Source: Sulfitobacter sp. W027
Lineage (GTDB): Bacteria > Pseudomonadota > Alphaproteobacteria > Rhodobacterales > Rhodobacteraceae
Assembly: GCF_025143985.1 (NCBI RefSeq)
Contig: NZ_CP083564.1
Coordinates: 2,573,001-2,637,000, forward strand
Direction: 5' to 3'
DNA: 64,000 nt
In this document: positions 1-64,000 of the stretch, one piece after another
Layout: the number at the start of each line of letters is the position of its first letter
Numbering within the stretch: position 1 is the first letter of the stretch
Notes under the pieces: model-generated
The model's input: the letters and a program-made list of their open reading frames with translations, nothing else
What the model was told of the DNA's origin: nothing
Databases searched by the model: none
Position numbers and translations under genes: made by a program

Positions 1-340
1 CCAGATTTGCCAAGGGCTGTCCGATGGGCAGGGCTTCGTGCCGGTTATCACCCTGTCGCCCTCATGGGAGGCCGAGTTCATCGACGCGGTCAAAATGGTC
101 GGCGATGATCGGACATTCGTCATGTCGCCTAAACGGGTGCAGGAGTTCGTCTTGCAGGCCCGCCAGCAGATCCAGCGCTTCGCCTCTGAAGACAGCTGGC
201 CCGCGCTGATGGTGAACCCCGAGGCGCGGTCCTATGTGCGCTCCATGTTAGAGCGGGTCAGCCCGATGACGCCGGTCATTTCCAACGCCGAAATCCACCG
301 CAAGGTGTCACTGCGGACCGTCGCCACCATCGGGGGCTAG
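1..340 (+). CDS. flhA: FlhA, flagellar export gate protein (3' end only)
   Basis: Only the last 112 or so codons are present; the reading frame is open from base 2 to the TAG at 338-340, so the gene starts left of the window. The translated segment is the end of the cytoplasmic domain of FlhA, the nonameric export-gate ring of the flagellar type III secretion system. The stretch around PALMVNPEARSYVRSMLERV followed by PVISNAEI matches the conserved end of FlhA proteins (usual form: P-V-[LI]-S-x-N-E-I). fliR follows after 2 bases and flhB after that, a standard export-gate order, which supports the call. The membrane half and the true start cannot be seen. Confidence 0.9.
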   Translation, partial: QICQGLSDGQGFVPVITLSPSWEAEFIDAVKMVGDDRTFVMSPKRVQEFVLQARQQIQRFASEDSWPALMVNPEARSYVRSMLERVSPMTPVISNAEIHRKVSLRTVATIGG

Positions 341-342
341 GG

Positions 343-1098
343 ATGGACCTGTCCGCCCTCCTGACCGACGCGCTGATGGGATACTTCGTCGTCTTTGCCC
401 GCATCGGGAGCGCGCTTTTGTTCATGCCGGGCTTTGCTGAGACCTCTGTCCCAACGCGGCATCGGTTGTTCTTTGGTCTGATCCTGAGTGCTGCGCTTTA
501 TCCGGTTACGGGCCTTGGCCCGGTGGCCGAAGATCGCCCCGGTGCTCTGTTGTTGATCTTTGGCTCGGAAATCACCGTGGGACTGTGGATCGGGCTGGTG
601 GCGCGCACGCTGCTCTCGGCGCTGCAATTCGCGGGCTATCAGATGGCCCTGATGTCGGGGCTGGCCAATGCCTTGGCACCGAACATTGGGGCCTTTGAGG
701 GGGCAACAAGCATGGCCGCGATGCTGCTGATCGGGGCGACGGCGCTGATCTTTGTCACCGACCTGCACCACCTGATCATCGAGTCGTTGCTGATGTCCTA
801 TCAGGTTTTTATCCCCGGCACTTTCATGCTGGCCGATCTGACCGATCAGTTTGCCCGCGCCACGCAGGTCAGCCTCTACCTCGGCCTGTCGATCGCCGCG
901 CCCTTCTATGTGGCGGGGCTGGTGCTCAACGTCGGCATGGGTCTGGCGAACCGTATGATGGCGAGCCTTCAGGTCTTCTTTATCGCCCAGCCCTTGCTGA
1001 TCGCCGCCGGGTTGGCCTTGATGGTGCTGGCGGTTCCGACCATGATGCGGGGGTTTTTGGAGCCATTCGCGGAATGGCTCACCACCTACGGGTTCTAG
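343..1098 (+). CDS. fliR: FliR, flagellar export apparatus protein
   Basis: This 251-residue integral membrane protein is near the usual FliR length of about 250-260. FliR builds the entry portal of the flagellar type III export gate with FliP and FliQ in the inner membrane. The N-terminus with FARIGSALLFMPGF and PTRHRLFFGLILSAAL matches the family, and several long hydrophobic segments follow. The ATG lies 2 bases after the flhA stop and the flhB ATG 3 bases after its own stop, so flhA-fliR-flhB are clearly co-transcribed. fliQ, a usual neighbour, is not in the visible part. Confidence 0.93.
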   Translation: MDLSALLTDALMGYFVVFARIGSALLFMPGFAETSVPTRHRLFFGLILSAALYPVTGLGPVAEDRPGALLLIFGSEITVGLWIGLVARTLLSALQFAGYQMALMSGLANALAPNIGAFEGATSMAAMLLIGATALIFVTDLHHLIIESLLMSYQVFIPGTFMLADLTDQFARATQVSLYLGLSIAAPFYVAGLVLNVGMGLANRMMASLQVFFIAQPLLIAAGLALMVLAVPTMMRGFLEPFAEWLTTYGF

Positions 1099-1101
1099 GC
1101 C

Positions 1102-2220
1102 ATGTCGGAAGAGGACAAGAGCAGTAAGACCGAAGAGCCGACGGAGAAAAAGCTCCGCGACGCGCGCAAGAAAGGCGACGTGCCCCAATCGCGTGAGACC
1201 GGCACGGCGATGCTGGTTTTTGCCTTGCTGCTGATCCTGATCTTCGTGCTACCCAGTTCGATTGGCGGCATTGTCGAGGCGCTGCAGGGCCCGCTGCTGG
1301 AGGCGGGTGTCACCGCCATCGGCACCGGCGGCACCGGGGTGGTCGAGGCGGGACAGGTGCTGAAATCGCTGGGCTTTACGCTCGGCCTGGCGATGATGCC
1401 GGTGGTGGGGATCATGGTGCTGGCGGCCCTCTTCGGCGTATTGATCCAAGGTGAGACCGTGGTCGCAGCCGAGCGGATCAAGCCGAAGATTTCCAAACTG
1501 AACCCGCTGTCGGGGTTCAAACGGCTCTTCTCAGCCGAAGCCTTTGTCGAATTCGCCAAGAACACGGCCAAGGTGCTGGTGATCGGCTTTATCACCGTCT
1601 GGGCTGTGCGGGATATTGCGCAGTCTCTGGGTCAGACGCAGGCCTTTGTGCCTGAGACTTTACTTGATGCCACTTTGCAAAAGGTGCGCTGGATTTTCCT
1701 TGTGACAACCACCTTCCTCATCCCCATTGCTATCGCCGACATCATTTGGAAACGCGCGCAGTGGAAGAAGAAGCAGATGATGAGCCTCAAGGAAATCCGC
1801 GACGAGCATAAGGACAGCGAGGGCGATCCGCAGATCAAGGGCCGCCGGGCCGAATTGCGCCGCGCACGCGCACGCCAGCGCATCGCGCAGGCGATCCCGG
1901 GCGCCAGCGTGGTCCTGACCAACCCGACCCATTACGCCGTGGCGCTGAAATATGAACAGGGCGTGGATGATGTGCCGGTCTGCGTGGCCAAGGGCGCCGA
2001 TGTGATGGCGCATCGCATCCGCGAGCTGGCCAAGGAACACGACATCCCGATGATCGAAAACCGCCCGCTGGCCCGTGCGCTACATGCAGCGGTGGAAGTG
2101 GATGACCGTATCCCAATGGAACATTGGCAGGCGGTGGCCGAGATCATCGGCTTTGTCATGGATCTGCGCCGGAACGTCCGTCGCAAACCGCCTGCAGGGT
2201 CGTCGATCCGCGAGGATTAA
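1102..2220 (+). CDS. flhB: FlhB, export substrate-specificity switch protein
   Basis: The protein has 372 residues. FlhB sits in the inner membrane next to the export gate and switches export from rod/hook to filament substrates after self-cleavage. The N-terminus (SSKTEEPTEKKLRDARKKG) is the family signature. Four hydrophobic segments fill roughly residues 30-215, and the cytoplasmic part carries the autocleavage motif N-P-T-H at residues 274-277, so self-processing should be intact. It is the last gene of the flhA-fliR-flhB run and converges on motE; only 11 bases separate the two stop codons and no terminator hairpin is evident there. Confidence 0.95.
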   Translation: MSEEDKSSKTEEPTEKKLRDARKKGDVPQSRETGTAMLVFALLLILIFVLPSSIGGIVEALQGPLLEAGVTAIGTGGTGVVEAGQVLKSLGFTLGLAMMPVVGIMVLAALFGVLIQGETVVAAERIKPKISKLNPLSGFKRLFSAEAFVEFAKNTAKVLVIGFITVWAVRDIAQSLGQTQAFVPETLLDATLQKVRWIFLVTTTFLIPIAIADIIWKRAQWKKKQMMSLKEIRDEHKDSEGDPQIKGRRAELRRARARQRIAQAIPGASVVLTNPTHYAVALKYEQGVDDVPVCVAKGADVMAHRIRELAKEHDIPMIENRPLARALHAAVEVDDRIPMEHWQAVAEIIGFVMDLRRNVRRKPPAGSSIRED

Positions 2221-2231
2221 CCCCTGCCCGC

Positions 2232-2861
2232 TTAACGTAGGCGCAGCCCTTCGAGGTTGCGGTCGGCGGGGAGTTTGGAGCGTTCCAGCAGGATTTTGGT
2301 GATCAAACGTGCGCGGACAAGGCTGAACGAGCCCATGATCTGCGCGGCATCGCGTTCAGGCATGGCACCGATCACCTGCACGGCGGTTTCCACGTCGATT
2401 TCATCCATGATGCCCGCCGCCACCTGTGGCTTCATGTTGCGGTAAAGCTCAACCAGTTTGGTCATGTCCTGATTGTTGGCCTCTTCGATCACCTTAAGCT
2501 GCGCGCCGATCTCGTCGCGCAGACTGGCCAGCCGGGTCTGCTCGGCCTTGAGGCTCTGTTCGGCGAGTGCGAGCTTGGCTTCACGGTCGGCAATCGTATC
2601 GCGTTGGTCTTTCAACAGCGCACGCTCTTCGGCGATGGCCTCGGCGATCAGATGGCTCGGCTCGCACATGCCGCTTTCGCCCGGGGCGCTGGCGTCATAG
2701 CTGGGCGGCGCGGGTGCGGCGGCCAGCTCAATCGGAACCGGAGGGGTGTCGCCGGGCGTCTCGGCGATGGCCATCATTGGCATGAACTCAACCGTGAGCT
2801 TGAGCACGCCAGCGACGCCAAGGCCAAACAGCGCGATCTTCGGCAGGGAGATACGGCTCAT
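2232..2861 (-). CDS. motE: MotE-like flagellar protein (TM, coiled coil, MgtE_N-like)
   Basis: The 209-residue protein has one N-terminal hydrophobic segment (about residues 7-30), a long coiled coil rich in E, K, Q and R (about 70-125), and a C-terminal helical region (about 130-209) with DVETAVQVIGAMPERDAAQI, which resembles the MgtE N-terminal domain. That layout fits MotE of rhizobia, a periplasmic chaperone needed for folding of motor proteins, and related proteins common in alphaproteobacterial flagellar loci. It overlaps the upstream DUF6468-like gene by 4 bases and is last in the leftward fliL-fliM operon. The name rests on architecture and context, not on an alignment. Confidence 0.7.
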   Translation of the reverse strand: MSRISLPKIALFGLGVAGVLKLTVEFMPMMAIAETPGDTPPVPIELAAAPAPPSYDASAPGESGMCEPSHLIAEAIAEERALLKDQRDTIADREAKLALAEQSLKAEQTRLASLRDEIGAQLKVIEEANNQDMTKLVELYRNMKPQVAAGIMDEIDVETAVQVIGAMPERDAAQIMGSFSLVRARLITKILLERSKLPADRNLEGLRLR

Positions 2862-3259
2862 TCCTTACGCTCCTTGGTGATGTCGAAAAAGGTGCGGACC
2901 AATTCGGATTTGCCCTGAACTGCCGCCTGCCCGCGCACTTGGGAACGCCCCTTCAGGCGCGCGGCACGCATCTGTGCCGGGCTTTGGCCTGCCGGGGCAG
3001 GCTCAGCCGCGGCTTGGCGGGGCTGTGGGGTGTCACGCTGCACAGGCGGCTCGGCACGTTGAACCTTGGTGCTGAGGTCGCGCAGGTCTTCGACCGACCG
3101 GGCCGATTGATCGACGGCAGTGGAAAAGGCGCCAACCATCGGCTCCATCTCTTTCAGGGTCGCCATCAAGGCGCGGACCCGGCGATCAAGGATAAAAGCA
3201 TAGACCAGCGTGCCAACCAGCAGCACGATGATGAGGATATCAATCAAGGCCGGCATCAT
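2858..3259 (-). CDS. DUF6468-like single-TM protein in the fliLM operon
   Basis: The product has 133 residues. An N-terminal membrane helix (about residues 4-24) is followed by a short helical stretch (about 25-70) and a proline- and alanine-rich tail with basic patches. Proteins of this layout, annotated as DUF6468, recur in alphaproteobacterial flagellar operons; the flagellar positioning protein PflI of Caulobacter is also a small proline-rich TM protein, but I cannot establish orthology by eye. The gene overlaps the 3' end of fliM by 20 bases and the start of motE by 4, so it is translationally coupled to motor genes. A cytoplasmic-facing accessory of the switch or the flagellar pole is a reasonable inference. 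Confidence 0.55.
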   Translation of the reverse strand: MMPALIDILIIVLLVGTLVYAFILDRRVRALMATLKEMEPMVGAFSTAVDQSARSVEDLRDLSTKVQRAEPPVQRDTPQPRQAAAEPAPAGQSPAQMRAARLKGRSQVRGQAAVQGKSELVRTFFDITKERKE

Positions 3260-4187
3260 CGTCGCTGTCCTCCTGATTTTCCTTAGGGAGCAGGGATTGG
3301 ATCACGCGCAGCGCCAAGGCACCGTTGCTGCGCTGGCCAAAGGCGGCTTGAAACATCGGTTGCGCGTTCACCATGCCAACCACGGGGGTATCGACCGTCA
3401 TGCCCAGATCAATCACCTGACCGGGCTTCCATTCCAGCACTTCGCGCAGCGGGATCGTCACCTCTTGAAGCACCCCGGTGATGGTCACCGTGGTGCTGGA
3501 AATCTGGCTGTTCATATCCTTGCGCGCGTTGCTGTCGGTGGGCGAACGGCCGCCAAGGAAGGGCTGCGCCAGCTGCGCGCTGACCTCGTCCAGCGTGCCA
3601 TAGGGCAGCACCAAGGCCATATGTCCACTGCGGTCTTCGAATTGCAGATGCATCCGCACCAACACCGTCGCGGTGCGCGGGGCGGCCAGCATGACTGACC
3701 GGGGATTGGATTCCAGCGATTGGATGTCGAATTTCACCGGGCTGACATCATGCAAGCAATGCGCCAAACCTTTGAGAGAGAGCTCCGCCAGCCTGCGGCC
3801 CAGTTTCTGCTCAATCGCGGTCAACCCGCGCGGCTTCCATTCTTGGCTCGTGGCACGACGCCCGCCGAGCATGATCTCCAACACCGAAAACAACAGGTCC
3901 GGCTCAACCACGCAGGCAATCTGGCTGCCCCAGCCTTCCGCATTGGCAATGGCGATGAGCGAGGACGGTTGGATTTTCTCCATCGCGTCCTCATAGGGCA
4001 TATATTCCAGTGAGGTGAGTTCGATCTCCGGTGCGACGGTGCAGTAGGATTTGAGGTCAGGCACCAGTGCCAGCAACAGGCGGTCGATGATGATCTCAAG
4101 CGTGGGCAGGCGCTGGAAGCTTTCCCGCGCCTGACGGATCATCGTCTCTTCGAGGTTCATCGCATCGGGGGAGGCCGCTGTCGTCAT
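3240..4187 (-). CDS. fliM: FliM, flagellar motor switch protein
   Basis: The 315-residue protein is the C-ring component linking FliG to FliN. The middle domain contains the expected LLFSVLEIMLGGR stretch near residues 98-110 and the C-terminal SpoA domain lies at about 220-290 (PLREVLEWKPGQVIDLG). The N-terminus is odd: the usual peptide of the form LSQ[DE]EIDALL, which binds phosphorylated CheY, is not recognisable in residues 1-30, which read MTTAASPDAMNLEETM and then run into the helical middle domain. The ATG overlaps the fliL stop by 4 bases. This missing peptide is discussed as a finding. Confidence 0.9.
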   Translation of the reverse strand: MTTAASPDAMNLEETMIRQARESFQRLPTLEIIIDRLLLALVPDLKSYCTVAPEIELTSLEYMPYEDAMEKIQPSSLIAIANAEGWGSQIACVVEPDLLFSVLEIMLGGRRATSQEWKPRGLTAIEQKLGRRLAELSLKGLAHCLHDVSPVKFDIQSLESNPRSVMLAAPRTATVLVRMHLQFEDRSGHMALVLPYGTLDEVSAQLAQPFLGGRSPTDSNARKDMNSQISSTTVTITGVLQEVTIPLREVLEWKPGQVIDLGMTVDTPVVGMVNAQPMFQAAFGQRSNGALALRVIQSLLPKENQEDSDDDAGLD

Positions 4188-4708
4188 TGCACCACCATAT
4201 CGGCAATCAGGATTTCATGCGGTGCGTCGGTGTGGCCCACCGCCCGCGCCCGACGCAGCAGTTCGGTCTTCAGCATCGCCAGCCCATAGCTGCCAGTCAG
4301 ATCGCTGACATGCAACTGCCGCAGGAAATCTTGGAAACTGTCGCGCAGGTAGATCTCACGCGCGATCAGACGGTCAGCGCCTTCGACGGTCTCATCATAG
4401 ACCATCAGCATATTAAGTTTGAGAAACCGGCTGGTCTGCCCGCCTTGCGGCCCGGTGTCGGTGACGTTGACGATGATCTCAGGGAACGGCATGACCGGCA
4501 TCTTCACTTCGGTCTTGGGCTTGCCGCCGTGCCCGTCGTCAGCCGCTTCTTCGGCATGGGCGCTGTCGGCGATCTTTTCTTCGGTCTCATCCCCGCCCAG
4601 CCCGGCCATTTTCAACAGATCAGAAGGGCCAATGGCGAGCGTCACCCCACCTACGCCAGCAAGAAGGCAGAGCAAGACGACAGCAAGGATAGCAAGAAGC
4701 TTTTTCAT
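4184..4708 (-). CDS. fliL: FliL, flagellar basal-body-associated protein
   Basis: The protein has 174 residues, normal for FliL. It has an N-terminal signal-anchor (residues 4-25, LAILAVVLLCLLAGVGGVTL), a charged linker with E, D and H, and a periplasmic stomatin-like domain from about residue 70 to the end (PEIIVNVTD, then a C-terminus ending in IADMVVQ). FliL rings the stator and supports torque. It is the first gene of the leftward fliL-fliM-DUF6468-motE operon, divergent from fliF across 182 bases. A second, more divergent FliL-like protein lies at 23024-23602. Confidence 0.9.
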   Translation of the reverse strand: MKKLLAILAVVLLCLLAGVGGVTLAIGPSDLLKMAGLGGDETEEKIADSAHAEEAADDGHGGKPKTEVKMPVMPFPEIIVNVTDTGPQGGQTSRFLKLNMLMVYDETVEGADRLIAREIYLRDSFQDFLRQLHVSDLTGSYGLAMLKTELLRRARAVGHTDAPHEILIADMVVQ

Positions 4709-4890
4709 TCTTTCACTCTTAGTCGGATCCCGCGCAATGCGCCATATGCAAGAACAAATACATCGCTAAACAAGCTTTATTGCAACAGAAACCTGTTTAT
4801 TTATCAGTTCTCACAAGTATAAATCGATATATGCTTGCATAGTGACGACCGAGCGGGGAATGCTCGGCCTATCCAACCGAGTGAGGGCCC
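4709..4890. promoter_or_regulatory. Divergent control region between fliL and fliF
   Basis: This 182-base region separates two divergent flagellar operons and must hold promoters for both. It is clearly AT-rich between about 4740 and 4850 against GC-rich flanks. I could not identify a convincing sigma-54 -24/-12 element, a FliA-type promoter or a CtrA-type TTAA-N7-TTAA site by eye. The fliF start is GTG at 4891, with only a weak GAGG-like ribosome-binding stretch just before it. Confidence 0.5.
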
Positions 4891-6594
4891 GTGAATCAGA
4901 TCGTTGAAAACCTTAAGGATTTAGGTCCAAAGCGGCTGGCACTTCTGGGCGGCATCGGCTTGGCGATCACCGCGGCTATTTTTATCGGCGCGCGGACCAT
5001 CCTCGCCCCCACCTATGTTCCGGTTTACAGCCAGCTTAGCCCCGGCACCGCGTCGCAGATGATGCAGACGTTGGAGCAAGCAGGTCTGACGGTCGACCTG
5101 TCACGCAACGGCGATACGATCTCGGTTGCGGAAAACGACATTGCCCGCGCCCGTATGGCGCTGGCCGATGCGGGGCTGCCCGGCGAAGGCGTGCCGGGTT
5201 GGGAGATTTTCGACAATATGTCCGGCATGGGGATGAACTCCTTCATGCAAAAGGTGAACCGGCTGCGCGCGCTCGAAGGCGAGTTGGCCCGGTCGATCCA
5301 AACCATCAGCGGCATCAAGGCCGCACGGGTGCATCTGGTGCTGCCCGAACGCGCCGCCTTTTCGCGCAGCCGCGCCGAGGCCAGCGGCTCGGTCATCGTG
5401 CGATCGCAGGCCAATGCCAGCATGACACGTCGACAGGCGCAGGCGATCCAAGCGCTGGTGGCCTCTGCCGTGGCGGATTTGGAAGCGCAGAATGTGACCG
5501 TCCTGTCGGCCTCGGGTGAGACGATCTTGGCCAAGGATGAGGGTGGCAGCTCTGACTTCTCTCTCCAAGGTCAGCGCAGCATGATCGAAGAGCAACTGGC
5601 GCAGAAAGTTGAATCCATTCTCAACGCCCGCGTCGGGCCCGGCAATGCCCGCGTGCGCGTCAGCGTCGATCTGACCACCGAGCGAGAAGTCCGCGTTTCC
5701 CGCACTTTTGACCCCAGCCAGCAGGTCGCCCGATCCATCGAAACCCGCGTGCGCAACTCCAATGAAACCGATCCGGCGGCGGCCACGGTGGATGTGGCCA
5801 ACAACATCCCCGACGAGCTGCGCGACGATGCTGGCGGCGGCGCGGGCCAATCCACCCGTTCTGAGAATGACGAGATCATCAACTATGAGATCGGCTCGGT
5901 TCAAAGCGAGATGGTGCGCGAGCCGGGCGATATCGAGCGTATCTCGGTCGCCGTTCTGGTGAACGGCAGCTATGGCACCCTGCCCGATGGCTCCGAAGGG
6001 TATATCGAGCGCAGCGAAGAAGAAATGCAGCGCCTGAGCCAATTGGTCAGTACCGCTATCGGCTTTGACCAAGCCCGTGGCGATCAGGTGCAGGTCGACA
6101 GCCTTCAGTTCCTTGATTTCGACTCCGAGTTCAGCAGCCCCACGGGCCGTGGCTTGGGCGCGGTGCTGGCAGATAACGCTATGACCATCCTGCGCTCGCT
6201 CTTTGCCCTGGCGTTGGTGGCGATCATTATGGTCCTTGGTGCCCGTCCCCTGCGCATGGTGCTGGACGCCACCCTGCCCCAGCCCGCGCTGGCTGGCGCT
6301 GGCGCAGATGCAGCCCTGCTGGGTGGCCCTGAGGAGGATACCGCCCCCAAAGCGCTGACCGGCGGCACCCAGAAAGAGACCCCGCAGAACCGCCTGCCCA
6401 CCCCGGTAGGTGCCCAGAGCGGCGCGGTCCTTGGCCCGATGGATGAGATGCCCCGCGACATGGTGCAACTGGCCTCTGTCGAAGGCGCGGTCCACCACAG
6501 TCAATTGCGCGCCGTGGCCGAACTGGCCGAGGACAATGCCGATGACGCCCTGCGCGTACTGGGCGAATGGCTGGCAGAAGGGGATGATCTGTGA
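4891..6594 (+). CDS. fliF: FliF, flagellar MS-ring protein
   Basis: The 567-residue protein forms the membrane-embedded MS ring. It has an N-terminal membrane helix (about residues 18-38), a YscJ-like ring-building domain with the typical GEGVPGWEIFDNM and FMQKVNRLRALEGELARS segments (about 80-130), a periplasmic collar, a second membrane helix (about 430-452), and a C-terminal FliG-binding helix ending in ALRVLGEWLAEGDDL. The start is GTG. fliH overlaps its stop by 4 bases, so fliF-fliH-fliN-fliP-fliG form one rightward operon that builds the rotor and part of the export gate. Confidence 0.95.
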   Translation: MNQIVENLKDLGPKRLALLGGIGLAITAAIFIGARTILAPTYVPVYSQLSPGTASQMMQTLEQAGLTVDLSRNGDTISVAENDIARARMALADAGLPGEGVPGWEIFDNMSGMGMNSFMQKVNRLRALEGELARSIQTISGIKAARVHLVLPERAAFSRSRAEASGSVIVRSQANASMTRRQAQAIQALVASAVADLEAQNVTVLSASGETILAKDEGGSSDFSLQGQRSMIEEQLAQKVESILNARVGPGNARVRVSVDLTTEREVRVSRTFDPSQQVARSIETRVRNSNETDPAAATVDVANNIPDELRDDAGGGAGQSTRSENDEIINYEIGSVQSEMVREPGDIERISVAVLVNGSYGTLPDGSEGYIERSEEEMQRLSQLVSTAIGFDQARGDQVQVDSLQFLDFDSEFSSPTGRGLGAVLADNAMTILRSLFALALVAIIMVLGARPLRMVLDATLPQPALAGAGADAALLGGPEEDTAPKALTGGTQKETPQNRLPTPVGAQSGAVLGPMDEMPRDMVQLASVEGAVHHSQLRAVAELAEDNADDALRVLGEWLAEGDDL

Positions 6595-7247
6595 TCACCA
6601 CCCTGAAGCTTCAGAATTTCGACGAAGACGGCAAAAGCAAGCCGCAGGATCCTTCGCTGCCCACGCCCGAAGAGATCGAGGCGAAGGTCAAGAAGGCCCA
6701 CAAACAAGGCCATATTGAAGGCTATCTGGCCGGGGCCGACGCAGGCCGGGCCGAGATGCACCAGACCATGCAGGCCGAACATGCCGTCATGGCCGAGAAA
6801 CTGGCGCAGGAACTGGCGCGGCTCTCGCAGGCCATGCAGGCCCATCAGGAGGCGTTGGTGGCGCAGATCGTAGGATTTACCCTGCAAACCTGCGAGATCG
6901 TCCTCCCCGAAGTGATCGAACGCCTATCCACCGCGCGGGTGAAAAAGACGGTAATCCAATCGCTCAAGATGGCCATCGGATCGAGCCACATCAAAGTGCG
7001 CCTATCGCCTGCTACACTGGAGCAGATCGGCCCCGAACTGCGCCAACGCGCGATCTATTACAAATGCGACAGCGTGCTGGACGTGCGCGCCGATCCCGAC
7101 CTGCCCGATGGTGATGCCCGGATGGAATGGGACCACGGGAGTCTCGACTACGGCTTTAAAAAGATATGCGACCGCCTGCTCGCCGAGTTGCGCGACACAC
7201 ATGAGCGGGCGCTGAAAGCACAAAAGGAGAAGGACGGAAATGGATAA
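6591..7247 (+). CDS. fliH: FliH-type export ATPase regulator
   Basis: The 218-residue protein starts with GTG overlapping the fliF stop by 4 bases. Residues 25-95 are strongly helical and rich in A, E, K and Q, and the C-terminal half (about 140-215) ends with DLPDGDARMEWDHGSLDYG, a pattern seen at the end of FliH proteins. FliH regulates and tethers the FliI ATPase to the C ring. fliI itself is not in the window. Sequence conservation in this family is low, so the call leans partly on the fliF-fliH-fliN order. Confidence 0.75.
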   Translation: MITTLKLQNFDEDGKSKPQDPSLPTPEEIEAKVKKAHKQGHIEGYLAGADAGRAEMHQTMQAEHAVMAEKLAQELARLSQAMQAHQEALVAQIVGFTLQTCEIVLPEVIERLSTARVKKTVIQSLKMAIGSSHIKVRLSPATLEQIGPELRQRAIYYKCDSVLDVRADPDLPDGDARMEWDHGSLDYGFKKICDRLLAELRDTHERALKAQKEKDGNG

Positions 7248-7704
7248 GCCTGACCTGCAATCGCCCAAAGACGACGTCGACGCCGCAGAGGGCAAAGCGC
7301 CCGACGCCGCGCCCGGCACCAGCCAGCAGGACCAGCCGCGCGCTGACGCCTTCGGCAATACCGCCAGCGCGGGCAGCGCTGACGCGGGGGTCTTTCCGCA
7401 ACTTGACACCGAGGATTCGCGCAACGCCCTCGCCCCTCGCCCTGAGGCCGGAGGGGCTGGGATCAACGCGATGCTGAACGTCGGTCTCGATGTGCAGATT
7501 GTACTGGGCCAAGCCCGGATGCCGATCTCGCGACTGCTGGAACTGACCCGCGGGTCTATCGTGGAACTGAACCGCAAAATCGGCGCGCCCGTCGACCTGA
7601 TGGTCTCTGACCGTCTGGTCGCGCGCGGTGACCTTGTGAAGGTCGGCGAAGACCGGCTGGGCGTTTCGCTCACCCAGATCGTCAAGGATTATGTCCCTGA
7701 CTGA
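7240..7704 (+). CDS. fliN: FliN, flagellar motor switch protein
   Basis: The protein has 154 residues. The C-terminal 75 residues are a clear SpoA domain (NVGLDVQIVLGQARMPISRL, GSIVELNRKIGAPVDLMVSD, RLVARGDLVKVGEDRLGV), which forms the base of the C ring with FliM. The first 75 residues are a low-complexity A, D, P, Q and S stretch longer than the N-terminus of enterobacterial FliN and probably unstructured. It overlaps fliH by 8 bases and fliP by 14. Confidence 0.92.
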   Translation: MDKPDLQSPKDDVDAAEGKAPDAAPGTSQQDQPRADAFGNTASAGSADAGVFPQLDTEDSRNALAPRPEAGGAGINAMLNVGLDVQIVLGQARMPISRLLELTRGSIVELNRKIGAPVDLMVSDRLVARGDLVKVGEDRLGVSLTQIVKDYVPD

Positions 7705-8527
7705 CCTCCCCTCCCCGCGCCCCAATGCGCCGGGCCGTCTGGGCCTTGCCCTGCTGGTACTTCTGGCCAGCAGCGGCATGGCTATGGCCCAAGACGGGGG
7801 CTTTCTAAGCACGCTTTCGGATGTGATCGGGGATACCGCCCCCGGCAGTGATGAAAACGCCAATCTCTCTGGCCGGATCGTTCAATTCATCGCGCTGGTC
7901 ACCGTGCTCAGCATCGCGCCGGGGCTGTTGGTGGTGATGACCAGCTTCACCCGCTTTGTGATCGTTCTGTCGATGCTGCGCTCGGCCCTTGGCCTGAACC
8001 AGACCCCGCCCAATATCGTGCTGACCTCGCTGGCGCTGTTCATGACCTTCTTCGTCATGCAGCCCGTGTTCGAGGACGCCTATGAGGCCGGGGTGCAACC
8101 GCTTTTAGAGAACGCCATTGCCGAAGAGCAGGCGCTGGAGCGTATCGCAGCCCCGTTCAAGAGTTTTATGTACGTCAACACCCGCCCCGAAGACTACGCG
8201 CTGTTTTTGCGCATCGCCCCGGCAAACGAAGAGGCCGAAGAGACCCCCATGCCTGAAACGGCTGAGGAAGCCACCTTTCGCCATCTTGTCCCTGCCTTCA
8301 TGATCTCGGAACTGCGCCGTGCCTTTACCATCGGCTTTCTGATCTACCTGCCCTTTGTCGCCATTGACCTCATCATCGCCTCGGTCTTGATGAGCGCGGG
8401 CATGATGATGCTGCCGCCTGTCCTGATCTCCCTCCCGTTCAAGGTTATCTTCTTTGTGCTGATCGACGGTTGGTACATGCTGGCCGGATCGCTGATCGAA
8501 AGCTATGTGCCGCTTGCCGGTGGCTGA
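7691..8527 (+). CDS. fliP: FliP, flagellar export gate protein
   Basis: The product has 278 residues, with a cleavable signal sequence (about residues 17-34, ending AMA-Q) and four membrane segments. The family signature SFTRFVIVLSMLRSALG-N-Q-P-P is present near residue 85-105, and the C-terminus has PPVLISLPFKVIFFVLIDGW. FliP forms the pentameric core of the export channel. The ATG lies inside the end of fliN, a 14-base overlap. A periplasmic loop of roughly 40 residues between the first and second halves contains an acidic stretch, typical of the family. Confidence 0.95.
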   Translation: MSLTDLPSPRPNAPGRLGLALLVLLASSGMAMAQDGGFLSTLSDVIGDTAPGSDENANLSGRIVQFIALVTVLSIAPGLLVVMTSFTRFVIVLSMLRSALGLNQTPPNIVLTSLALFMTFFVMQPVFEDAYEAGVQPLLENAIAEEQALERIAAPFKSFMYVNTRPEDYALFLRIAPANEEAEETPMPETAEEATFRHLVPAFMISELRRAFTIGFLIYLPFVAIDLIIASVLMSAGMMMLPPVLISLPFKVIFFVLIDGWYMLAGSLIESYVPLAGG

Positions 8528-8549
8528 CCTGCACTGAAAGGATTTATCC

Positions 8550-9599
8550 ATGTCGACCAATGCCCTTTCCAAAACCCGCAGAAAGCCCATATCGGTGGAG
8601 GATCTGAACGGTCCCACCAAGGCCGCCATCACCTTCCTGTGCCTGGGAGAGCAGACCGGTTCGGAACTTATGCAAAAACTCGGCACCGCCGAGATTGAGC
8701 GCATCACCAGCGCCATGACCCGCCTAGGCCCAATCCCGTCGGAGGTCGTGGAACATGTGCTCCGCGAGTTCACCCAAAAGGTCGTCAGCGGTACCGGTTC
8801 GGTCGTAGGCTCGATCTCAACGGCAGAGTCCATGCTGCGTAAATTCATGCCCGAGGAGCAGGTCACCAGCATTCTGGAAGGGCTCAAGAACAGCGAGCGC
8901 GAAAACGCAATGTGGCGCGGCTTTGGTGCGCTGGATGAGACGGTGATCGCCAATTATCTCAAGGGCGAGCATGATCAGACCGCAGCGGCGATCCTTAACA
9001 ACGTTGAGACCAGTGTGGCGGCCAAAGTGCTGCCCTTGCTGGGACCGGAGCGGATGCAGGACATCGCCGAACGCATGATCGCCATGGAGGCCGTGCCGCT
9101 GCATATGATGCAGCAGATCGAAGAGACGCTGAAGCAGGACATCCTTTCGAACACGATGCACACCAACTCGGTCGAGACACATCAGCGCATGGCGGATCTG
9201 TTCAACCAGTTGGATGTGCAGGCCTTTGAGGAACTCTCCGGCGCGCTGGACGCGCGTATTCCGGATGCATTCCAAGCCATCAAACAGCGCATGTTCGTCT
9301 TTGACGATCTGTTCAAACTGCCCATGCAAGACTTGGCGCAGGTCATGCGCGGGCTGGATGGGGCGACCCTGCCGATGGCAATGCGCGGGGCCAAGAAAGA
9401 GCAGCGCGATCACCTGATGGAATGCCTACCGCAACGCTCGCGCCAGATGCTAATGGATGAAATGGCCGCCACCGGCCCGGTCCGGGGCCGCGATGTGCGC
9501 GCCGCTCAGGCCGCGATGGTGGAATATGCCAAGAGCCTCGCCGATGAAGGCGTGATCGAACTGCCCTCGGCAGCCGATGACGACGAATTCATCGAATAG
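8550..9599 (+). CDS. fliG: FliG, flagellar motor switch protein
   Basis: The 349-residue rotor protein couples stator force to the MS ring. The N-terminal FliF-binding domain (about 20-110), the middle domain with EHDQTAAAILNNV in place of the usual EHPQT motif (about 134-200), and the C-terminal torque domain (about 220-340, with GPVRGRDV) are all present. In the torque helix the usual DDR-S-I-Q segment reads PMQDLAQ and LREVD reads MRGLD, so several conserved charges are replaced. It is the last gene of the fliF operon and converges on a DUF1217 gene with only 6 bases between the stops. Confidence 0.93.
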   Translation: MSTNALSKTRRKPISVEDLNGPTKAAITFLCLGEQTGSELMQKLGTAEIERITSAMTRLGPIPSEVVEHVLREFTQKVVSGTGSVVGSISTAESMLRKFMPEEQVTSILEGLKNSERENAMWRGFGALDETVIANYLKGEHDQTAAAILNNVETSVAAKVLPLLGPERMQDIAERMIAMEAVPLHMMQQIEETLKQDILSNTMHTNSVETHQRMADLFNQLDVQAFEELSGALDARIPDAFQAIKQRMFVFDDLFKLPMQDLAQVMRGLDGATLPMAMRGAKKEQRDHLMECLPQRSRQMLMDEMAATGPVRGRDVRAAQAAMVEYAKSLADEGVIELPSAADDDEFIE

Positions 9600-9605
9600 G
9601 GTGGA

Positions 9606-10439
9606 TCAGCGGTAAATGCTGGAGGCGCTGTAGCCGCCGGTGATCGTGGGGATATTGATGGTGATGGCGGTAAAGCTGCTGCCCTGCCCGATAGAGACGG
9701 CCCCCTGCATCAGGGAAAGAACCGTGCTGGACGCGGATGAAACCCCTTCGACAGCGTCGTAAATAGCTGAGAAACGGGAGACGAGCTTGTCGACCTCAGC
9801 AGGGTCTTTCAGCTTTTCGATGTCGAATTTCTGCTCGAAAAGCGCAATCTGGCGGTCAAGATCGACCTTGATCGCCTCGTTCGGGAGGCCAAGTGCGCGG
9901 CGCATGAATTTGCCCAGATCGGCGTCTTTTAAGACGTCGAGCCAGCTGTTAATTTCTCCGGCCTTTGACTTGAACTCCAGAGCGATGCGGGCACCCTCGT
10001 TATCTTCACCGGCAGAGTTGAGCACGATCCGTTCTTTGAAACGGTCAATAACCTCATCCTGCCAGCCGGTTCTGTTGAAGTTGAAGCTCCGCCCGCCACC
10101 GGGAGCAAAGCCCAAAGTGTCGTACATCTCTTTGATTTTAGGATTGCTAAGGCGGTTCACGAGGGCCGAAGGCTCATCGGAATTGCTTTCAAGCACCTTA
10201 CGGATCATCGCCTTGCCAAAAATTTGATCTTCGAGATCAAAGGCGCGCATGACGAATGTATAGACTTCGGTATCGGCGACAAACTCCTTGGCGGATTTGA
10301 TATCGCCGATCCGTTCTTTAAAGGCTTCAATCTGCCGGGCGTTCAAAGCATCGTTGGCGACGAGGTCGAGCTGTTTGTCACGCGTTGCGTCAAACAGCTT
10401 GACCGCCACCTGTGTGCTCATGCCGCCCAGCGAGATCAT
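9606..10439 (-). CDS. DUF1217 flagellar-cluster protein
   Basis: The product has 277 residues. It contains two similar helical blocks, near residues 45-115 (AKEFVADTEVYTFVMRAFDL ... NPKIKEMYDTLGF) and near 165-215 (SWLDVLKDADLGKFMRRALG), which is how DUF1217 proteins look; they are found almost only in alphaproteobacterial flagellar loci and their role is unknown. The C-terminal 45 residues are rich in S, T, G and I and resemble the ends of axial or secreted proteins. The gene overlaps flbT by 4 bases and belongs to the leftward flaF-flbT-DUF1217 unit. A role in filament or hook assembly is only an inference. Confidence 0.75.
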   Translation of the reverse strand: MISLGGMSTQVAVKLFDATRDKQLDLVANDALNARQIEAFKERIGDIKSAKEFVADTEVYTFVMRAFDLEDQIFGKAMIRKVLESNSDEPSALVNRLSNPKIKEMYDTLGFAPGGGRSFNFNRTGWQDEVIDRFKERIVLNSAGEDNEGARIALEFKSKAGEINSWLDVLKDADLGKFMRRALGLPNEAIKVDLDRQIALFEQKFDIEKLKDPAEVDKLVSRFSAIYDAVEGVSSASSTVLSLMQGAVSIGQGSSFTAITINIPTITGGYSASSIYR

Positions 10440-10861
10440 GCGTGCGCAGCCTCATGGCTTGGCGCCGGGGCGATGGGGCGCAGCTGCATCAACTCGGTTT
10501 CGTATTTCAAAACCGCGCGCAATTCGCTCATAGCTTTGTAGAAGTCGGCCATGGAGACGAAGTTTGCCGCTTCCATGATCCGGCTGCGCATCTCAGCGCC
10601 AAAGCAGCAGGCAAGATCGGCCAGGCCCTGCTGAATCATTGGCAAGATTTGATCGCGGGTATCGGGACGGATCAGCGCCGTTTGCACCAAGAAATAGACC
10701 TTGGAGACGGGCGTGGATTCCGCATCCGGCTTCAACAGATCGGATTCGCGCACGATGTCGGCGCGGTTTTCGACCGTCAGCGCTTGGCGGCGGTCACCGT
10801 TGCGGATGACACAGCCATTCACGACAACGCGTTCACGGGGGCGAAGGGTGAGTTTCAGCAT
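10436..10861 (-). CDS. flbT: FlbT, flagellin post-transcriptional regulator
   Basis: The 141-residue protein starts with LKLTLRPRERVVVNGCVI and the following DILKP-like segment, clear FlbT features. In Caulobacter FlbT binds the 5' untranslated region of flagellin mRNA and destabilises it when the hook is incomplete. A strong ribosome-binding site (AAGGAGGTGTGAG before ATG) lies within the end of flaF, whose stop is one base away. The flagellin gene is the next transcription unit upstream, so target and regulator sit together. Confidence 0.93.
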   Translation of the reverse strand: MLKLTLRPRERVVVNGCVIRNGDRRQALTVENRADIVRESDLLKPDAESTPVSKVYFLVQTALIRPDTRDQILPMIQQGLADLACCFGAEMRSRIMEAANFVSMADFYKAMSELRAVLKYETELMQLRPIAPAPSHEAAHA

Positions 10862-10862
10862 C

Positions 10863-11267
10863 TCACACCTCCTTCATCTGAGGTGCGGCCTGCCCGGCCA
10901 GACCGGCGGCGATATTGCCGTTGATCTCAACCAGACCGGCCAGACGCCCCTCGCCAGCCATCAGCGCGGTACTGTGACGGTCCACCCAAAGTGCGATGGA
11001 AATGAGCGAAGCTTTCAGCCCGTCGGGCATCTTGTTTTCCGGCTCAGACAGGTCATGGCGCAGGGCTGACCAGAACCGTTGATTTTCGTAAATTGCGTCG
11101 CGCAGACCGGAGGCGAGGATGTTCAACCGCTCGCTCTTGCTCTCAGTCGCATCAAAGCCTTGGCCCTTCTCGGCAAGGTCATGTGTGACGCGGCTTAGGA
11201 TGCGGCGCTCGATCTGCCGCGGGGTTTCGCTGTCGCGAATGGTTCGTTTGTATGCTGCCAGCCCCAT
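10863..11267 (-). CDS. flaF: FlaF, flagellin synthesis and secretion regulator
   Basis: The protein has 134 residues, all helical, with the family segments AAYKRT near the start, ETPRQIERRILSRVT, NQRFWSALRHDLS and ALWVDRHSTALM. FlaF is required for flagellin production and acts with FlbT; in related bacteria it behaves as a flagellin chaperone. The ATG is preceded by AAGGAAG at a suitable distance. It lies 105 bases downstream of the flagellin stop, behind two hairpins, and so may be either read through from flagellin or have its own start. Confidence 0.92.
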   Translation of the reverse strand: MGLAAYKRTIRDSETPRQIERRILSRVTHDLAEKGQGFDATESKSERLNILASGLRDAIYENQRFWSALRHDLSEPENKMPDGLKASLISIALWVDRHSTALMAGEGRLAGLVEINGNIAAGLAGQAAPQMKEV

Positions 11268-11302
11268 AGGAATTCTTCCTTGTTTTTATATATTGCTGCC
11301 TG

Positions 11303-11328
11303 CCAACCGCAAATTCTGAGGCGGTTGG
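11303..11328. terminator. Hairpin between flagellin and flaF (second of two)
   Basis: CCAACCGC at 11303-11310 pairs perfectly with GCGGTTGG at 11321-11328 around a 10-base loop. On the minus strand the sequence after it is AT-rich (ATATATAAAAAC) but not a T-run. Together with the adjacent hairpin it probably ends or attenuates flagellin transcription. Confidence 0.55.
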
Positions 11329-11330
11329 AC

Positions 11331-11359
11331 CGGGGCCAAAGCGCTAGGCTCTGGCCCCG
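11331..11359. terminator. Hairpin downstream of flagellin (first of two)
   Basis: CGGGGCCA at 11331-11338 pairs perfectly with TGGCCCCG at 11352-11359 around a 13-base loop, starting 14 bases after the flagellin stop on the minus strand. It may act as a terminator or as a 3' stabiliser of the abundant flagellin mRNA. Confidence 0.55.
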
Positions 11360-11372
11360 AAAACCCTAATCC

Positions 11373-12314
11373 TTAACGGAACAGGCTCAGGATGTTCTGC
11401 GGTGCCTGGTTGGCGATCGACAGGGACTGCGATGCCAGCTGCTGCTGAACCTGAAGCGCCTGAAGACGGGCGGCTTCTTCTTCCATATTGGCGTCAACCA
11501 TCGCGCCAACACCGGTGTCGAGGTTATCGGAGAGCTTAGTCAGGAATTCCTGCTGACGCTCGATCGACTTTTCGGCCTGACCCAGAGTTGTAGCGGCACT
11601 AACGGAAGCAGTTTTGGCTTCATCGGCCTCCGTCAGCACTTGCGCAAGGAAAGCTTCACCGGTGGTGGCGTTGCCCGCGTTCGTCGCAAAACCTGACGCA
11701 ATCAGGGCAAATTGCTCGCGCTGACCGTTCAGGTCAACCGGGGAGACGCTGATCTTAGTCGTGCTCAAAGCGCCATCAGAATCACGGCTGATGCCGCTTA
11801 CGACTTGACGCGGGGCTTTCGCGCCGCTGGTGCCGTCCGTGATCACACCAGTTGCAGCATCGATCGTTGATGGGGCCGCCGCGGACCCGTCCGTTGCTGT
11901 GCCCTCTGCGTTGACCAAGTCGTCGCCGTTAAATGTCGACTGCGAAATGATCGCTGTCATATCGGCCACAAGACGGGTCAGGTCGGCTTCGATTTCGGTC
12001 AGACCCCCCTTGTTTTCTTGGGCGAATGCAACCTTGTCACGGAATTCCGAAGCAAGCTCGGAGAACTGCTCAGCGCCAAGGCGCGCAGTCGCGACAGAGT
12101 TCTTGGTCAGCGTCAGGCTCTCATTCACGGCTTTGGTCATGCCGCTGTCGCCCTTCAGGGTTTCGGAAATCGCAAAGTATGCCGCATTGTCCTTACCGGA
12201 AGAAACTTTAAGGCCAGTCGAGATACGGTCTTGGGTTGTACCAAGGTTCGAATTGACGTTCCGCAAAGTTGCGAGAGCGTTCATTGCGGAGGCGTTTGTG
12301 TTGATCGAAGACAT
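11373..12314 (-). CDS. fliC: Flagellin
   Basis: The 313-residue filament protein has the conserved N-terminal D0/D1 region (SSINTNASAMNALATLRNVN, then QDRISTGLKVSSGKDNAAYFAIS) and the C-terminal D1/D0 region (EEAARLQALQVQQQLASQSL, ending NQAPQNILSLFR). The middle, about residues 130-220, is variable and rich in A, D, G, S and T and would form the surface of the filament. It is a single transcription unit between flgN and flaF and is the only flagellin gene in the window. Expression is likely under FlbT/FlaF post-transcriptional control. Confidence 0.95.
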   Translation of the reverse strand: MSSINTNASAMNALATLRNVNSNLGTTQDRISTGLKVSSGKDNAAYFAISETLKGDSGMTKAVNESLTLTKNSVATARLGAEQFSELASEFRDKVAFAQENKGGLTEIEADLTRLVADMTAIISQSTFNGDDLVNAEGTATDGSAAAPSTIDAATGVITDGTSGAKAPRQVVSGISRDSDGALSTTKISVSPVDLNGQREQFALIASGFATNAGNATTGEAFLAQVLTEADEAKTASVSAATTLGQAEKSIERQQEFLTKLSDNLDTGVGAMVDANMEEEAARLQALQVQQQLASQSLSIANQAPQNILSLFR

Positions 12315-12421
12315 GTTCTTATTCCAGACTATTCTAGTTCGTTATGTCGTCTTTCTGACAACTGCGGGGCGAACCCGCTTGATTACGTTTTTACGTGAAA
12401 AACTGGCAACATTGAGGCAAT
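12315..12421 (-). promoter_or_regulatory. Flagellin promoter and 5' leader region
   Basis: This 107-base gap lies between the flagellin start and the flgN stop and must hold the flagellin promoter and leader. On the minus strand the part nearest the start contains GAATAGTCTGGAATAAGAAC, a relative of the AAGAATAA element seen at other flagellar starts. I do not recognise a definite -35/-10 pair. By analogy with Caulobacter, the leader would be the target of FlbT. Confidence 0.4.
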
Positions 12422-12799
12422 TCAGAAACTTTTGTCCACCGTTGTCATCAGTGTTGCGCGGTTGTCACGTTTAGCACCGCTTCGGCCGTAAATACCTGCA
12501 ATGCTGTGCTTTTCCCGGATTCCGGAAACTTCATTGATCATCTCTGCCGTGGCTTGGCGGGCCAATTGCAGGTGGTGATGATCGCGCGCAATCAGAACTT
12601 TTAGATCGCGCAATTTATCTTTGCTGACCGCTTCGGGGTCGTGGCTGAGTTGCTCTTCCAACACGGCGGTGAGTCGGGCTTTTTCGCTGGCAAACTCGAC
12701 CAATTGATTGAACGCCCCCCCCTCGACCGCGGCGATTTCGCGGCGCAGCAGATTGCCCAATGCATCCACGGCGGCGAGTGCTTTGCGCGGATCGCTCAT
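12422..12799 (-). CDS. flgN: FlgN-like flagellar export chaperone
   Basis: The product has 125 residues and is almost entirely helical, with no membrane segment. Its size, helical character (ALAAVDALGNLLRREIAAVEGG, EKARLTAVLEEQL, then a helix with ARDHHHLQLARQATAEMI) and its position at the end of the flgE-flgK-flgL-flgI-flgJ operon fit FlgN, the chaperone for the hook-filament junction proteins FlgK and FlgL, both encoded in this operon. FlgN sequences diverge strongly, so the name is an inference from architecture and context. It overlaps flgJ by 4 bases. Confidence 0.6.
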   Translation of the reverse strand: MSDPRKALAAVDALGNLLRREIAAVEGGAFNQLVEFASEKARLTAVLEEQLSHDPEAVSKDKLRDLKVLIARDHHHLQLARQATAEMINEVSGIREKHSIAGIYGRSGAKRDNRATLMTTVDKSF

Positions 12800-13098
12800 C
12801 GGTTGGCCCCCGTTTGATAGCGCTGCATCGCGGTTTCAATGCTGCGGGCAATTCCGGTGCTGTTCTGCTCGGCGATGCTTTCGCCGATCGCGTTGGACAG
12901 AAAGCTGCGCCAAGTCTCCTCGGCATGGCCACCACCGAAGCTGCCGATGTCCACGGTCGAGAGCATTTCATCGACCATCTGGCCGAGGAACATCGCCTCA
13001 AACTCTTTCGCCGATTCGGCTGTAACTGCATCGGCCTGCGTTGGTGCAGCTTTGGCCGACGGGGTTGGCGCGGGGATTGGGAAAGACGGAAATTCCAT
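12796..13098 (-). CDS. flgJ: FlgJ-type rod-binding protein (no muramidase domain)
   Basis: The chosen ATG at 13098 has a good ribosome-binding site (AAGGGGCAGG) and gives 100 residues; a longer open frame to 13188 would run into flgI. The core (AKEFEAMFLGQMVDEMLSTV, then GHAEETWRSFLSNAIGESIA) is the rod-binding domain of FlgJ, which caps the growing rod. The peptidoglycan hydrolase domain found in enterobacterial FlgJ is absent, as is usual in alphaproteobacteria, so another enzyme must open the cell wall. Confidence 0.85.
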   Translation of the reverse strand: MEFPSFPIPAPTPSAKAAPTQADAVTAESAKEFEAMFLGQMVDEMLSTVDIGSFGGGHAEETWRSFLSNAIGESIAEQNSTGIARSIETAMQRYQTGANR

Positions 13099-13108
13099 GA
13101 CCTGCCCC

Positions 13109-14209
13109 TTAAATAATCTCAAGGTCAGCGTGCAAAGCGCCCGCCGCCTTGATGGCTTGAAGGATGGAAATCGTCTCGGTTGCGCCAACGCCGATGGCGT
13201 TTAGCCCATCGACCAGACGTTGCAGACTGACCGACCCGTCGATGACGGCGAATTTCGCGTCTTTCTTTTCGACGCCGACCGAGGAGTTCGGCACCACCAC
13301 GGTGGTCCCGCCGATCGACAGTGATTCAGGTTGGCTAACGTTGAAATCATCGCGGACCGTGACCGTCAGACCGCCTTGGCTGACCGCGACGCGGTCGATA
13401 CGGACATTCGCGCCGATGACGATGGTGCCGGAGCGTGCGTCGATCACCACTTTGGCGACCTGATCCGGCTGAACTTGCAGCGGCTCGATCAGGGCCATGG
13501 TCTCCATCAATGATCCCTTGCCATAGGCGGATACGGTGATGGTGCGCGAATCGATGGCGGTGGCGACCGGGCCCATGGCTTGGTTAATTGCCGCTTCGAC
13601 CCGCTGCGCGGTGACGAAATCGGCGTTGCGCAGGGCCAGTTTGATGCTGGTCATCTCGCTGAAATCAAAGTCGACCTCACGCTCGACGATGGCACCGTTG
13701 TCGATCCGTGCGCCTGTCGGCACGCCTTCGACGATGGAGGCGTTCAGCCCTTGCGCCGCGAAACCGGCGACGGCAATCGGACCTTGAGCGACGGCGTAGA
13801 TCTCGCCATCGGCGGCGGTCAGGGGGGTCACGATCAAGGTGCCGCCGCGCAGGGACGAGGCATCGCCCAGGGAGGACACGACCACGTCAATGGTGCTGCC
13901 CATCCGCGCGAAAGGCGGCAGGGACGCGGTGACCATGACGGCGGCGGTGTTGGCCGTGCGCATCTGGTCTTCGGTCAGGTTGCCGATGCCGAGCCGCTCT
14001 AGCATGCCTTCGATGGCGCGTTCGGTGAAAGGCGCATTGCGCAGGCTGTCGCCCGTGCCGTTCAGCCCCACGACCAGACCGTAGCCGACCAATTGGTTCG
14101 ACCGCACGCCTTCGACGGTAACGATATCCTTGATCCGCACCTGTGCAGCCGCCGGCGCGGCAAGCGCGAAGGTGAGGCCGATCAGCAGGAGTTTAAACAA
14201 GGCGTTCAT
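13109..14209 (-). CDS. flgI: FlgI, flagellar P-ring protein
   Basis: The 366-residue protein has a signal peptide (about residues 1-22, ending APAAA) and the signature VRIKDIVTVEGVRSNQLVGYG followed by GLVVGLNGTGDS. FlgI forms the periplasmic P ring around the rod in the peptidoglycan layer. Length is normal and the whole family profile, including the C-terminal VDGLNAIGVGATETISILQAI, is visible. It is fourth in the leftward flgE operon. The partner FlgH (L ring) is encoded at 22173-22943. Confidence 0.96.
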   Translation of the reverse strand: MNALFKLLLIGLTFALAAPAAAQVRIKDIVTVEGVRSNQLVGYGLVVGLNGTGDSLRNAPFTERAIEGMLERLGIGNLTEDQMRTANTAAVMVTASLPPFARMGSTIDVVVSSLGDASSLRGGTLIVTPLTAADGEIYAVAQGPIAVAGFAAQGLNASIVEGVPTGARIDNGAIVEREVDFDFSEMTSIKLALRNADFVTAQRVEAAINQAMGPVATAIDSRTITVSAYGKGSLMETMALIEPLQVQPDQVAKVVIDARSGTIVIGANVRIDRVAVSQGGLTVTVRDDFNVSQPESLSIGGTTVVVPNSSVGVEKKDAKFAVIDGSVSLQRLVDGLNAIGVGATETISILQAIKAAGALHADLEII

Positions 14210-14224
14210 GGGGGGCGGTTCCGG

Positions 14225-15286
14225 TTAAAGGTAGTTCAAGAAAGACAGACGCGAGAGGCGGGCGGTGACGGCAAAGCTGGAATCGAGTTGGTTCTGCAAT
14301 TGGGTTAACCGAGTGGCCGCGTCGTATTGATCAACGCCTTCTAGGTTCATGACCTCTCCGTCGAGAAAGAGCGCCCGGCTTTCTTGGGCCGAGATCGTAT
14401 CAGCCAGTTGCCCACGCTTCAGGCCGGTCTGGGTTTCGAGATCAGTCAGCCCTTCGAGCCCCGCGCCGATGGCGCTTCGGGCTTCGGTCAGCCAAGCATC
14501 GCGAGCGGCCTCATCAGGGATATCACTGGGGTTAAACGCGCTTAGCATAGCCAGCCCGCGCATCAGATCGCGGATCGCAGGATCATTGGCCTGCGCGCTT
14601 TGGGTTAGGGTCTGGGTCTCAGACGTGCGCGAAGTCAGCGGCGGATTGCCCGTGGGCGCACCGTTGTAGAAAGTAGTCTCAAAATTATGGTTAGGATTGG
14701 CGGAGGTGTCACTAAAACCTGCTTTGAGATCAGCGATCGCGCGCTGCACATCCGCCAAATTTGTCGGCGTTCCGCCGATCATCTGATCAACCGCCGCTGC
14801 CGGGGTTTGCCCAGTTCTAGGGTTGATCTCGTCCCAAGCTTGCAAAGGGTTCGTATCGCTGCGCGTGCCCGACATGAGAAAGCCCGAACTGTCGCTGACA
14901 GCCGCACGCTCCAGAACCCGGTCCAGCGCCGAGCGGGCCGCCTGCGACAGATAGCTCGCCGAGAGCCCTCCGGCGTTATCCGAGGTGAAGGCCTGCTCAA
15001 GCACGTTCTGCCCCACATCGCGCATCGCGCCAAGCGAGGTTTCCACCGCGAGGAAGCGCCGATCCAGCAGTGCGTTGGAGGTTAGGAAACCGTCATTGCG
15101 GGTGATCTGCATCCGGATGGCAATGGCATCGGCAGAGCGATGGCCCAGATCGTCATAAGGGTTGGCCTTGAGCCCGGTTGTGACCTCTTTGGACACGTCC
15201 GAAATCTCGGCAGCGAGGCGGCTGGTCTGCTCGCGCTGGCGCAGGCTTTGCAGGGCGGTGGAAACGGTGCGGGAAATCTCAGTCAT
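14225..15286 (-). CDS. flgL: FlgL, hook-filament junction protein
   Basis: The product has 353 residues with flagellin-like ends: an N-terminal helical region (ISRTVSTALQSLRQREQTSR, then EVTTGLKANPYDDLGHRSADA) and a C-terminal helix ending RLTQLQNQLDSSFAVTARLSRLSFLNYL. These are the D0/D1 helices of FlgL, also called HAP3, which joins hook and filament. The gene begins 8 bases after the flgK stop. It is longer than enterobacterial FlgL and ends in a hydrophobic segment, a common alphaproteobacterial form. Confidence 0.88.
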   Translation of the reverse strand: MTEISRTVSTALQSLRQREQTSRLAAEISDVSKEVTTGLKANPYDDLGHRSADAIAIRMQITRNDGFLTSNALLDRRFLAVETSLGAMRDVGQNVLEQAFTSDNAGGLSASYLSQAARSALDRVLERAAVSDSSGFLMSGTRSDTNPLQAWDEINPRTGQTPAAAVDQMIGGTPTNLADVQRAIADLKAGFSDTSANPNHNFETTFYNGAPTGNPPLTSRTSETQTLTQSAQANDPAIRDLMRGLAMLSAFNPSDIPDEAARDAWLTEARSAIGAGLEGLTDLETQTGLKRGQLADTISAQESRALFLDGEVMNLEGVDQYDAATRLTQLQNQLDSSFAVTARLSRLSFLNYL

Positions 15287-15293
15287 GTTATCC

Positions 15294-16709
15294 TCACACG
15301 CTGGCCAACAGGGTATCGAGCATATCGCTCAGGCTGCTCAGCACTTGCGAGTTGGCACCATAAGCCTGTTCGATCTCCAGAAGCTTTTGCAACTCGGTGT
15401 CGACGTTGACACCCTCCAAACTGCTGCGGTTGTCCTCAAATGTGATAAGACGTACGCGGGCGGTCTCGGCCCGGGCATCTGCGCCGACGCGCAGGGTGTT
15501 CTGCTGGCCGACCATGTCAGCCGCGAAGTCGCCTAGACGTGCGTTGCTGCTGAGGCCGGTGGCCGCGTCAAAGGTGAAACCCGTTTCCAGAATATCCACG
15601 AAAGCGTTCAACTGCGTCGTATCGCCCGGCTCTCCGGGGGTGGTGGCCCCGGCCCCGTCGCGCAAACGCCAAAGCGCGCCGCCCTTATCGGGCTGCACAC
15701 TGTTGTTGATAGAAAGCCGCCCGGCCAGCCCGTCCAACTGTGCCGCATCAAATGCGCCACCCGCATCGGTGAAAAGCCCCGGTTGCCCTGCCCCGACCGA
15801 GGCGTCAGCGATCTCAAAACTTTGCACCAGCCCGCGCGCCAGTTCGTCCAGCTGCAGCTTCATCTGCGGCAGATCATTGGCGATCAACCCACTTAGTCCG
15901 GCAAGACGTCCGCTGTCAGACCCGCGTGCGGTGACGCGGCCCGGTGTGATGTCGACATTTCCAGCCATCAGCGTGCCGGTTTCACGATTGGCAGTCAGCC
16001 GCACAGCGGTATCGCCATGCACCAACTCGGTGCCACCAGTGGTGTGCAGGGTCAGCGATCCGTCCGATTCCCAGCGGCTTTGGAAATCCATCTGCGAGCC
16101 CAAAGCATCAAGGCGGCGGTTCATCTCATCCATCAGCCCGCCGGTGCCGGTCGCGTCGGAGCCGGCAGTGCGCAGGCGTTCGTTCAGCTCGGCAATATCG
16201 GCCAGCGCGGCGTTCACCTCGGCGACGCTCGTGGTGAAACTGTCCCCGGCCTGCACGCGGCTGGCCTCAAGCCCGATGGCGGCCTGATTGATGCTGCCTA
16301 CCAAGGTCTCAGTCCGCGACAGCAGGTCATTCTGTGCGGCGGGATCGGAGGGGTTGTTAGCCAAGAGATCAAGGCCAGCCTGAAACTCGGCCAGACGGGC
16401 GGCGGGGGAAACCTCATCGCCGGGCTCACCCAGAGTGATCAGATAGCTTCTGAGGATCTCTCCGGTCACCGAAGCTTGGCCCAGTTCTGCCGAGGCGTTG
16501 CGCGACATGCCCGCAAGACGCTCATCTACCTGTCGCGCGATACGCAACTCGACCGCCCCGCCCTTCCCGCTGGTCGTTACCTGCGCGGCTTCGCGGCGGG
16601 CGTAGCCTTCGGTCTGCGCGTTGGCAATGTTGCCCGCAACAAGGCTGGCACGACCTTCCGTCGTGCTCAGACCGCTGCGGGCAATGTTAAAGGCAGAGGA
16701 GATGCTCAT
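15294..16709 (-). CDS. flgK: FlgK, hook-filament junction protein
   Basis: The 471-residue protein starts with SISSAFNIARSGLSTTEGRASLVAGNIANAQTEGYARRE, a typical flagellar axial N-terminus with the N-I-A-N motif, and ends with VNVDTELQKLLEIEQAYGANSQVLSSLSDMLDTLLAS, the FlgK C-terminus. FlgK, also called HAP1, is the first junction layer above the hook. It follows flgE after 12 bases and precedes flgL. The ORF is a little shorter than enterobacterial FlgK. Confidence 0.93.
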   Translation of the reverse strand: MSISSAFNIARSGLSTTEGRASLVAGNIANAQTEGYARREAAQVTTSGKGGAVELRIARQVDERLAGMSRNASAELGQASVTGEILRSYLITLGEPGDEVSPAARLAEFQAGLDLLANNPSDPAAQNDLLSRTETLVGSINQAAIGLEASRVQAGDSFTTSVAEVNAALADIAELNERLRTAGSDATGTGGLMDEMNRRLDALGSQMDFQSRWESDGSLTLHTTGGTELVHGDTAVRLTANRETGTLMAGNVDITPGRVTARGSDSGRLAGLSGLIANDLPQMKLQLDELARGLVQSFEIADASVGAGQPGLFTDAGGAFDAAQLDGLAGRLSINNSVQPDKGGALWRLRDGAGATTPGEPGDTTQLNAFVDILETGFTFDAATGLSSNARLGDFAADMVGQQNTLRVGADARAETARVRLITFEDNRSSLEGVNVDTELQKLLEIEQAYGANSQVLSSLSDMLDTLLASV

Positions 16710-16721
16710 TCATATACCGGA

Positions 16722-17990
16722 TTAGCGTTTGATACTTAGCGTTTCACTCAGCATCTCGTCACTGGTGGTGATGATCTTGGCGCTTGAGGAATAGGCCCGC
16801 TGCGTCTGGATCAGGTCGGTAAGCTCCTGTGCGATATCCACATTGGAACCTTCGAGCGCGCCGCTGTTAATGCTGCCCAGACCGTTCAACATCGGATTGC
16901 CGAGGCTGACCGCACCGGAATCGCGGGTGGCGATATAGGCGTTCCCATCGATCGAGCGCATCTGATCGGGGTTGGCAACATTGGCAAGCGGCACTTGGAA
17001 GAGCGCGCGGCGCTGACCGTTGTCAAAGACACCGTAGAGGATGCCGCTGTCGCTCATCTCGGCCCGTTCAAGGCTGCCGGTCTCAGTGCCGTCATCGGCG
17101 AAAGCGGGGGGGGTGTAATCTCCGGAAAACTGGGTCATCCCCGCAAAGGTGCCGGGCGCGCCAAAGTCGATCTCGAGCATTTGCGGCGTGCCGCCATTGG
17201 CGATCGAAAGGGTCACAACGCCAGTCGCGGGATCAATCGGCAGGGTGCCGGGGGTGTAGCTGCCGGGGCTACCTGCGTTCACGCCGCTGTCGGTAAAGTT
17301 CACCGTCGCATCGCCATAGTTGATGCCCGCCTCATCGGTGATGCTGACCGTCCATTCATTGGCAGTCGCCCCCGGGGTCCAAGACAGGTTCAGCGCGTCG
17401 CTGCCGCCCAGTTGGTTGACGTAGCGCAATGTCGATGCAAAAGCTGTGCCGGTGGTGCCGGGGCCGGTCTCCTGCGCGGGTACATTGCCCGACACGCCGA
17501 CGCGCGTGCTGGGCGTGCCCTGCACCTGATAGCTCGCCACATTGACGGTGCTGAGGTCAGTAAAGCTGGTGCTGCTGACGCTCCCGGTTGCCCCGGTTGC
17601 ATCGGTGGGGAAGCCCGACAGGAAATAGCCCGCAGAGTTGCGTAGGTTGCCGTCCTGATCCGGGGTAAAGGAACCAGCACGGGTCATGTAGTAATTCGAC
17701 TCGACGGGGTCGTTAGGGTTGCGTGACACCACGAAAAAGCCGTCGCCCTGCACTGCCAGATCAGTGGAACGGCCCGTCCCCATGATATTGCCGTTGGCCG
17801 AGATATCGGCCCGTACATCCGTCAACACACCCGCTTGGGTCGACCCGGTATTCTGGGTCACAAACTCCGCAAAGGTCCGCCGATAGCCAACCGTATTGGC
17901 GTTGGCGATGTTGCTAGAGATGTTCTGGACGCGGGAGGAGTTGGCCTGCAACCCGCTGACCCCGATTTGAAGGGCGCTTGTAATGCTCAT
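16722..17990 (-). CDS. flgE: FlgE, flagellar hook protein
   Basis: The 422-residue protein starts with SITSALQIGVSGLQANSSRVQNISSNIANANTVGYRRT and ends with GSNVDIAQELTDLIQTQRAYSSSAKIITTSDEM, the two axial-protein signatures. The middle part, rich in G, T, S and D, forms the hook surface. It is first in the leftward operon flgE-flgK-flgL-flgI-flgJ-flgN. Upstream is a 98-base gap with two copies, in opposite orientation, of the TTATTCTT element, suggesting regulated transcription. Confidence 0.94.
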   Translation of the reverse strand: MSITSALQIGVSGLQANSSRVQNISSNIANANTVGYRRTFAEFVTQNTGSTQAGVLTDVRADISANGNIMGTGRSTDLAVQGDGFFVVSRNPNDPVESNYYMTRAGSFTPDQDGNLRNSAGYFLSGFPTDATGATGSVSSTSFTDLSTVNVASYQVQGTPSTRVGVSGNVPAQETGPGTTGTAFASTLRYVNQLGGSDALNLSWTPGATANEWTVSITDEAGINYGDATVNFTDSGVNAGSPGSYTPGTLPIDPATGVVTLSIANGGTPQMLEIDFGAPGTFAGMTQFSGDYTPPAFADDGTETGSLERAEMSDSGILYGVFDNGQRRALFQVPLANVANPDQMRSIDGNAYIATRDSGAVSLGNPMLNGLGSINSGALEGSNVDIAQELTDLIQTQRAYSSSAKIITTSDEMLSETLSIKR

Positions 17991-18012
17991 GACGTGATCC
18001 TGCTCGTTCTTG

Positions 18013-18020
18013 TTATTCTT
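18013..18020 (+). repeat. TTATTCTT element, copy 1 (upstream of flgE)
   Basis: Exact TTATTCTT. Upstream of the hook operon; forms an inverted pair with the copy at 18060. Confidence 0.45.
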
Positions 18021-18059
18021 GACTTATACATGAGAAAGCCGATTCTTCATGCTTAACGC

Positions 18060-18067
18060 AAGAATAA
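18060..18067 (-). repeat. TTATTCTT element, copy 2 (inverse orientation)
   Basis: AAGAATAA on the + strand, i.e. TTATTCTT on the minus strand, in the same flgE upstream gap. Confidence 0.45.
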
Positions 18068-18088
18068 AATTTGCATTTGATATTTATG

Positions 18089-19855
18089 TCACTGACTTTC
18101 CTTGACATCCGTCACTTTTGTCACGGCATCAAGGATACGGTCTGCGCTCTCCATACTCAGCCGCATCACGTCTGATCCCAGCGGCCCCTCTTCGGCGGGG
18201 CGCGCGCCGAGCCCGGTGGCGATCTCGGCCCAGCCGGGCAATTCGGCGAGCGACGGGAAGGCCGTCGCGGCCTGCGCAACGGTCTCACTATCTCCCACCT
18301 GATAGGCGGCGAGGGTCAGGCGTGTGGCGTCGGCAAAGGCGAACTGCTGGGGGTGCGTCTCCCACATCTCAAGGAACGCCAGCCGGGCCGAGCCCCATTT
18401 TCCGGTCTCATAAAGGGCCACGGCCCGACTGCGGCGCAGGTCCATGTCCTGGGCGCGCAGGCGCAGGGCGGCCAATTCATCCGAGCGCCCGGCCCGCGCC
18501 AAAGCCTCGACCAAAAGCGCTTCGGCCTCGGCCCCCTGATCGTCGGCAAAGCCGCTTAGCAAATCCACGGCTGCATCCGCCTGACCGCCCGCCAAGAGCG
18601 CGCGCGCCTCGCCGCGTCGCAGATCAGCCAGAAGCGCCGCGTCCGGGGCATTCGCCCCGACCCCTTCCAAGGTCTCAGCCATCTCACGCAGAGCGCGAAA
18701 TTCCCGCGCGGCAAGGGCTGTCATACCCGTGTCCAGCAGGCGCTGCGGAACGGCCATGGCGTGGCTGACAAAGCCAGGATCGAAGCGCCAGCGGGCGCTG
18801 ATGCGGGCATGCCCTTCAAGAAAAGACCCAAGGTCAATCTCACCCGCCGCCCCTGCTGCGTAGAATGCGCCATAGATGCCCCGAGCGCGTGTAAGCAGCG
18901 CTTCAACCTCTTCCTCAGAGGCATCGCGTTTCAGATTATGTAAGGCCCATAAGGCGGTATCCGTTTCGCCCTGCTCTGCCGCGATGTCCGCCAACAGTGT
19001 CACACCCTCGCGTGCCAAAGCATCCCCGCCCCAGCTCCAACGCGCGGCTTTGAGCAGCGACAAAGCATCCTCCGATGGCAAAGTATCAGTCTCACGCCCC
19101 ATCCGCACCAAAGCCAGCCGCGCGCGCTGCGCAAAGGCGTCGCGGCCCTGTGCGGCTTGGACATACCCTTCAAAGGCCATTAAAAAATCGCCGGAAACCT
19201 CTGACGCGCGGGCGAGCAGGAAGCGATAGGCCGGGCCGTCTCGCAGCTCAGCATGTTTGGGAAACTGCGCGGCCAGAGCCTGCGCCACGTCCCACTCCTC
19301 CGCCGCCAAGGCAGCCTCAAGCAGGTCTGGCAGAACGGCGGCTTGGATGGCGGGCGATAGCGCGCCGAGGCCCTCAACGGTTCGCGGCATCAACCGGGCC
19401 GCCTCATCTGCAGCCCCCAGTCGGGCAAAAGCCGCCGCCCGGAGAGCCTGCCCCTCTGCCCATCCCACGGACCACGACACCGCCTGCCCTAGATCACCAC
19501 TCTCGCCCGCGTCATCCTCCAGCAAGGCCAGCGCAAGGGTCAATGTTCGGTGACGCCGCGCGGCGTCATCGGTGAGGGTTTCGTTATCGAGCGCCGCCAG
19601 AAAGCCTGCCGCCTCGGGGCGCATCATCCATGCAAGGTGCAGTTCCGAAAGGTCCAGCAGCACCGCTGCCCGCGTGGGGCCCTCCGGATCGGCCGCCGCC
19701 AGAAGCTGCATCATCAGCGTTTCACGGGCGGCAAGGAAATCCACTTGTCCATGTTCTACCAAGGACAGAGGCGCAAAGACAGAACCTTCCTCCCCCGCCA
19801 CCGGCGCGGCCCAGATCAAAGAAAGACCAAGAACAATGTTGTGCAGATGCTTCAT
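18089..19855 (-). CDS. Unrecognised periplasmic helical-repeat (TPR-like) protein in the flagellar cluster
   Basis: The product has 588 residues. It starts with a signal peptide (about residues 1-21, ending WAAPVAG) and has no later membrane segment. The rest is almost all helix, rich in A, L, E and R, with recurring paired helices such as AALAAEEWDVAQALAAQFP and ARALLAGGQADAAVDLLSGFADDQGAEAEAL, as expected for a TPR-like solenoid. It lies between flgE and flgF. Periplasmic TPR-like motor proteins are known elsewhere (PflA/PflB of epsilonproteobacteria; MotC/MotK-type proteins of alphaproteobacteria), and a stator- or disc-related role is plausible, but I cannot assign an ortholog by eye. No good ribosome-binding site precedes the ATG. 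Confidence 0.6.
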   Translation of the reverse strand: MKHLHNIVLGLSLIWAAPVAGEEGSVFAPLSLVEHGQVDFLAARETLMMQLLAAADPEGPTRAAVLLDLSELHLAWMMRPEAAGFLAALDNETLTDDAARRHRTLTLALALLEDDAGESGDLGQAVSWSVGWAEGQALRAAAFARLGAADEAARLMPRTVEGLGALSPAIQAAVLPDLLEAALAAEEWDVAQALAAQFPKHAELRDGPAYRFLLARASEVSGDFLMAFEGYVQAAQGRDAFAQRARLALVRMGRETDTLPSEDALSLLKAARWSWGGDALAREGVTLLADIAAEQGETDTALWALHNLKRDASEEEVEALLTRARGIYGAFYAAGAAGEIDLGSFLEGHARISARWRFDPGFVSHAMAVPQRLLDTGMTALAAREFRALREMAETLEGVGANAPDAALLADLRRGEARALLAGGQADAAVDLLSGFADDQGAEAEALLVEALARAGRSDELAALRLRAQDMDLRRSRAVALYETGKWGSARLAFLEMWETHPQQFAFADATRLTLAAYQVGDSETVAQAATAFPSLAELPGWAEIATGLGARPAEEGPLGSDVMRLSMESADRILDAVTKVTDVKESQ

Positions 19856-19954
19856 TCTATGGATAGTTGCACTTTATTCTTGTAAAGATCCATTCTTTAT
19901 TTCACACTGATCTTCAATAAAGTCACGCCATCCTTGCCAAAACTGAGGCCCGCC
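19856..19954. promoter_or_regulatory. Divergent control region between the TPR-like gene and flgF
   Basis: This 99-base AT-rich gap separates two divergent flagellar units. It holds an exact TTATTCTT at 19874-19881 and a related CATTCTTTATTTC at 19891-19903. No standard sigma-factor promoter is obvious to me. Confidence 0.45.
19874..19881 (+). repeat. TTATTCTT element, copy 3 (upstream of flgF)
   Basis: Exact TTATTCTT in the divergent gap between the TPR-like gene and flgF; a related CATTCTTTATTTC follows about 10 bases later. Confidence 0.45.
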
Positions 19955-20698
19955 ATGACGGAAACCAGCCATATCAGCATGTCGCTGGCGACTTCTTTGC
20001 AGCGACAGCTCGACATCACCGCCAACAATATCGCCAACGCCAGCACCGCGGGCTACAAGGGCGAGCACGTTGTGTTTGAGGCGCTGTTGCAGGACAACAC
20101 AGCACTGGGCGACGATCAGGCAGCTTTCGTCAGCGACACCGGCTCTTACATCGACACCCGTCCCGGCGCGCTGTCACAGACCGGCAACCCGCTGGACGTG
20201 GCCCTGCATGGTGAGGGGTGGTTCAGCTATCAAACCGCCGAAGGGCAGCAGGCCTATGGCCGCGATGGTAGCTTTACCATCGACACACAGGGCAATCTGA
20301 CACTGCTGTCGGGGGCCAAGGTTCTCGACGCGGGCGGTGCGCCGATCCAACTGCCGACGGAAGGATTGGGTGACATCAACATTTCCGAAGACGGCACCAT
20401 CTCAGGCAGCGCGACCGGCCCGCTGGGTCGCATCGGCGTCTTCGATATCCCTGAAATTCAGGCCTATAAGCGCCTCGGCGGCGGCATGTTGGTCGCCCCT
20501 GAAGGTATGGCCAAACCGGGCGTGGCTGAGACCGTGCAGGTGCGCCAAGGCACGCTTGAGCTGAGCAACGTCAATCCGGTGCGCGAGATGACCCGGCTGA
20601 TCGACGTGCAGCGCGCCTATGAGCGGACAAATACAATGATGGGCAATGCGGACGACCTGCGCCGCGACTCGCTCAAACGGATCGCGCAGGCGGTCTGA
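19955..20698 (+). CDS. flgF: FlgF, flagellar proximal rod protein
   Basis: The ATG at 19955 is preceded by TGAGGCCC; a frame extending to 19934 would need TTG. The 247-residue product starts TSHISMSLATSLQRQLDITANNIANASTAGYK and ends PVREMTRLIDVQRAYERTNTMM, both rod-protein signatures. The shorter length than FlgE and the order flgF-flgG support the FlgF assignment. It is the first gene of the rightward flgF-flgG-flgA-flgH unit. Confidence 0.92.
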   Translation: MTETSHISMSLATSLQRQLDITANNIANASTAGYKGEHVVFEALLQDNTALGDDQAAFVSDTGSYIDTRPGALSQTGNPLDVALHGEGWFSYQTAEGQQAYGRDGSFTIDTQGNLTLLSGAKVLDAGGAPIQLPTEGLGDINISEDGTISGSATGPLGRIGVFDIPEIQAYKRLGGGMLVAPEGMAKPGVAETVQVRQGTLELSNVNPVREMTRLIDVQRAYERTNTMMGNADDLRRDSLKRIAQAV

Positions 20699-20731
20699 CC
20701 CCGACATCCGTGAAACGGAAGGAACGAGACA

Positions 20732-21517
20732 ATGAAGGCACTTAGCATCGCCGCGACCGGCATGATGGCGCAGCAGACCAATGTCGATGTGATCTCGAAC
20801 AACATCGCCAACGCGAACACCACCGGGTTCAAGGCCAGCCGCGCCGCCTTTCAGGATCTGATCTATCAATCCATGCAACGCGAAGGCGCGCTGACCTCTG
20901 AGGCGGGCTCGACCCGGCCCGTGGGAATCGACATCGGCATGGGCGTGCAGACCGCTGGCACCGTACGGCTGAACACTCAAGGCGGCATGGTGGCCACCGA
21001 GAACCAGTTGAATGTCGCCATCGACGGACGCGGTTATTTCTCGGTTACGCTACCCGATGGCAACCAAGCATTCACCCGCGACGGGTCGTTCCAACTGTCC
21101 CCTGAAGGTGAGATCGTGACCATGCAGGGTTACCGGGTTGAGCCGGGGCTCGTCGTGCCGGAAAACACCACAGCGGTTGAGATCAACGAACAGGGCGTCG
21201 TCATGGCCTATGTTGAAAATGACCCCATTCCGGTGGAGCTCGGCCAGTTCAGCCTGACCACATTCGTCAACGAGCCGGGCATGCGCCCCGTGGGCAACAA
21301 CTTCTTGCTGGCGACCGAAGCCTCCGGCGAAGCGCAGGTGGTGAACCCCGGCGATCCGGGTGCGGGGATGATCCGGCAAGGCTATCTGGAAGCCTCTAAT
21401 GTGAATGTCATCCAGCAGATCACCGATCTGATCTCGGCGCAGCGCGCTTATGAGATGAACTCCAAATCCATTGAGACCGCAGACCAGATGCTCTCGGCTG
21501 CGAACCAAATCCGCTAA
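20732..21517 (+). CDS. flgG: FlgG, flagellar distal rod protein
   Basis: The 261-residue protein has the standard FlgG length. It starts KALSIAATGMMAQQTNVDVISNNIANANTTGFK and ends NVNVIQQITDLISAQRAYEMNSKSIETADQML, both very well conserved. It forms the distal rod that crosses the P and L rings. A clear ribosome-binding site (GGAAGGAACGAG) precedes the ATG. The stop TAA shares its last base with the flgA ATG. Confidence 0.97.
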   Translation: MKALSIAATGMMAQQTNVDVISNNIANANTTGFKASRAAFQDLIYQSMQREGALTSEAGSTRPVGIDIGMGVQTAGTVRLNTQGGMVATENQLNVAIDGRGYFSVTLPDGNQAFTRDGSFQLSPEGEIVTMQGYRVEPGLVVPENTTAVEINEQGVVMAYVENDPIPVELGQFSLTTFVNEPGMRPVGNNFLLATEASGEAQVVNPGDPGAGMIRQGYLEASNVNVIQQITDLISAQRAYEMNSKSIETADQMLSAANQIR

Positions 21518-22176
21518 TGCAACGGCTCGCCGCTCTCTTCCTTGGCCTGATGGCGCTGACGGGCCCTGCCCTGTCGGCCCCTGTCGGCGTGCTGGTCGAA
21601 GAACGCGCACGCGCAGATTACGCCGACAGCCTGCCGCAGGATGGCGAATTCGAGATCACGGTCAAGGACGCCCCCGCCGACGAGGTACTCACCCTCGCCG
21701 AGTTCTGGATGGACCCGCGCAGCGGCAAGTTTCTGGCCAATGCCGTGCTGGAGACGGGCGAAGTGCAGCGGATCGCGGGCTATGCCCTTGTTACCATGCC
21801 CGTCCCCGTGCCTGTCAGCCGCCTGCTGCCGGATGACATCATCATGGAAGACGACCTGACCGTCATGCGCCTGCCGGTGGGCCGGATTGGTGCCTACGTG
21901 ATGACCGACTTGGAAGAGGTCATTGGCAAGCAGGTGCGCCGCGTCTTGACGCCGGGCCGCCCGATCCAAACCCAATCCATCATCCAGCCACTGGTTATCA
22001 ACCGGGGCGAGCGGGTGGAGATCTATTTCAGCGACGGGCTTCTGGCCCTTTCCTCTCCGGGGCGCGCGCTTGATGACGCGCATGAGGGACAGGAAATCCG
22101 TATCGTTAACCTTGTCAGCAACAAAACGGTCACCGGCATCGCCACCGGCGAAGGGACCGTGGAGATCATTCGATGA
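21517..22176 (+). CDS. flgA: FlgA, P-ring assembly chaperone
   Basis: The 219-residue secreted protein has a signal peptide (about residues 1-20) and a C-terminal SAF-type domain (about 100-219) with VPVPVSRLLPDDIIMEDDL and IGKQVRRVLTPGRPIQTQSI, ending in TGIATGEGTVEI. FlgA is a periplasmic chaperone that helps FlgI form the P ring. It overlaps flgG by one base and flgH by 4 bases. FlgI is encoded in the opposite operon at 13109-14209. Confidence 0.9.
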   Translation: MQRLAALFLGLMALTGPALSAPVGVLVEERARADYADSLPQDGEFEITVKDAPADEVLTLAEFWMDPRSGKFLANAVLETGEVQRIAGYALVTMPVPVPVSRLLPDDIIMEDDLTVMRLPVGRIGAYVMTDLEEVIGKQVRRVLTPGRPIQTQSIIQPLVINRGERVEIYFSDGLLALSSPGRALDDAHEGQEIRIVNLVSNKTVTGIATGEGTVEIIR

Positions 22177-22943
22177 CCACCGCTTTCGCGCGCCCCACTT
22201 TTTTGATGTTCGGCGCGGCCTTTGCCCTGACCGCCTGTGATACCGCAGATCACTTCGACCGTGATCCGCAGCCCTCGCCGATCGTGGTGGATGGCCAAAC
22301 CATCCCCGAAGTGGCCCGCGTGCAGGTGCCGATGCCCGCCGTGGCGATGGAGCCGCCGCGCCGTGGCAGCGCCAAGGCCTCGCTCTTTTCAGCCCGTAGC
22401 CAACCGCTGTTTTCAGATCAACGTGCCGATGACATCGGCGATATCGTCACCGTCGTGATCTCCATCGACGACCGGGCGCAACTGCGCAATTCGACGGACC
22501 GGGAGCGCGAAGGGGCAAGCTCGGTCGGATTCCCGACATTCTTTGGCTATGGCGCGAAAATTGCCGCAATTCTGCCCGGAATCAGCGCCTCCGATTTGCC
22601 AAGCGGCGATATTGTCGAGGTCGGCTCGGCCTCTGAGGCAAGCGGTTCTGGTGCCATCACGCGCAACGAGAGGATCGAGTTGAAGGTCGCCGCGCTGGTC
22701 ATCGACAAGCTTCCCAACGGCACGCTCGTCGTCGCGGGACGTCAAGAAATACTGGTTAATCAGGAGTTGCGTGAGCTGCGCATGGCCGGGATCGTGCGCC
22801 CTGCCGACATCCGGGATGATAACACCATCTCTTATGACAAGATCGCCGAGGCCCGCATCGCCTATGGCGGTCGCGGCACGCTTTCACGCGCCCAAGAGCG
22901 CAGCTATGGCGAAGACGCGATGGATGTGATCCTGCCCTACTAA
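22173..22943 (+). CDS. flgH: FlgH, flagellar L-ring lipoprotein
   Basis: The 256-residue product has a lipoprotein signal with lipobox L-T-A-C at residues 19-22 and the FlgH core (SLFSARSQPLFSDQRADDIGDIVTVVISIDD, later NGTLVVAGRQEILVNQELRELRMAGIVRPADI). FlgH forms the L ring in the outer membrane. The C-terminus ends in DAMDVILPY, the usual form with a terminal aromatic residue. It overlaps flgA by 4 bases and is followed after 80 bases by a FliL-like gene. Confidence 0.95.
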   Translation: MTTAFARPTFLMFGAAFALTACDTADHFDRDPQPSPIVVDGQTIPEVARVQVPMPAVAMEPPRRGSAKASLFSARSQPLFSDQRADDIGDIVTVVISIDDRAQLRNSTDREREGASSVGFPTFFGYGAKIAAILPGISASDLPSGDIVEVGSASEASGSGAITRNERIELKVAALVIDKLPNGTLVVAGRQEILVNQELRELRMAGIVRPADIRDDNTISYDKIAEARIAYGGRGTLSRAQERSYGEDAMDVILPY

Positions 22944-23023
22944 TTCCTGACTTGGTCACAATCTGAGACCATTGCCGTCGCAATCGACCTTTAAACCTGA
23001 GGGCAACTCAGGAAAGGTCGAAC

Positions 23024-23602
23024 ATGAAAAAGGCAGCAATCGCATTCGTAGCGCTCCCCTTGCTTTGCTTGGGCGCAGGCTATGGCGCCGGTCTGGCCCT
23101 TGCCCCTACCCCGGCCGAAGCGGCGGGAACGGAAGTTGATGAGAAAGCCGCCCACGGGGCGGAGGAGACGCTAAAGGACGCAGCCCACGCGCCTGAAACT
23201 GACGCACATGGCCAAGACGGCGAAAAATCGGCCAAAGGCGAAAACCAAGAGCCGATGGACAGCTATGAACTGGCCAAAGACCGCACGGTGGTGCGTCTCG
23301 GGCAGATGACGATTCCGGTGCAAAAGACCAACAGCGTGTCTTACGTGGTTGCGGATTTCGCGCTCAAGATGGGATCGCTGGAACTGGCTGAACGCTACCG
23401 CCGCGTAGAAGATGCGACACGTATGCGCGATTCACTTCTGCAAGCGATGAACCTTGCCGCCGAAAGCGCCGTGTTGCGCGGCGTGTCCATCGACAGCGAA
23501 GCGCTGTCGCAGCTTCTGCGCGATCTGATCAGCAAGGAGCACAATGGCGTCGATGATGTGATGTTCGTCTCACTCTACAAGCAGGATGTGGCCCGGCTCT
23601 GA
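23024..23602 (+). CDS. Second FliL-like single-TM periplasmic protein
   Basis: The product has 192 residues, with an N-terminal signal-anchor or signal peptide (about residues 3-27), an acidic and histidine-containing linker (about 35-85), and a C-terminal domain with LGQMTIPVQKTNSVSYVVADFALKM and a terminal DVMFVSLYKQDVARL. Layout and C-terminus resemble FliL, but the identity is low and it differs clearly from the FliL at 4184-4708. It sits between flgH and the convergent flgD; a good ribosome-binding site (CAGGAAAGG) precedes it. A basal-body or stator-associated role is inferred from context. Confidence 0.55.
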   Translation: MKKAAIAFVALPLLCLGAGYGAGLALAPTPAEAAGTEVDEKAAHGAEETLKDAAHAPETDAHGQDGEKSAKGENQEPMDSYELAKDRTVVRLGQMTIPVQKTNSVSYVVADFALKMGSLELAERYRRVEDATRMRDSLLQAMNLAAESAVLRGVSIDSEALSQLLRDLISKEHNGVDDVMFVSLYKQDVARL

Positions 23603-23621
23603 CCCCGGGCCGCGCAGCGGT

Positions 23622-24290
23622 TTAAAGGACCGAGCGCACCACGTTGGACAGCACGGATTCCCCGTTATCAAGCTCCAACTCCGGCCCCAGTGCAGTGAAA
23701 TTCACCCGCGTCACCTCGGCGCGGGTCAGTGGGGTCACCCCCACGTTGTTACCACTTGCATCCGTTGCCGTGATCTCAACCCGGAAGGTATCGGGCGGCA
23801 CTGGCAGGCCCACTGAATCAAGGCGGTTCCACTCCACGTCGATCACCTCTCCTTCGGCGGTCGAAGGGCCGGGCATCTCGCGGACCAGCGTTCCGTCTTC
23901 GGAATAGATGCGGATCGTCACATCCTCCGCCCCGGCGTTGAGTTGATAGCTCAGCGGGAAGTCATCCTCGGTCATCCGCACTTGGGTCGAGGGGACCAAG
24001 ACATCACGCCCGATCAATTGCAGGTCTGACATCGCCCCAACGGTCGAGAGCATGGTGCTGATCTGCTCAAGGCTCGCGTTGGTCGCGATACTTTGCTCCA
24101 CTTGGGTCAACTGCGCCAATTGCGAGACGAACTGCGTGGAATCCACTGGGTTCAGTGGGTCTTGGTTCGAAATTTGCGCCGTGAGCAGGGTGAGGAAGCT
24201 GTTGTAGCTCTCTTGAAGCTCAGCCGACGACGTCGCCGCCGCCGAGGTGCTGGCGGTGCTCAGGGTGCTTGCTGTGGTCGCGTCGATCAT
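23622..24290 (-). CDS. flgD: FlgD, hook-cap / hook assembly scaffold protein
   Basis: The protein has 222 residues. The conserved N-terminal region SYNSFLTLLTAQISNQDPLNPVDSTQFVSQLAQLTQVEQ is diagnostic for FlgD, which caps the growing hook. The C-terminal part contains the immunoglobulin-like core (PLSYQLNAGAEDVTIRIYSEDG ... VEWNRLDSVGLPVPPDTFRVEITATD). It is expressed leftward, just after fliK (11 bases apart), and converges on the FliL-like gene. Confidence 0.95.
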   Translation of the reverse strand: MIDATTASTLSTASTSAAATSSAELQESYNSFLTLLTAQISNQDPLNPVDSTQFVSQLAQLTQVEQSIATNASLEQISTMLSTVGAMSDLQLIGRDVLVPSTQVRMTEDDFPLSYQLNAGAEDVTIRIYSEDGTLVREMPGPSTAEGEVIDVEWNRLDSVGLPVPPDTFRVEITATDASGNNVGVTPLTRAEVTRVNFTALGPELELDNGESVLSNVVRSVL

Positions 24291-24301
24291 GATCTCGCCT
24301 T

Positions 24302-25711
24302 TCAGGTGAGGATATCCAACTGCCCGGCTAACAAACTCGGGCTGGGTGTCTGGGCCAAAGGAAGAGCATCGCTGCCCTGCGGATCATCGGCCTGCGACAA
24401 ATTTGTTTCAAACTCTGGGCCATCCTGCTGCCCGCCATTGCGCCCTCGGTCGCCAAAGGTCTGGAAGTCGAGGTCGGCGTTATCGGCGCTGATGCCGCGC
24501 GATTGCAGCGCGTCCAGCAGTTGATCACGGTCTTGGCGCAGCATGTTCAGCACCGACGCGCTTTCGGTGGTCATGGCGATCTGCATGCGGCCATTCTCGC
24601 TCCGCATCACCTCAATCTCAATCTCTCCCATGCCGTAGGGCGAAAGCGAGAAGCGCAGCTTGTTGTCGACTGTGTCGAGGCTACGGATCTGCTGGCTAAC
24701 GTGCTGGCGCAACTGCTCTTCCGGCGCGGCGGCGGGATTCGGCGCAGGCGCGGGTGTCGGCTGCGGCGGGCTGAGACGAAGCCCCTCGGACTGAGGAGCC
24801 TGCGGTGCGGTCAGCGTGGCCACCTCGCGTAGCGCGACTTCGGCTGCCGGGGCGTTCACGCCGGGCTGGACTGCCTTGGCGGCATCGACGGCGGCGCTGA
24901 ACGGGTCGGCGGCGGAGATGCGGGGGTCTGCAGCAGCGATGCGGGGCTCTGCAACCATGTTGCGGGGAGCTTCAACAGCAATGCGGGGCTCTGCAGCCGT
25001 GATGCGAGGGCCTGCGACCTCGGCACTCGCGTCCACGGGGGCGTCAGCGGTAGCGCTGATATCGGCACGTGCTGCGGTATTAAGCCGCATCATCGGTGTG
25101 TCGTCCAAATTGCTCGGGGGGGGTGTCGTTTGTGGTGCGGTCCCATCGAACCGAAGAACCGGTGCTGCACCTTCGGCCATCAGGGGGGTCGGCCCCTGTT
25201 GCGCCTGTCCTGCCCCTACCGTCAAACGCCCCACAACTGGAACCACTGCCGATGCAATGCTGAGTTGGCTGCTTGGCGTCGGAATGCGCAGGGCACCGGC
25301 GAGTTTTTCTTCAAGCGCGGCTTCTAAGGTGGGGTCTTCCAATCGGGCCACGGCCTCCAACGTCCCGACTTGGTCAGGCACATCCTCTCCCAAGGCATCG
25401 GCAAAGGCGGTAAGCGCTGCCTTCGGAGTGACCTGACCGTTGACCTCCTCCAACCCGGCAATCGTGTGATCCATCAGAGCCATCAGCCCTTCTGCCGTTT
25501 CAAGGTCGATCCCCTCGGGCAGCGCATCGGCGGCCCCATTGGTCTCCGCCGTTGCGATTTTAGGGTCTTTGACCTGCGGCTGGGGTGCTGCCTCCTGCCT
25601 CGCCATGCCCAGCATGAGAGCGGCAAAGCCTTTCGCAGCCCCTTTCTGGGGCGGCTGCCCTAGACCTGCGGCACTGGATGCCGCAGGGGCGGTTTGAAGT
25701 TGAGCGATCAT
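24302..25711 (-). CDS. fliK: FliK, hook-length control protein
   Basis: I chose the ATG at 25711 because GGAGGACGTCAG precedes it directly; the open frame extends to 25801. The 469-residue protein has a long low-complexity A, P, E and T-rich middle and a conserved C-terminal domain (about residues 360-440) with RFSLSPYGMGEIEIEV and ITTESASVLN-like features, typical of FliK. FliK is secreted as a ruler and triggers the FlhB switch. Five 7-residue repeats of the form PRI-x-A-A-[DE] occur in the middle (DNA 24915-25025). It precedes flgD by 11 bases. Confidence 0.88.
   Translation of the reverse strand: MIAQLQTAPAASSAAGLGQPPQKGAAKGFAALMLGMARQEAAPQPQVKDPKIATAETNGAADALPEGIDLETAEGLMALMDHTIAGLEEVNGQVTPKAALTAFADALGEDVPDQVGTLEAVARLEDPTLEAALEEKLAGALRIPTPSSQLSIASAVVPVVGRLTVGAGQAQQGPTPLMAEGAAPVLRFDGTAPQTTPPPSNLDDTPMMRLNTAARADISATADAPVDASAEVAGPRITAAEPRIAVEAPRNMVAEPRIAAADPRISAADPFSAAVDAAKAVQPGVNAPAAEVALREVATLTAPQAPQSEGLRLSPPQPTPAPAPNPAAAPEEQLRQHVSQQIRSLDTVDNKLRFSLSPYGMGEIEIEVMRSENGRMQIAMTTESASVLNMLRQDRDQLLDALQSRGISADNADLDFQTFGDRGRNGGQQDGPEFETNLSQADDPQGSDALPLAQTPSPSLLAGQLDILT
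24915..25025 (-). repeat. 21-bp tandem repeats inside fliK
   Basis: Imperfect copies of a 21-bp unit recur with exact 21-base spacing, starting at 24918, 24939, 24960, 24981 and 25002. In the protein they read PRITAAE, PRIAVEA, PRNMVAE, PRIAAAD and PRISAAD. Copy-number change would keep the frame. Confidence 0.8.
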
Positions 25712-25751
25712 CTGACGTCCTCCACCTTGGGATTCCGAAGGCTCTTTTGGA

Positions 25752-26432
25752 TCAAGAGATCCGCACGTTCCCACGCTGGTCTTCATGGGCGCGGCGCGCA
25801 CTGCGGCCCTCGACGAGGGCTTTCAGCCGCAGAGTCCATTGATTGAGGGTCACAGGCGTTTCTGTCCCTGTGAGCGCCCGAAGCGAAAGCTGTGCACCGT
25901 CGCCCTGTTCAGCAGCAAAGACCGACTGGCTATCCACCGGACGGCCCCAGTACTGCCCCAGAACCGCGCTCAGCCCCATGCGGAAGGCCGCAGGCTCAAG
26001 ACCCAGTTTGAGCAGCTCATCCGCCTCAGCGGCATGATAGTAAGCCTGACCCAGAGCGTGCAGAACGCTGTCCTCATCCATCATCGGGAACAGACCGCGC
26101 CCGATGATCCCGATCAGGACTTCGCCCACCAGCGCACCGGCAGCTTGGGAGATGTTTGTGAAATTGTCGCTTTTGCGAATAACGACGAGCGAGCCATAGG
26201 GCACGTCGGCGTCGAGTTCTTCGGCCAGAATATCGCCAAGGCAGACGCCCGGGATTGGTTCGATGCAATCTGGCATTGCCACCGGATGACCGGCCCAATC
26301 CTGCATCTCGAAGACCGAAGCTTGAACCGGAATCAGCGCCCGGATCAGCATGTTGAAATGGCGGCCGTCGGCCGATGAATCCATGTGGCAGGCACCCTTC
26401 CAGATGCCACCGATAAGTGAGTTTACCTGCAT
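25752..26432 (-). CDS. Unrecognised cytoplasmic protein between motB and fliK
   Basis: The 226-residue product has no signal peptide or membrane segment and I recognise no family. Visible segments include EPIPGVCLGDILAEEL, GSLVVIRKSDNFTNISQ and GALVGEVLIGIIGRGLFPMMDE. The ATG at 26432 has GAGGCGGA just before it; a later ATG at 26384 is also possible. It lies immediately upstream of fliK in the same direction and downstream of motB, so a flagellar or motility role is likely from context only. The end of the frame runs past the fliK start region without overlapping the chosen fliK start. Confidence 0.5.
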   Translation of the reverse strand: MQVNSLIGGIWKGACHMDSSADGRHFNMLIRALIPVQASVFEMQDWAGHPVAMPDCIEPIPGVCLGDILAEELDADVPYGSLVVIRKSDNFTNISQAAGALVGEVLIGIIGRGLFPMMDEDSVLHALGQAYYHAAEADELLKLGLEPAAFRMGLSAVLGQYWGRPVDSQSVFAAEQGDGAQLSLRALTGTETPVTLNQWTLRLKALVEGRSARRAHEDQRGNVRIS

Positions 26433-26659
26433 TTCCGCCTCGTTCAGGACATTCTGTCCATGGTTTATCCAGGCTATTTTTTAAGTTTTTTAGGTGCCCG
26501 GGTGCTCGTTTATTGCATTAGGTCTAGATCGCAAGACCTTGACCGTCAACAATTTTACAGGGCAGGACATTATTTTTGGGAATCAGCGGCAGGGATGTCG
26601 CACTTTTGAAATCGCAGATGATCGGCGCAAAACCGCCTATATCGCCAGTAAAACAAGGC
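26433..26659 (-). promoter_or_regulatory. Intergenic region upstream of the 226-residue gene
   Basis: This 227-base gap follows motB and precedes the unrecognised gene and fliK. It is AT-rich around 26460-26520 and has a weak inverted repeat, AGGTCT at 26520-26525 and AGACCT at 26534-26539. It probably contains the promoter for the downstream genes; no definite consensus is visible and the repeat has no T-run, so I do not call it a terminator. Confidence 0.35.
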
Positions 26660-27589
26660 CTACTCGGCCTGGTACACCAAGCGAATTGAGATGCGACGAT
26701 TTTCCGGGGCCAAGGGGTCGATTGTGTTGATCGGCTGGGTGTCTGCCACGCCTGAGACGCGCATGAACCGTGCGCTGGCGATGCCGGCGGCCATCAATGT
26801 GCGGCGCGTGGCGTTGGCGCGATCTGCCGACAGTTCCCAATTCGTGTAGCCGTTGTTTGCACCAAAGGCAGCGGCGTCAGTATGGCCCACGATCTCAACC
26901 GGCTGGTTCTGTTCGGCGATCACATCACCGATGGCCAAGAGCAATTCGCGGGTCTTTGGGGACACTTCGGCACTGCCGCGGGTAAAGAGCGAGCGTTCGT
27001 CTTGATCCAGCACCTGCACCGTCAACGCGCCGCTCGACTTCTCCAGCCGAACATTGCGAGCCAGACCGCTCAGTTCCTCATCCGAGGTGATCCGCTCGGC
27101 GATGTCTTCGGCCATGCGATCAATCTCGGACTTGCGGTGCTCTGCCTCTTCGATTGCGGCCAGCGTGGCGGGATCTGCGGCTGCGGCAGGCTCGGGTGCC
27201 TCGGCGTATTCTACGACCACCTCTGCCGGCTTGTCGCGCAGGCGGCTGTCAAAGACCATCATCGGGTTGTCGCGGCCAAAGGTCGGCTTTTGCACATTGC
27301 CGGTATTGTCGACCGCGCCGGTCATGACCCCTGCGGCCATCAGCGGGCGCAGGTCCGCCGCCGCATCCGAGGATGACCCCCCGTCGGATACTGTCGGGGT
27401 AAAGTAATTCGCCAAACCACGCAGCTTTTCTTCGTCCGAAGCCGCAAGGATCCACAGCAACAAGAAAAACGCCATCATCGCGGTCATGAAGTCCGCGTAG
27501 GCCACCTTCCAACCGCCGCCGTGGTGGGCGTGGCCGCCCTCCGCGTCGTAGCGCTTGATGATGATCATTGCGTTCTTTTTGTCAGCCAT
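26660..27589 (-). CDS. motB: MotB, flagellar stator protein
   Basis: The ATG at 27589 has GAGG upstream; a GTG one codon earlier is possible. The 309-residue protein starts with a histidine- and glycine-rich cytoplasmic stretch (GGHAHHGGG), then the membrane helix GWKVAYADFMTAMMAFFLLLW with the proton-carrying Asp33, and ends with an OmpA-like peptidoglycan-binding domain (about 200-305: VEIVGHTDAAAFGANNGYTNWELSADRANATRR). It is not adjacent to motA; mucR and an unrecognised gene lie between them, so the stator subunits come from separate transcripts. Confidence 0.95.
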   Translation of the reverse strand: MADKKNAMIIIKRYDAEGGHAHHGGGWKVAYADFMTAMMAFFLLLWILAASDEEKLRGLANYFTPTVSDGGSSSDAAADLRPLMAAGVMTGAVDNTGNVQKPTFGRDNPMMVFDSRLRDKPAEVVVEYAEAPEPAAAADPATLAAIEEAEHRKSEIDRMAEDIAERITSDEELSGLARNVRLEKSSGALTVQVLDQDERSLFTRGSAEVSPKTRELLLAIGDVIAEQNQPVEIVGHTDAAAFGANNGYTNWELSADRANATRRTLMAAGIASARFMRVSGVADTQPINTIDPLAPENRRISIRLVYQAE

Positions 27590-27631
27590 CACAGGGCCTC
27601 CCGACTGCTCGAGATCGAGCCGAAGGCCAGA

Positions 27632-28099
27632 TCAGGAAAGCTCTGCGTTATTGTCTGACTTGTCCCGGCTATATTTGCCCAGACCGGCGCGCTTGGCGTA
27701 TTCGGCTTTGCGCTTGGAGTAGCTCGGCGCGACCAGCGGCGTGTCGGCGGCCAGATTGAACATCACACGGTATTCCGCTTCGGTCAGCCCATGCTCGGCA
27801 CCAAGGTGACGTTTGAGCATCTTGAACCCTTTGCCACAGCACAGGCAAAAGATCGTGTCATCGGTCATCGGCTGTTCGCCGGGGGCGGCGGGAACGCCCT
27901 GCGCCTTGGGCGCGATAGGGGCAAGGGCCGCAGGAATGTTGGCCAAAGCGGTGGCGGCACTCTCCGCAGGTGTCGCGCGCAGGCGCTCGACCAAGGTTAG
28001 AATATCGTCGATCGTCACATCGCTGCGGCTGGCGAAACCGGAAACGATGGTCGCAATCGCGGTATCGCTTAGGTTTTGCTTGGGGGGAACATTAGGCAT
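27632..28099 (-). CDS. mucR: MucR/Ros family zinc-finger transcriptional regulator
   Basis: The 155-residue protein has the Ros-type zinc finger: C85-x2-C88-x9-H98-x4-H103 in CLCCGKGFKMLKRHLGAEH, followed by GLTEAEYR and a basic end (YSKRKAEYAKRAGLG). MucR proteins are H-NS-like repressors binding AT-rich DNA and control motility and exopolysaccharide in rhizobia. Located between motB and an unrecognised flagellar-cluster gene, it is the only transcription factor in the flagellar region. Two TTATTCTT copies lie in its own upstream region. A role on these flagellar promoters, and possibly on the polysaccharide operon at 51730-61409, is an inference. Confidence 0.9.
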   Translation of the reverse strand: MPNVPPKQNLSDTAIATIVSGFASRSDVTIDDILTLVERLRATPAESAATALANIPAALAPIAPKAQGVPAAPGEQPMTDDTIFCLCCGKGFKMLKRHLGAEHGLTEAEYRVMFNLAADTPLVAPSYSKRKAEYAKRAGLGKYSRDKSDNNAELS

Positions 28100-28189
28100 G
28101 AGGCAACTTCCTTGTTAAGTTAATCTTGCCTTCTGCAAGGTTCGCGAAATGCCAACGAAGGGCTTCGCAAGTGACGCAGCAAAGATAAA

Positions 28190-28197
28190 TTATTCTT
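28190..28197 (+). repeat. TTATTCTT element, copy 4 (upstream of mucR)
   Basis: Exact TTATTCTT; direct repeat partner at 28204, 14 bases away. Confidence 0.45.
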
Positions 28198-28203
28198 CGC
28201 AGT

Positions 28204-28211
28204 TTATTCTT
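28204..28211 (+). repeat. TTATTCTT element, copy 5 (upstream of mucR)
   Basis: Exact TTATTCTT; direct repeat partner at 28190. Confidence 0.45.
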
Positions 28212-28285
28212 ATCACGATTCGAACTATATTTGGAACCCGCACAAGCATTGACAAGCACTTTTCCGCCACATTGTGAAAAATGCA

Positions 28286-29386
28286 TCACGGCTCCATCTG
28301 AGCGACTGTTTTGAAGATCGCGCTCTTGGGGGCCGGATTGGGGGCTGTATCATTCCCCGTAGTCTGCGCAATGATCGTGCTGAACAGCCCGGTCACGCCC
28401 AACCCCGCGACCGCGATTAGCGGGATATGCAGCGACTTCCACAGACTTTTGCGGGGCGCAGGTGGCTGCGGCGTCAATGTTGTGGGGTCGAGCAGTTCTG
28501 GCTCTGGCATTTCAGGCACATCAATCGGCGCGCCAAACTCAACAAAGATACCGCGCGGCATGACTGCGACCTTCACTTCGCGCCGCTCACAACTGTCGCT
28601 AAACCCAGCAGGGAAAAGCTCAGCCGGTATATCGATCACCATGTTATCCTTGGGCCGCCACTCTGCCGCGAGCGTATCGCGCGGGATGTAGACTGATGCA
28701 AAATCATCACGAAACGCGATGTCACGCACCAAGGTCGGGACCATGGGCAAGGGCTTTTCCGGAGTGGCCGCGATTCGCATCCTCCCCCCGGCAAGCCACA
28801 TCTCAAGGCTGACGTAGAAGCATTCCCCGGGCTGAACCTCAGCGGATGACATATAGCCCTCGGGCGGGCCAGAGCGCAGCTTGCGGCGCTTGCGCGTGCC
28901 GATGGGGAAGATCTTGTTGGTGCTGACGCGCTGAAACTGATCCAACTCCGGGCGCTGGCGCATCAACTCGTCGAAATCCAACCCTTCTTCGCGGGCGAAG
29001 TTGTAGTTGATAAGGTAATCCGCCGCCGTTTCTTCAAGCGTCTTGCTTTCCTGAATGGCCTTCAACAGTGCGTTTTCCTCAGAAAACAGCAGCCTGCGGC
29101 AGGGATGCCCTTCAACCTCAGGGCTCACGGCAAAGCTGCCGACGGGGCGATCTAGAATGTCGGAAACCCGGTCGAAAACCGCGTGTTCCTCATCATTATG
29201 GAAGACCACGAACTCGCAAAGACCGGCGGCGTCCATACAAAGCAGCAGCCGCATTTCCTTGGGCCAGCCCTGCACGAGCACCGAAAGCTCAGAGGGATCG
29301 ACGAAATAGGCAAAGGCATCGGGCTCTTGCAGAGCGTCGACATCATCCTTCAACTCTTCTTTGACCGAAAAACCACTATTCATCAT
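28286..29386 (-). CDS. Unrecognised C-terminally anchored membrane protein next to motA
   Basis: The product has 366 residues and no N-terminal signal. Residues 1-300 look soluble, with a basic patch around residue 165 (IGTRKRRKLRSG) and a beta-rich second half (FYVSLEMWLAGGRMRIAA ... REVKVAVMPRGIFVEFGAPID). A proline-rich linker follows (TLTPQPPAPRK) and then one membrane helix near residues 320-340 (IPLIAVAGLGVTGLFSTIIA) close to the C-terminus. That suggests a large cytoplasmic domain held at the inner membrane. I recognise no family. It is divergent from motA across 93 bases and upstream of mucR; a motor-associated role is inferred from position alone. Confidence 0.55.
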   Translation of the reverse strand: MMNSGFSVKEELKDDVDALQEPDAFAYFVDPSELSVLVQGWPKEMRLLLCMDAAGLCEFVVFHNDEEHAVFDRVSDILDRPVGSFAVSPEVEGHPCRRLLFSEENALLKAIQESKTLEETAADYLINYNFAREEGLDFDELMRQRPELDQFQRVSTNKIFPIGTRKRRKLRSGPPEGYMSSAEVQPGECFYVSLEMWLAGGRMRIAATPEKPLPMVPTLVRDIAFRDDFASVYIPRDTLAAEWRPKDNMVIDIPAELFPAGFSDSCERREVKVAVMPRGIFVEFGAPIDVPEMPEPELLDPTTLTPQPPAPRKSLWKSLHIPLIAVAGLGVTGLFSTIIAQTTGNDTAPNPAPKSAIFKTVAQMEP

Positions 29387-29479
29387 AGAAACCCAAGTTC
29401 TTTCCTAGATAATACTTGTATAGGCGCATCCACTCAAGGATAAAGTAAGAATAGTTTCTTTTTGGAGGCGTGTGCAGCA
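29387..29479. promoter_or_regulatory. Divergent region upstream of motA
   Basis: This 93-base AT-rich region lies between the divergent unrecognised gene and motA. It contains TAAGAATAG at 29446-29454, a one-mismatch copy of the AAGAATAA element. A strong ribosome-binding site, TTTGGAGG at 29461-29468, precedes the motA ATG at 29480. Confidence 0.4.
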
Positions 29480-30346
29480 ATGACACTCTTGCTTGGTCTT
29501 GTAATGGTCTTCGGTCTGGTCTTTGGCGGCTTCATGCTGTCGGGAGGGAATATGGACATCGTCCTGCACGCCCTACCCTATGAAGGCATGATGATCGGTG
29601 GCGCCTCTCTGGGCGCCTTTGTGATCGCCAATTCTTTCTCGGTGGTGAAATCATCGCTAGGCGGGGTCCTGCGGGTCATCAAAGGGCCGCGCTGGAAGGC
29701 GGCGGATTACAACGATCTGCTGGCGCTCATGTTTGAACTGGCGCGTCTTTATAAGACCAAGGGCATCGTTGCGATGGACGAACATATCGAAAACCCAGAG
29801 GCCAGCCCGATCTTCCAGCGTTATCCCAAGCTGATGAAGGACCACTTCGTCACAGACCTTATCGCCGACAGTTTCCGCATGATGTCGATGCAATTCGATG
29901 ACCGCTTCCAAATGGAAGACGTGTTGAACCGCAAGATCAAGAAGCATCACCATGAGTCACTGGTCTCAGCCAGCGCGATCCAAAGCATGGCCGACGGCCT
30001 GCCCGCCATCGGCATTGTTGCGGCGGTTCTGGGCGTGATCAAAACCATGTCCTCCATCGACAAACCACCAGAGATCCTGGGCGCGATGATTGGCGGCGCG
30101 TTGGTGGGCACGTTCCTTGGGGTTTTCCTCGCCTACTGTATGGTGCAGCCCATCGCGGGCCGGTTGGAGCAGATCGAAGAGGAGGACAGCGCCATGTATA
30201 CGGTGATCCGCGATGTCATCGTTGCCATCGTGGCAGGCCACCCGCCGAGCATCTGCATCGAGCTGGGCCGCGGCAATATTCCCACTACGAAACAGCCGAA
30301 CTTCTCCGCCGTGGAGGCCTCGCAGCGCGAACTGCCTGCGGTATGA
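29480..30346 (+). CDS. motA: MotA, flagellar stator protein
   Basis: The ATG at 29480 follows TTTGGAGG; an upstream extension to 29462 would need TTG. The 288-residue protein has four membrane helices: two near the N-terminus (about 3-22 and 31-50) and two (about 170-190 and 200-222) after a cytoplasmic loop with the conserved torque-generating region (IENPEASPIFQRYPKLMKDHFVTDLIADSFRMM). It pairs with MotB (26660-27589) as the proton-driven stator. Two small genes follow, the first overlapping its stop by 4 bases. Confidence 0.94.
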   Translation: MTLLLGLVMVFGLVFGGFMLSGGNMDIVLHALPYEGMMIGGASLGAFVIANSFSVVKSSLGGVLRVIKGPRWKAADYNDLLALMFELARLYKTKGIVAMDEHIENPEASPIFQRYPKLMKDHFVTDLIADSFRMMSMQFDDRFQMEDVLNRKIKKHHHESLVSASAIQSMADGLPAIGIVAAVLGVIKTMSSIDKPPEILGAMIGGALVGTFLGVFLAYCMVQPIAGRLEQIEEEDSAMYTVIRDVIVAIVAGHPPSICIELGRGNIPTTKQPNFSAVEASQRELPAV

Positions 30347-30600
30347 TCCGCCCCCTGCCCCTGATCGCGCTCATGGCATTGCTTGCCGGGCCGGGCTTCG
30401 CAGCTAGCGAGCCTAAGAAAGAGGGCGGAGAGAAGGACGACAAAGCCGCAGCCGAAGAGGCGAAGCTTCCCAATTCCATGCGCCGCCATGGGGTGATCGG
30501 CCATGTCCCTCCGATGGAGGGACTGCCGCTTTTTGATCCCGAGGTGCTGGAACGCATGCGCGAGCGGCTGATTATCCTGTCGCAAGGCGCGGGCCAGTGA
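30343..30600 (+). CDS. Small periplasmic protein in the motA operon
   Basis: The 85-residue product starts by overlapping the motA stop (ATGA) and ends by overlapping the next gene. It has a signal peptide (about residues 1-20, ending GFA-A), then a charged K/E/A-rich stretch, then a compact segment with MRRHGVIGHVPPMEGLPLFDPEVLERMRERL. No known family comes to mind. Strict translational coupling with motA suggests that it is made together with the stator and may act on it in the periplasm; this is inference. Confidence 0.55.
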   Translation: MIRPLPLIALMALLAGPGFAASEPKKEGGEKDDKAAAEEAKLPNSMRRHGVIGHVPPMEGLPLFDPEVLERMRERLIILSQGAGQ

Positions 30601-31022
30601 AACCCCGGCGCGGTGACGGGCTGGCTGTGCTTTCACGGCTAAAACGCTTTGAGATGGAGAATGTGGCCCTGGAAATGGTCGAGGTAAACCGCGCCCTGAG
30701 CCAGATCGAAAACGATCGCCACGCCCTCATGGAGCAATTGAACGACCGGGGCGATCCCGACGCCGTAGAGGCCACACGCGTCGTTTCCGCCTTCATCCGC
30801 AACGTCTCGGAAACGATTCACCGGAAGGACGCCGAAGCCGAACGGCTGCGCGCGGACAGTGCAGGCATCCATGACCGCCTGAACGGGCTTTTCGCCGAAG
30901 CCAAGCGCATCGACCTGATCCGCACCCGCCGCGCCGAGACGCGCAGGCAGGCGATCCAAGACGCTGAGACCGCCGCGCAGGCCGAAGGGTTCCTATCCAC
31001 CTGGCTTGAGGACCAGAGGTAG
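30597..31022 (+). CDS. FliJ-like coiled-coil protein
   Basis: The 141-residue product starts with GTG overlapping the previous stop. It is one long coiled coil (LAVLSRLKRFEMENVALEMVEVNRALSQIENDRHALMEQL onwards) with many A, E, R, D and L residues and no membrane segment. Size and coiled-coil form fit FliJ, the soluble component linking the export ATPase to FlhA, but FliJ has almost no diagnostic motif. It is the last gene of the motA unit. FliI, its usual partner, is outside the window. Confidence 0.5.
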   Translation: MKPRRGDGLAVLSRLKRFEMENVALEMVEVNRALSQIENDRHALMEQLNDRGDPDAVEATRVVSAFIRNVSETIHRKDAEAERLRADSAGIHDRLNGLFAEAKRIDLIRTRRAETRRQAIQDAETAAQAEGFLSTWLEDQR

Positions 31023-31372
31023 TAAGCCAATTATCGCATTACGGGAGGTTTATCGTAAATTTCTCTTAAATGGCGAATAGCAGTCAGAAAAACGCCGCAA
31101 TTCTATTCCATCAAAGCCGCATTCCATGCGTCGCCATCACGACGGCGTCTGCGTGAAAGTTTTGTCTATAGAGGATACTGCGCATGACCGATGCCCCCAG
31201 CCTTACCACCGCGATCATCCACGCCAAGGCAATGACTGCGCACTAGTTACTTGGCCGGCGTCAATCATCTGCGGTCTTTTCGCCGCGATGATATCCACAC
31301 ACACGTCTGGCCTGCCTGAACCTGTCACGGGGTCGCATTTCTGGCCCTATATTTAACCAGTAAGGATTTGAA
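31023..31372. other. 350-base region without a confident gene
   Basis: Nothing here is clearly a gene. A short open frame at 31184-31246 encodes 20 residues (MTDAPSLTTAIIHAKAMTAH) and has AGAGGA nine bases upstream of its ATG; a different frame continues as SYLAGVNHLRSFRRDDIHTH to a stop near 31320, as if one small gene had been broken by a frameshift. The left part is AT-rich with TTACG-N10-CGTAA at about 31036-31055. The right end must hold the promoter of the next gene. Confidence 0.35.
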
Positions 31373-31711
31373 ATGAAGCGAAGAGGATTTTTTGCCGCCG
31401 CCGCCATTAGTGCCGCATCGCTCAGTGTTAACCCAGCCTATGCGCAATCGGCTGAGGTTACCCTTGTCGATGTGCGTGACCTGTTCCAAAGCCGCGACCT
31501 CGGTGCGCGCCGCATGGTGCAAGACAGCCTTAAACACGAAGGCTACTATAAGGGTGCAATTGATGGCGCTTGGGGGCCGGGGACCGAAGCCGCCTTTCGC
31601 GCGCTCATGGCCTCCGACCGCTATCTGCGCCATGCCCAGACTTGGACATTTGCCTACCCTATTCAGGTCAGCGAAACGATGTTCTTCCTGACCTCTGACG
31701 CTTACATGTAG
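31373..31711 (+). CDS. Small secreted peptidoglycan-binding-like protein
   Basis: The product has 112 residues. It has a signal peptide (about residues 1-24, ending NPAYAQ) and then a short domain with ARRMVQDSLKHEGYYKGAIDGAWGPGTEAAFRAL, which matches the PG_binding_1 pattern (Y-x-G-x-I-D-G-x-x-G-P-x-T-x-x-A). It probably binds cell wall or membrane material in the periplasm; no catalytic domain is present. The ATG is preceded by AAGGATTTGAA. A clear hairpin terminator follows at 31718. It is outside the flagellar operons but adjacent to them. Confidence 0.7.
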   Translation: MKRRGFFAAAAISAASLSVNPAYAQSAEVTLVDVRDLFQSRDLGARRMVQDSLKHEGYYKGAIDGAWGPGTEAAFRALMASDRYLRHAQTWTFAYPIQVSETMFFLTSDAYM

Positions 31712-31717
31712 GCCGCG

Positions 31718-31740
31718 CCGGGGCCCTTTGCGGGCCTCGG
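31718..31740 (+). terminator. Hairpin terminator after the peptidoglycan-binding-like gene
   Basis: CCGGGGCCC at 31718-31726 pairs with GGGCCTCGG at 31732-31740 (one G-T pair) around the loop TTTGC and is followed by TCTTACTT. It lies between convergent genes and could serve both. Confidence 0.6.
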
Positions 31741-31746
31741 TCTTAC

Positions 31747-32664
31747 TTACGCCGCTGCCTGCACCGCCAGATCAGCCATCCGCAACACAGCCTCGCGGCT
31801 TGCGGCCACCGCGATGAACCGCGCGTTATGACAGAATTTCGCCCCTGGCACCCCGCTTGCGGCCTCAAACTCGGCATCTGTCAGCCCGGCCCAAGCTTCA
31901 GGCAGGTCGGCACGGGCTTCAAAGCTGTCGCCGCTCTTGCGGATCGTGGTCAGGGCCCAATCTTCGCCGCGCGGATGCACGACGAACAACAGGTGATCCG
32001 CCCCCGCTTTCTCCACCGCCCCGCGGAAGGGCATGCCATTTGGCAGCTCTAAGACACGCCCGTCGCCTGCGGCCTCAATTGCCTGCATGACCATCGCCTC
32101 GGCCCGGCCCTTGGCAGCCTTGCCCTTGATCGCGGCTTCGACAAAGGCCCGCGCCACTGGCAAAGCGGCCATAAAGGCGCGGTCGTCGGCATCCTCGCCG
32201 CGTTCGTCGAAGACCGGCTTCAGCGTCTCCAGCAACACCGGGAGGGTCATGCCCGCTAGCGGCCCTGCCACCGAAGGTTCCAATGCGCCATTGTCGATCA
32301 GGTCCACAGGCAGGACGAAGCCTTGATCAAAACTGCGGTGAATATCCACAAGATCCGCCTCTGGGACGTCAAAGCTGCGCAGATAATCATGGCCATAGTG
32401 CTGCCAGATCAGCCCGAAAGAGCTGAAAGGCTGGCCATCCTCGCGCAGCGGTCCGGGGCGCTGATGGTGGTCAAAGATCAGCCCCTCAGGATCATAATCG
32501 CGGCCCACGTCATAAATAATCCGCCCCGCGCCCGGGGTGATCCAATCTGCATCGCGGCTGCGCAGCAGCGCGGCCTCAGGGTAGAGGCGGGTGAGAATGA
32601 CGGAGGACAAAAGCTCATCTGCGTGAAATCCCCCCGAATGGGTGACGAGATGGGTAATGGTCAT
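31747..32664 (-). CDS. MYG1 family protein
   Basis: The ATG at 32664 gives 305 residues and the family start TITHLVTHSGGFHADELLSSV; the frame extends upstream to 32835 but into unrelated residues. Conserved D and H clusters (HSGGFHADE near residue 9-17, FDHHQRPG near 70, DNGALE near 125) are typical of MYG1, a DHH-like metal-dependent family. Eukaryotic MYG1 is a 3'-5' RNA exonuclease; the bacterial role is unknown. The gene follows, in the same direction, a lipoprotein hydrolase gene after 88 bases. Confidence 0.85.
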   Translation of the reverse strand: MTITHLVTHSGGFHADELLSSVILTRLYPEAALLRSRDADWITPGAGRIIYDVGRDYDPEGLIFDHHQRPGPLREDGQPFSSFGLIWQHYGHDYLRSFDVPEADLVDIHRSFDQGFVLPVDLIDNGALEPSVAGPLAGMTLPVLLETLKPVFDERGEDADDRAFMAALPVARAFVEAAIKGKAAKGRAEAMVMQAIEAAGDGRVLELPNGMPFRGAVEKAGADHLLFVVHPRGEDWALTTIRKSGDSFEARADLPEAWAGLTDAEFEAASGVPGAKFCHNARFIAVAASREAVLRMADLAVQAAA

Positions 32665-32752
32665 GGGGGCTGGCTCCGCTCGGGCTGGGGGTAAGGGTAA
32701 TCGCTTGCGCCCCAATACTGCGGGGCGCGGCCCTAGTGCAAGCCGCCCTGCC

Positions 32753-33856
32753 CTAGCGCGACAGCGCGACCAGCGTGGCCGAGACAGGGTCAAGGATAAA
32801 CGCCCCCACCTGCGCACGGGTCTGCGCCAGCCCATCGCGCCGTTCGGGGATCAACTGCACGAGTGCCGCAAAGCGGTTGTGATGTGTCCCGTCTACCGCG
32901 CCGATCGCCGAGATGTCGACCAATAGAACACCGTGTCGTTTGGCAAGCGCCTGTACAGCTGGGGCGCTGGCATTGGTCCGCCCGACCCGAGGCCGCGCCC
33001 CTGCAAGACCTGCCGAGATACGCAGCGCCCGGTCATCAGGCGCAACCAAAATCGCCATCGGCAGCTCAAGAGGGCCGATAACCTCAATCTGTTTGCGGAA
33101 CACATCCACGTCGATATCCGGTGCCGCAAGGACCACATCGCTGAGCCGCGCGATCACTGCGTCCTCTGCTGACAGGCGCAATTGCCGCAGGGCCTCAGCC
33201 ACCAGCCAACCGCCCATGCTGTGACCGAAAAGCGTGATGTCCCCCACGTCAGGATCGGCGGCGAGGGTGCTGAGTAAGGCGACCAATTCATCGCGCGAGA
33301 AAGCGGCGGCATCTTTGTCTGCGACATAGCCCACCACCGTCCCGGCAGAGGGCCAAGCGAAGAGAATCGGCTGCTCTGACAAATGCCCATCTGCGGCCAC
33401 CTGCGCCAAGCGGAACAGTGATTCAGGGAAGGTCTGATTGTACCCGTGCACGAAAACCATAACGTCCTGCCGCGCCCCGCCCTCAGGCTGGATATCAAGC
33501 GCCGGCAATGGATCGCGGGCTGTCACTGCAAAGCTGCGGCTCGGATCCGGTTCTTCCCCGGGCCATTCGATCTTGCTGGCCTCGTGGTTGGGCGGGATCG
33601 CGATGGTGAACCGTTCGAAGCTCAGCTTTGATGCACGGGCGTTGGTATAATTGCCCGACTGCGGATCGCGTCCCCGCGTAGATGCCACGCTGATCGCCAC
33701 CGAGCGCGTGCTCTCACCCGCTGGAACCACCGTCAAGGTTTCCTCTCCCGGCCGCGGCACGCAGGCCGAGAGGATAACAATCGCCAGAGCACAAAGGCCG
33801 CGTAGCCCCCTGCCGACAAAGCTATGATTGTATCCGTCGCGCATCCCCGCCCCCAT
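32753..33856 (-). CDS. Alpha/beta hydrolase lipoprotein (DUF900 family)
   Basis: The 367-residue product has a lipobox (L-S-A-C, near residues 29-32), so it is a predicted lipoprotein, and the hydrolase core: FVHGYNQTFPESLFRLAQ as the oxyanion region, GHSMGG with the nucleophile serine, and a C-terminal THHNRF histidine. This pattern is that of DUF900, serine hydrolases of unknown substrate. The ATG at 33844 is equally possible as start. No operon partner is evident except MYG1 downstream. Confidence 0.8.
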   Translation of the reverse strand: MGAGMRDGYNHSFVGRGLRGLCALAIVILSACVPRPGEETLTVVPAGESTRSVAISVASTRGRDPQSGNYTNARASKLSFERFTIAIPPNHEASKIEWPGEEPDPSRSFAVTARDPLPALDIQPEGGARQDVMVFVHGYNQTFPESLFRLAQVAADGHLSEQPILFAWPSAGTVVGYVADKDAAAFSRDELVALLSTLAADPDVGDITLFGHSMGGWLVAEALRQLRLSAEDAVIARLSDVVLAAPDIDVDVFRKQIEVIGPLELPMAILVAPDDRALRISAGLAGARPRVGRTNASAPAVQALAKRHGVLLVDISAIGAVDGTHHNRFAALVQLIPERRDGLAQTRAQVGAFILDPVSATLVALSR

Positions 33857-33923
33857 CGCTCGGCGCAGTTCTAGCCTGATCGTCCAGCAAAATCATAGGC
33901 CAAAGGCAGCAGCTGACCGCGCA

Positions 33924-34682
33924 TCAGGAGGCGCCGGGCATGGCCCAGACCTCAGACAAAGCCGCGTCTCCGCCCTCTTCCGCCGCCAGCAACTTGCGCC
34001 CCGTGTCCAAAACCCCGTCACGGATGTCATTGGCAATCGCCGCGCTCAGCGCATCGCCGTCGCGCAGGGTCAGCGCGGCCAGCACCTCTTTGTGCCGGTC
34101 AATCTGATAGTATTCCGCGACCTCAGTGATGACCTGCCGTTGGAACGGGCCAAGCTGCAGCCAGATGCTTTCGATCATCGGCAAGGACGACTGCGCCGGG
34201 TTCACCGTATAGAGCATGCGGTGAAAGGCTTGGTTCATCAGCGTGAGTTGATCCGAATCCCGTTCTGCCACAAACCGATCCATGCTGCCGTCAATCTCGG
34301 TCAGCTTACCGATCACAATATCAGAGATATAGGGCAAGGCGCGCAGGGCGGCGTGGGTCTCAACCGAGATGCGCAGGGCGACCAGTTCCTCGAACCGATC
34401 AAGCGTCATCAACGGCACGGTCAGGCGGCGGTTATCTTTGATCTGGATTGCATGTTCCGAACTCAACCGCCGGACCGCTTCGCGCACCGGGGTCGGGCTC
34501 AGGTTCAGCCGCTCTGCGATGCCACGCATGGTCAGCGATGTGCCGGGCGTGATTGCGCCCAGCATGATTGCATTGCGCAGCCGCTCATAGACATATTCCT
34601 GCGTCGTCGCCCCCGGAATCTCAGGGATCTCGGGAATATTCAGTGCGTCGTTTTCCGTCTCGATCATCTCGCCGCCCTTCAT
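33924..34682 (-). CDS. GntR-family (FadR/FCD type) transcriptional regulator
   Basis: The product has 252 residues. It has an N-terminal winged helix-turn-helix (residues 28-90: QEYVYERLRNAIMLGAITPG, MRGIAERLNLSPTPVREAVRRL) and an all-helical FCD ligand domain with conserved H residues (HRMLY, DRHKEVLAAL). It is divergent from the glutamine-synthetase-like gene, with a 109-base gap containing two TGGTAT direct repeats, so it most likely controls that operon in response to an amine or acid. Confidence 0.88.
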   Translation of the reverse strand: MKGGEMIETENDALNIPEIPEIPGATTQEYVYERLRNAIMLGAITPGTSLTMRGIAERLNLSPTPVREAVRRLSSEHAIQIKDNRRLTVPLMTLDRFEELVALRISVETHAALRALPYISDIVIGKLTEIDGSMDRFVAERDSDQLTLMNQAFHRMLYTVNPAQSSLPMIESIWLQLGPFQRQVITEVAEYYQIDRHKEVLAALTLRDGDALSAAIANDIRDGVLDTGRKLLAAEEGGDAALSEVWAMPGAS

Positions 34683-34791
34683 CTCTTAGCTCCAACCATA
34701 CGCGGATGGCCAATTGACAGACAAGCGAATAGTGGTATGACGTTTCGTATAATGGTATCACATTTTTAACTTCGATATCGAAAGGGACCCC
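34683..34791. promoter_or_regulatory. GntR operator / ligase promoter region with TGGTAT repeats
   Basis: TGGTATGA at 34733-34740 and TGGTATCA at 34753-34760 are direct repeats 20 bases apart. A TTGACA at 34714-34719 and a TATAAT at 34748-34753 also occur, but their spacing is not that of one promoter. AAAGGGACCC at 34781-34790 is the ligase ribosome-binding site. GntR/FCD proteins typically bind TGGT-containing half-sites. Confidence 0.45.
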
Positions 34792-36141
34792 ATGTCTGAG
34801 AGCAAAGCCGAAGCCTGGTTGGCGCAACATCCTGAGATCGAATCGATCTTCGCCTGCGTCTGCGACCTCAACGGCACCATGCGCGGCAAACGGGTGCCTG
34901 CCGATCAAGTCTCCAAGGTCGTTGAGGGTGGTTTGCGAATGCCCCTGTCCATCGTCGGCATGGATATCTGGGGCGAAGATGTCGAAAACAGCGAACTGGT
35001 GTTTGAAACCGGGGATTCCGACGGGCTGTGCGATTTCACGGGCCGCCCCCTCATGCCCATCACATGGACCTCGCGCCCGACCGCGCTGGCGATGCTGTGG
35101 ATGCGTCAGGAAAACGGCGCGCCCTTCCCCGGCGATCCGCGCCGGGCGCTGGCAGAAGTGGCCGCAAAATTCAAAGCGCGCGGGCTGACCCCCGTGGTCG
35201 CGACAGAGTTGGAGTTCTACCTTGTCGACCCGTCCGAGGATCACCCGCAGGCACCCTGCTCCCCTGTCACCGGCAAGCGGCTGGACTCCGATGGGGCAAT
35301 GTCGCTCGATGAGTTGCAGCATTTCGATGAGTTCCTGAACGAGGTCTATGACGCCTGCGAATTGCAGGGCATCCCGGCAGACGCGGCAATCTCGGAAAAC
35401 GGGGCAGGTCAGTTTGAGATCAACATGCGCCATGTCGATGACCCGCTGCGCGCGGCAGATGATGCGGTGCTGTTCAAGCGGCTGGTGCGCGGTATCGCCC
35501 GCAAACACGGGTTCGCCGCCACCTTCATGGCTAAACCCTATGGCGATCTGGCAGGCAGCGGTTTTCACGTGCATTTCTCACTGGTGGATGAGAACGGCGT
35601 TAACGTATTTGACAATGGTGGGGATGAGGGCACGCCCCTGATGCTCAACGCCGTGGCCGGTCTGTTGGCGACGATGCAGCAAAACACGCTGACCTTCGCG
35701 CCGCATGAGAACTCCTACCGTCGCTTGCTGCCCGGTGCCCATGCGCCGACCAATGTCGCTTGGGGCTATGAAAACCGTACCGCGGCAATCCGAATTCCGG
35801 GCGGCGAAGGTAAGGCCCGGCGCATCGAACACCGCGTCGCCGGGGCCGATGCCAACCCCTATCTGGTGCTGACCAGCATCTTAGGCGGCGCGCTTTTGGG
35901 GATCGAGCAGGACATGCAGCCTGTCGCCCCGATCACCGGCGACGCCTATACGATGAAGCTCGACAACCTGCCGCTCGACTGGGCCACGGCGATTGATGCC
36001 TTCCGCAAAGGGCCGGATGTGCCCGCCATCTTCTCCGCACGCTTGCAAACCATGATGGTCGAATGCAAGACCCAAGAGCTGCGCAAATTCGCGCGCCAAG
36101 TGACCCATTTCGAATATGACACCTATCTGGAGATCGTCTGA
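34792..36141 (+). CDS. Glutamine-synthetase family ligase (gamma-glutamylamine type, PuuA-like)
   Basis: The 449-residue enzyme has the glutamine synthetase C-terminal catalytic domain: metal and substrate motifs SENGAGQFEIN, GSGFHVHFSL, PHENSYRRLLPGAHAPTNV and ENRTAAIRIP. The short N-terminal domain (CDLNGTMRGKRVP) is the form seen in gamma-glutamylputrescine synthetase and related ligases, not in housekeeping GlnA. With the FAD oxidase that follows (one-base overlap) it likely starts an amine catabolic route: amine plus glutamate to gamma-glutamylamide, then oxidation. The actual amine is not known; putrescine is a possibility. Confidence 0.82.
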   Translation: MSESKAEAWLAQHPEIESIFACVCDLNGTMRGKRVPADQVSKVVEGGLRMPLSIVGMDIWGEDVENSELVFETGDSDGLCDFTGRPLMPITWTSRPTALAMLWMRQENGAPFPGDPRRALAEVAAKFKARGLTPVVATELEFYLVDPSEDHPQAPCSPVTGKRLDSDGAMSLDELQHFDEFLNEVYDACELQGIPADAAISENGAGQFEINMRHVDDPLRAADDAVLFKRLVRGIARKHGFAATFMAKPYGDLAGSGFHVHFSLVDENGVNVFDNGGDEGTPLMLNAVAGLLATMQQNTLTFAPHENSYRRLLPGAHAPTNVAWGYENRTAAIRIPGGEGKARRIEHRVAGADANPYLVLTSILGGALLGIEQDMQPVAPITGDAYTMKLDNLPLDWATAIDAFRKGPDVPAIFSARLQTMMVECKTQELRKFARQVTHFEYDTYLEIV

Positions 36142-37451
36142 TGTCTCGCCAAAGCCACCCCTACGCCGGTGACGGCAGCCATACGTCAAGCTACTACGCG
36201 GCCTCGGCCAACCCGTCGCCCGAACGCCCAGAACTGAAGGGCGATCACGAGATTGACGTCTGCATCGTCGGGGCAGGCTATAGCGGGCTGTCGACGGGTC
36301 TGCATCTGGCCGAAAAGGGCTATAAGGTCGCCATCATCGAAGGCGCGCGCGTAGGCTGGGGGGCCTCGGGGCGCAACGGCGGGCAGATCGTCAACGGGTT
36401 GAACGCTAGCCTGCAAACGATCAAGCGCCGCTACGGTCAGGACACGGCGACCTTCGTGGCCGGGTTGGTGCAAGAAGGCGGCGAGATCATCCGCGAGCGG
36501 GTCCGCACCTATGACATCGAATGCGATCTCAAGGAAAAGAACATCTTCACCGGCCTCACGGCCGCGCATTTGCGCGAGTTGGAGGAGCGTCAGAAGCTCT
36601 GGCAGAGCTACGGCATCGACAACCAAGAGATGCTGGACAAGGACCAGTTGCGCGCCCACATCAATTCCGACCTCTATGAAGGCGGGCTGATCGACCATTC
36701 GGGCGGTCACATGCACCCGCTGAACCTTGCCCTTGGCGAGGCTGTGGCGTTTGAGAAAAACGGCGGTACGATTTACGAGAGGTCCCCCGTCACGGATGTG
36801 GATCACACCGCCGCCCGCCCCGTGGTCAGAACTGCCAAGGGCACGATGACCTGCAAGACGCTGGTGCTCTGCGGCAATGCCTACCTCGGCCATGTGGTGC
36901 CCGCGCTAACACCGCGCGTGATGCCCGTTTCGACCCAAGTCATGGCCACGGAACCACTCAGCGAAGCACAGGCCCATGCGCTGCTGCCCACCGATGCCTG
37001 CGTTGAAGATATCCGCTATATCCTCGACTACTATCGCTTGTCGGGCGACAAACGCATGCTCTTTGGCGGCGGCACGGTCTATGGCGGCGCGGACCCGCGC
37101 GACATTAAGGCCAAGCTGAAACGCAACATGGACAAGGTCTTTCCCCAGTTGAAAGACGTGAAGATCGACTACGCGTGGAGCGGGAATTTCGCCCTATCCT
37201 TTAGCCGCGTGCCGCAGATGGGCCGGATTGGTGACAACACCTATTTCGCCCATGGCTACAGCGGTCACGGCGTCACCGGCTCGCATACTTTCGGGCGTAT
37301 CCTGTCCGAGGCGATCGACGGCGATCTGACCCGCTTTGACGTTTTCGCCAATGTGCCATGGTTCCCCTTCCCCGGAGGGCGCATGCTTCGGGTGCCCTAT
37401 TCGGTGATGGGCTCTTGGTGGTACGGGCTGCGCGACCGCCTGGGCGTCTGA
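36141..37451 (+). CDS. FAD-dependent oxidoreductase (PuuB-like amine oxidase)
   Basis: The 436-residue protein has an FAD-binding Rossmann motif G-A-G-Y-S-G (residues 44-49, in DVCIVGAGYSGLSTGLHLAEKGY) after a short N-terminal extension with SYYAASANP, and then GWGASGRNGGQIVNG, all typical of gamma-glutamylputrescine oxidases and related DAO-type enzymes. The C-terminal YFAHGYSGHGVTGSH is also conserved. It shares a base with the ligase stop, and both are probably controlled by the divergent GntR protein. Confidence 0.85.
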   Translation: MSRQSHPYAGDGSHTSSYYAASANPSPERPELKGDHEIDVCIVGAGYSGLSTGLHLAEKGYKVAIIEGARVGWGASGRNGGQIVNGLNASLQTIKRRYGQDTATFVAGLVQEGGEIIRERVRTYDIECDLKEKNIFTGLTAAHLRELEERQKLWQSYGIDNQEMLDKDQLRAHINSDLYEGGLIDHSGGHMHPLNLALGEAVAFEKNGGTIYERSPVTDVDHTAARPVVRTAKGTMTCKTLVLCGNAYLGHVVPALTPRVMPVSTQVMATEPLSEAQAHALLPTDACVEDIRYILDYYRLSGDKRMLFGGGTVYGGADPRDIKAKLKRNMDKVFPQLKDVKIDYAWSGNFALSFSRVPQMGRIGDNTYFAHGYSGHGVTGSHTFGRILSEAIDGDLTRFDVFANVPWFPFPGGRMLRVPYSVMGSWWYGLRDRLGV

Positions 37452-37523
37452 AACCTTTTGACAGAACGGGGGGTTTCTTCACAGTAACGGGGCGCATTGC
37501 CCGTCATAAGCGGAAGGACCCCC

Positions 37524-38219
37524 ATGCCCGATCAAAAGCCCGTCTCGACAATCGTCTTCGACGTCAATGAGACCCTCCTCGACATCACCACGCTAGAGCC
37601 CCTGTTCCTGCGTGTGTTTGGCAAAGCCTCCGTTCTGCGGGAGTGGTTTGCGGAACTGATCCTTTATTCCCAAACCATGACCCTCTCGGGCCGCTACGCG
37701 CCCTTTGGCGCACTGGCGGGCGGCGTCTTGCGGATGGTCGGCGCGAATAAGGGCATGACGGTGACGGATGGTGACGTGGCCGAATTAAAATCTCTCATCG
37801 GCTCCATGCCCGCCCATCCCGATGCCGCCCCCGCCCTGCGCAAACTGCAAGAGGCGGGCTTCCGGCTGGTCACATTAACCAACTCACCCCCCTCCCCCGC
37901 GCCAACACCGCTTGAGAAAGCCGGGATCGCCGACTTCTTTGAGCGCAGTTTTAGCGTGGATGAGGTGGAAAAGTTCAAACCCCATCCGGCGACCTACCAA
38001 ATGGTGGCCGAAGCGCTTGATCTGGAAACTGAAGATCTTTGCATGGTGGCTTGTCACTTGTGGGACACCATCGGCGCACAGGCGGCGGGGTGCCAGGGGG
38101 CTTTTCTGACCCGCCCCAACAACAACCTGATTGCCGCTGGAAACGTGCCACAGCCGCATTATGTCTCAGACGATTTGGTTGATCTAGCCGACCAGATCAT
38201 CGCCGCGAACCGCGCCTGA
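37524..38219 (+). CDS. Haloacid dehalogenase type II (HAD superfamily)
   Basis: The ATG at 37524 has GGAAGGA upstream; the product has 231 residues. The nucleophile motif is FDVNETLLD with Asp13, followed by LTNSP (motif II), K in KFKPHPATY (motif III) and CHLWDTIGAQAAG (motif IV). The N-E-T-L-L-D form is that of L-2-haloacid dehalogenases and related haloalkanoate enzymes; some family members act on phosphates. It follows the oxidase after 72 bases and converges on yehW with 3 bases between the stops. Confidence 0.82.
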   Translation: MPDQKPVSTIVFDVNETLLDITTLEPLFLRVFGKASVLREWFAELILYSQTMTLSGRYAPFGALAGGVLRMVGANKGMTVTDGDVAELKSLIGSMPAHPDAAPALRKLQEAGFRLVTLTNSPPSPAPTPLEKAGIADFFERSFSVDEVEKFKPHPATYQMVAEALDLETEDLCMVACHLWDTIGAQAAGCQGAFLTRPNNNLIAAGNVPQPHYVSDDLVDLADQIIAANRA

Positions 38220-38222
38220 TCC

Positions 38223-38957
38223 TCAACCGCCCATGCGCCGCGCCAGCCGGGTTTCCAACTGCACCATCGCGTCATAAATCAGCACTGCAAACAGCCCAAC
38301 CGCCAGCCCGCCCTGAACGACAAAGGCGGTGTTGTTGGTCAAAAGCCCGGCGATGATCACCTCACCCAAGGTCCGCGCGGCGACGGTAGAGCCAATGGTC
38401 GCCGTGCCAAGCGCGATGACGATTGAGAGACGGATGCCCGTCAGCGTCACCGGCAGGGCCAAAGGCAGCTCCACCTGCCAAAGCCGCTGCCAACGGCTGA
38501 GCCCAATGCCCCGCGCCGCCTCCATCGTGGCGGGGGGCAGATTGGTCAACCCCGTCACCGCATTCTCGAAGATCGGCAGCAGACCATAGAGAAACAGCGC
38601 CACCAGCGTCGGCCCCGCGCCAAAGCCCAAGGCCGGCACGGCCAGTGCCAGCACGGCGACGGGGGGGAAGGTCTGGCCCATGTTGGTGATGGTGCGCGAC
38701 AGCGGCCGGAACGCCGCCCCCGCCGGGCGGGTGACGAGGATCGCCAATGTCACCGCCACCACAGTCGCCGCAGCCGAGGCCATGGCGACCAGCGCCAGAT
38801 GGCTGAGCGAAAGCGACAGAAGCGAAGCGCGCTCATAGATCACCGGGCCTCCCGTCGGAGCCAAGGGCGCCAGCAGCGGCGTGAACCACTCAGGCCGCAG
38901 GACCAAGGCCAGCAGGATCGCAATCAACAAGGGCCGCAGGATCCACCCGATCCTCAT
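38223..38957 (-). CDS. yehW: YehW-like osmoprotectant ABC permease
   Basis: The 244-residue protein has about six membrane helices and the binding-protein-dependent transport signature around GIGLSRWQRLWQVELPLALPVTLTGIR. Length and its place as last of a substrate-binding / permease / ATPase / permease operon match YehW (243 residues in E. coli). It overlaps the ATPase gene by 4 bases. The system imports glycine-betaine-type osmolytes in related bacteria, with modest affinity. Confidence 0.85.
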   Translation of the reverse strand: MRIGWILRPLLIAILLALVLRPEWFTPLLAPLAPTGGPVIYERASLLSLSLSHLALVAMASAAATVVAVTLAILVTRPAGAAFRPLSRTITNMGQTFPPVAVLALAVPALGFGAGPTLVALFLYGLLPIFENAVTGLTNLPPATMEAARGIGLSRWQRLWQVELPLALPVTLTGIRLSIVIALGTATIGSTVAARTLGEVIIAGLLTNNTAFVVQGGLAVGLFAVLIYDAMVQLETRLARRMGG

Positions 38958-39889
38958 GCGTGCTGCCCTGCCCGGGCGCGGATCGCATCAAGGGTCACCC
39001 GGCCTATCGGCACCCAGTCTTTCGCGACCGGCACCGCCTCGCGCCCCGTCCAAAGACAGGCCGAGAGCGCGTCGCGCAGGCTGGCGTCGGCGGACAGCGC
39101 TTCGCCTTCGGCGCTGCCCTCTTCCACCAATTCGGCGACGGGGATCAATGAGAGAAGCCGCAGGGGACGCTCCACATCGCCGACCATATCCGCGACGAAG
39201 TCGGTCGCGGGCGCGGCGATGATTTCAGCCGGCGTGCCATGCTGCACCAACTTGCCACCGTCCATCACCGCCACGCGGTCTCCCAGCCGGATCGCCTCTT
39301 CCATGTCATGGGTGACCAGCATGATGGTGGAGCCAAGCTGCTGCTGAATGCGCCGCAAATCCTCCTGCGCGCGGGTGCGGATGATCGGATCCAGCGCGCC
39401 AAAGGGTTCGTCCATCAACAGCAAATCAGGCCGCGAGGCCAAGGCCCGCGCCACGCCGACCCGCTGCTGCTGCCCGCCCGAAAGCTCTGCCGGATAGCGG
39501 TTGCGAAACTGCGCGGGGTCCATGGAAAAAAGCTCAAGCAGTTCATCCACCCGCGCCGCGATCTTGTCACGCGGCCACCCCAACAGTTGCGGCACCGCGC
39601 CGATGTTGCGCCCGACCGTATGATGCGGGAACAGCCCATGCCCCTGAATGGCATAGCCGATACGCCGTCGCAGGATATGCGGCTTGACCGATAACGTAGA
39701 CTCGCCGTTGATCCGCACCTCGCCCGAGGTGGGTTCCTCCAACCGGTTGATCATTCGCAAAAGCGTCGTCTTACCCGAGCCGGAGGTGCCGACGATCACC
39801 GTGATCGTCCCCGTCTCCACGGTCATCGACACTGCGTCGACCGCGCGAATGCCCGCGTAGGTCTTGGTGATGCGGTCAATCTCAATCAT
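38954..39889 (-). CDS. yehX: YehX-like osmoprotectant ABC ATP-binding protein
   Basis: The 311-residue ATPase has Walker A GTSGSGKT at residues 34-41, the signature [15 protein letters not shown], Walker B LLLMDEPFGALD and the H-loop LVTHDMEEAI. A C-terminal extension of about 70 residues lies beyond the core; the CBS domains of OpuA-type ATPases are not evident. Size and operon fit YehX. It overlaps yehY by 4 bases. Confidence 0.88.
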   Translation of the reverse strand: MIEIDRITKTYAGIRAVDAVSMTVETGTITVIVGTSGSGKTTLLRMINRLEEPTSGEVRINGESTLSVKPHILRRRIGYAIQGHGLFPHHTVGRNIGAVPQLLGWPRDKIAARVDELLELFSMDPAQFRNRYPAELSGGQQQRVGVARALASRPDLLLMDEPFGALDPIIRTRAQEDLRRIQQQLGSTIMLVTHDMEEAIRLGDRVAVMDGGKLVQHGTPAEIIAAPATDFVADMVGDVERPLRLLSLIPVAELVEEGSAEGEALSADASLRDALSACLWTGREAVPVAKDWVPIGRVTLDAIRARAGQHA

Positions 39890-41052
39890 GCGCGGTCCTT
39901 TGGGGTCTTGCGGGTCAGCTCGACCAAAATGTCCATCACGATGGCCGCTGTCAGCGCCAGCACCACGGTCGGCAGTGCGCCCAACAGGATCAGGTCGGTC
40001 GCGGTTTGGTTCAGCCCTTGAAAAACAAACGTCCCGAAACCGCCGCCGCCGATTAGCCCGGCGATCACGGCCAGACCGATGTTCTGCACTAGAACGATGC
40101 GCAGGCCCGTGAGGATGATCGGCAGGCCCAGCGGCAACTCCACCCGCAACAGACGCTGCAGCGGCGTCATCCCCATGCCCCGCGCAGCCTCAAGCGCCGC
40201 CGGAGGAGCAGAGGCAAGCCCCGCCACGGTATTGCCGACCACAGGCAGCAGCGAATAGAGCACCAGCGCCAGAAAGGCCGGGGCAAAGCCAATGCCCGCG
40301 ATGCCAAGCGCCCGCGCGCCCGGCAGATTGGCCCCCACCCAGCCGAGGATCGGGATCATCAGGCCGAACATGGCAAGCGACGGAATGGTTTGCAGAAAGC
40401 TCAGCACTGGCAGCGTGGCGCCGCGCAGGCTGGCAAGGCGGTGGCAAAGTACGCCAAGCGGAAAGCCAATCACCGCCGCTGCGGCGAGCGAGCCGAAGGC
40501 CAAGCCAAGATGGCGCATGAATTCCCGCCCGAAAGCATCCGCGCGGCTGGCATATTCTTGCATCACCGACAGATCCGACAGCGCGCCCGACCACAAGATC
40601 ACCCCCAGCACCGCCAACACAGCCACCAACACCCCGCCCCGCATCAACGGCCCCGGTGCCAGCGCGGCCAGCGCATCGGCCATCAGCAGCATGAAAACAA
40701 TCAGCAGGCACCAAAACCCTACGGAGGGCGATACACGCGCGTATTCACCGGCCTCAACCAGCAGGCCAGACGCGCCTTGGGTCAACAGCCAAAGCAACCC
40801 GCCCAAGCCCAGAACCGCGCCCCCGGTGCGCAGGCGATTGCGGCCCGCAGGCAGCCCCATAACAAGCCCCGCCCCAATGGCGATAAGTCCCGGCAGCACC
40901 ATCGGCAAAGAGGCCACGCCACATGCCATCACCCCCTCACCCGCGACGATGCGGTTGGCCGCCAGCGTCATGAAAGGGGTCAACAGCGCCGCCGCGCCCA
41001 ACACGGCGAACAAAAGCCCCGGCGCAGAAATTGCTGCGCCGGGGCCGGTCAA
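39886..41052 (-). CDS. yehY: YehY-like osmoprotectant ABC permease (long form)
   Basis: The 388-residue permease has an N-terminal set of hydrophobic helices (about residues 10-180) in front of the usual permease domain (about 190-380) with AARGMGMTPLQRLLRVELPLGLPIILTGLR. The N-terminal extension and overall length match YehY (385 residues in E. coli) and distinguish it from YehW-like short permeases. It follows the binding-protein gene after 17 bases. Confidence 0.86.
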   Translation of the reverse strand: MTGPGAAISAPGLLFAVLGAAALLTPFMTLAANRIVAGEGVMACGVASLPMVLPGLIAIGAGLVMGLPAGRNRLRTGGAVLGLGGLLWLLTQGASGLLVEAGEYARVSPSVGFWCLLIVFMLLMADALAALAPGPLMRGGVLVAVLAVLGVILWSGALSDLSVMQEYASRADAFGREFMRHLGLAFGSLAAAAVIGFPLGVLCHRLASLRGATLPVLSFLQTIPSLAMFGLMIPILGWVGANLPGARALGIAGIGFAPAFLALVLYSLLPVVGNTVAGLASAPPAALEAARGMGMTPLQRLLRVELPLGLPIILTGLRIVLVQNIGLAVIAGLIGGGGFGTFVFQGLNQTATDLILLGALPTVVLALTAAIVMDILVELTRKTPKDRA

Positions 41053-41069
41053 TGTCCGGATGGCGGAGA

Positions 41070-41984
41070 TCAGTCCAGAACCCCGGTTTCGGTCAGATAA
41101 TCACGTGCCACGGCCTCAGCAGGCTCCCCGCCGACCTGAATACGGCCGTTGAGCTTTTGCAGAGTGGCCATATCAAGCCCGGCGAAGATCGGGTTCAGCA
41201 CCTCGGCGATCTGGGGGTACTTCTCCAGCACTTCGGCGCGGACGATGGGCGCGGGCTCATAGACCGGCTGCACACCTTTGTCGTCCTCCATCACCACAAG
41301 GCCCGTGGCACCAACGCCCCCATCGGTGCCGTAGACCATCGCCGCGTTTACGCCCGATGTGCCGCGCGCCGCCGCCTGAATGGTCGCTGCCGTGTCGCCG
41401 CCCGACAGGATGACGGTCTGATCTTGGGTCAGTTCGAAGCCATATGTCGCTTGCATCGCGGGCAAAACGGCGGGGGAGGACACGAACTCGGTCGAGGCGG
41501 CAAGCTTCACCTCACCGCCCTCTGCCACCCATGCGCCGAAATCGGACATGGTGGTGAGGTTGTTTTCTTCGGCCAGCGGGCCGGTCACGGCGATGGCCCA
41601 AGTGTTGTTGGCCGGTGCGGAGTCGAGCCATGTGATCTTGTTCTCGCCGCCATCCAGTTCCTTGGCGCGGGCATGGGCCTTGGCTGCATCCTTCCAGACA
41701 TCGCTTTCCGCTTCGTTAAAGAAGAAGGCGGCGTTGCCGGTGTATTCTGGGTAGATATCGATCTGATCCGACAAGATCGCTTCGCGCACCACCTGCGTCC
41801 CGCCCAGTTGCAAGCGGCGCTCGACGGGGAGACCGGCGTCTTCGAGCGCCAGCGCGATGACGTTGCCCAAAAGGCCGCCCTCGGTGTCGATCTTCGACGA
41901 AACGGTAATCTCGGCAGAAGCGGCAGAGGCCAGCGCGGCGGCGAGGCCAGCGGCGGCGGCAGTAGAGAAAATACGGGTACCCAT
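41070..41984 (-). CDS. yehZ: YehZ-like osmoprotectant-binding protein
   Basis: The ATG at 41984 has AAGGAG ten bases upstream; the frame runs open to 42071 without support. The 304-residue protein has a signal peptide (about residues 1-24, ending ASAASAE) and the OpuC/ProX-like core (KIDTEGGLLGNVIALALEDAG, GGTQVVREAILSDQIDIYPEYTGNAAFFF). It is the first gene of the leftward yehZYXW operon. Length matches YehZ/OsmF at about 305 residues. The ligand is likely a quaternary-amine osmolyte, unproven. Confidence 0.87.
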   Translation of the reverse strand: MGTRIFSTAAAAGLAAALASAASAEITVSSKIDTEGGLLGNVIALALEDAGLPVERRLQLGGTQVVREAILSDQIDIYPEYTGNAAFFFNEAESDVWKDAAKAHARAKELDGGENKITWLDSAPANNTWAIAVTGPLAEENNLTTMSDFGAWVAEGGEVKLAASTEFVSSPAVLPAMQATYGFELTQDQTVILSGGDTAATIQAAARGTSGVNAAMVYGTDGGVGATGLVVMEDDKGVQPVYEPAPIVRAEVLEKYPQIAEVLNPIFAGLDMATLQKLNGRIQVGGEPAEAVARDYLTETGVLD

Positions 41985-42120
41985 GGGAAGAGGACTCCTT
42001 GACAGCAATGAACAGACACGGCGAAGCGCCATTTGAAAACGGTAAGGTAGCGGGCAGGTCACCGAAACCAAGAAGGAAAACCGGTGGTGCTGTCATTTTT
42101 CTGCTAGGTAGCGCTCATGG

Positions 42121-42157
42121 AAAAGGGCGCCCCCGGCATGACCAAAGGCGCCCTTTT
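42121..42157 (-). terminator. Perfect 11-bp hairpin after the RND efflux operon
   Basis: AAAAGGGCGCC at 42121-42131 is exactly complementary to GGCGCCCTTTT at 42147-42157 with a 15-base loop. Read leftward it lies 18 bases after the RND stop and its 3' arm ends in four T, followed by CC, so it should terminate the efflux operon. It also insulates the yehZ promoter region (41985-42120). Confidence 0.75.
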
Positions 42158-42174
42158 TCTCATTAACGCTTTAT

Positions 42175-45100
42175 TTAGACAGCCTTCGCTGCCTCGGCTT
42201 CGCGCGCGGCGCTGCGCTTGAAGAAGATGAAGTACAGCACCGGTGCCGCGATCAGCGTCAGGACCGAAGCAAATGCCAATCCACCCATGATCGTCGCCGC
42301 CATCGACTGGAAAAACGCATCCGACAACAGCGGCAGCATTCCCAGAATGGTTGTGGCCGCAGCCAAGAACACCGGGCGCAAACGCGAGGTCGACGCAAGC
42401 ACGATGGCCTCTTTTAAATCCATGGTCGGATCAGCAGCACGGGTAAGGTCAATCTCTTCGACCAGAACGATGCCGTTCTTGATCAACATCCCCGAGAGCG
42501 ACAGTAGCCCCAGAAGCGCGGTAAAGGTGAAGGGCAGCCCCGTCCCGAGCAGCGCAAGGCTCACCCCGTTAACCGCCATCGGCACCAAGAGCCAGATGAT
42601 GATCGGCTGTTTCAGCGCGTTGAACAGCAGGACCGAGATCAGCACCATGATGATAAGACTGAACGGCAACTGCTTGCCCAAAGCGGCCTGCGCCTCGCCC
42701 GCGCTTTCCAATTCACCGCCCCATTCCATGGCATAGCCCTCGGGGATCGCCATCGCTTCGATGGTTTCTTGAATTTCAGCCTGCACTTGCGCCGCTGTCA
42801 CACCGCGTGGGATATCGGCCCCCACGGTAATAACGTCCGCCCGGTCGCGGCGGTAGAGCAACGTGTCCTGCGGCTCGAACCTAAAACCATCAATCACCTG
42901 CTCCATCGGGACCAGCGCACCGGTGTTTTGCTCATACAGAACATGGTCCGTCAGCGCCAAGTCAGCGTCCCGTGGGGCGCGGATGATGATGGGAATCTGA
43001 CGATCCCGCTCGCGGAAGGTCCCACCGCTGGTGCCTTCGGTGGCAAACTTCAACGTCTCCGTGATCTCGGTCCGAGAGATGCCCGCATCCTGCGCGCGCT
43101 CCTCGGCATAGATCGGACGCAGCACCAATTCACGCTCGCGCCAATCCTGTCGCGGGGTGATGATATTGTCCGACGCCGCCTGCATCCTCGCCATGGCCTC
43201 ATCCGCCAGATCCCGCAGCACATCAGGATTCCGGCCTGAGAAACGCACCTCAATCGGTGCGCCGCCGCCCGGCCCGAAGGCAAGGCGTTTGGCCCGGAAT
43301 TCACCCTGTGGCAGTGCATCAACGGCGAAATCCTCCAGTGCGTTCATCTCGTCTTGGATCACCTCAAGTGCAGAGACCCGAACAATCAGATGGCCATAGC
43401 TGGGGTTAGGATCCTCAGCCTGATAGGTCAGCATAAAGCGCGCCGCCCCCTGCCCTGCATAGGAGGTCACGTTGACCACATTGTCCCGCGCCACCAACCA
43501 GTCTTCGAGCACGGCCAAATCGTTGGAGGTCTGGTGGATCGACGACCCCTGCGGAAGCTTGTAATGCACGAAATAGAGCGGCGTATTGCTGTCTGGAAAG
43601 AACTGCTGCTTGATCTGCCCAAAGAGGGCGTAGCACACAGCCGTGCCTGCAATTAGCGCGACAACCACCAGCCACCGCAGTTTGAGCGATGCGCGCAGAA
43701 CGGCGGCATAGCCTTTGAAGATCGCCCCGTCATAACTGCCCGCGCCGCCTTCGGCCCCGCGTTTAAAGAAGTAGTGCCCCAGCAGCGGCGTGGCTGTGAT
43801 GGCCAGCACCCAAGAGAGCAGCAGCGAAATCCCGATCACGGCAAAGAGCGAGAAAAGGAACTCGCCCGTTGCGTCCGGGCTGAGCCCAATCCCGGCAAAG
43901 GCCATGATCCCGATCACAGTCGCCCCCAAAAGCGGGATCTGCGTCTTGCTTGCTGCCTCCGTCGCCGCATCGCGAGAGGTCTTGCCCTGCGCCATAGAGA
44001 TCTGCATCCCCTCGGCCACAACGATCGCGTTGTCGACAAGCATCCCCATCGCAATGATCAACGCCCCGAGCGAGATACGCTCCATCTCAATCGCGCCAAG
44101 CGCCATGAAAAAGAGCGTCCCCACCACCGTCAGCAGGAGCGTGGAGCCCACAACAACCGCCGCGCGCCAGCCCATGAAAACGGCGAGCACTGCAACCACG
44201 ATGGCCACCGACATGGCAAGGTTTATCAAGAAGGCGTTCGACGCTTCTTCGACCACCGTATGCTGGCGGTAAATCGATTCAATCGAGATGCCCAAGGGCA
44301 GCGTTTCGCGCAACTGCGCGAGCTTGTCGTCTACACGCTTGCCGATGTCGACGATATTCTCGGTTGCGATCCCAGCAACGCCTACCGTGAACGCCTCATG
44401 CCCATTGTGCCGGATCACGAGTTCGGGGTCGGCTTCGCGGGTGCGGTAGATATTAGTGACGTCGGCGAGATTGATCACCTGACCGCCGACCCCCACCGAG
44501 AGCGCCGCAATCTCAGACACGCTGTCAGAGCCTTCGGGCCGCTGGACCAGTGTGCGCCCCTTATCGCCTTGAATGGCACCTCCATCGACAATTTCATTGG
44601 CGCTGGAAACCGCGCCGACAATCGCCGTGGGCGGAATGCCCAGCGTGGTGCTGAGTGCAAGCTGCGGCTCGACATAGATGACCTCATTGGGCACGCCCGA
44701 GAGTGCCACATCGGACACGCCATCAACCAGCAGCAATTCCCGCCGCAGGTAGCTTGATAGCTCATTGACCTCTGCATCCGAATAGCCCTCTGCCGTAACG
44801 GCATAGTAAAGCCCGTATACATCGCCAAACCCGTCGTTCACAAACGGCCGAGACGCCCCGCTGGGCAAGGCGGCCTCATTCACGCGATTGCGGAGCTTGG
44901 TCCAAATCTCCGGGAGTTCGGACCCGTCAAAGGTGTCTTGCATATTGACGGTGATCCACGACAGACCGGGCTGGTTCATGGATTCGATGTCCTTGATCTC
45001 GGACATCTTTTGGATCTGCGATTCCAGCGGCTCGGTGACCTCAAGCGCCACCTCCTCGGCTGAGGCACCAGGGTATTGGGTGACGACCACCGCGGTTTTG

Positions 45101-45225
45101 ATGGTGAATGCCGGGTCTTCGAGACGGCCAAGGGTCGCAAAACCCCAGATGCCGCCCAAAAGACAGATCAGCATGATGATCCACGTATAGATCGGACGGT
45201 TGATGGACAGGCGTGCGATATCCAT
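42175..45225 (-). CDS. RND-family efflux pump inner-membrane transporter
   Basis: The ATG at 45225 gives 1016 residues starting MDIARLSINRPIYTWIIML; the frame is open to 45291 but inside the preceding gene. The protein has the RND layout: one N-terminal helix, a large periplasmic loop, a helix block with the proton-relay region GALIIAMGMLVDNAIVVAEG near residues 390-410, then a second large loop and helix block. Its sequence groups with AcrB/CzcA-like pumps rather than SecDF. The upstream adaptor ends 4 bases before its ATG. Substrate cannot be read from sequence. Confidence 0.9.
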   Translation of the reverse strand: MDIARLSINRPIYTWIIMLICLLGGIWGFATLGRLEDPAFTIKTAVVVTQYPGASAEEVALEVTEPLESQIQKMSEIKDIESMNQPGLSWITVNMQDTFDGSELPEIWTKLRNRVNEAALPSGASRPFVNDGFGDVYGLYYAVTAEGYSDAEVNELSSYLRRELLLVDGVSDVALSGVPNEVIYVEPQLALSTTLGIPPTAIVGAVSSANEIVDGGAIQGDKGRTLVQRPEGSDSVSEIAALSVGVGGQVINLADVTNIYRTREADPELVIRHNGHEAFTVGVAGIATENIVDIGKRVDDKLAQLRETLPLGISIESIYRQHTVVEEASNAFLINLAMSVAIVVAVLAVFMGWRAAVVVGSTLLLTVVGTLFFMALGAIEMERISLGALIIAMGMLVDNAIVVAEGMQISMAQGKTSRDAATEAASKTQIPLLGATVIGIMAFAGIGLSPDATGEFLFSLFAVIGISLLLSWVLAITATPLLGHYFFKRGAEGGAGSYDGAIFKGYAAVLRASLKLRWLVVVALIAGTAVCYALFGQIKQQFFPDSNTPLYFVHYKLPQGSSIHQTSNDLAVLEDWLVARDNVVNVTSYAGQGAARFMLTYQAEDPNPSYGHLIVRVSALEVIQDEMNALEDFAVDALPQGEFRAKRLAFGPGGGAPIEVRFSGRNPDVLRDLADEAMARMQAASDNIITPRQDWRERELVLRPIYAEERAQDAGISRTEITETLKFATEGTSGGTFRERDRQIPIIIRAPRDADLALTDHVLYEQNTGALVPMEQVIDGFRFEPQDTLLYRRDRADVITVGADIPRGVTAAQVQAEIQETIEAMAIPEGYAMEWGGELESAGEAQAALGKQLPFSLIIMVLISVLLFNALKQPIIIWLLVPMAVNGVSLALLGTGLPFTFTALLGLLSLSGMLIKNGIVLVEEIDLTRAADPTMDLKEAIVLASTSRLRPVFLAAATTILGMLPLLSDAFFQSMAATIMGGLAFASVLTLIAAPVLYFIFFKRSAAREAEAAKAV

Positions 45226-45229
45226 GCGC

Positions 45230-46303
45230 TCAGTCTCCGAAGCCGACGAAGCGGCGCACGGCGGCGCCGTCTTCAAGCTGGCTTGCGCCACTCACCACGA
45301 TTTCTTGCCCGTCTGATAGACCCGCGTTGACCGTTACATCGCCCCGCGCGGTGGGGGTGATATCGACCTTGGTGCGGGTGACCGTCCCCTCGCGTGCGCC
45401 GGTGGGATCAAAGACCATGACATAGGTGTCGCGATTATTGCCGACGACGATCGCGGAATCCGGGACGATGATGCTTTGCCCGCCGATATTCAGCGTCGCG
45501 CGCACCTCGACCGAGGCACCGGGCAGCGGCACGAAATCCTCGGGCAATTCGGCCCCAAGGGTTATGCTATAGGTCTGCCCGATATCTGCAGTCTCGGCAT
45601 TATACTCGCGGATCTGCATCGAGTAGCTTTCCGAATTGGCTGGGAACTTGGCTACAAAGCGCACGTTCGGATCCCGTCCTGCGCGCAAGAACAAGGTCTC
45701 GGGCACATCAATCTCGACCCGAAGCTCGGACATATCGTGCAGACGCACCACGGGCGTTCCCGCGTTGACGGTTGAGTAGTTAGGCACCAACCGCGAAGCC
45801 ACAATCGCATCGAAAGGCGCGTGCAGGGTGGCGCTCTCCAGATCACGTTCGGCGTTGCGCACGGCGATATCGTTTACGGTCACGGCGGTTTCGGCGTCTT
45901 GCAGATTGACCTCTGCCACCGAAGAACCAGCGAGTTTTTGATAGCGCTCCATCGTCCGGCGGGCCTGCGCATCATTGGCCTGTGCTTGCTCCAGTGCCAG
46001 TTGAAACGGTTCAAGATCCATCCGGGCCACGACCGAATTCTTGCTGACTGTGGTCCCCTCTTCGACCGAGAATTCCTCGATCTGCCCGCCAACTTGAAAA
46101 GCAAGGTCCACGGTTTCACGTGCAACCACCTTGCCAAAGAACACCCGATTCATCTCTGCGTTGCTGACCTTCACCGTTTCCAGCTTCACCACGGGCACCT
46201 CGGCGGCGATTGGCGTGGCCATCCCGACGGTCAAGGCCAATGCAAGCCCCAACAGCCGCCCCGCGCCCGCGCCGCGCGCCGTCTCAATAAGCCTCTTGGC
46301 CAT
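45230..46303 (-). CDS. RND efflux periplasmic adaptor (HlyD/MFP family)
   Basis: The product has 357 residues. It begins with a signal peptide (about residues 1-34, ending PIAAE), followed by the two halves of a lipoyl/barrel-sandwich domain (FGKVVARETVDLAFQVGGQIEEFSVEEGTTV, and later ERDLESATLHAPFDAIVASRLV) around a helical hairpin. It joins the RND pump to an outer-membrane channel. No TolC-type channel gene is in this operon, so it probably shares one from elsewhere. Its ATG is 2 bases from the TetR stop. Confidence 0.9.
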   Translation of the reverse strand: MAKRLIETARGAGAGRLLGLALALTVGMATPIAAEVPVVKLETVKVSNAEMNRVFFGKVVARETVDLAFQVGGQIEEFSVEEGTTVSKNSVVARMDLEPFQLALEQAQANDAQARRTMERYQKLAGSSVAEVNLQDAETAVTVNDIAVRNAERDLESATLHAPFDAIVASRLVPNYSTVNAGTPVVRLHDMSELRVEIDVPETLFLRAGRDPNVRFVAKFPANSESYSMQIREYNAETADIGQTYSITLGAELPEDFVPLPGASVEVRATLNIGGQSIIVPDSAIVVGNNRDTYVMVFDPTGAREGTVTRTKVDITPTARGDVTVNAGLSDGQEIVVSGASQLEDGAAVRRFVGFGD

Positions 46304-46305
46304 GG

Positions 46306-46896
46306 TCAGTCTTCCTTATGTGTAGCATCCGGCACGGGCCCAAGGGCGGCGGTCAGACAAAGTTGTTTAAGTGTGCGCAACTGCGCGAGAAAATGTGCAC
46401 GGCCCTGCGCGTGCATACCGGCGGCCTTGGCAGAACGCTGGATGAAATCGGAAAGTGCGTCGACGGTCATGCCGGCGCGGTTAATAGGGGTCTCATAGGG
46501 GGTCAGCACCTCGGCAATGACGGTGCGGAAACGACCTGCAGAACATTGCAGCGCCTCCTGGCTCACCGCATTGGCCCCGGCGATAAAATCCTCCGCGTTA
46601 GGCATGGCCTGCATCGTGTCATAGCCCCGCACCACCATCCGATCAAAGATCAGATCGAGCTGAGCCGCCAGGTCGGGGGTGTTGGGCATCTCTTCGGCGA
46701 TCTCTTGCAGCGCAAGTTCGGTATAGCGGCCAATTAGCCCGCGCAGAATATCGTCTTTGTTGCGAAATCGATTGTAGAGGGTCTGACGCGAGACACCGGC
46801 TTCTTCGCAGAGATCGCCCATGCTGGTGCGCTTGACCCCGTAGCGGGAAAAGACATGCAGCGCAGCGTCGAGCACGGTCTTTTCAAGTTCGGTCAT
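46306..46896 (-). CDS. TetR-family regulator of the efflux operon
   Basis: I chose the ATG at 46896 because AAGGAG precedes it; the frame extends further without support. The 196-residue protein has the TetR DNA-binding domain (MTELEKTVLDAALHVFSRYGVKRTSMGDLCEEAGVSRQTLYNRF) and an all-helical C-terminal ligand domain. It heads an operon with the adaptor and pump, so it likely represses its own operon. A perfect palindrome lies at 46904-46921, just upstream of the ATG. Confidence 0.88.
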   Translation of the reverse strand: MTELEKTVLDAALHVFSRYGVKRTSMGDLCEEAGVSRQTLYNRFRNKDDILRGLIGRYTELALQEIAEEMPNTPDLAAQLDLIFDRMVVRGYDTMQAMPNAEDFIAGANAVSQEALQCSAGRFRTVIAEVLTPYETPINRAGMTVDALSDFIQRSAKAAGMHAQGRAHFLAQLRTLKQLCLTAALGPVPDATHKED

Positions 46897-46903
46897 GCGG
46901 GCT

Positions 46904-46921
46904 CCTTGACTATCGTCAAGG
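46904..46921. promoter_or_regulatory. Palindromic operator candidate for the TetR regulator
   Basis: CCTTGAC at 46904-46910 and GTCAAGG at 46915-46921 are perfect inverted repeats with a TATC spacer. The palindrome overlaps the ribosome-binding site of the TetR gene. TetR proteins normally bind such sites near their own start, so it may repress transcription or block translation initiation. A TTGACA lies about 30 bases further upstream on the minus strand. Confidence 0.5.
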
Positions 46922-47016
46922 CGCAATTGGACATTTGAACCGAATATGTCAACCTGTAAAACAGCGGCCATGCAGCCCGTGCAGATCACGATCGCGTTTT
47001 GCGCATGCAACAAGGA

Positions 47017-47928
47017 CTAGGGCGCGGAAATGAGGCTTCCCAGATAGAGCGTAAGTGGCAGGGTGAAAAAGCTGAGCAGCGTCTGCGTGGTGATGATCGC
47101 CGCCATCAAGGGCGCATCGCCGCGCATCTCACGCGCCAGCGTATAGCTGGCCACCCCGGTCGGCAGAGCCGCAAAGATCAGCGCAATTTGCAGCGTCAGC
47201 GGCGCGGGGTTCAGCACCAGCGCCGCCAGCAAAACCGCCAGCGGGTTCACCAGATGTTTGCCGACAATCGACAGCGCGATGACCGAGACAGACCCCGACA
47301 GCCCGCGCAGCCGCAGATTGGCCCCGACACAGAGCAGCATGATCGGCAGAGCCGCATCGCCCAAAATCCGCGCGCTTTCGTGCAGGACCGGCACTTCGTG
47401 CAGACCGGCGAAGTTGAAAAGCACACCCGCAAGGATGCCAAGGATCAGCGGGTTCTTGATCAGCCCTTTAAGGATCGACTTACCGCCCCCGCCCAACTGT
47501 CGGGTCATCAGCGTTACCACAGTTACATTCACCACCGGCACCAGCAGCGCCGAACCGAGCACGGCGATCTGTAGGCCTGCCGTGCCAAATACGGCCTCGG
47601 CTATCGCAAGGCCAATGAAGGTGTTGAACCGCGCACTGCCCTGCATCAGCGAACTGCCCTGCGGCGCGGCATAGGCCCGGCCAAAGAGCCACCCACAAAG
47701 GATCGCCGCAAAGAAACCGGCGTAGAGCAGCAGGGCATAGTCCCCCAGCCCCCCGCTGAGGTCCGCTGCCGAGATCTTGGCGAAGAACAGCGCGGGCATC
47801 AGCACCCAATAGACCAGCCGGTCATTCAGGTTCCAGAACTTGGTCGAAGGAATGCCGCCGCGCCGCAGGCCATAGCCCATCAGGATCAGCGCAAAGACCG
47901 GCGCAATGGCCAGAAAGATAGTGAACAT
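47017..47928 (-). CDS. AEC-family permease (auxin efflux carrier-like)
   Basis: The 303-residue protein has about ten hydrophobic helices; the N-terminus (LAIAPVFALILMGYGLRRGG) and the NPLILGILAGVLF segment near residue 165 are typical of the AEC family, which includes malonate/malate permeases. It lies upstream of the TetR gene in the same direction, separated by 120 bases, and is not obviously part of that operon. Substrate unknown; organic acids are most common. Confidence 0.85.
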   Translation of the reverse strand: MFTIFLAIAPVFALILMGYGLRRGGIPSTKFWNLNDRLVYWVLMPALFFAKISAADLSGGLGDYALLLYAGFFAAILCGWLFGRAYAAPQGSSLMQGSARFNTFIGLAIAEAVFGTAGLQIAVLGSALLVPVVNVTVVTLMTRQLGGGGKSILKGLIKNPLILGILAGVLFNFAGLHEVPVLHESARILGDAALPIMLLCVGANLRLRGLSGSVSVIALSIVGKHLVNPLAVLLAALVLNPAPLTLQIALIFAALPTGVASYTLAREMRGDAPLMAAIITTQTLLSFFTLPLTLYLGSLISAP

Positions 47929-47993
47929 ATTAACCGCCCGGAAGGATCGCGCGGACCCTAGGCGGCGCTTGGCCCGGATGCAACAGGGGCCGC

Positions 47994-48010
47994 TGCCTCA
48001 ATTGGAGGCA
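47994..48010 (-). terminator. Hairpin downstream of the TRAP transporter (second)
   Basis: TGCCTC at 47994-47999 pairs with GAGGCA at 48005-48010 around a 5-base loop. It follows the stronger hairpin at 48013-48030 on the leftward transcript and precedes AEC. Confidence 0.4.
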
Positions 48011-48012
48011 CC

Positions 48013-48030
48013 CCGGCCCCGAAGGGCCGG
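48013..48030 (-). terminator. Hairpin downstream of the TRAP transporter (first)
   Basis: CCGGCCC at 48013-48019 pairs perfectly with GGGCCGG at 48024-48030 around the tetraloop CGAA, 9 bases after the TRAP stop on the leftward transcript. There is no T-run after it. Confidence 0.5.
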
Positions 48031-48038
48031 AGCTTCGA

Positions 48039-50279
48039 TCAATCGCTGCCGCGCACGGCGATCTGGGCGTCTGCGGCGGGGCGGAACTTCAGCTGGATGA
48101 CAAAGATCAACGCCGCAATCGCGATGCCGATCAAGTCAGTCACCAGCCCGCCCGCAATCATGCACAGCGCGCCAAGGATCAGGCCCAACCGGATGAACCA
48201 CGCGGCCCCGCTGCCCGCGAACCATCCCTGCATGCCCGAGGACAGCAGATAGACGCCAAAGATCGCAGTAACCCCCGCACGGATCACCTCGAACCATGTG
48301 CCGTCCATCAGGATTGCGCCGTTGTAGAAGAACATGAAGGGCACGATGAAGGCCGAGATGCCGATCTTGAAGGACGCCACTGAAGTCTCCATCGGGTTGG
48401 CCCCCGATATCCCTGCCGCCGCATAACTGGCCAGCGCCACGGGGGGCGTGATGGCGGAGACGACGGCGAAGTAGAAGACAAAGAAGTGTGCCGTTAGCAG
48501 CGGAATGCCCAGTTGCACCAGCCCCGGCGCCACGACCGACGCCGCCACGGCATAGGCCGCCGTGGTGGGCATGCCCATGCCGAGCAGAATGGCGATACAC
48601 ATGGCAAAGAACAGGGCGAGGAATTGGCTTGCCTCCGCCAGACCCAGCAGCACCGAAGAGAAACGCGCGCCGACGCCTGTCAGGCTGATGACACCCACGA
48701 TGATACCGGCACAGGCACAGACCGCGATGATCTGGATCGACATAATCCCGGCAAGATCAAAGGCTTTGACAATGCTCCGTACCCCCATGCGGAAGGGCGT
48801 GAACCACGACACCACCGCCGCCGCCGCTGTCGCCAGCGTGCCTGCACGGATGATCGAATAGCCCATGAACAGCGCATAGATCAGTATGATGATCGGGATG
48901 AACAGAAACACCCGGCGCATCATGTCGTTGAGCTTGGGCAGCTCTTCAGAACGCATCCCGCGCATGCCCAGCTTGGCCGCTTCGAAATCCACCATGAAGT
49001 AGATCGACACGAAGTAGAGCACCGCCGGGATGATCGCCGCCACAGCGATGTCGGTGTAAGGAATGCCCGTGATCTCGGCCATGATAAATGCACCTGCCCC
49101 CATGATCGGCGGCATGATCTGCCCACCGGTCGAGGCCGCAGCCTCAACCGCGCCTGCGGTACGGGCCGGGTAGCCGACTTTTTTCATCAGCGGGATCGTC
49201 AGTGACCCTGTCGCCACCACATTGCCCGCCGAAGTGCCGTTGATCATGCCCATAAGGCCCGAGGCGAAGATCGCAACCTTTGCAGGCCCCCCGCGCGAAC
49301 GGCCCGCCGCAGCAAAGGCGAAATTGACGAAGTAGTCGCCCACTTTCGACGCCTGAAGGAAGGCAGCGAAGATGATGAACAGGATGATATAGGTCGAGGA
49401 TACCGCCGTGGTTGGCCCAAGAATGCCCGCATCGGTGTAGACTTGGCTAAAGAACCGCGTCCACTGGATGTTGGGCGCATTCAGGAAGCCCGGCAGCATG
49501 TCCCCCACAAAGACATAGATCAGGAAGATGCCTGAGATCACGATCAGCGCCAGCCCCGCCACGCGGCGCGTTAGTTCCATGATCAACGCAGTGCCTGCGA
49601 CAGCGGCGATGGAGATGCCGATTGGCGCGAAAGGCGTGCCCGTCGAGTTGCGCATCAAGGTGCTGTACATGGTGATAAGATAGATCGCCACCGCGACGCC
49701 ACAGACAGACAAAAGCAGGTCCGCAGGGGAGACTTGCCCCCGCTCACGGCCCCGCAGCCAGCCGACAACGATACCAATGGCCGTCGCCGCCACCAGCGGC
49801 AGACCATAGTGGTAAACTTCGAGGTTCTTGAACTCGGGGCTCATGCCGTTCCACTGCACCCCAGAGTTGATCTGACTTGCGATGCCCCAGGCAGTCCAGA
49901 TGGCATAAAGCGCGGGGATCATTGCAGCCCATGCCACGAAATCCAGCGGATGACGGCCCTGCCCTGTGCCCTCATCGACAAATCCCCGCGCGGAATAGAG
50001 CGTGAAACCAAGGATCAGCGCGCCTGCGATGTGCACGATGCGGAAGTTCCATGTCTCCATCGGGAAGGTCGGCAAAAGCGGGATGCGGATGCCGGTCAAC
50101 TCGCCAATCGACATGCCGTTCAACGCGGCCATGTGGAAGAACGCATAGATGGCCGACATGGCCGCGACGACCAGATAGGTGCGCCCGGTGAATATGCGAC
50201 GGTTGCTTTCTACGGGTTCGTCATCAACCCCTTCAGCGACAATCGGGCCTTGAGGGTCGGCGCTATGCTGGTCTGTCAT
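48039..50279 (-). CDS. TRAP transporter fused permease (TAXI type)
   Basis: The 746-residue protein fuses the small (DctQ-like) and large (DctM-like) subunits: about 4-5 helices in residues 25-170, then a long block of helices with GLMGMINGTSAGNVVATGSLTIPLMKK and TGGQIMPPIMGAGAFIMAE, family signatures of the TAXI-type permease. A hydrophobic C-terminal extension follows the core. AGGGAG precedes the ATG. The binding protein gene lies upstream in the same direction, 88 bases away. Confidence 0.92.
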   Translation of the reverse strand: MTDQHSADPQGPIVAEGVDDEPVESNRRIFTGRTYLVVAAMSAIYAFFHMAALNGMSIGELTGIRIPLLPTFPMETWNFRIVHIAGALILGFTLYSARGFVDEGTGQGRHPLDFVAWAAMIPALYAIWTAWGIASQINSGVQWNGMSPEFKNLEVYHYGLPLVAATAIGIVVGWLRGRERGQVSPADLLLSVCGVAVAIYLITMYSTLMRNSTGTPFAPIGISIAAVAGTALIMELTRRVAGLALIVISGIFLIYVFVGDMLPGFLNAPNIQWTRFFSQVYTDAGILGPTTAVSSTYIILFIIFAAFLQASKVGDYFVNFAFAAAGRSRGGPAKVAIFASGLMGMINGTSAGNVVATGSLTIPLMKKVGYPARTAGAVEAAASTGGQIMPPIMGAGAFIMAEITGIPYTDIAVAAIIPAVLYFVSIYFMVDFEAAKLGMRGMRSEELPKLNDMMRRVFLFIPIIILIYALFMGYSIIRAGTLATAAAAVVSWFTPFRMGVRSIVKAFDLAGIMSIQIIAVCACAGIIVGVISLTGVGARFSSVLLGLAEASQFLALFFAMCIAILLGMGMPTTAAYAVAASVVAPGLVQLGIPLLTAHFFVFYFAVVSAITPPVALASYAAAGISGANPMETSVASFKIGISAFIVPFMFFYNGAILMDGTWFEVIRAGVTAIFGVYLLSSGMQGWFAGSGAAWFIRLGLILGALCMIAGGLVTDLIGIAIAALIFVIQLKFRPAADAQIAVRGSD

Positions 50280-50367
50280 GGAAGCTCCCTTTCCCGACGA
50301 TCATGCGGGATGATGGCAAGATGCCGCCCCGATTAGGGACGGCATGCAAGTTTGTCTAGGCGTTAGC

Positions 50368-51348
50368 TTAGTTGCCGTAGATCATGTCGTCAGAAATGTC
50401 GGCGTCTGCGTTCTCTTTGAACCATGCCGCTGCACCGGGGTGCCATTTCAGGACTTTGTTTTTGTCCCAGTTCTCAGGCAGGGTCGACGCCGCCGCTTTG
50501 TGGATGCCTGTCATACGCTCATTGTCAGACATGACCACGTCGACAGCTGCCTTCACGAAGGATTCCGGCAGATCGCAATTGGCAATCGCGAAGTTCCACA
50601 TGGAGACCGACCGCGCGTCTGCTTCCAGCGTGGTGTAGGTGCTGGCTTTGATCGAGAAGTCAGATACCGGGAATTCCTCAAGCAATTTGGCTTGCTCTTC
50701 TTCGGTGAACTCGATGATGTTCACGTCGGTCTGCACTTCCAACTGGCTGACCGCGGGCACAGGCACGCCTGCGGCAAAAGCGATCACGTCCAGCAGACCA
50801 TCCTGCAACTGGCCACCCAGATCGGTCCAACCGCCGTTGCGGCGCTCATATTCCACGCCGAGCGTGTCCATCATGCGCGGGAAATAAGTGTCAGAAGTGG
50901 AGCCTGCCGGGCCAAAGCCGATCTTGGCGCCTGCCGGGATATCGCTGACCTTTTCGATGCCCGAAGATGCCAGAGCGGTGACCGAGAACGGTGTCTGGTA
51001 CATCGGGAACATCGCGCAGGCTTGGGTCATTTCCAGACCGGGCGCGATGGGGTTGGTGCCTGCCAGCGATTCCGCCGCCGGGCCCATTGTGGTCATGCCG
51101 AAGGCCGCTTCGCCGGTGTGGACCAGCGCCATGTTCTGCATCGGGCCGCCGGTGACTTCGCCGCCGCCTGTCAGACCCAGTTCTTTGGCCACAAGGTTCG
51201 CCCAGCCAGAGCCATAGGCGAAATAGGTGCCGCCTTGGCTGGCTGTGCCAACGGTGAAGCTGCTGGGCCAGTCGGATTTATCGACGTCTTGTGCGACGGC
51301 AGCGCCCGCCAGAATAGTGCTTGCGGCGAGGATTGCGGTGAATTTCAT
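50368..51348 (-). CDS. TAXI-family TRAP solute-binding protein
   Basis: The 326-residue protein has a signal peptide (about residues 1-19, ending AAVAQ) and the TAXI core: FTVGTASQGGTYFAYGSGWANLV near residue 30, and GAKIGFGPAGSTSDTY. It binds the substrate in the periplasm for the fused permease; TAXI systems often carry dicarboxylates or amino acids but the ligand is not evident. GGGAGAGAGAC precedes the ATG. Confidence 0.92.
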   Translation of the reverse strand: MKFTAILAASTILAGAAVAQDVDKSDWPSSFTVGTASQGGTYFAYGSGWANLVAKELGLTGGGEVTGGPMQNMALVHTGEAAFGMTTMGPAAESLAGTNPIAPGLEMTQACAMFPMYQTPFSVTALASSGIEKVSDIPAGAKIGFGPAGSTSDTYFPRMMDTLGVEYERRNGGWTDLGGQLQDGLLDVIAFAAGVPVPAVSQLEVQTDVNIIEFTEEEQAKLLEEFPVSDFSIKASTYTTLEADARSVSMWNFAIANCDLPESFVKAAVDVVMSDNERMTGIHKAAASTLPENWDKNKVLKWHPGAAAWFKENADADISDDMIYGN

Positions 51349-51729
51349 GTCTCTCTCCCTTGGTTGATCTTACCGGGCGTCGACATAGGATGCCGCGCTC
51401 AGCTGCTGTGTTCAGCTTGTCTTGCCAGTTAAATGTACTCCAACCCTTGGAAGCAAGGCCGAAAATGCCATAGCCCCCCAGATGGGGAGCAAAGACCCAA
51501 CCTGCGGAAAGAATGGGTCAAAATGTCCCTCGTCTTTCTCAATGAGCGGAGTTGCGAAGAACCGTGATCACCCAACTGCCCCGGTTGCACAGCCATAATA
51601 GACGAAACTGGGCGACCGACCTGCGTCGTTCGCCCTATATTCTCTCTGTCACTGCGTCATTATTCAGGGCCACGGATCTTGGTCGCCTATCTTGGCAACC
51701 CGCGCAACCATATCAAAGCTGCAGCGCCA
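51349..51729. other. 381-base intergenic region
   Basis: This stretch holds the promoter for the leftward TAXI gene and the 3' end of the polysaccharide operon. I see no gene. A hairpin with a long, once-mismatched stem lies at 51610-51635. A second GC-rich inverted repeat, CCCC-AGAT-GGGG, lies near 51476-51487. The rest shows no recognisable element. Confidence 0.5.
51610..51635 (-). terminator. Hairpin after the polysaccharide operon
   Basis: GGGCGA-C-CGAC at 51610-51620 pairs with GTCG-T-TCGCCC at 51625-51635, one C-T mismatch, loop CTGC. It lies about 95 bases after the stop of the last leftward gene. There is no T-run, so it may be a weak terminator or a processing structure. Confidence 0.4.
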
Positions 51730-52443
51730 TCAAAAACTATGCCAAACCCCGACTTTCAGCTTGGTCACCGATTCAGTGAATTCATGCGAGACACCGAACT
51801 CAAGTAAGCTGTTTTCGGCCACTTTGACCACATGCGACGGCGCGAAGGCCAACGTTTCATCACCGTCAGAGGGGGCTGCGAACTCCAGCTTGAAAATCGA
51901 AAGGTTTCCATTCGAGTGGTTGATGCCAAAGCTGCTGTCGATCTTGCCCAGCCCGCCGCCGTCTTCGTAAATCGCATAGGTGCTCTCAACGCCCAGCCAG
52001 CCCTTGCCCCAAGCCCCCTCCACGGGGCGGCCCCATGAGACGCCGGGCCGAAGGACGGCCACCGCACCGCCATCCCGCTCGGTCCAGCCGACGCCCAGTT
52101 CGGCAGCAAAGACATCATCGCCACCCGACAATTCCAGCGGGTAGCGCAGGAAGGCGATGGCGTTGACCTGACCGGCACGCTGGCTCTTGCCGATGTCCAG
52201 TCCGAACGTCAGTTTTTCGGTCAGACCGTATTCATAATAGAACGAAGCGAAATCGCCAAAGTCAGGGCCGTCAACGGTGGATTCATATGAAAGCGTGACG
52301 AAGCTTTTGTCTTCACCGCGCGGCCAAGCAGCCGATGCCGCCTCCCCCGACCATACGGTCAGTGCCGCAAGGGCTGCAAGGAAACAAAGACCGGACCGCA
52401 TGCGCTGATAGGATGCTGATGGGATATTCGCTGTTCTAGGCAT
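51730..52443 (-). CDS. Predicted outer-membrane beta-barrel protein, last gene of the polysaccharide operon
   Basis: The 237-residue product has a signal peptide (about residues 15-38, ending GEAASAA; the ATG at 52401 may be the true start) and then alternating short beta strands: KSFVTLSYESTV, FASFYYEYGLTEKLTFGLDIG, VFAAELGVGWTE, AVAVLRPGVSWG, KGWLGVESTYAIYE. It ends in KVGVWHSF, and a terminal phenylalanine is typical of outer-membrane barrels. Its place 47 bases after the CheY-like gene suggests it is the outer-membrane part of this polysaccharide system. No polysaccharide-export family match can be claimed. Confidence 0.55.
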   Translation of the reverse strand: MPRTANIPSASYQRMRSGLCFLAALAALTVWSGEAASAAWPRGEDKSFVTLSYESTVDGPDFGDFASFYYEYGLTEKLTFGLDIGKSQRAGQVNAIAFLRYPLELSGGDDVFAAELGVGWTERDGGAVAVLRPGVSWGRPVEGAWGKGWLGVESTYAIYEDGGGLGKIDSSFGINHSNGNLSIFKLEFAAPSDGDETLAFAPSHVVKVAENSLLEFGVSHEFTESVTKLKVGVWHSF

Positions 52444-52490
52444 GATGGATTCCGCGTGTTCAAAGCCGCCAGGGGCTGAGCCGTGAGGTG

Positions 52491-52850
52491 TCAGACGATC
52501 GACCTGATAAAATCCGCCAGTTTGAGCGGTTTAAACGGCTTGTGCAGAATATGATCCGCGCCAAGGGCGCGAAACGTCTTTTCTGCTTCAGCCGAGGTCT
52601 TGGCCGTGCACATGACGATCTTTGTGTCGTCCAGATCCGCATTGGCCCGCGCGCAGCGCAGTACCTCCATCCCGTCAGGGGGCGGCATCATCACATCCAG
52701 CATGATCACGTCGAAGGATTGGGTTTCCATCGCGGCAATCGCGTCAAATCCGCTTGCGGCGAAGGTAGGCTCAATGTCTTCTTCGGTCATAATCGCAAAC
52801 TCGATCAGTTCGCGGATGTCATCCTCGTCATCGACGAATAGCACCTTCAT
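52491..52850 (-). CDS. CheY-like single-domain response regulator
   Basis: The 119-residue protein is a bare receiver: acidic pocket D7-D8, phosphoacceptor D52 in IMLDVMMPPPDG, T82 in IVMCTAK and K104 in ILHKPFKPL. All active-site residues are present. It overlaps the sensor kinase gene by 4 bases and follows it. With no output domain it may be an intermediate in the phosphorelay, feeding the HPt protein at the operon start, or act on a protein target directly. Confidence 0.9.
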   Translation of the reverse strand: MKVLFVDDEDDIRELIEFAIMTEEDIEPTFAASGFDAIAAMETQSFDVIMLDVMMPPPDGMEVLRCARANADLDDTKIVMCTAKTSAEAEKTFRALGADHILHKPFKPLKLADFIRSIV

Positions 52851-54850
52851 GCGGGCGCTCCCTGCTTAGTCGCAGCGACATCGTCACGGGCAAACCGCAC
52901 AGAGAATGTGGTGCCGGGGTTTTCGTCACCGTCTTCTTCAGAGCGTGTCTTAAAGCTTATTTCGCCGTCTTGTCGCAACACCAACTCCCGCGTGATGGCC
53001 AGCCCAAGCCCCGTGCCGTTCGCTTGGTTATCGCGAGAGTGCACAGGGTCGGCAAACCTTTTGAACATACGATCATGCGCGGACTTAGGAATGCCCGGCC
53101 CCGCATCGCAGACATAGAACGTGACAATATCATCGTCCACCTCAGCGCCGATTTTTACGGTGCCGCCGCGCGGCGTGTATTTCACCGCGTTGGAGATCAG
53201 GTTTGAAAAAATCTGCTGCATCCGGACCGTATCGACCTGAACATAGGCCTGCTCTGACGCCTTGGGAGCGGTATGGATATCAAGTTGCACATCGCGGTTA
53301 ACCCCATACCCGGTGTTGGCTGCAATCGCTTCGGACAATACGTCTGAGACCGAGACCCTTTCGGTCTGGATGCTGAGTTGCTGCTGGTCGATTGCCTGAA
53401 GGGTCAGGATGTCATTGACCAATACCAGCAGGCGATCCGCATTGCGTGTGGCCATCGACAAAAGCTTGCTCGCGTTCGTTGGCATGTCTTCGCCAAACCG
53501 CTCGTGCAGAATCTCAAGCGACCCGGCCAGTGACGTCAGCGGCGTGCGCAGCTCATGGTTTACCGAAGTTACGAAAGCCGTTCGCGCTGCCACCAGACGC
53601 TCCTCGGCAGAGATGTCTTGAAGCACGTTATAGGCGATGTAGTCCCCATGCAGGTGCATTTTCATCACCCGGCATTGAACGGCCACGCTTTCATTTTCGG
53701 CGTTGCGGACATGAATACGGTGCACGGCCACGTCTTCATCCATTTGCGAGAAAGGCGGGACGATGCTGCGCAGTTGCTCGACGGCCTGGATGTCTGACGA
53801 AACCCCCATAAGCTCCCGCGCCTTGCGGTTGGACCGGTGCAGCTTGTTGTTATCGTTATAGACAATCAGCCCGTCGCCAACATTTTCAAAGATGGCGTCA
53901 AATTCGCTCTGTGCCACGCGGATGCGCTCGCGGTCGCGCTCGGAATTGCGCAGGGCCTGCGCCAATTTGGTTGACTGCCGTCTGGCCCGGATTGCCGCGT
54001 TGATCACCGTCAGGAACAGGACCGTCGCAAGACCGGCAAAGACCAAGGTGCGTTGCCAATAGCCGCGCATGACCGCCGCTTTGCTGCGTGTCACGTCGAT
54101 ATAAAGGTCAAGCGCCGGAAGCTCTTGGCGCGCACGGAACACGGGCGTATCAGGGTCGCGTATCTCCCCCCCGGAGGTAAAGGCGCGTTCCCCATTAGAG
54201 GTCACAACCTCAACATACATGTTCTGCTGCAGCCCATCTGCTGCGAGCAGTTGAGAGTAGTAATCCTCACCCAAAGAGGATGCCAAAACCCCCCGCACCT
54301 TTCCGTCTATGCCGATCAGCGGCCATGCAATCGGCGTTAGCCGTCGGCCCGTCGCCCGCGACACGATGGGCACCCCGACCGTGTATTCATCAACGCCAAG
54401 ACCACTTGCGGCCTGAAAATAGGCGCGGTCGCCAAGGTATTGCCCCAAAAGAGGTTCCGCTGTGGCCCAAAGGACAACGCCGTCCGCACCGATAAGAACA
54501 AGAGCATCGACCTGTTTGATCGACTCCACTGCAGAGTTCATCAGCGCGCCATATTGCGCTTCGAATTGATCGGGATCATTTAAAAGCGCCGTCGACAATT
54601 CATCAATCAGCCCCCACATGCGAACATTTGCAACCGAAAGGGAGGCATCGACCGCCTGCTCATAGAGTTCGGCGAAATGCTCAAGCTCCACTTCCGCGCG
54701 GGTCGTGGCGCGGTTGTAGTCAGACCATGTGAGGAATGCGAGCCCGACGAAATACATCACAACGACAGTCGTGATCAGACCCCAGAAAAGAGTTTGCGAG
54801 CGGGATGACGTTTCCGCCTCGCCTTTGTTGGTGGGCTCAGTGCTGACCAT
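52847..54850 (-). CDS. Sensor histidine kinase (dCACHE-like, PAS, HisKA, HATPase)
   Basis: The 667-residue kinase has membrane helices at about 22-43 and 266-288 flanking a periplasmic sensor with a dCACHE-like pattern (LLGQYLGDRAYFQAASGLG and IDGKVRGVLASSLGEDYY). A PAS region follows (about 313-415), then HisKA with H432 in SVNHELRTPLTSLAG, and HATPase with N554 (NLISNAVKY), DAGPGIP (582-588) and GTGLGLA (612-618). No receiver domain is fused. All catalytic motifs are intact. It overlaps the upstream response regulator by 14 bases. Confidence 0.92.
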   Translation of the reverse strand: MVSTEPTNKGEAETSSRSQTLFWGLITTVVVMYFVGLAFLTWSDYNRATTRAEVELEHFAELYEQAVDASLSVANVRMWGLIDELSTALLNDPDQFEAQYGALMNSAVESIKQVDALVLIGADGVVLWATAEPLLGQYLGDRAYFQAASGLGVDEYTVGVPIVSRATGRRLTPIAWPLIGIDGKVRGVLASSLGEDYYSQLLAADGLQQNMYVEVVTSNGERAFTSGGEIRDPDTPVFRARQELPALDLYIDVTRSKAAVMRGYWQRTLVFAGLATVLFLTVINAAIRARRQSTKLAQALRNSERDRERIRVAQSEFDAIFENVGDGLIVYNDNNKLHRSNRKARELMGVSSDIQAVEQLRSIVPPFSQMDEDVAVHRIHVRNAENESVAVQCRVMKMHLHGDYIAYNVLQDISAEERLVAARTAFVTSVNHELRTPLTSLAGSLEILHERFGEDMPTNASKLLSMATRNADRLLVLVNDILTLQAIDQQQLSIQTERVSVSDVLSEAIAANTGYGVNRDVQLDIHTAPKASEQAYVQVDTVRMQQIFSNLISNAVKYTPRGGTVKIGAEVDDDIVTFYVCDAGPGIPKSAHDRMFKRFADPVHSRDNQANGTGLGLAITRELVLRQDGEISFKTRSEEDGDENPGTTFSVRFARDDVAATKQGAPA

Positions 54851-55802
54851 TCTCTGGTGGATATCCTATCTCATCAGCGGCAAAGCAAATCGTGCCCGCC
54901 GCGCCTGTTTTTCCCGCAGTCTCTACGCCCTGAATGCCCTGCGCGAGTGACGCAGCAACGGCCCCATCGGAGGGCGGAACGATACAGGCACTGACGCTCA
55001 ACGGGCGGGATGTCCAGCCCTCTTTCACGCTGGCAGAGGCCTCTGCCACAGCAGAGATAAACTGCCGGGCGCGAGCTTCAAGTTGCGCGCGATCCGCATG
55101 GAGCGAGCCATAGACGAAAAGATCATCCTCCCAATGGGCCAGACTGTCCCGCGCGGGAATGTCGACCTTGCCAAACAGCCCCGCCACAAGGCGCTGAAGC
55201 TCTTGCCGCTGCGTTCCTGTGGCATCCAACTGTTCCCGGTCCCCGTCTATTTTAAAGACGATCAGCCCTAGGTCTTTTTGCATTGCAGACGATAGTGACA
55301 TGAGACTGCCTTGGAACCCGGCCTTGCTGCCGAAAAGGCTGGGCACGGTCGCTTCGGAGAAGGCCTGCACCGCGCGGCGGCGGATGCCGCGGCTCTCACC
55401 CGAGCGGCGGCGGTCCAGCTCAGACTTCAGGCGCAGGCAACTGCGCATACGGGCCTGAAGCTCAATCCGGTTAAATGGTTTGGTGACATAGTCATTGGCC
55501 CCCGCAAGAAAGGCCTCAGAAAGCGATCCCATATCTGTCCGGCTGGTCAGCATAATGATCGGCACATCGCTCCATTTTTCCAAAGCGCGGATACGGGCGC
55601 AAAGTTCGATACCATCGATATCGGGCATCATTATGTCCATCAGGATCAAATCGGCGGTGGCCTCATCGCTTTCAATGGCGCTGAGCGCTGCACGTGGATC
55701 GATAAAGCTAACAACGTCTTCAAACCCAAGGTCCGAAAGCGTCGCGTTAATGAAGTCCTGCGCAATGTCTGAATCGTCAACTGCAATAATTCGTTGGCTC
55801 AT
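54837..55802 (-). CDS. Response regulator with degenerate GGDEF-like output domain
   Basis: The product has 321 residues. The receiver (1-120) is complete: D9-D10, D56 in ILMDIMMPDIDG, T86, K108 in YVTKPFNR. After a basic linker (SELDRRRSGESRGIRRRAV) the C-terminal part (about 170-310) follows the order of secondary structure of a diguanylate cyclase, with LGLIVFKIDGDREQL in the first strand and HWEDDLFVYG where GGDEF would be. The catalytic GGDEF and the metal-binding residues are not preserved, so it should not make c-di-GMP. It may act by protein contact. Confidence 0.75.
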   Translation of the reverse strand: MSQRIIAVDDSDIAQDFINATLSDLGFEDVVSFIDPRAALSAIESDEATADLILMDIMMPDIDGIELCARIRALEKWSDVPIIMLTSRTDMGSLSEAFLAGANDYVTKPFNRIELQARMRSCLRLKSELDRRRSGESRGIRRRAVQAFSEATVPSLFGSKAGFQGSLMSLSSAMQKDLGLIVFKIDGDREQLDATGTQRQELQRLVAGLFGKVDIPARDSLAHWEDDLFVYGSLHADRAQLEARARQFISAVAEASASVKEGWTSRPLSVSACIVPPSDGAVAASLAQGIQGVETAGKTGAAGTICFAADEIGYPPENGQH

Positions 55803-55806
55803 GGTT

Positions 55807-57222
55807 TTAGTCCCACTCGTTCATTCTTTCAAAAACGCGCCATTGGCTGTTTTGAAAAACCTCTTCATACCCCGCCAGCTGCAATTTCCTCAGCTGCGGG
55901 AACCTGCGCAGAATTCTGTCTGCTGTGGCCTGCCCCTCCGCCTGCCGCGGCACCACAATGTACCTTGTCCGCGGCACGCCCCCCTCAAGCGCCCAGTCGT
56001 AGGCTGGCTCTCCGGCGATCACTAGCCGGTCAATAGTACCAAAACCGATAACGATTTCGGGATTTCTTTCAACGTCTACCATAATTTCAGACTTGTCGCG
56101 CAAGAATGAAACGACCTCATGTGTCGGTTGGGACGCTGCGTTCTGAATTCCGACCATCGCATTGGCCCAAGCGCGGGTTTCGTCATGCGCCACATGGCGC
56201 ATCACTGTGATCGAGGTCAGCAGCGACAAAGACAACAAAGCGATGGCAATCGGCTCACGCAGTGGCAGGTTTGGCCAAAAGCGGATCGCCGCGACCAAGA
56301 CCCCAAGCATGGGCGCAAGCGCCATGGCCGGATCCCCTTCGACATGGAAAAACGTGTTGAGCGTGTAACCGCCCAGCACCGCGCCCACAGCGGCCAGCAG
56401 TGGCATGAACAGGCGCGGGATCAAGATGTTGCGCAAGATTGCGACAAACGCCGCAGGCCCAAGCCCCAGCAGGATGACCAGATGCTCGCGCAGGGTAAGC
56501 GGTGTCGCCGTTTCAGACAAAAGCGGGACAAGGCGGCTGTCGAATATCATACTGACAAACATCAGCGACCCCACGGCGGCAAGCACGGGGTAGAACATCG
56601 CCACAAGATACCCTGTAGAAGAGGCCGCGATCATGCTTGGCCGCGCCGCCACGATCATAAAGGGCATCGCACCAAGGCAAAGCATCAGTCCGAAACTGTC
56701 CGACAAGGCCACCACCAACAGCCCCACCGCGACCTTCATCATGTCAGGCGCGTTGCCGGTCAGCCGCAAATTGACGATCCCGCGCGCAAACAACCATGTG
56801 CCCAAGATGCAAAACATTGTTTCCGGCCCATCGGCCAAGGCGCGCAAAAAGAAGGGGTTCGGTGCTAAAAGCAGCACCACAACCGCCGAGGTGAGGCCCG
56901 AAAACTGGCCCGTATCCCTTAGGTTCAGAAACCACAGGACCAGCAGCCCCGCGCCCACCAGAGCAGACAGCACGAAGGGCACCGGCACCTGTGTATCGGG
57001 CAAGATAGCCTGCCCCAAGAGGGACAGCGCATAGGGCACGGGCGGATAGAAGGCATCGGTGGCCTTGAACTGCGCCGGGCCTTCAATCTGCACGATGGAC
57101 TTGGCCCATAGGTCCGTCACATCCACAGAGATGAAACCATTCGCTTCGGTCCAGCCAAGGCTCAGCAACAGCACAAGCGCGAGCGCGACAAAGCCAAAGG
57201 ACCAAGAAGCGGTGCGGATCAT
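55807..57222 (-). CDS. Polytopic GT-C-like membrane protein
   Basis: The 471-residue protein has about nine to ten membrane helices over residues 10-360, then a soluble C-terminal domain. The N-terminal loop (SVDVTDLWAKSIVQIEGPAQF ... FYPPVPYALSLL) resembles lipid-linked sugar transferases of the GT-C/PMT type, though the catalytic acidic motif is not secure. The C-terminal part (about 375-471) is cytoplasmic or periplasmic. It overlaps the glycosyltransferase gene by 4 bases and precedes the response regulator by 4. It could add a decoration to the polymer or be a membrane partner of the synthase. Confidence 0.6.
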   Translation of the reverse strand: MIRTASWSFGFVALALVLLLSLGWTEANGFISVDVTDLWAKSIVQIEGPAQFKATDAFYPPVPYALSLLGQAILPDTQVPVPFVLSALVGAGLLVLWFLNLRDTGQFSGLTSAVVVLLLAPNPFFLRALADGPETMFCILGTWLFARGIVNLRLTGNAPDMMKVAVGLLVVALSDSFGLMLCLGAMPFMIVAARPSMIAASSTGYLVAMFYPVLAAVGSLMFVSMIFDSRLVPLLSETATPLTLREHLVILLGLGPAAFVAILRNILIPRLFMPLLAAVGAVLGGYTLNTFFHVEGDPAMALAPMLGVLVAAIRFWPNLPLREPIAIALLSLSLLTSITVMRHVAHDETRAWANAMVGIQNAASQPTHEVVSFLRDKSEIMVDVERNPEIVIGFGTIDRLVIAGEPAYDWALEGGVPRTRYIVVPRQAEGQATADRILRRFPQLRKLQLAGYEEVFQNSQWRVFERMNEWD

Positions 57223-59111
57223 TGTGCAGCCTCTGTCGCTTCGGCGCTGGCTTCGGCGACCTCATTGGCGGTGTGTTTGGACAGGCCGTGCTGCGTCTTC
57301 TCCCAGTAGAAAGGATTAAAGATCAGCTGCGACAGCGCCTTGTAGGAGGCCACGGTCATCAGTACCCAATACCCCACCACGGTGATCCCCCAAGGGGCCA
57401 GATCGGTCCACCTGCGCCGGAAGGGCGCGACCATCGTGAGGTAGATCAACAGCCCGTTGCCCGCCAAGAGGTTCACCAGCGAAAGATACAGCACCGGCAG
57501 CGGAAAATAGGGGGTGATCACCTCGGTCCCGAAGATCAGCCAAATGGCAAAGATCGACCAGAACACCGGGTTCAACAGGCCCGACAGCACCGTGCCCCCG
57601 ATGAAGAATATAAAGCCAAAGACCCCTGCGCTGCCGACTGACTGCCACAGATGGATCGGTCTGCGACTGTGGACGAGGAAGGTCTGCATATAGCCTTTGA
57701 TCCAGCGCGAACGCTGGCGCACCCAGTTCGGGATCGAGACATTGGCCTCTTCAAATGTGGTGGAATCGATGACCCCCACGCGGTAGCCCTTCTGCGTGAG
57801 ACGAATGCCCAGATCGGCGTCCTCGGTCACGTTGAAGGGATCCCATGCGTTCAACTCGCGCAGCACGTCCATGCGGAAGTGGTTCGAGGTGCCGCCCAGA
57901 GGGATCGGCACGCCCAATCGCTCCAACCCCGGCAGCATCAGGTCAAACCACAGCGAATAGTCCAAGGTGAACATCCGCGTCAGCCAGTTTTCCCGGGCGT
58001 TGTAGTAGTTTAGGCGGCACTGAATGCAGGCGGTATTGGGTGCGGATTGGTTGAAGGCGGCGATGACCTTTTTCAACTGATCCGGTTCGGGCTTATCCTC
58101 GGCGTCAAAGATCACCAAGAAATCCCCCTGCGCATAGCGCAGCGCAAAGTTACAGGCCTTGGGCTTGGTCTGCGGATGCGAAGCCGGCACGCGGATGATC
58201 TCGAACACGCCTTCAAGGTCCAGCTTGCGGGCCGCGTCGATGGTCTCGTGATCGCCCTCCTCCAGCACGATCTTGATGTCGAGCTTGGCCAGCGGGTAGT
58301 CAAGATTCCGCAGCGCTTGCGCAAGGATCGGCAGCACCTCGGGCTCGCGGAACATCGGCACCAGCACGGTATAGATCGGCAGGTCATCGTCGCGCAGCAG
58401 CGACGCCTCAGCCGCGATGGCCCGCGATGAGGTCTCCTGCGCGGCACCCCCGAGCCAGACCAGCAGCGCCTTGAACAAAAAATTCCCAGTGTAGAAAACC
58501 GTCAAAAAGACGTTCAATACGATGAGCGTCGCCACCGGCGCAAAGGCCAGCCCCAGCAGCACTGCCGAGACTAAGAGATAGAGCACCAAAATCTGCGGCG
58601 GCGTCACCACTTTCTGCGCCGACATATCCGGGTCAAGCTCCGCCAAAGCAAAGACTGCCTCATGAGAGTGTTTCTCGCGGAAGGCGCGCTGCAACGACCA
58701 TGACACATCGAAATGCGAGGCGACGACGATGGTCACGCCCGTGCCATAGACCTCGCGGATATGTAGCAGCGTGCGTGGACCGGGGCGCGAGGTCGCAATC
58801 GTAAGCGTGCCCTCCTCATCCCGGCCAGTCGGCACCGTCATGTAATTATTCATGATGACCGGATCATATTGCCGGATCAGATCATCATCCGCACGGTTCT
58901 CGATCAGATCAACCAGCGTCAGCCCATGATAAAAGGCAATCTCGCGGTAGAGGTCACGCGTTGTCAGCCAGCGACGCGACAGAAGAACCTTTACCAGAGA
59001 GACATTCCAGTCCTCGGCCAGATCCTCCGCCGCGTCGAGCTGTTCAACCGTCAGCGCGCCACGGTCAAGCAGCAAAGAACCGATGGCTTCGCTTTCGGCA
59101 TCCAGCGCCAC
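57219..59111 (-). CDS. Processive family-2 glycosyltransferase with N-terminal MshEN-like domain
   Basis: The start is GTG; the protein has 630 residues. Residues 1-150 resemble a GspE_N/MshEN region (AIGSLLLDRGALTVEQLD, then VSLVKVLLSRRWLTTRDL); the R-L-G and terminal Q that bind c-di-GMP in MshEN are replaced. Helices follow at about 172-222. The catalytic domain has DAED (336-339), TED (429-431) and QRSRW (466-470), the D-D-D-QxxRW set of cellulose- or hyaluronan-type synthases, and then four to five more helices. No PilZ domain is present. It should polymerise a sugar nucleotide and export the chain, with the BcsB-like protein encoded just upstream. Confidence 0.85.
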   Translation of the reverse strand: MALDAESEAIGSLLLDRGALTVEQLDAAEDLAEDWNVSLVKVLLSRRWLTTRDLYREIAFYHGLTLVDLIENRADDDLIRQYDPVIMNNYMTVPTGRDEEGTLTIATSRPGPRTLLHIREVYGTGVTIVVASHFDVSWSLQRAFREKHSHEAVFALAELDPDMSAQKVVTPPQILVLYLLVSAVLLGLAFAPVATLIVLNVFLTVFYTGNFLFKALLVWLGGAAQETSSRAIAAEASLLRDDDLPIYTVLVPMFREPEVLPILAQALRNLDYPLAKLDIKIVLEEGDHETIDAARKLDLEGVFEIIRVPASHPQTKPKACNFALRYAQGDFLVIFDAEDKPEPDQLKKVIAAFNQSAPNTACIQCRLNYYNARENWLTRMFTLDYSLWFDLMLPGLERLGVPIPLGGTSNHFRMDVLRELNAWDPFNVTEDADLGIRLTQKGYRVGVIDSTTFEEANVSIPNWVRQRSRWIKGYMQTFLVHSRRPIHLWQSVGSAGVFGFIFFIGGTVLSGLLNPVFWSIFAIWLIFGTEVITPYFPLPVLYLSLVNLLAGNGLLIYLTMVAPFRRRWTDLAPWGITVVGYWVLMTVASYKALSQLIFNPFYWEKTQHGLSKHTANEVAEASAEATEAAQ

Positions 59112-59117
59112 GGTGGC

Positions 59118-61061
59118 TTACGTCTCGTCCTTGCCGCGACGCGCACGGTAGATGCGCTGAAAGGCGATCAGCACAAACAATGTGATCAGCACCCAAATGC
59201 CCCCGACAATCCACGGACGGTACTTGGACAACATCTGCGCAAAGCTGGTGCGGTCGGGGTAGACGACATCAACCAGCGGGCTGCGGTCTGTGGCGGTGGC
59301 GAGGATCACCCCCTCCTGCCCGATCAAGGCAAGATCGCCCCGGTCCAGCACCATCGGCTGTTGAGGTGTCAATTCCGGCGCAGGGCCGGTACCCGGACGC
59401 AGCCACAGGCCGCGTGTCTCACCGCGGGTGACGATCTGGACCACGCCGAGGCGCGACAGGTCTTCGCCCGAGTAGATCAGCTTATCTTGGGTATCGCGCA
59501 CTTCGATACGGCCCTGATCGAAGGTGATTAGCGGCTCCCCATCGCCGGGGTTTTGGTCAGAGATCACAAAGAAGGGGGCATCCCCCTCAAGCGCATCAAC
59601 AGAGGCGCGCGGCAGGATGGGCGCCCGATCGGGAATGACGCTGCCCGCAACACCCGCCAACCACGGCAAAGTCTGCTCAAAGTCAAGCGAAAGCGCGGGG
59701 TCAAGCACGACCTGAACACCATCGCCAAACGCCTGTCTCAACGCGAAAAAGTCGCGGTCCTGCGGTTCTGCATCTGAAAGCACCAAGGCGCTGCCGGGCA
59801 GGATTTGCGCCGGATAGCCCTGCGGTTTGAAACGGCATTCGCCGCCCGTGGGCTGACGTTGAATAGACACGCGCAACAGATTGTCGCGGCCCAACAGCCC
59901 TTCGGGGACGGAAAAGCTCAACTGCTCGGGCTGGCCACTGGCAAGCGGGCGATTCCCCAAAAGCGAGTCGTTCAGGAAGACCGAGGCCGTCGCCCCCCGC
60001 CCTTCCGGGTCAAGGGCTGCGGCAATCTGCAGACTGACGCCGGAAACGGCCTTGCCCACGGGCAGGTCAGAGGATTGGAATGGGATCAGGAAATCCTGAG
60101 TCGAGACGACGGGCCGCGGGTTCAGATCGGCGTTCAACCCAGACAGCGGCAGACGGTCGTCGACCATGACCGGGCCGCCAGCCACATCTACGATGGTCGC
60201 ATCGTTGTTTGACAGGGCCGACCACTCAGACACCAACTGCCACAAACCCACCTGCGGATCGCTGCCGCGCAGGTTCAACACAGGCAGGCTCGATTGGCCA
60301 TTCACGGTCATCTCGCTCGCCGCCCCAGAGGAGGTCACGTCAAGCTGGATAACCCCTTCGGACCACGCGCCTGCAGCGCCCGCCTCTGCCGCGCCAAAGC
60401 GCAGGCGCCCGGCCTCCGCATCAAACAGCGCCGCGGCGCGGGTCGCTGCGGCCAGCGCAGCCAAGGAATCACTTCCGTTAATCGCAAGACGCGTATCTGC
60501 AGGGCGCAGACCCGCGAAGGCCGCCGAAGTGTCGATCGCCCTTTGATCCAATTGCAACGTCACAGAAGATGCCGCCGCGATTTCAAGAAAATCACCCGAG
60601 GCGCGCTCGTCCACGCAGACCCGATCACTGAAAGCCCCGGAGTAAGTCAGGCCGACCGCGATGAACCCACCCGACACGTCCTCAGGGCGCAGCGGCACCG
60701 GCACACTGAGGCGCCCCGCCCCATCGGGGAGCGCTTGGGAGGACACGGGCCGTCCCGCCACGGAAATCTGCAAATAGCGGTCCACCTCAGCGGTAGAGGC
60801 ATGTCGAAGCTCAAGCTGCAGCGTGCCGGACGTCAAGGCCGCGGCGTCTGGCAGAGGGATATAGATCGTCGCGTTTCCAGAGAGTTGCCGGAAAGAGATG
60901 CCGTTTTGAAAACCCAGCTCTGACAGGTCAAATTTACGGGTAATCTGCCCCTCTTGGACCTGAGGTGCCGCGATAGTTGAACCATCCTCAACCGCAGTCG
61001 TTTGGGCGTGAACTTGAAACGGCAGCAAGGCCGCGAACAATCCAATTGCGGGATACTTCAT
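59118..61061 (-). CDS. BcsB-like periplasmic subunit of the polysaccharide synthase
   Basis: The 647-residue protein has a signal peptide (about residues 1-19), a large periplasmic region of carbohydrate-binding and beta-rich blocks (FDLSELGFQNGISFRQLSGNATIYIPLPD; LQLELRHASTAEVDRYLQISVAGRPV), and a single membrane helix near the C-terminus (about 612-632). That layout is BcsB, the guiding subunit of cellulose synthase. Identity with true BcsB looks low. It lies directly upstream of the glycosyltransferase (6 bases), matching the BcsA-BcsB pair, but there are no BcsC, BcsZ or PilZ-bearing partners here. Confidence 0.75.
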   Translation of the reverse strand: MKYPAIGLFAALLPFQVHAQTTAVEDGSTIAAPQVQEGQITRKFDLSELGFQNGISFRQLSGNATIYIPLPDAAALTSGTLQLELRHASTAEVDRYLQISVAGRPVSSQALPDGAGRLSVPVPLRPEDVSGGFIAVGLTYSGAFSDRVCVDERASGDFLEIAAASSVTLQLDQRAIDTSAAFAGLRPADTRLAINGSDSLAALAAATRAAALFDAEAGRLRFGAAEAGAAGAWSEGVIQLDVTSSGAASEMTVNGQSSLPVLNLRGSDPQVGLWQLVSEWSALSNNDATIVDVAGGPVMVDDRLPLSGLNADLNPRPVVSTQDFLIPFQSSDLPVGKAVSGVSLQIAAALDPEGRGATASVFLNDSLLGNRPLASGQPEQLSFSVPEGLLGRDNLLRVSIQRQPTGGECRFKPQGYPAQILPGSALVLSDAEPQDRDFFALRQAFGDGVQVVLDPALSLDFEQTLPWLAGVAGSVIPDRAPILPRASVDALEGDAPFFVISDQNPGDGEPLITFDQGRIEVRDTQDKLIYSGEDLSRLGVVQIVTRGETRGLWLRPGTGPAPELTPQQPMVLDRGDLALIGQEGVILATATDRSPLVDVVYPDRTSFAQMLSKYRPWIVGGIWVLITLFVLIAFQRIYRARRGKDET

Positions 61062-61073
61062 GAAGAGGCTTTC

Positions 61074-61409
61074 TTAGATTTTTTCAACGACGCCATTGGC
61101 ATCGGCTAGGGCTGCTTCAATGATACGAACATCATCCACTGACAAGGTCGAAGACCCATTGTCCGCATCTTCCGCGACGCGCAGCCCTTTGCGCAGACAG
61201 TCCTCAACCTCGGTGTATTCCAGCATCGCGGCGTTTCCGGCCAGATCGTGCATCATCCGGTGGATCTTCCGCGCCTTCGTCTCGCGCGGGTCAGCTGCTT
61301 CTGTCTCGTGCAGCGCGTCAGAGACGGCCTGCAACCGCGCCGGCAGCCCCTCGATAAAGCGCTTTCGCGTTGCCGCAACACGTTGTTCATATGTCTCGGT
61401 AGGTGCCAC
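61074..61409 (-). CDS. HPt (histidine phosphotransfer) protein
   Basis: The product has 111 residues and starts with GTG preceded by AAGGAC. It is all helical with the HPt motif RKIHRMMHDLAGNAAMLEY, where H54 would be the phosphate-accepting histidine. It is the first gene of the leftward operon. Because the kinase has no fused receiver, this HPt probably takes phosphate from the stand-alone CheY-like protein and passes it to the second response regulator. Confidence 0.75.
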   Translation of the reverse strand: MAPTETYEQRVAATRKRFIEGLPARLQAVSDALHETEAADPRETKARKIHRMMHDLAGNAAMLEYTEVEDCLRKGLRVAEDADNGSSTLSVDDVRIIEAALADANGVVEKI

Positions 61410-61572
61410 AGATTGTCCTTCGTATCAGCCCGCAAAGGAGCAAAAATAGCCAATTTTAGTTAATGTTCGAAACTTGGCAGAATTATGGCGCGGCACTCCT
61501 CTTCTTGGGATTTCCAGCGAAAACGAGTAGATTCTCGCCGATCCAACTTTGGCAGCCCCGCCCTGTGGGAGC
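61410..61572 (-). promoter_or_regulatory. Promoter region of the polysaccharide-phosphorelay operon
   Basis: This 163-base gap is the only sizeable one upstream of the eight-gene leftward operon. It is AT-rich in 61440-61490. I see no clear consensus promoter. AAGGAC near 61415-61420 on the minus strand is the ribosome-binding site for the HPt gene. Confidence 0.4.
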
Positions 61573-62370
61573 TTAAAGCAGATGTTTGAACAAGCCAAAC
61601 AGGTCGCGCTGCGAAGAGATGTTCAGCTTGCGGTAAAGATTGCGGCGATGAACCTTGCAAGTCTCGGTGGCGATCTCAAGGGTCTTGGCAGCGGAGCCAT
61701 TGGAATGGCCCTGCAAAACAAGACCCGCGATCTGCGCCTCGCGTGCTGTCAGGGCAAAGTGCAACACGTCCTTTGCGTGATTGCGTATCAAATCGGCCAA
61801 AGGCGGGCGGGTTGCCACCGCCCCATCTTGCTGGACCGGCGCCATCAGGTTGCAATGCTGTGTCAGCAATTCGAGTAACAAAGGCGCATATTTGCGCAGA
61901 AAGCGAAGCTCTGCCCGACGGAAAGGCCCTTGCGCGTCGCGCCTGCTCATCGACAGATGCGCCACCCCTCCCCGCGCCAGTGGCGCCAGCAGCCCAACCT
62001 CATCACAAAGGCCCGATCCCCGGTAATAGTGCAGGTAATACTCGCTGGAAAAGAAGCGGTCCGGCGCGACTTCAGACAGGCGAAACACCCCGCCCTCTTC
62101 AACGCGGTCGCGGTACTGGAAAAACGGGTCAAACGCATAGGTGCTTTCAAGATACTCAGCCAGCGCAGTTGGGCGCAGACGACCGGGCTCTATCCAATGG
62201 TCGAGAAGACCGGGTGGCTGACCGGGGTCGAACCGCATCATGAGAAAAGTGCCAAAGGCGGCCCGCCCGCGAAACAGTGCTTGGTAAATCTCGAAAAAGG
62301 CCGGGGTGCCGACCGCGCGCATTGCGTCGCGGAGCAGGGAAACTTCGCCAGCAGTCAAACTATCGTTCAA
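61573..62370 (-). CDS. LuxR-type transcriptional regulator
   Basis: The 265-residue product has a C-terminal LuxR helix-turn-helix (about 200-262: [42 protein letters not shown]). The N-terminal 195 residues are not recognised as an autoinducer-binding, REC or PAS domain; they contain [18 protein letters not shown] and [13 protein letters not shown]. Proteins of this form are common beside polyamine-type ABC operons in roseobacters. It is divergent from such an operon here and probably controls it; the ligand is unknown. Confidence 0.82.
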
Positions 62371-62506
62371 AAAATACTCACCTTTCGGACAATATGGTCA
62401 AATTTACTACCCCAGTGGGGGTATATATTGTCAGGCGCATTGCCGCAATCATGCGGGTGTGAGCTTGTTTGATCAAATAACGCAGGCCAAACAGACAGGG
62501 GGTTTG
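62371..62506. promoter_or_regulatory. Divergent regulatory region with inverted repeat TACCCC-N4-GGGGTA
   Basis: The gap contains TACCCC at 62409-62414 and GGGGTA at 62419-62424, a perfect inverted repeat with AGTG between, a plausible site for the divergent LuxR-type regulator. AGGGGG at 62497-62502 precedes the ATPase ATG. No clear -10/-35 pair is visible. Confidence 0.45.
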
Positions 62507-63580
62507 ATGACCAAGGCAATCACCGCGCAATCGCTGCGCAAGGTATATCCGGGCAATCCTCCGGTAGAAGCGCTGGCAAGCATCGACGTTGAGATTGAAG
62601 ATAACGAATTCTTCACGCTGCTGGGGCCATCCGGTTGCGGCAAGACCACCCTACTGAGGCTGATCGCGGGGTTTGAGCATCCGACCTCTGGCACGCTTGA
62701 TATGTTCGGTGAAAGCCTGCTTGACGCACCGCCCTACAAACGGCCCATCAACACGGTTTTTCAGAACTACGCGCTATTCCCGCATATGACGGTGGCGGAA
62801 AACATCGCCTTCGGACTGCAGATGCTCGGCACGCCCAAAGCCTCGGTTAAGGCGACAGTGGGTGAGATGATGGAGCTGGTGCAGATGTCTCATCTGGCAG
62901 ACCGTCAGACCAGTCAAATCTCCGGCGGGCAGCAGCAGCGTGTGGCTCTGGCCCGCGCCTTGGCCCCTCGCCCCAAAATCCTGTTGTTGGATGAACCGCT
63001 CAGCGCGCTGGATTTTAAGCTGCGCAAGCAGATGCAGTTAGAATTGAAGCGCCTACAAACTGAAACTGGTATCACTTTTATCTTTGTGACCCACGACCAA
63101 GAAGAAGCGCTGACCATGTCAGACCGGATCGCGGTCATGTCGAACGGTGCCATTCGCCAGATCGGCCGCCCCCGCGAGATCTATGATCGGCCCGCCGACC
63201 GATTTGTCGCTGACTTTATCGGGGATACGAACTTCCTGCCCGCCGAGGTCATCGCAATCACCGGGGAAACAGCCCGCTTGCGTCTCGCCTCCGGGAAAGA
63301 GGTGGAGGCGCACGCCAATGACGGTGCGAAAGGCAAAGTCACGCTGGCGCTTCGGCCCGAGCACGCCGAGCTCACTGCCGACGGCGCGGGGCTACTGTCC
63401 GGCATGCTGCGTGAAGTGGTCTATTTCGGCACTGATACGCATTTTCATGTTACTCTTGATGATGGCAGCGATTTCGTCCTGCGACGTCAGAACTCCCCGA
63501 CCGAGGATGATGGTTTTGCAACCGGCGACCGGGTCGGGCTGACCTTCCCCGCCGGGGCCGCCCAAGTGTTGAGGGATTGA
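62507..63580 (+). CDS. ABC transporter ATP-binding protein (PotA-like, polyamine type)
   Basis: The chosen ATG at 62507 follows an AGGGGG ribosome-binding site; the upstream frame to 62306 is unsupported. The 357-residue protein has Walker A GPSGCGKT (40-47), signature [14 protein letters not shown] (near 139), Walker [13 protein letters not shown] (near 158-169) and a C-terminal TOBE-like domain (about 280-350). This is the PotA/MalK-type layout for spermidine, putrescine or related import. The permease starts 3 bases after its stop. Polyamine import would fit with the amine-ligase operon at 34792, an inference. Confidence 0.85.
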
Positions 63581-63583
63581 GCT

Positions 63584-64000
63584 ATGGCAGAGCTTTCCAA
63601 CCCCACCGCAAAACGCGCCGCGCGCAACCGCTGGCTGCTGCTGACCCCGGCGCTGATCATCTTGATTTTCGCCGCCAGTGGCCCGCTGCTCATCACGCTG
63701 TTCTATTCCTTCCTCACCCCCGGCGACTACGGCGGCGTGGAGTGGGAGTTTTCGACCGACGCATGGTTTGGCGTGCTGATGCAGCGCGACATCTTTGACG
63801 ACACCCTCGGCTGGTCCGACGCGCATCTCAGCATCCTCTGGCGATCGGTCAAACTGTCGGTTCTGACCACCATCGCCTGTCTCTTCTTTGGCTTTCCGAC
63901 GGCCTATTTTATCGCCACCCGGCCCAAAAAGCAGCGCGAATTCTGGATGTTGCTGATCATAATCCCTTTCTGGACAAATCTGCTGATCCGCACCTTTGCC
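63584..64000 (+). CDS. ABC transporter permease (PotB-like), 5' part
   Basis: The ATG lies 3 bases after the ATPase stop and the frame stays open to the right edge, so 139 codons are visible and the gene continues. The N-terminus has a first membrane helix (about residues 17-40, LLLTPALIILIFAASGPLLI), a periplasmic loop, and further helices starting at SVKLSVLTTIACLFFGFPTAYFIA, the usual layout of PotB-type permeases. The rest, including the EAA loop, is outside the window. Confidence 0.8.
   Translation, partial: MAELSNPTAKRAARNRWLLLTPALIILIFAASGPLLITLFYSFLTPGDYGGVEWEFSTDAWFGVLMQRDIFDDTLGWSDAHLSILWRSVKLSVLTTIACLFFGFPTAYFIATRPKKQREFWMLLIIIPFWTNLLIRTFA

Follow-up and report, generated by a model that had tools for sequence, protein, structure and literature searches.

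The window, i.e. the whole stretch of 64,000 nucleotides of Sulfitobacter sp. W027 analysed here, contains eight leftward genes between positions 51730 and 61409. An open-reading-frame check agreed with an earlier sequence-only reading on their positions and strand. The features are, in map order:

51730..52443 (-): predicted outer-membrane barrel, 237 aa, C-terminal Phe (profile match to a family found elsewhere)
52491..52850 (-): CheY-like single-domain receiver, 119 aa, Asp52 (Pfam)
52847..54850 (-): membrane histidine kinase (HK), 667 aa, Cache-like sensor, weak PAS, HisKA and HATPase (Pfam)
54837..55802 (-): response regulator (RR), 321 aa, receiver with Asp56 and pseudo-GGDEF (EDDLF) (Pfam for the receiver, and fold)
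55807..57222 (-): GT-C-fold membrane protein, 471 aa, at the XagC/Sfz3 position (AlphaFold pLDDT 89 and Foldseek)
57219..59111 (-): MshEN-GT2 processive glycosyltransferase (GT2), 630 aa (Pfam MshEN and GT2 over cut-off)
58665..59087 (-): MshEN domain, synthase residues 9-149 (Pfam and motif comparison)
59118..61061 (-): BcsB-like periplasmic co-synthase subunit, 647 aa (Pfam BcsB 32.9 bits, cut-off 21)
61074..61409 (-): HPt phosphotransfer protein, 111 aa (Pfam Hpt 25.6 bits, cut-off 24.6)

The tight spacing described before was confirmed, with gaps in map order of 47, -4, -14, 4, -4, 6 and 12 bases. Between positions 51300 and 62400 we counted three promoter-like sites (3.2 expected) and 14 terminator-like sites (11.6 +/- 3.4 expected), which gives no evidence for an internal promoter or terminator. 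The GC content of the operon is unremarkable (0.591 compared to 0.604 for the window). A LuxR-type gene at 61573-62370 was considered as a further member and excluded from the unit, because a close homologue was found next to only one related locus (L010).

The synthase module comprises the BcsB-like, GT2 and GT-C-like proteins. A BcsB-like homologue was found in 73 of the 80 named loci. The catalytic residues of the GT2 (DxD-type, TED and QxxRW) are conserved across an alignment of 84 rows, which includes the paralogue L002; the only exception is an alanine in place of the TED threonine in three rows. The operon thus has the processive GT2 signatures and the BcsB partner of BcsA-type synthases, and a Pfam scan of the GT2 gave no match to the C-terminal PilZ domain of that type. 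Throughout the operon, Pfam detected neither PilZ nor a complete GGDEF or EAL domain, as the sequence-only reading had maintained. The GT-C-like protein matches OST/PglB, AftA and ArnT in Foldseek (E-values from 3.6e-5 to 7.8e-4). Its putative assignment is one of fold only; the earlier labels "GT-C-like" and "degenerate GGDEF-like" are both supported by fold matches and not by Pfam.

MshEN is a known type of c-di-GMP receptor, and its presence in the synthase had been overlooked when the absence of PilZ was taken as an argument against control by c-di-GMP. As worded, that argument fails; its conclusion is saved only by the degenerate MshEN ligands. The Pfam match covers GT2 residues 62-149 (38.2 bits, cut-off 23.1). 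It is preceded by two 24-residue c-di-GMP motifs (residues 9-61, positions 58929-59087, minus strand), both of them degenerate: Ala9, Ala32, Ser38 and Tyr61 replace the Arg, Gln, Arg and Gln ligands, so that none of the four is kept, and Val40 and Arg47 replace two of the four glycines. The GT2 scores 19.4 bits against the NCBIfam c-di-GMP motif model (cut-off 38) and does not show the two RLG...Q motifs of the receptors MshE and NfrB; Tyr61 alone fits the relaxed published motif. The recognisable c-di-GMP sites of the predicted MshEN domain are therefore degenerate, which suggests that binding itself has been lost.

This degeneration extends to relatives of the window. In all 17 rows of its Rhodobacterales clade Arg47 stands in place of the conserved glycine, and Trp35 and Trp48 are invariant. 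With the threshold set at about the 38-bit cut-off, the motif was passed by none of 32 synthases from loci with HPt, compared to 20 of 42 from loci without it. These 20 comprise all 19 Azospirillaceae-type and non-alphaproteobacterial rows and one of the 23 others. Azospirillaceae-type rows keep the MshEN ligands in the relaxed sense only (strictly one or two of four). A paralogous synthase in the same genome (G000:C1:1097068-1098864) passes the motif at 48.7 bits, so the ligand loss is specific to the operon synthase.

All modules of a multistep phosphorelay, i.e. HK, receiver, HPt and RR with their phospho-acceptors, are encoded in the operon. The claim of a full phosphorelay was correct in this respect, with phosphotransfer itself being predicted. 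The aligned phospho-acceptors are invariant: the phospho-histidine of HPt (His54, codon at 61248-61250) in 32 of 32 homologues, the aspartate of the CheY-like receiver in 19 of 19 and Asp56 of the RR in 55 of 55. The kinase has the H-box NHELRTPL (read in translation), and Pfam matched no receiver domain in it. In its kinase core, HisKA and HATPase pass Pfam; the sensor matches that correspond to its earlier description as a dCACHE-like/PAS kinase are below cut-off (dCache_1 26.8, cut-off 45; PAS_8 17.1, cut-off 21.8).

The structural matches of the RR are headed by WspR, PleD and DgcR; the whole-chain TM-score reaches only some 0.4, owing to a different arrangement of the domains. As most matches are confined to the receiver, the pseudo-GGDEF fold is drawn from the few full-length ones (PleD, WspR, DgcR). 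We rejected the idea that any lineage has an active diguanylate cyclase as its RR, as the GGDEF motif occurs in none of the 55 aligned sequences. An RxxD I-site is found in 11 of the 55, is mostly retained in Azospirillaceae-type RRs and is absent from the window RR (Pro216/Asp219), which thus does not have the I-site on a degenerate GGDEF that marks the BcsE/PelD type. Neither Pfam nor the fold search matched a DNA-binding domain in the RR. The gene at the XagD/Sfz4 position was considered as the source of the RR and rejected; it encodes a GH113 hydrolase (Pfam match in four of ten scanned; ten aligned).

The outer-membrane protein itself has no meaningful match in Pfam or the PDB, and neither yields a fold. 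In a profile comparison, however, it matched (hhalign 97.2%, E = 2.9e-11) a protein family encoded at the equivalent position of other loci; of six members of this family that were scanned, two match the barrel family Phenol_MetA_deg. In those loci the family follows a regulator or a hydrolase gene. Among 41 RR loci with a barrel gene, it lies directly after the RR in 31 and after HK-CheY in 10, all ten belonging to the Rhodobacterales clade; the loci with an RR number 54 in all.

The Rhodobacterales clade comprises 17 loci (the window; L003-L014, L037, L057, L063; L115), among them those of the marine bacteria Sulfitobacter dubius DSM 16472 (L010) and Celeribacter halophilus (L037). The order HPt-BcsB-GT2-GTC-RR-HK-CheY on one strand is kept in all of them, which makes the operon more than a chance arrangement. 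The synteny expected from the sequence-only reading is thus fixed in this clade; outside it, the kinase and CheY genes are not tied to the operon. HPt was found in 31 of the 80 named loci, some of which are partial, and an RR just downstream of GT2-GTC in 54. One Paracoccaceae locus elsewhere in the tree (L021) has HPt and RR and no HK-CheY at that position, in several sphingomonad loci there is an RR and no adjoining HPt, and neither RR nor HPt was found in the sister of the Rhodobacterales clade (L015). The Azospirillaceae-type clade, which includes L031 and in which no HPt was found, lies outside a grouping of the remaining 52 RR-type rows (97/88). In an Acetobacteraceae-type clade of 11 rows, whose long branches led us to flag its placement in the tree, the MshEN ligands are lost and RR and HPt were not found; ligand loss hence does not require the phosphorelay. 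Independent-pairs tests on the tree (HPt against MshEN or I-site) gave no support, with too few changes. Co-variation between MshEN and RR, corrected for the GT domain and computed on 33 loci left of 47 after removal of near-copies, gave no specific signal; MshEN-GTC scored equally high.

We propose, at about even confidence, that the operon encodes an alphaproteobacterial relative of the xag-like/sfz synthases with a phosphorelay in place of the c-di-GMP switch. The GT2 and BcsB-like proteins would polymerise and extrude a β-glycan. Its decoration in the periplasm would probably fall to the GT-C protein, and its exit would be through the barrel. The kinase would respond to a periplasmic signal and pass phosphate to the CheY-like receiver, from there to HPt and finally to Asp56 of the RR. 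Judged by its residues, this regulator of WspR/PleD fold should neither make nor bind c-di-GMP. Once phosphorylated, it may switch the synthase by protein contact, presumably activating and not inhibiting it, and most likely at the degenerate MshEN domain. By analogy it would serve the synthase as BcsE or PelD do, gated by phosphate. The conserved operon, the phosphorelay modules and the degenerate c-di-GMP sites all favour the earlier idea of a phosphorylation switch, which appears stronger now that MshEN ligands and RR I-site are both seen to be absent; that the phosphorelay switches the synthase is still something we infer.

The synthase could also remain under control of c-di-GMP or another nucleotide, bound in a non-canonical way by the diverged MshEN domain, with the phosphorelay as an extra input. 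Its MshEN fold is retained and passes the Pfam cut-off, the genome encodes three GGDEF proteins, the relaxed motif allows Tyr61, and some synthases from HPt loci come near the motif cut-off (33.0 bits, and 36.8 bits for L038). Sequence alone is also no proof of lost binding, since NfrB tolerates single MshEN substitutions, according to PMC8669469. In the window, however, all four Arg/Gln ligands and two glycines are replaced together, and no HPt-locus synthase reaches the approximate cut-off, so we consider this explanation unlikely, with perhaps a one-in-four weight. As a further possibility, the pseudo-GGDEF RR might form dimers with an active diguanylate cyclase from another locus, or titrate it, local c-di-GMP still being in control. 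This would suit the WspR/PleD fold and the same three GGDEF proteins. It fits poorly with a synthase that has no canonical c-di-GMP site and an RR that has no I-site, and we regard it as very improbable.

Alternatively, the synthase protein might not be the target of the phosphorelay: the RR would work on another protein complex or on a transcription-controlling partner, and the operon would only co-express functionally related genes. The contact between RR and synthase is itself a proposal, co-variation did not single it out, and beyond the Rhodobacterales clade HK and CheY can part from the operon. The position of the RR gene just downstream of GT2-GTC and the missing match to a DNA-binding domain argue against this possibility, as do the structural analogues BcsE and PelD, which act in synthase systems (PMC7439463). 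We judge it improbable, slightly more so than continued nucleotide control.

Synthase-dependent exopolysaccharides are a textbook target of c-di-GMP. If the phosphorelay has replaced c-di-GMP here, the phosphorylated REC-pseudo-GGDEF protein would now dock on what was ancestrally a c-di-GMP receptor domain of a processive polysaccharide synthase. We suggest tentatively, and with less confidence than the replacement itself, that a single gene family in this way exchanged post-translational control by a second messenger for control by a phosphorelay. The Azospirillaceae-type loci, which combine the regulator with both types of site, would be likely living intermediates. The receptor residues vary along the family tree, being near-canonical in some members and absent in others, as phosphorelay genes are recruited into the operon, and the replacement of an allosteric second-messenger switch becomes directly testable in non-pathogenic marine bacteria. 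For sfz/sfb-type systems, candidates for iron-stalk formation, c-di-GMP input via MshEN and a barrel exporter are predicted.

WspR and PleD are receiver-GGDEF diguanylate cyclases. The RR shares their domain order and fold; unlike them, none of its 55 aligned homologues has the GGDEF motif. According to PMC7439463, BcsE and PelD are proteins of the REC*-GGDEF* or GGDEF* type that belong to cellulose and Pel synthase systems. They share with the operon a catalytically dead GGDEF-fold protein encoded alongside a synthase, and the I-site of the Azospirillaceae-type RRs (R[IVL]GD) resembles that of BcsE (RTGD). Relative to BcsE the situation is reversed: the RR family keeps the phospho-aspartate (55 of 55), and the window RR has lost the I-site. 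NfrB of E. coli, a c-di-GMP-activated MshEN glycosyltransferase (PMC8669469), likewise has a GT2 fused to MshEN. The window synthase differs in its reversed domain order, BcsB-like partner, lost ligands and the lack of a cyclase gene in the operon.

Among the titles and abstract openings listed by searches of open-access literature, we found no paper on this regulatory arrangement. The polymer half, however, has a named homologue; the sequence-only reading had not recognised the exact gene set as a named system. Mariprofundus sfz1-6 and Ferriphaselus CDS9-12 (sfb1-4) form an exopolysaccharide cassette whose likeness to Xanthomonas xagBCD is stated in the respective papers (PMC4643136, PMC8250860, PMC3609779). 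The sfb cluster of Ferriphaselus R-1, on a contig of that strain itself, is our locus L064; the term MshEN does not occur in the sfz paper. The window operon differs from the cassette by the additional HPt, RR, HK and CheY genes, by its lost MshEN ligands and by the lack of a linked gene for the GH113 hydrolase of the xagD/sfz4 position; the search of its genome revealed a single GH113, at an unlinked site (G000:C1:1330789-1331631). Because this linked gene is missing, we class the operon as homologous to the sfz/sfb (xag-like) cassette and not as a member of it. Both share contiguous genes for the BcsB-like, T2SSE/MshEN-GT2 and GT-C-like proteins in the same order, together with an outer-membrane gene at the sfz5-like place.

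The sequence-only reading had placed eight leftward ORFs at 51730-61409, and all eight were confirmed, with a spacing of -14 to 47 bases (the window itself spans G000:C1:2573001-2637000 of its own genome, G000).

Genes of the operon, with strand and assignment
Gene 1, (-) strand: HPt (Pfam domain scan)
Gene 2, (-) strand: BcsB (Pfam domain scan)
Gene 3, (-) strand: MshEN at the N-terminus of GT2 (Pfam domain scan)
Gene 4, (-) strand: membrane protein, 471 aa
Gene 5, (-) strand: receiver and C-terminal domain, the latter without Pfam match
Gene 6, (-) strand: kinase with HisKA and HATPase; Cache sub-threshold, PAS weak (Pfam)
Gene 7, (-) strand: CheY-like receiver (Pfam domain scan)
Gene 8, (-) strand: 237 aa protein without Pfam match

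An AlphaFold model of the response regulator (RR; alignment of 44 homologue sequences) reached a pLDDT of 88 and a pTM of 0.53, so that the arrangement of its domains is unsure. Full-length structural matches were WspR, PleD and DgcR, with a TM of only ~0.4, as the placement of the two domains differs from that in these proteins. The model of the 471-aa membrane protein (36 sequences, pLDDT 89) matched the GT-C enzymes OST/PglB, AftA and ArnT (this gene is referred to as GTC). At 9-23% identity, the matches of both predicted models denote folds and not functions. The phospho-acceptors are invariant among the aligned rows: His of HPt in 32/32, Asp of RR in 55/55 and Asp of CheY in 19/19. No enzyme (GGDEF) motif was found in the RR output domain, and the RR of the window also lacks the I-site (RxxD).

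A contig scan for relatives matched at least 590 stretches, at least 583 of them relatives, and the best 80 loci were kept. Profile searches of their ORFs, on a set in which several contigs end early, found the GT-C-like gene in 79, BcsB in 73, RR in 54 and HPt in 31. The order HPt-BcsB-GT2-GTC-RR-HK-CheY is kept in 17/17 loci of the Rhodobacterales clade of the window (19 rows in the GT-domain tree, support 97/85), namely 15 clade loci, the window and L115 from genome G013. This count includes L014, where the kinase ORF start is misplaced yet the kinase match is present; L116 and L117 share the order and were left out because their contigs match those of L057 and L011 in length. Among other Paracoccaceae, the sister locus L015 shows BcsB-GT2-GTC only; L021 branches elsewhere in the tree and carries HPt-BcsB-GT2-GTC-RR but no HK-CheY. 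The Limimaricola and Roseivivax loci L012, L057, L063 and L116 (taken as the same contig as L057) carry a second histidine kinase gene that either overlaps the HPt ORF or lies directly upstream.

Among named genomes, GT2 is closest to that of Sulfitobacter dubius (97%), followed by a Sulfitobacter MAG (96%). In the family survey GT2 was matched in 181 of 198 genomes, at 75% or more in only four including that of the window; other matches, among those listed, were at 32-44%. The operon is accessory, since the best match in G055, a genome of the same genus, is only 32%. Adjoining it (48039-51348) are genes for a DctM-type TRAP transporter (746 aa) and an NMT1-like periplasmic binding protein; close homologues flank L003, and none were found in the L010 stretch examined.

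MshEN is defined by two RLG...Q motifs (Wang et al., PMC5013675). In the window, by alignment, A9, A32, S38 and Y61 replace the two Arg and two Gln ligands, and V40 and R47 replace two of the Gly; Tyr61 is the sole change fitting the relaxed motif described by Wang et al. (PMC5013675). Against the NCBIfam curated c-di-GMP motif the synthase scores 19.4 bits (cut-off 38). Three synthase groups were scanned at E 1.1e-9, taken as ~38 bits from single-scan scores; L018, L023, L049, L054 and L056 (ORF length) and L050 and L052 (truncated at a contig edge) had been excluded beforehand. None of the 32 synthases from HPt loci, the window included, passed, versus 20 of 42 from loci without HPt. The latter comprise 19/19 in the Azospirillaceae-type clade plus an eleven-locus BcsB-GT2-GTC clade and 1/23 in the rest, a split chosen, unlike that of 32 versus 42, after the ligand alignment had been seen. 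Single scans gave 33.0, 27.4, 36.8, 24.9 and 16.4 bits for HPt-locus synthases, L038 (36.8 bits) lying nearly at the cut-off, and 44.6, 51.6, 58.3 and 115.4 bits for HPt-free ones. A Mariprofundaceae GT2 (L082:9395-11467) shows two matched motif stretches at 115 bits. Azospirillaceae-type MshEN domains keep 1-2 of the four strict ligands (Pro or Arg, Gln, Arg at the end) and 4/4 relaxed ones.

The I-site, five residues ahead of the degenerate A-site, is present in 11/55 RR rows (7/8 Azospirillaceae-type rows, Aurantimonas, Amorphus, a Beijerinckiaceae MAG and L050); in the window this stretch is PARD. MshEN, I-site and HPt were scored jointly in 54 rows, L056 having no MshEN row and the truncated L050 and L052 being entered as MshEN lost. 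Both sites were kept without HPt in 7 rows and lost with HPt in 29; the I-site alone was kept with HPt in 2 and without it in 2, MshEN alone without HPt in 1, and both were lost without HPt in 13. None of the 54 rows combined HPt with the full set of four relaxed ligands.

The GT-domain tree (87 rows) carries long-branch warnings for its root and for the Acetobacteraceae-type clade. It places all 53 RR rows inside one group of 60 (98/96), and the Azospirillaceae-type clade branches outside the other 52 (97/88). RR may have been recruited first, with the c-di-GMP sites still recognisable; these would then have been lost and HPt gained, and HK-CheY would have been inserted last, in the Rhodobacterales clade. 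Minimum trait changes were 2 for MshEN, 4 for the I-site, 8 for RR and 11 for HPt, and with few trait changes independent-pairs tests on this tree gave no significance. The MshEN ligands are also lost in the 11 rows of the Acetobacteraceae-type clade (L062, L065, L070, L073-L076, L078-L081), in whose loci neither RR nor HPt was found.

The genome of the window holds an MshEN-GT2 paralogue adjoining carA (L112:8985-10931; G000:C1:1097068-1098864), which at 48.7 bits exceeds the motif cut-off. No BcsB was found among its scanned neighbours, and it is probably of a widespread, c-di-GMP-controlled glycosyltransferase type.

Based on the invariant phospho-acceptors, an RR without enzyme motif and, in the window, without I-site, and the precedent of BcsE, a REC*-GGDEF* protein able to serve a synthase system through protein contact (PMC7439463), we propose that RR would contact the synthase, gated by phosphate. 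The likeliest place would be the former receptor domain MshEN, because its fold is kept and Arg47, Trp35 and Trp48 are fixed (in 17 clade rows). As a whole MshEN is less conserved than the GT domain (majority fractions of 0.74 and 0.68 versus 0.94), and the MshEN-RR pair did not stand out in a co-variation test. The contact, the direction and the polymer are what we infer. The sequence-only reading of a phosphorelay-switched synthase without PilZ pointed in the right direction, the c-di-GMP residues being degenerate and the phospho-acceptors conserved, but it overlooked MshEN in GT2 and a core already named (sfz/sfb).

The outer-membrane (barrel) family was found in 50 loci, 9 of them without RR. 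Its gene directly follows RR in 31/54 RR loci and HK-CheY in 10, all of the Rhodobacterales clade; the window operon therefore resembles a (HPt-)BcsB-GT2-GTC-RR-barrel unit into which HK and CheY have been inserted ahead of the barrel gene. No barrel gene was found in 13/54 RR loci. Within the clade, L012, L037, L057, L063 and L115 showed none, and the L006 contig stops before the point where presence or absence could be seen. At L066:15231-17072, in a gammaproteobacterial sfz-like cluster, a CotH-type kinase gene follows a barrel-family gene.

BcsB-GT2-GTC is also present in a separate clade of 11 loci (beta, gamma, zeta and one Desulfobulbaceae), in none of which RR was found. The next gene after GTC is a GH113-type hydrolase in 10/11 (ten aligned, four of these scanned by Pfam); the eleventh, L068, ends inside the GTC gene. 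Across the 111 loci searched GH113 lies beside 31, including other loci with GH113 on the opposite strand, and beside none of the Rhodobacterales clade. One unlinked GH113 hydrolase in the genome of the window (L114:8747-9751; G000:C1:1330789-1331631) is a candidate hydrolase of the operon's polymer. L064, on contig JQKP01000001 of Ferriphaselus sp. R-1, belongs to the separate clade. An earlier paper describes its cluster as BcsB plus xagBCD-like genes (PMC4643136), and a later one as sfb1-4, alongside sfz1-6 of Zetaproteobacteria (PMC8250860). The BcsB-GT2-GTC core is common to the window operon and this sfz/sfb cassette.
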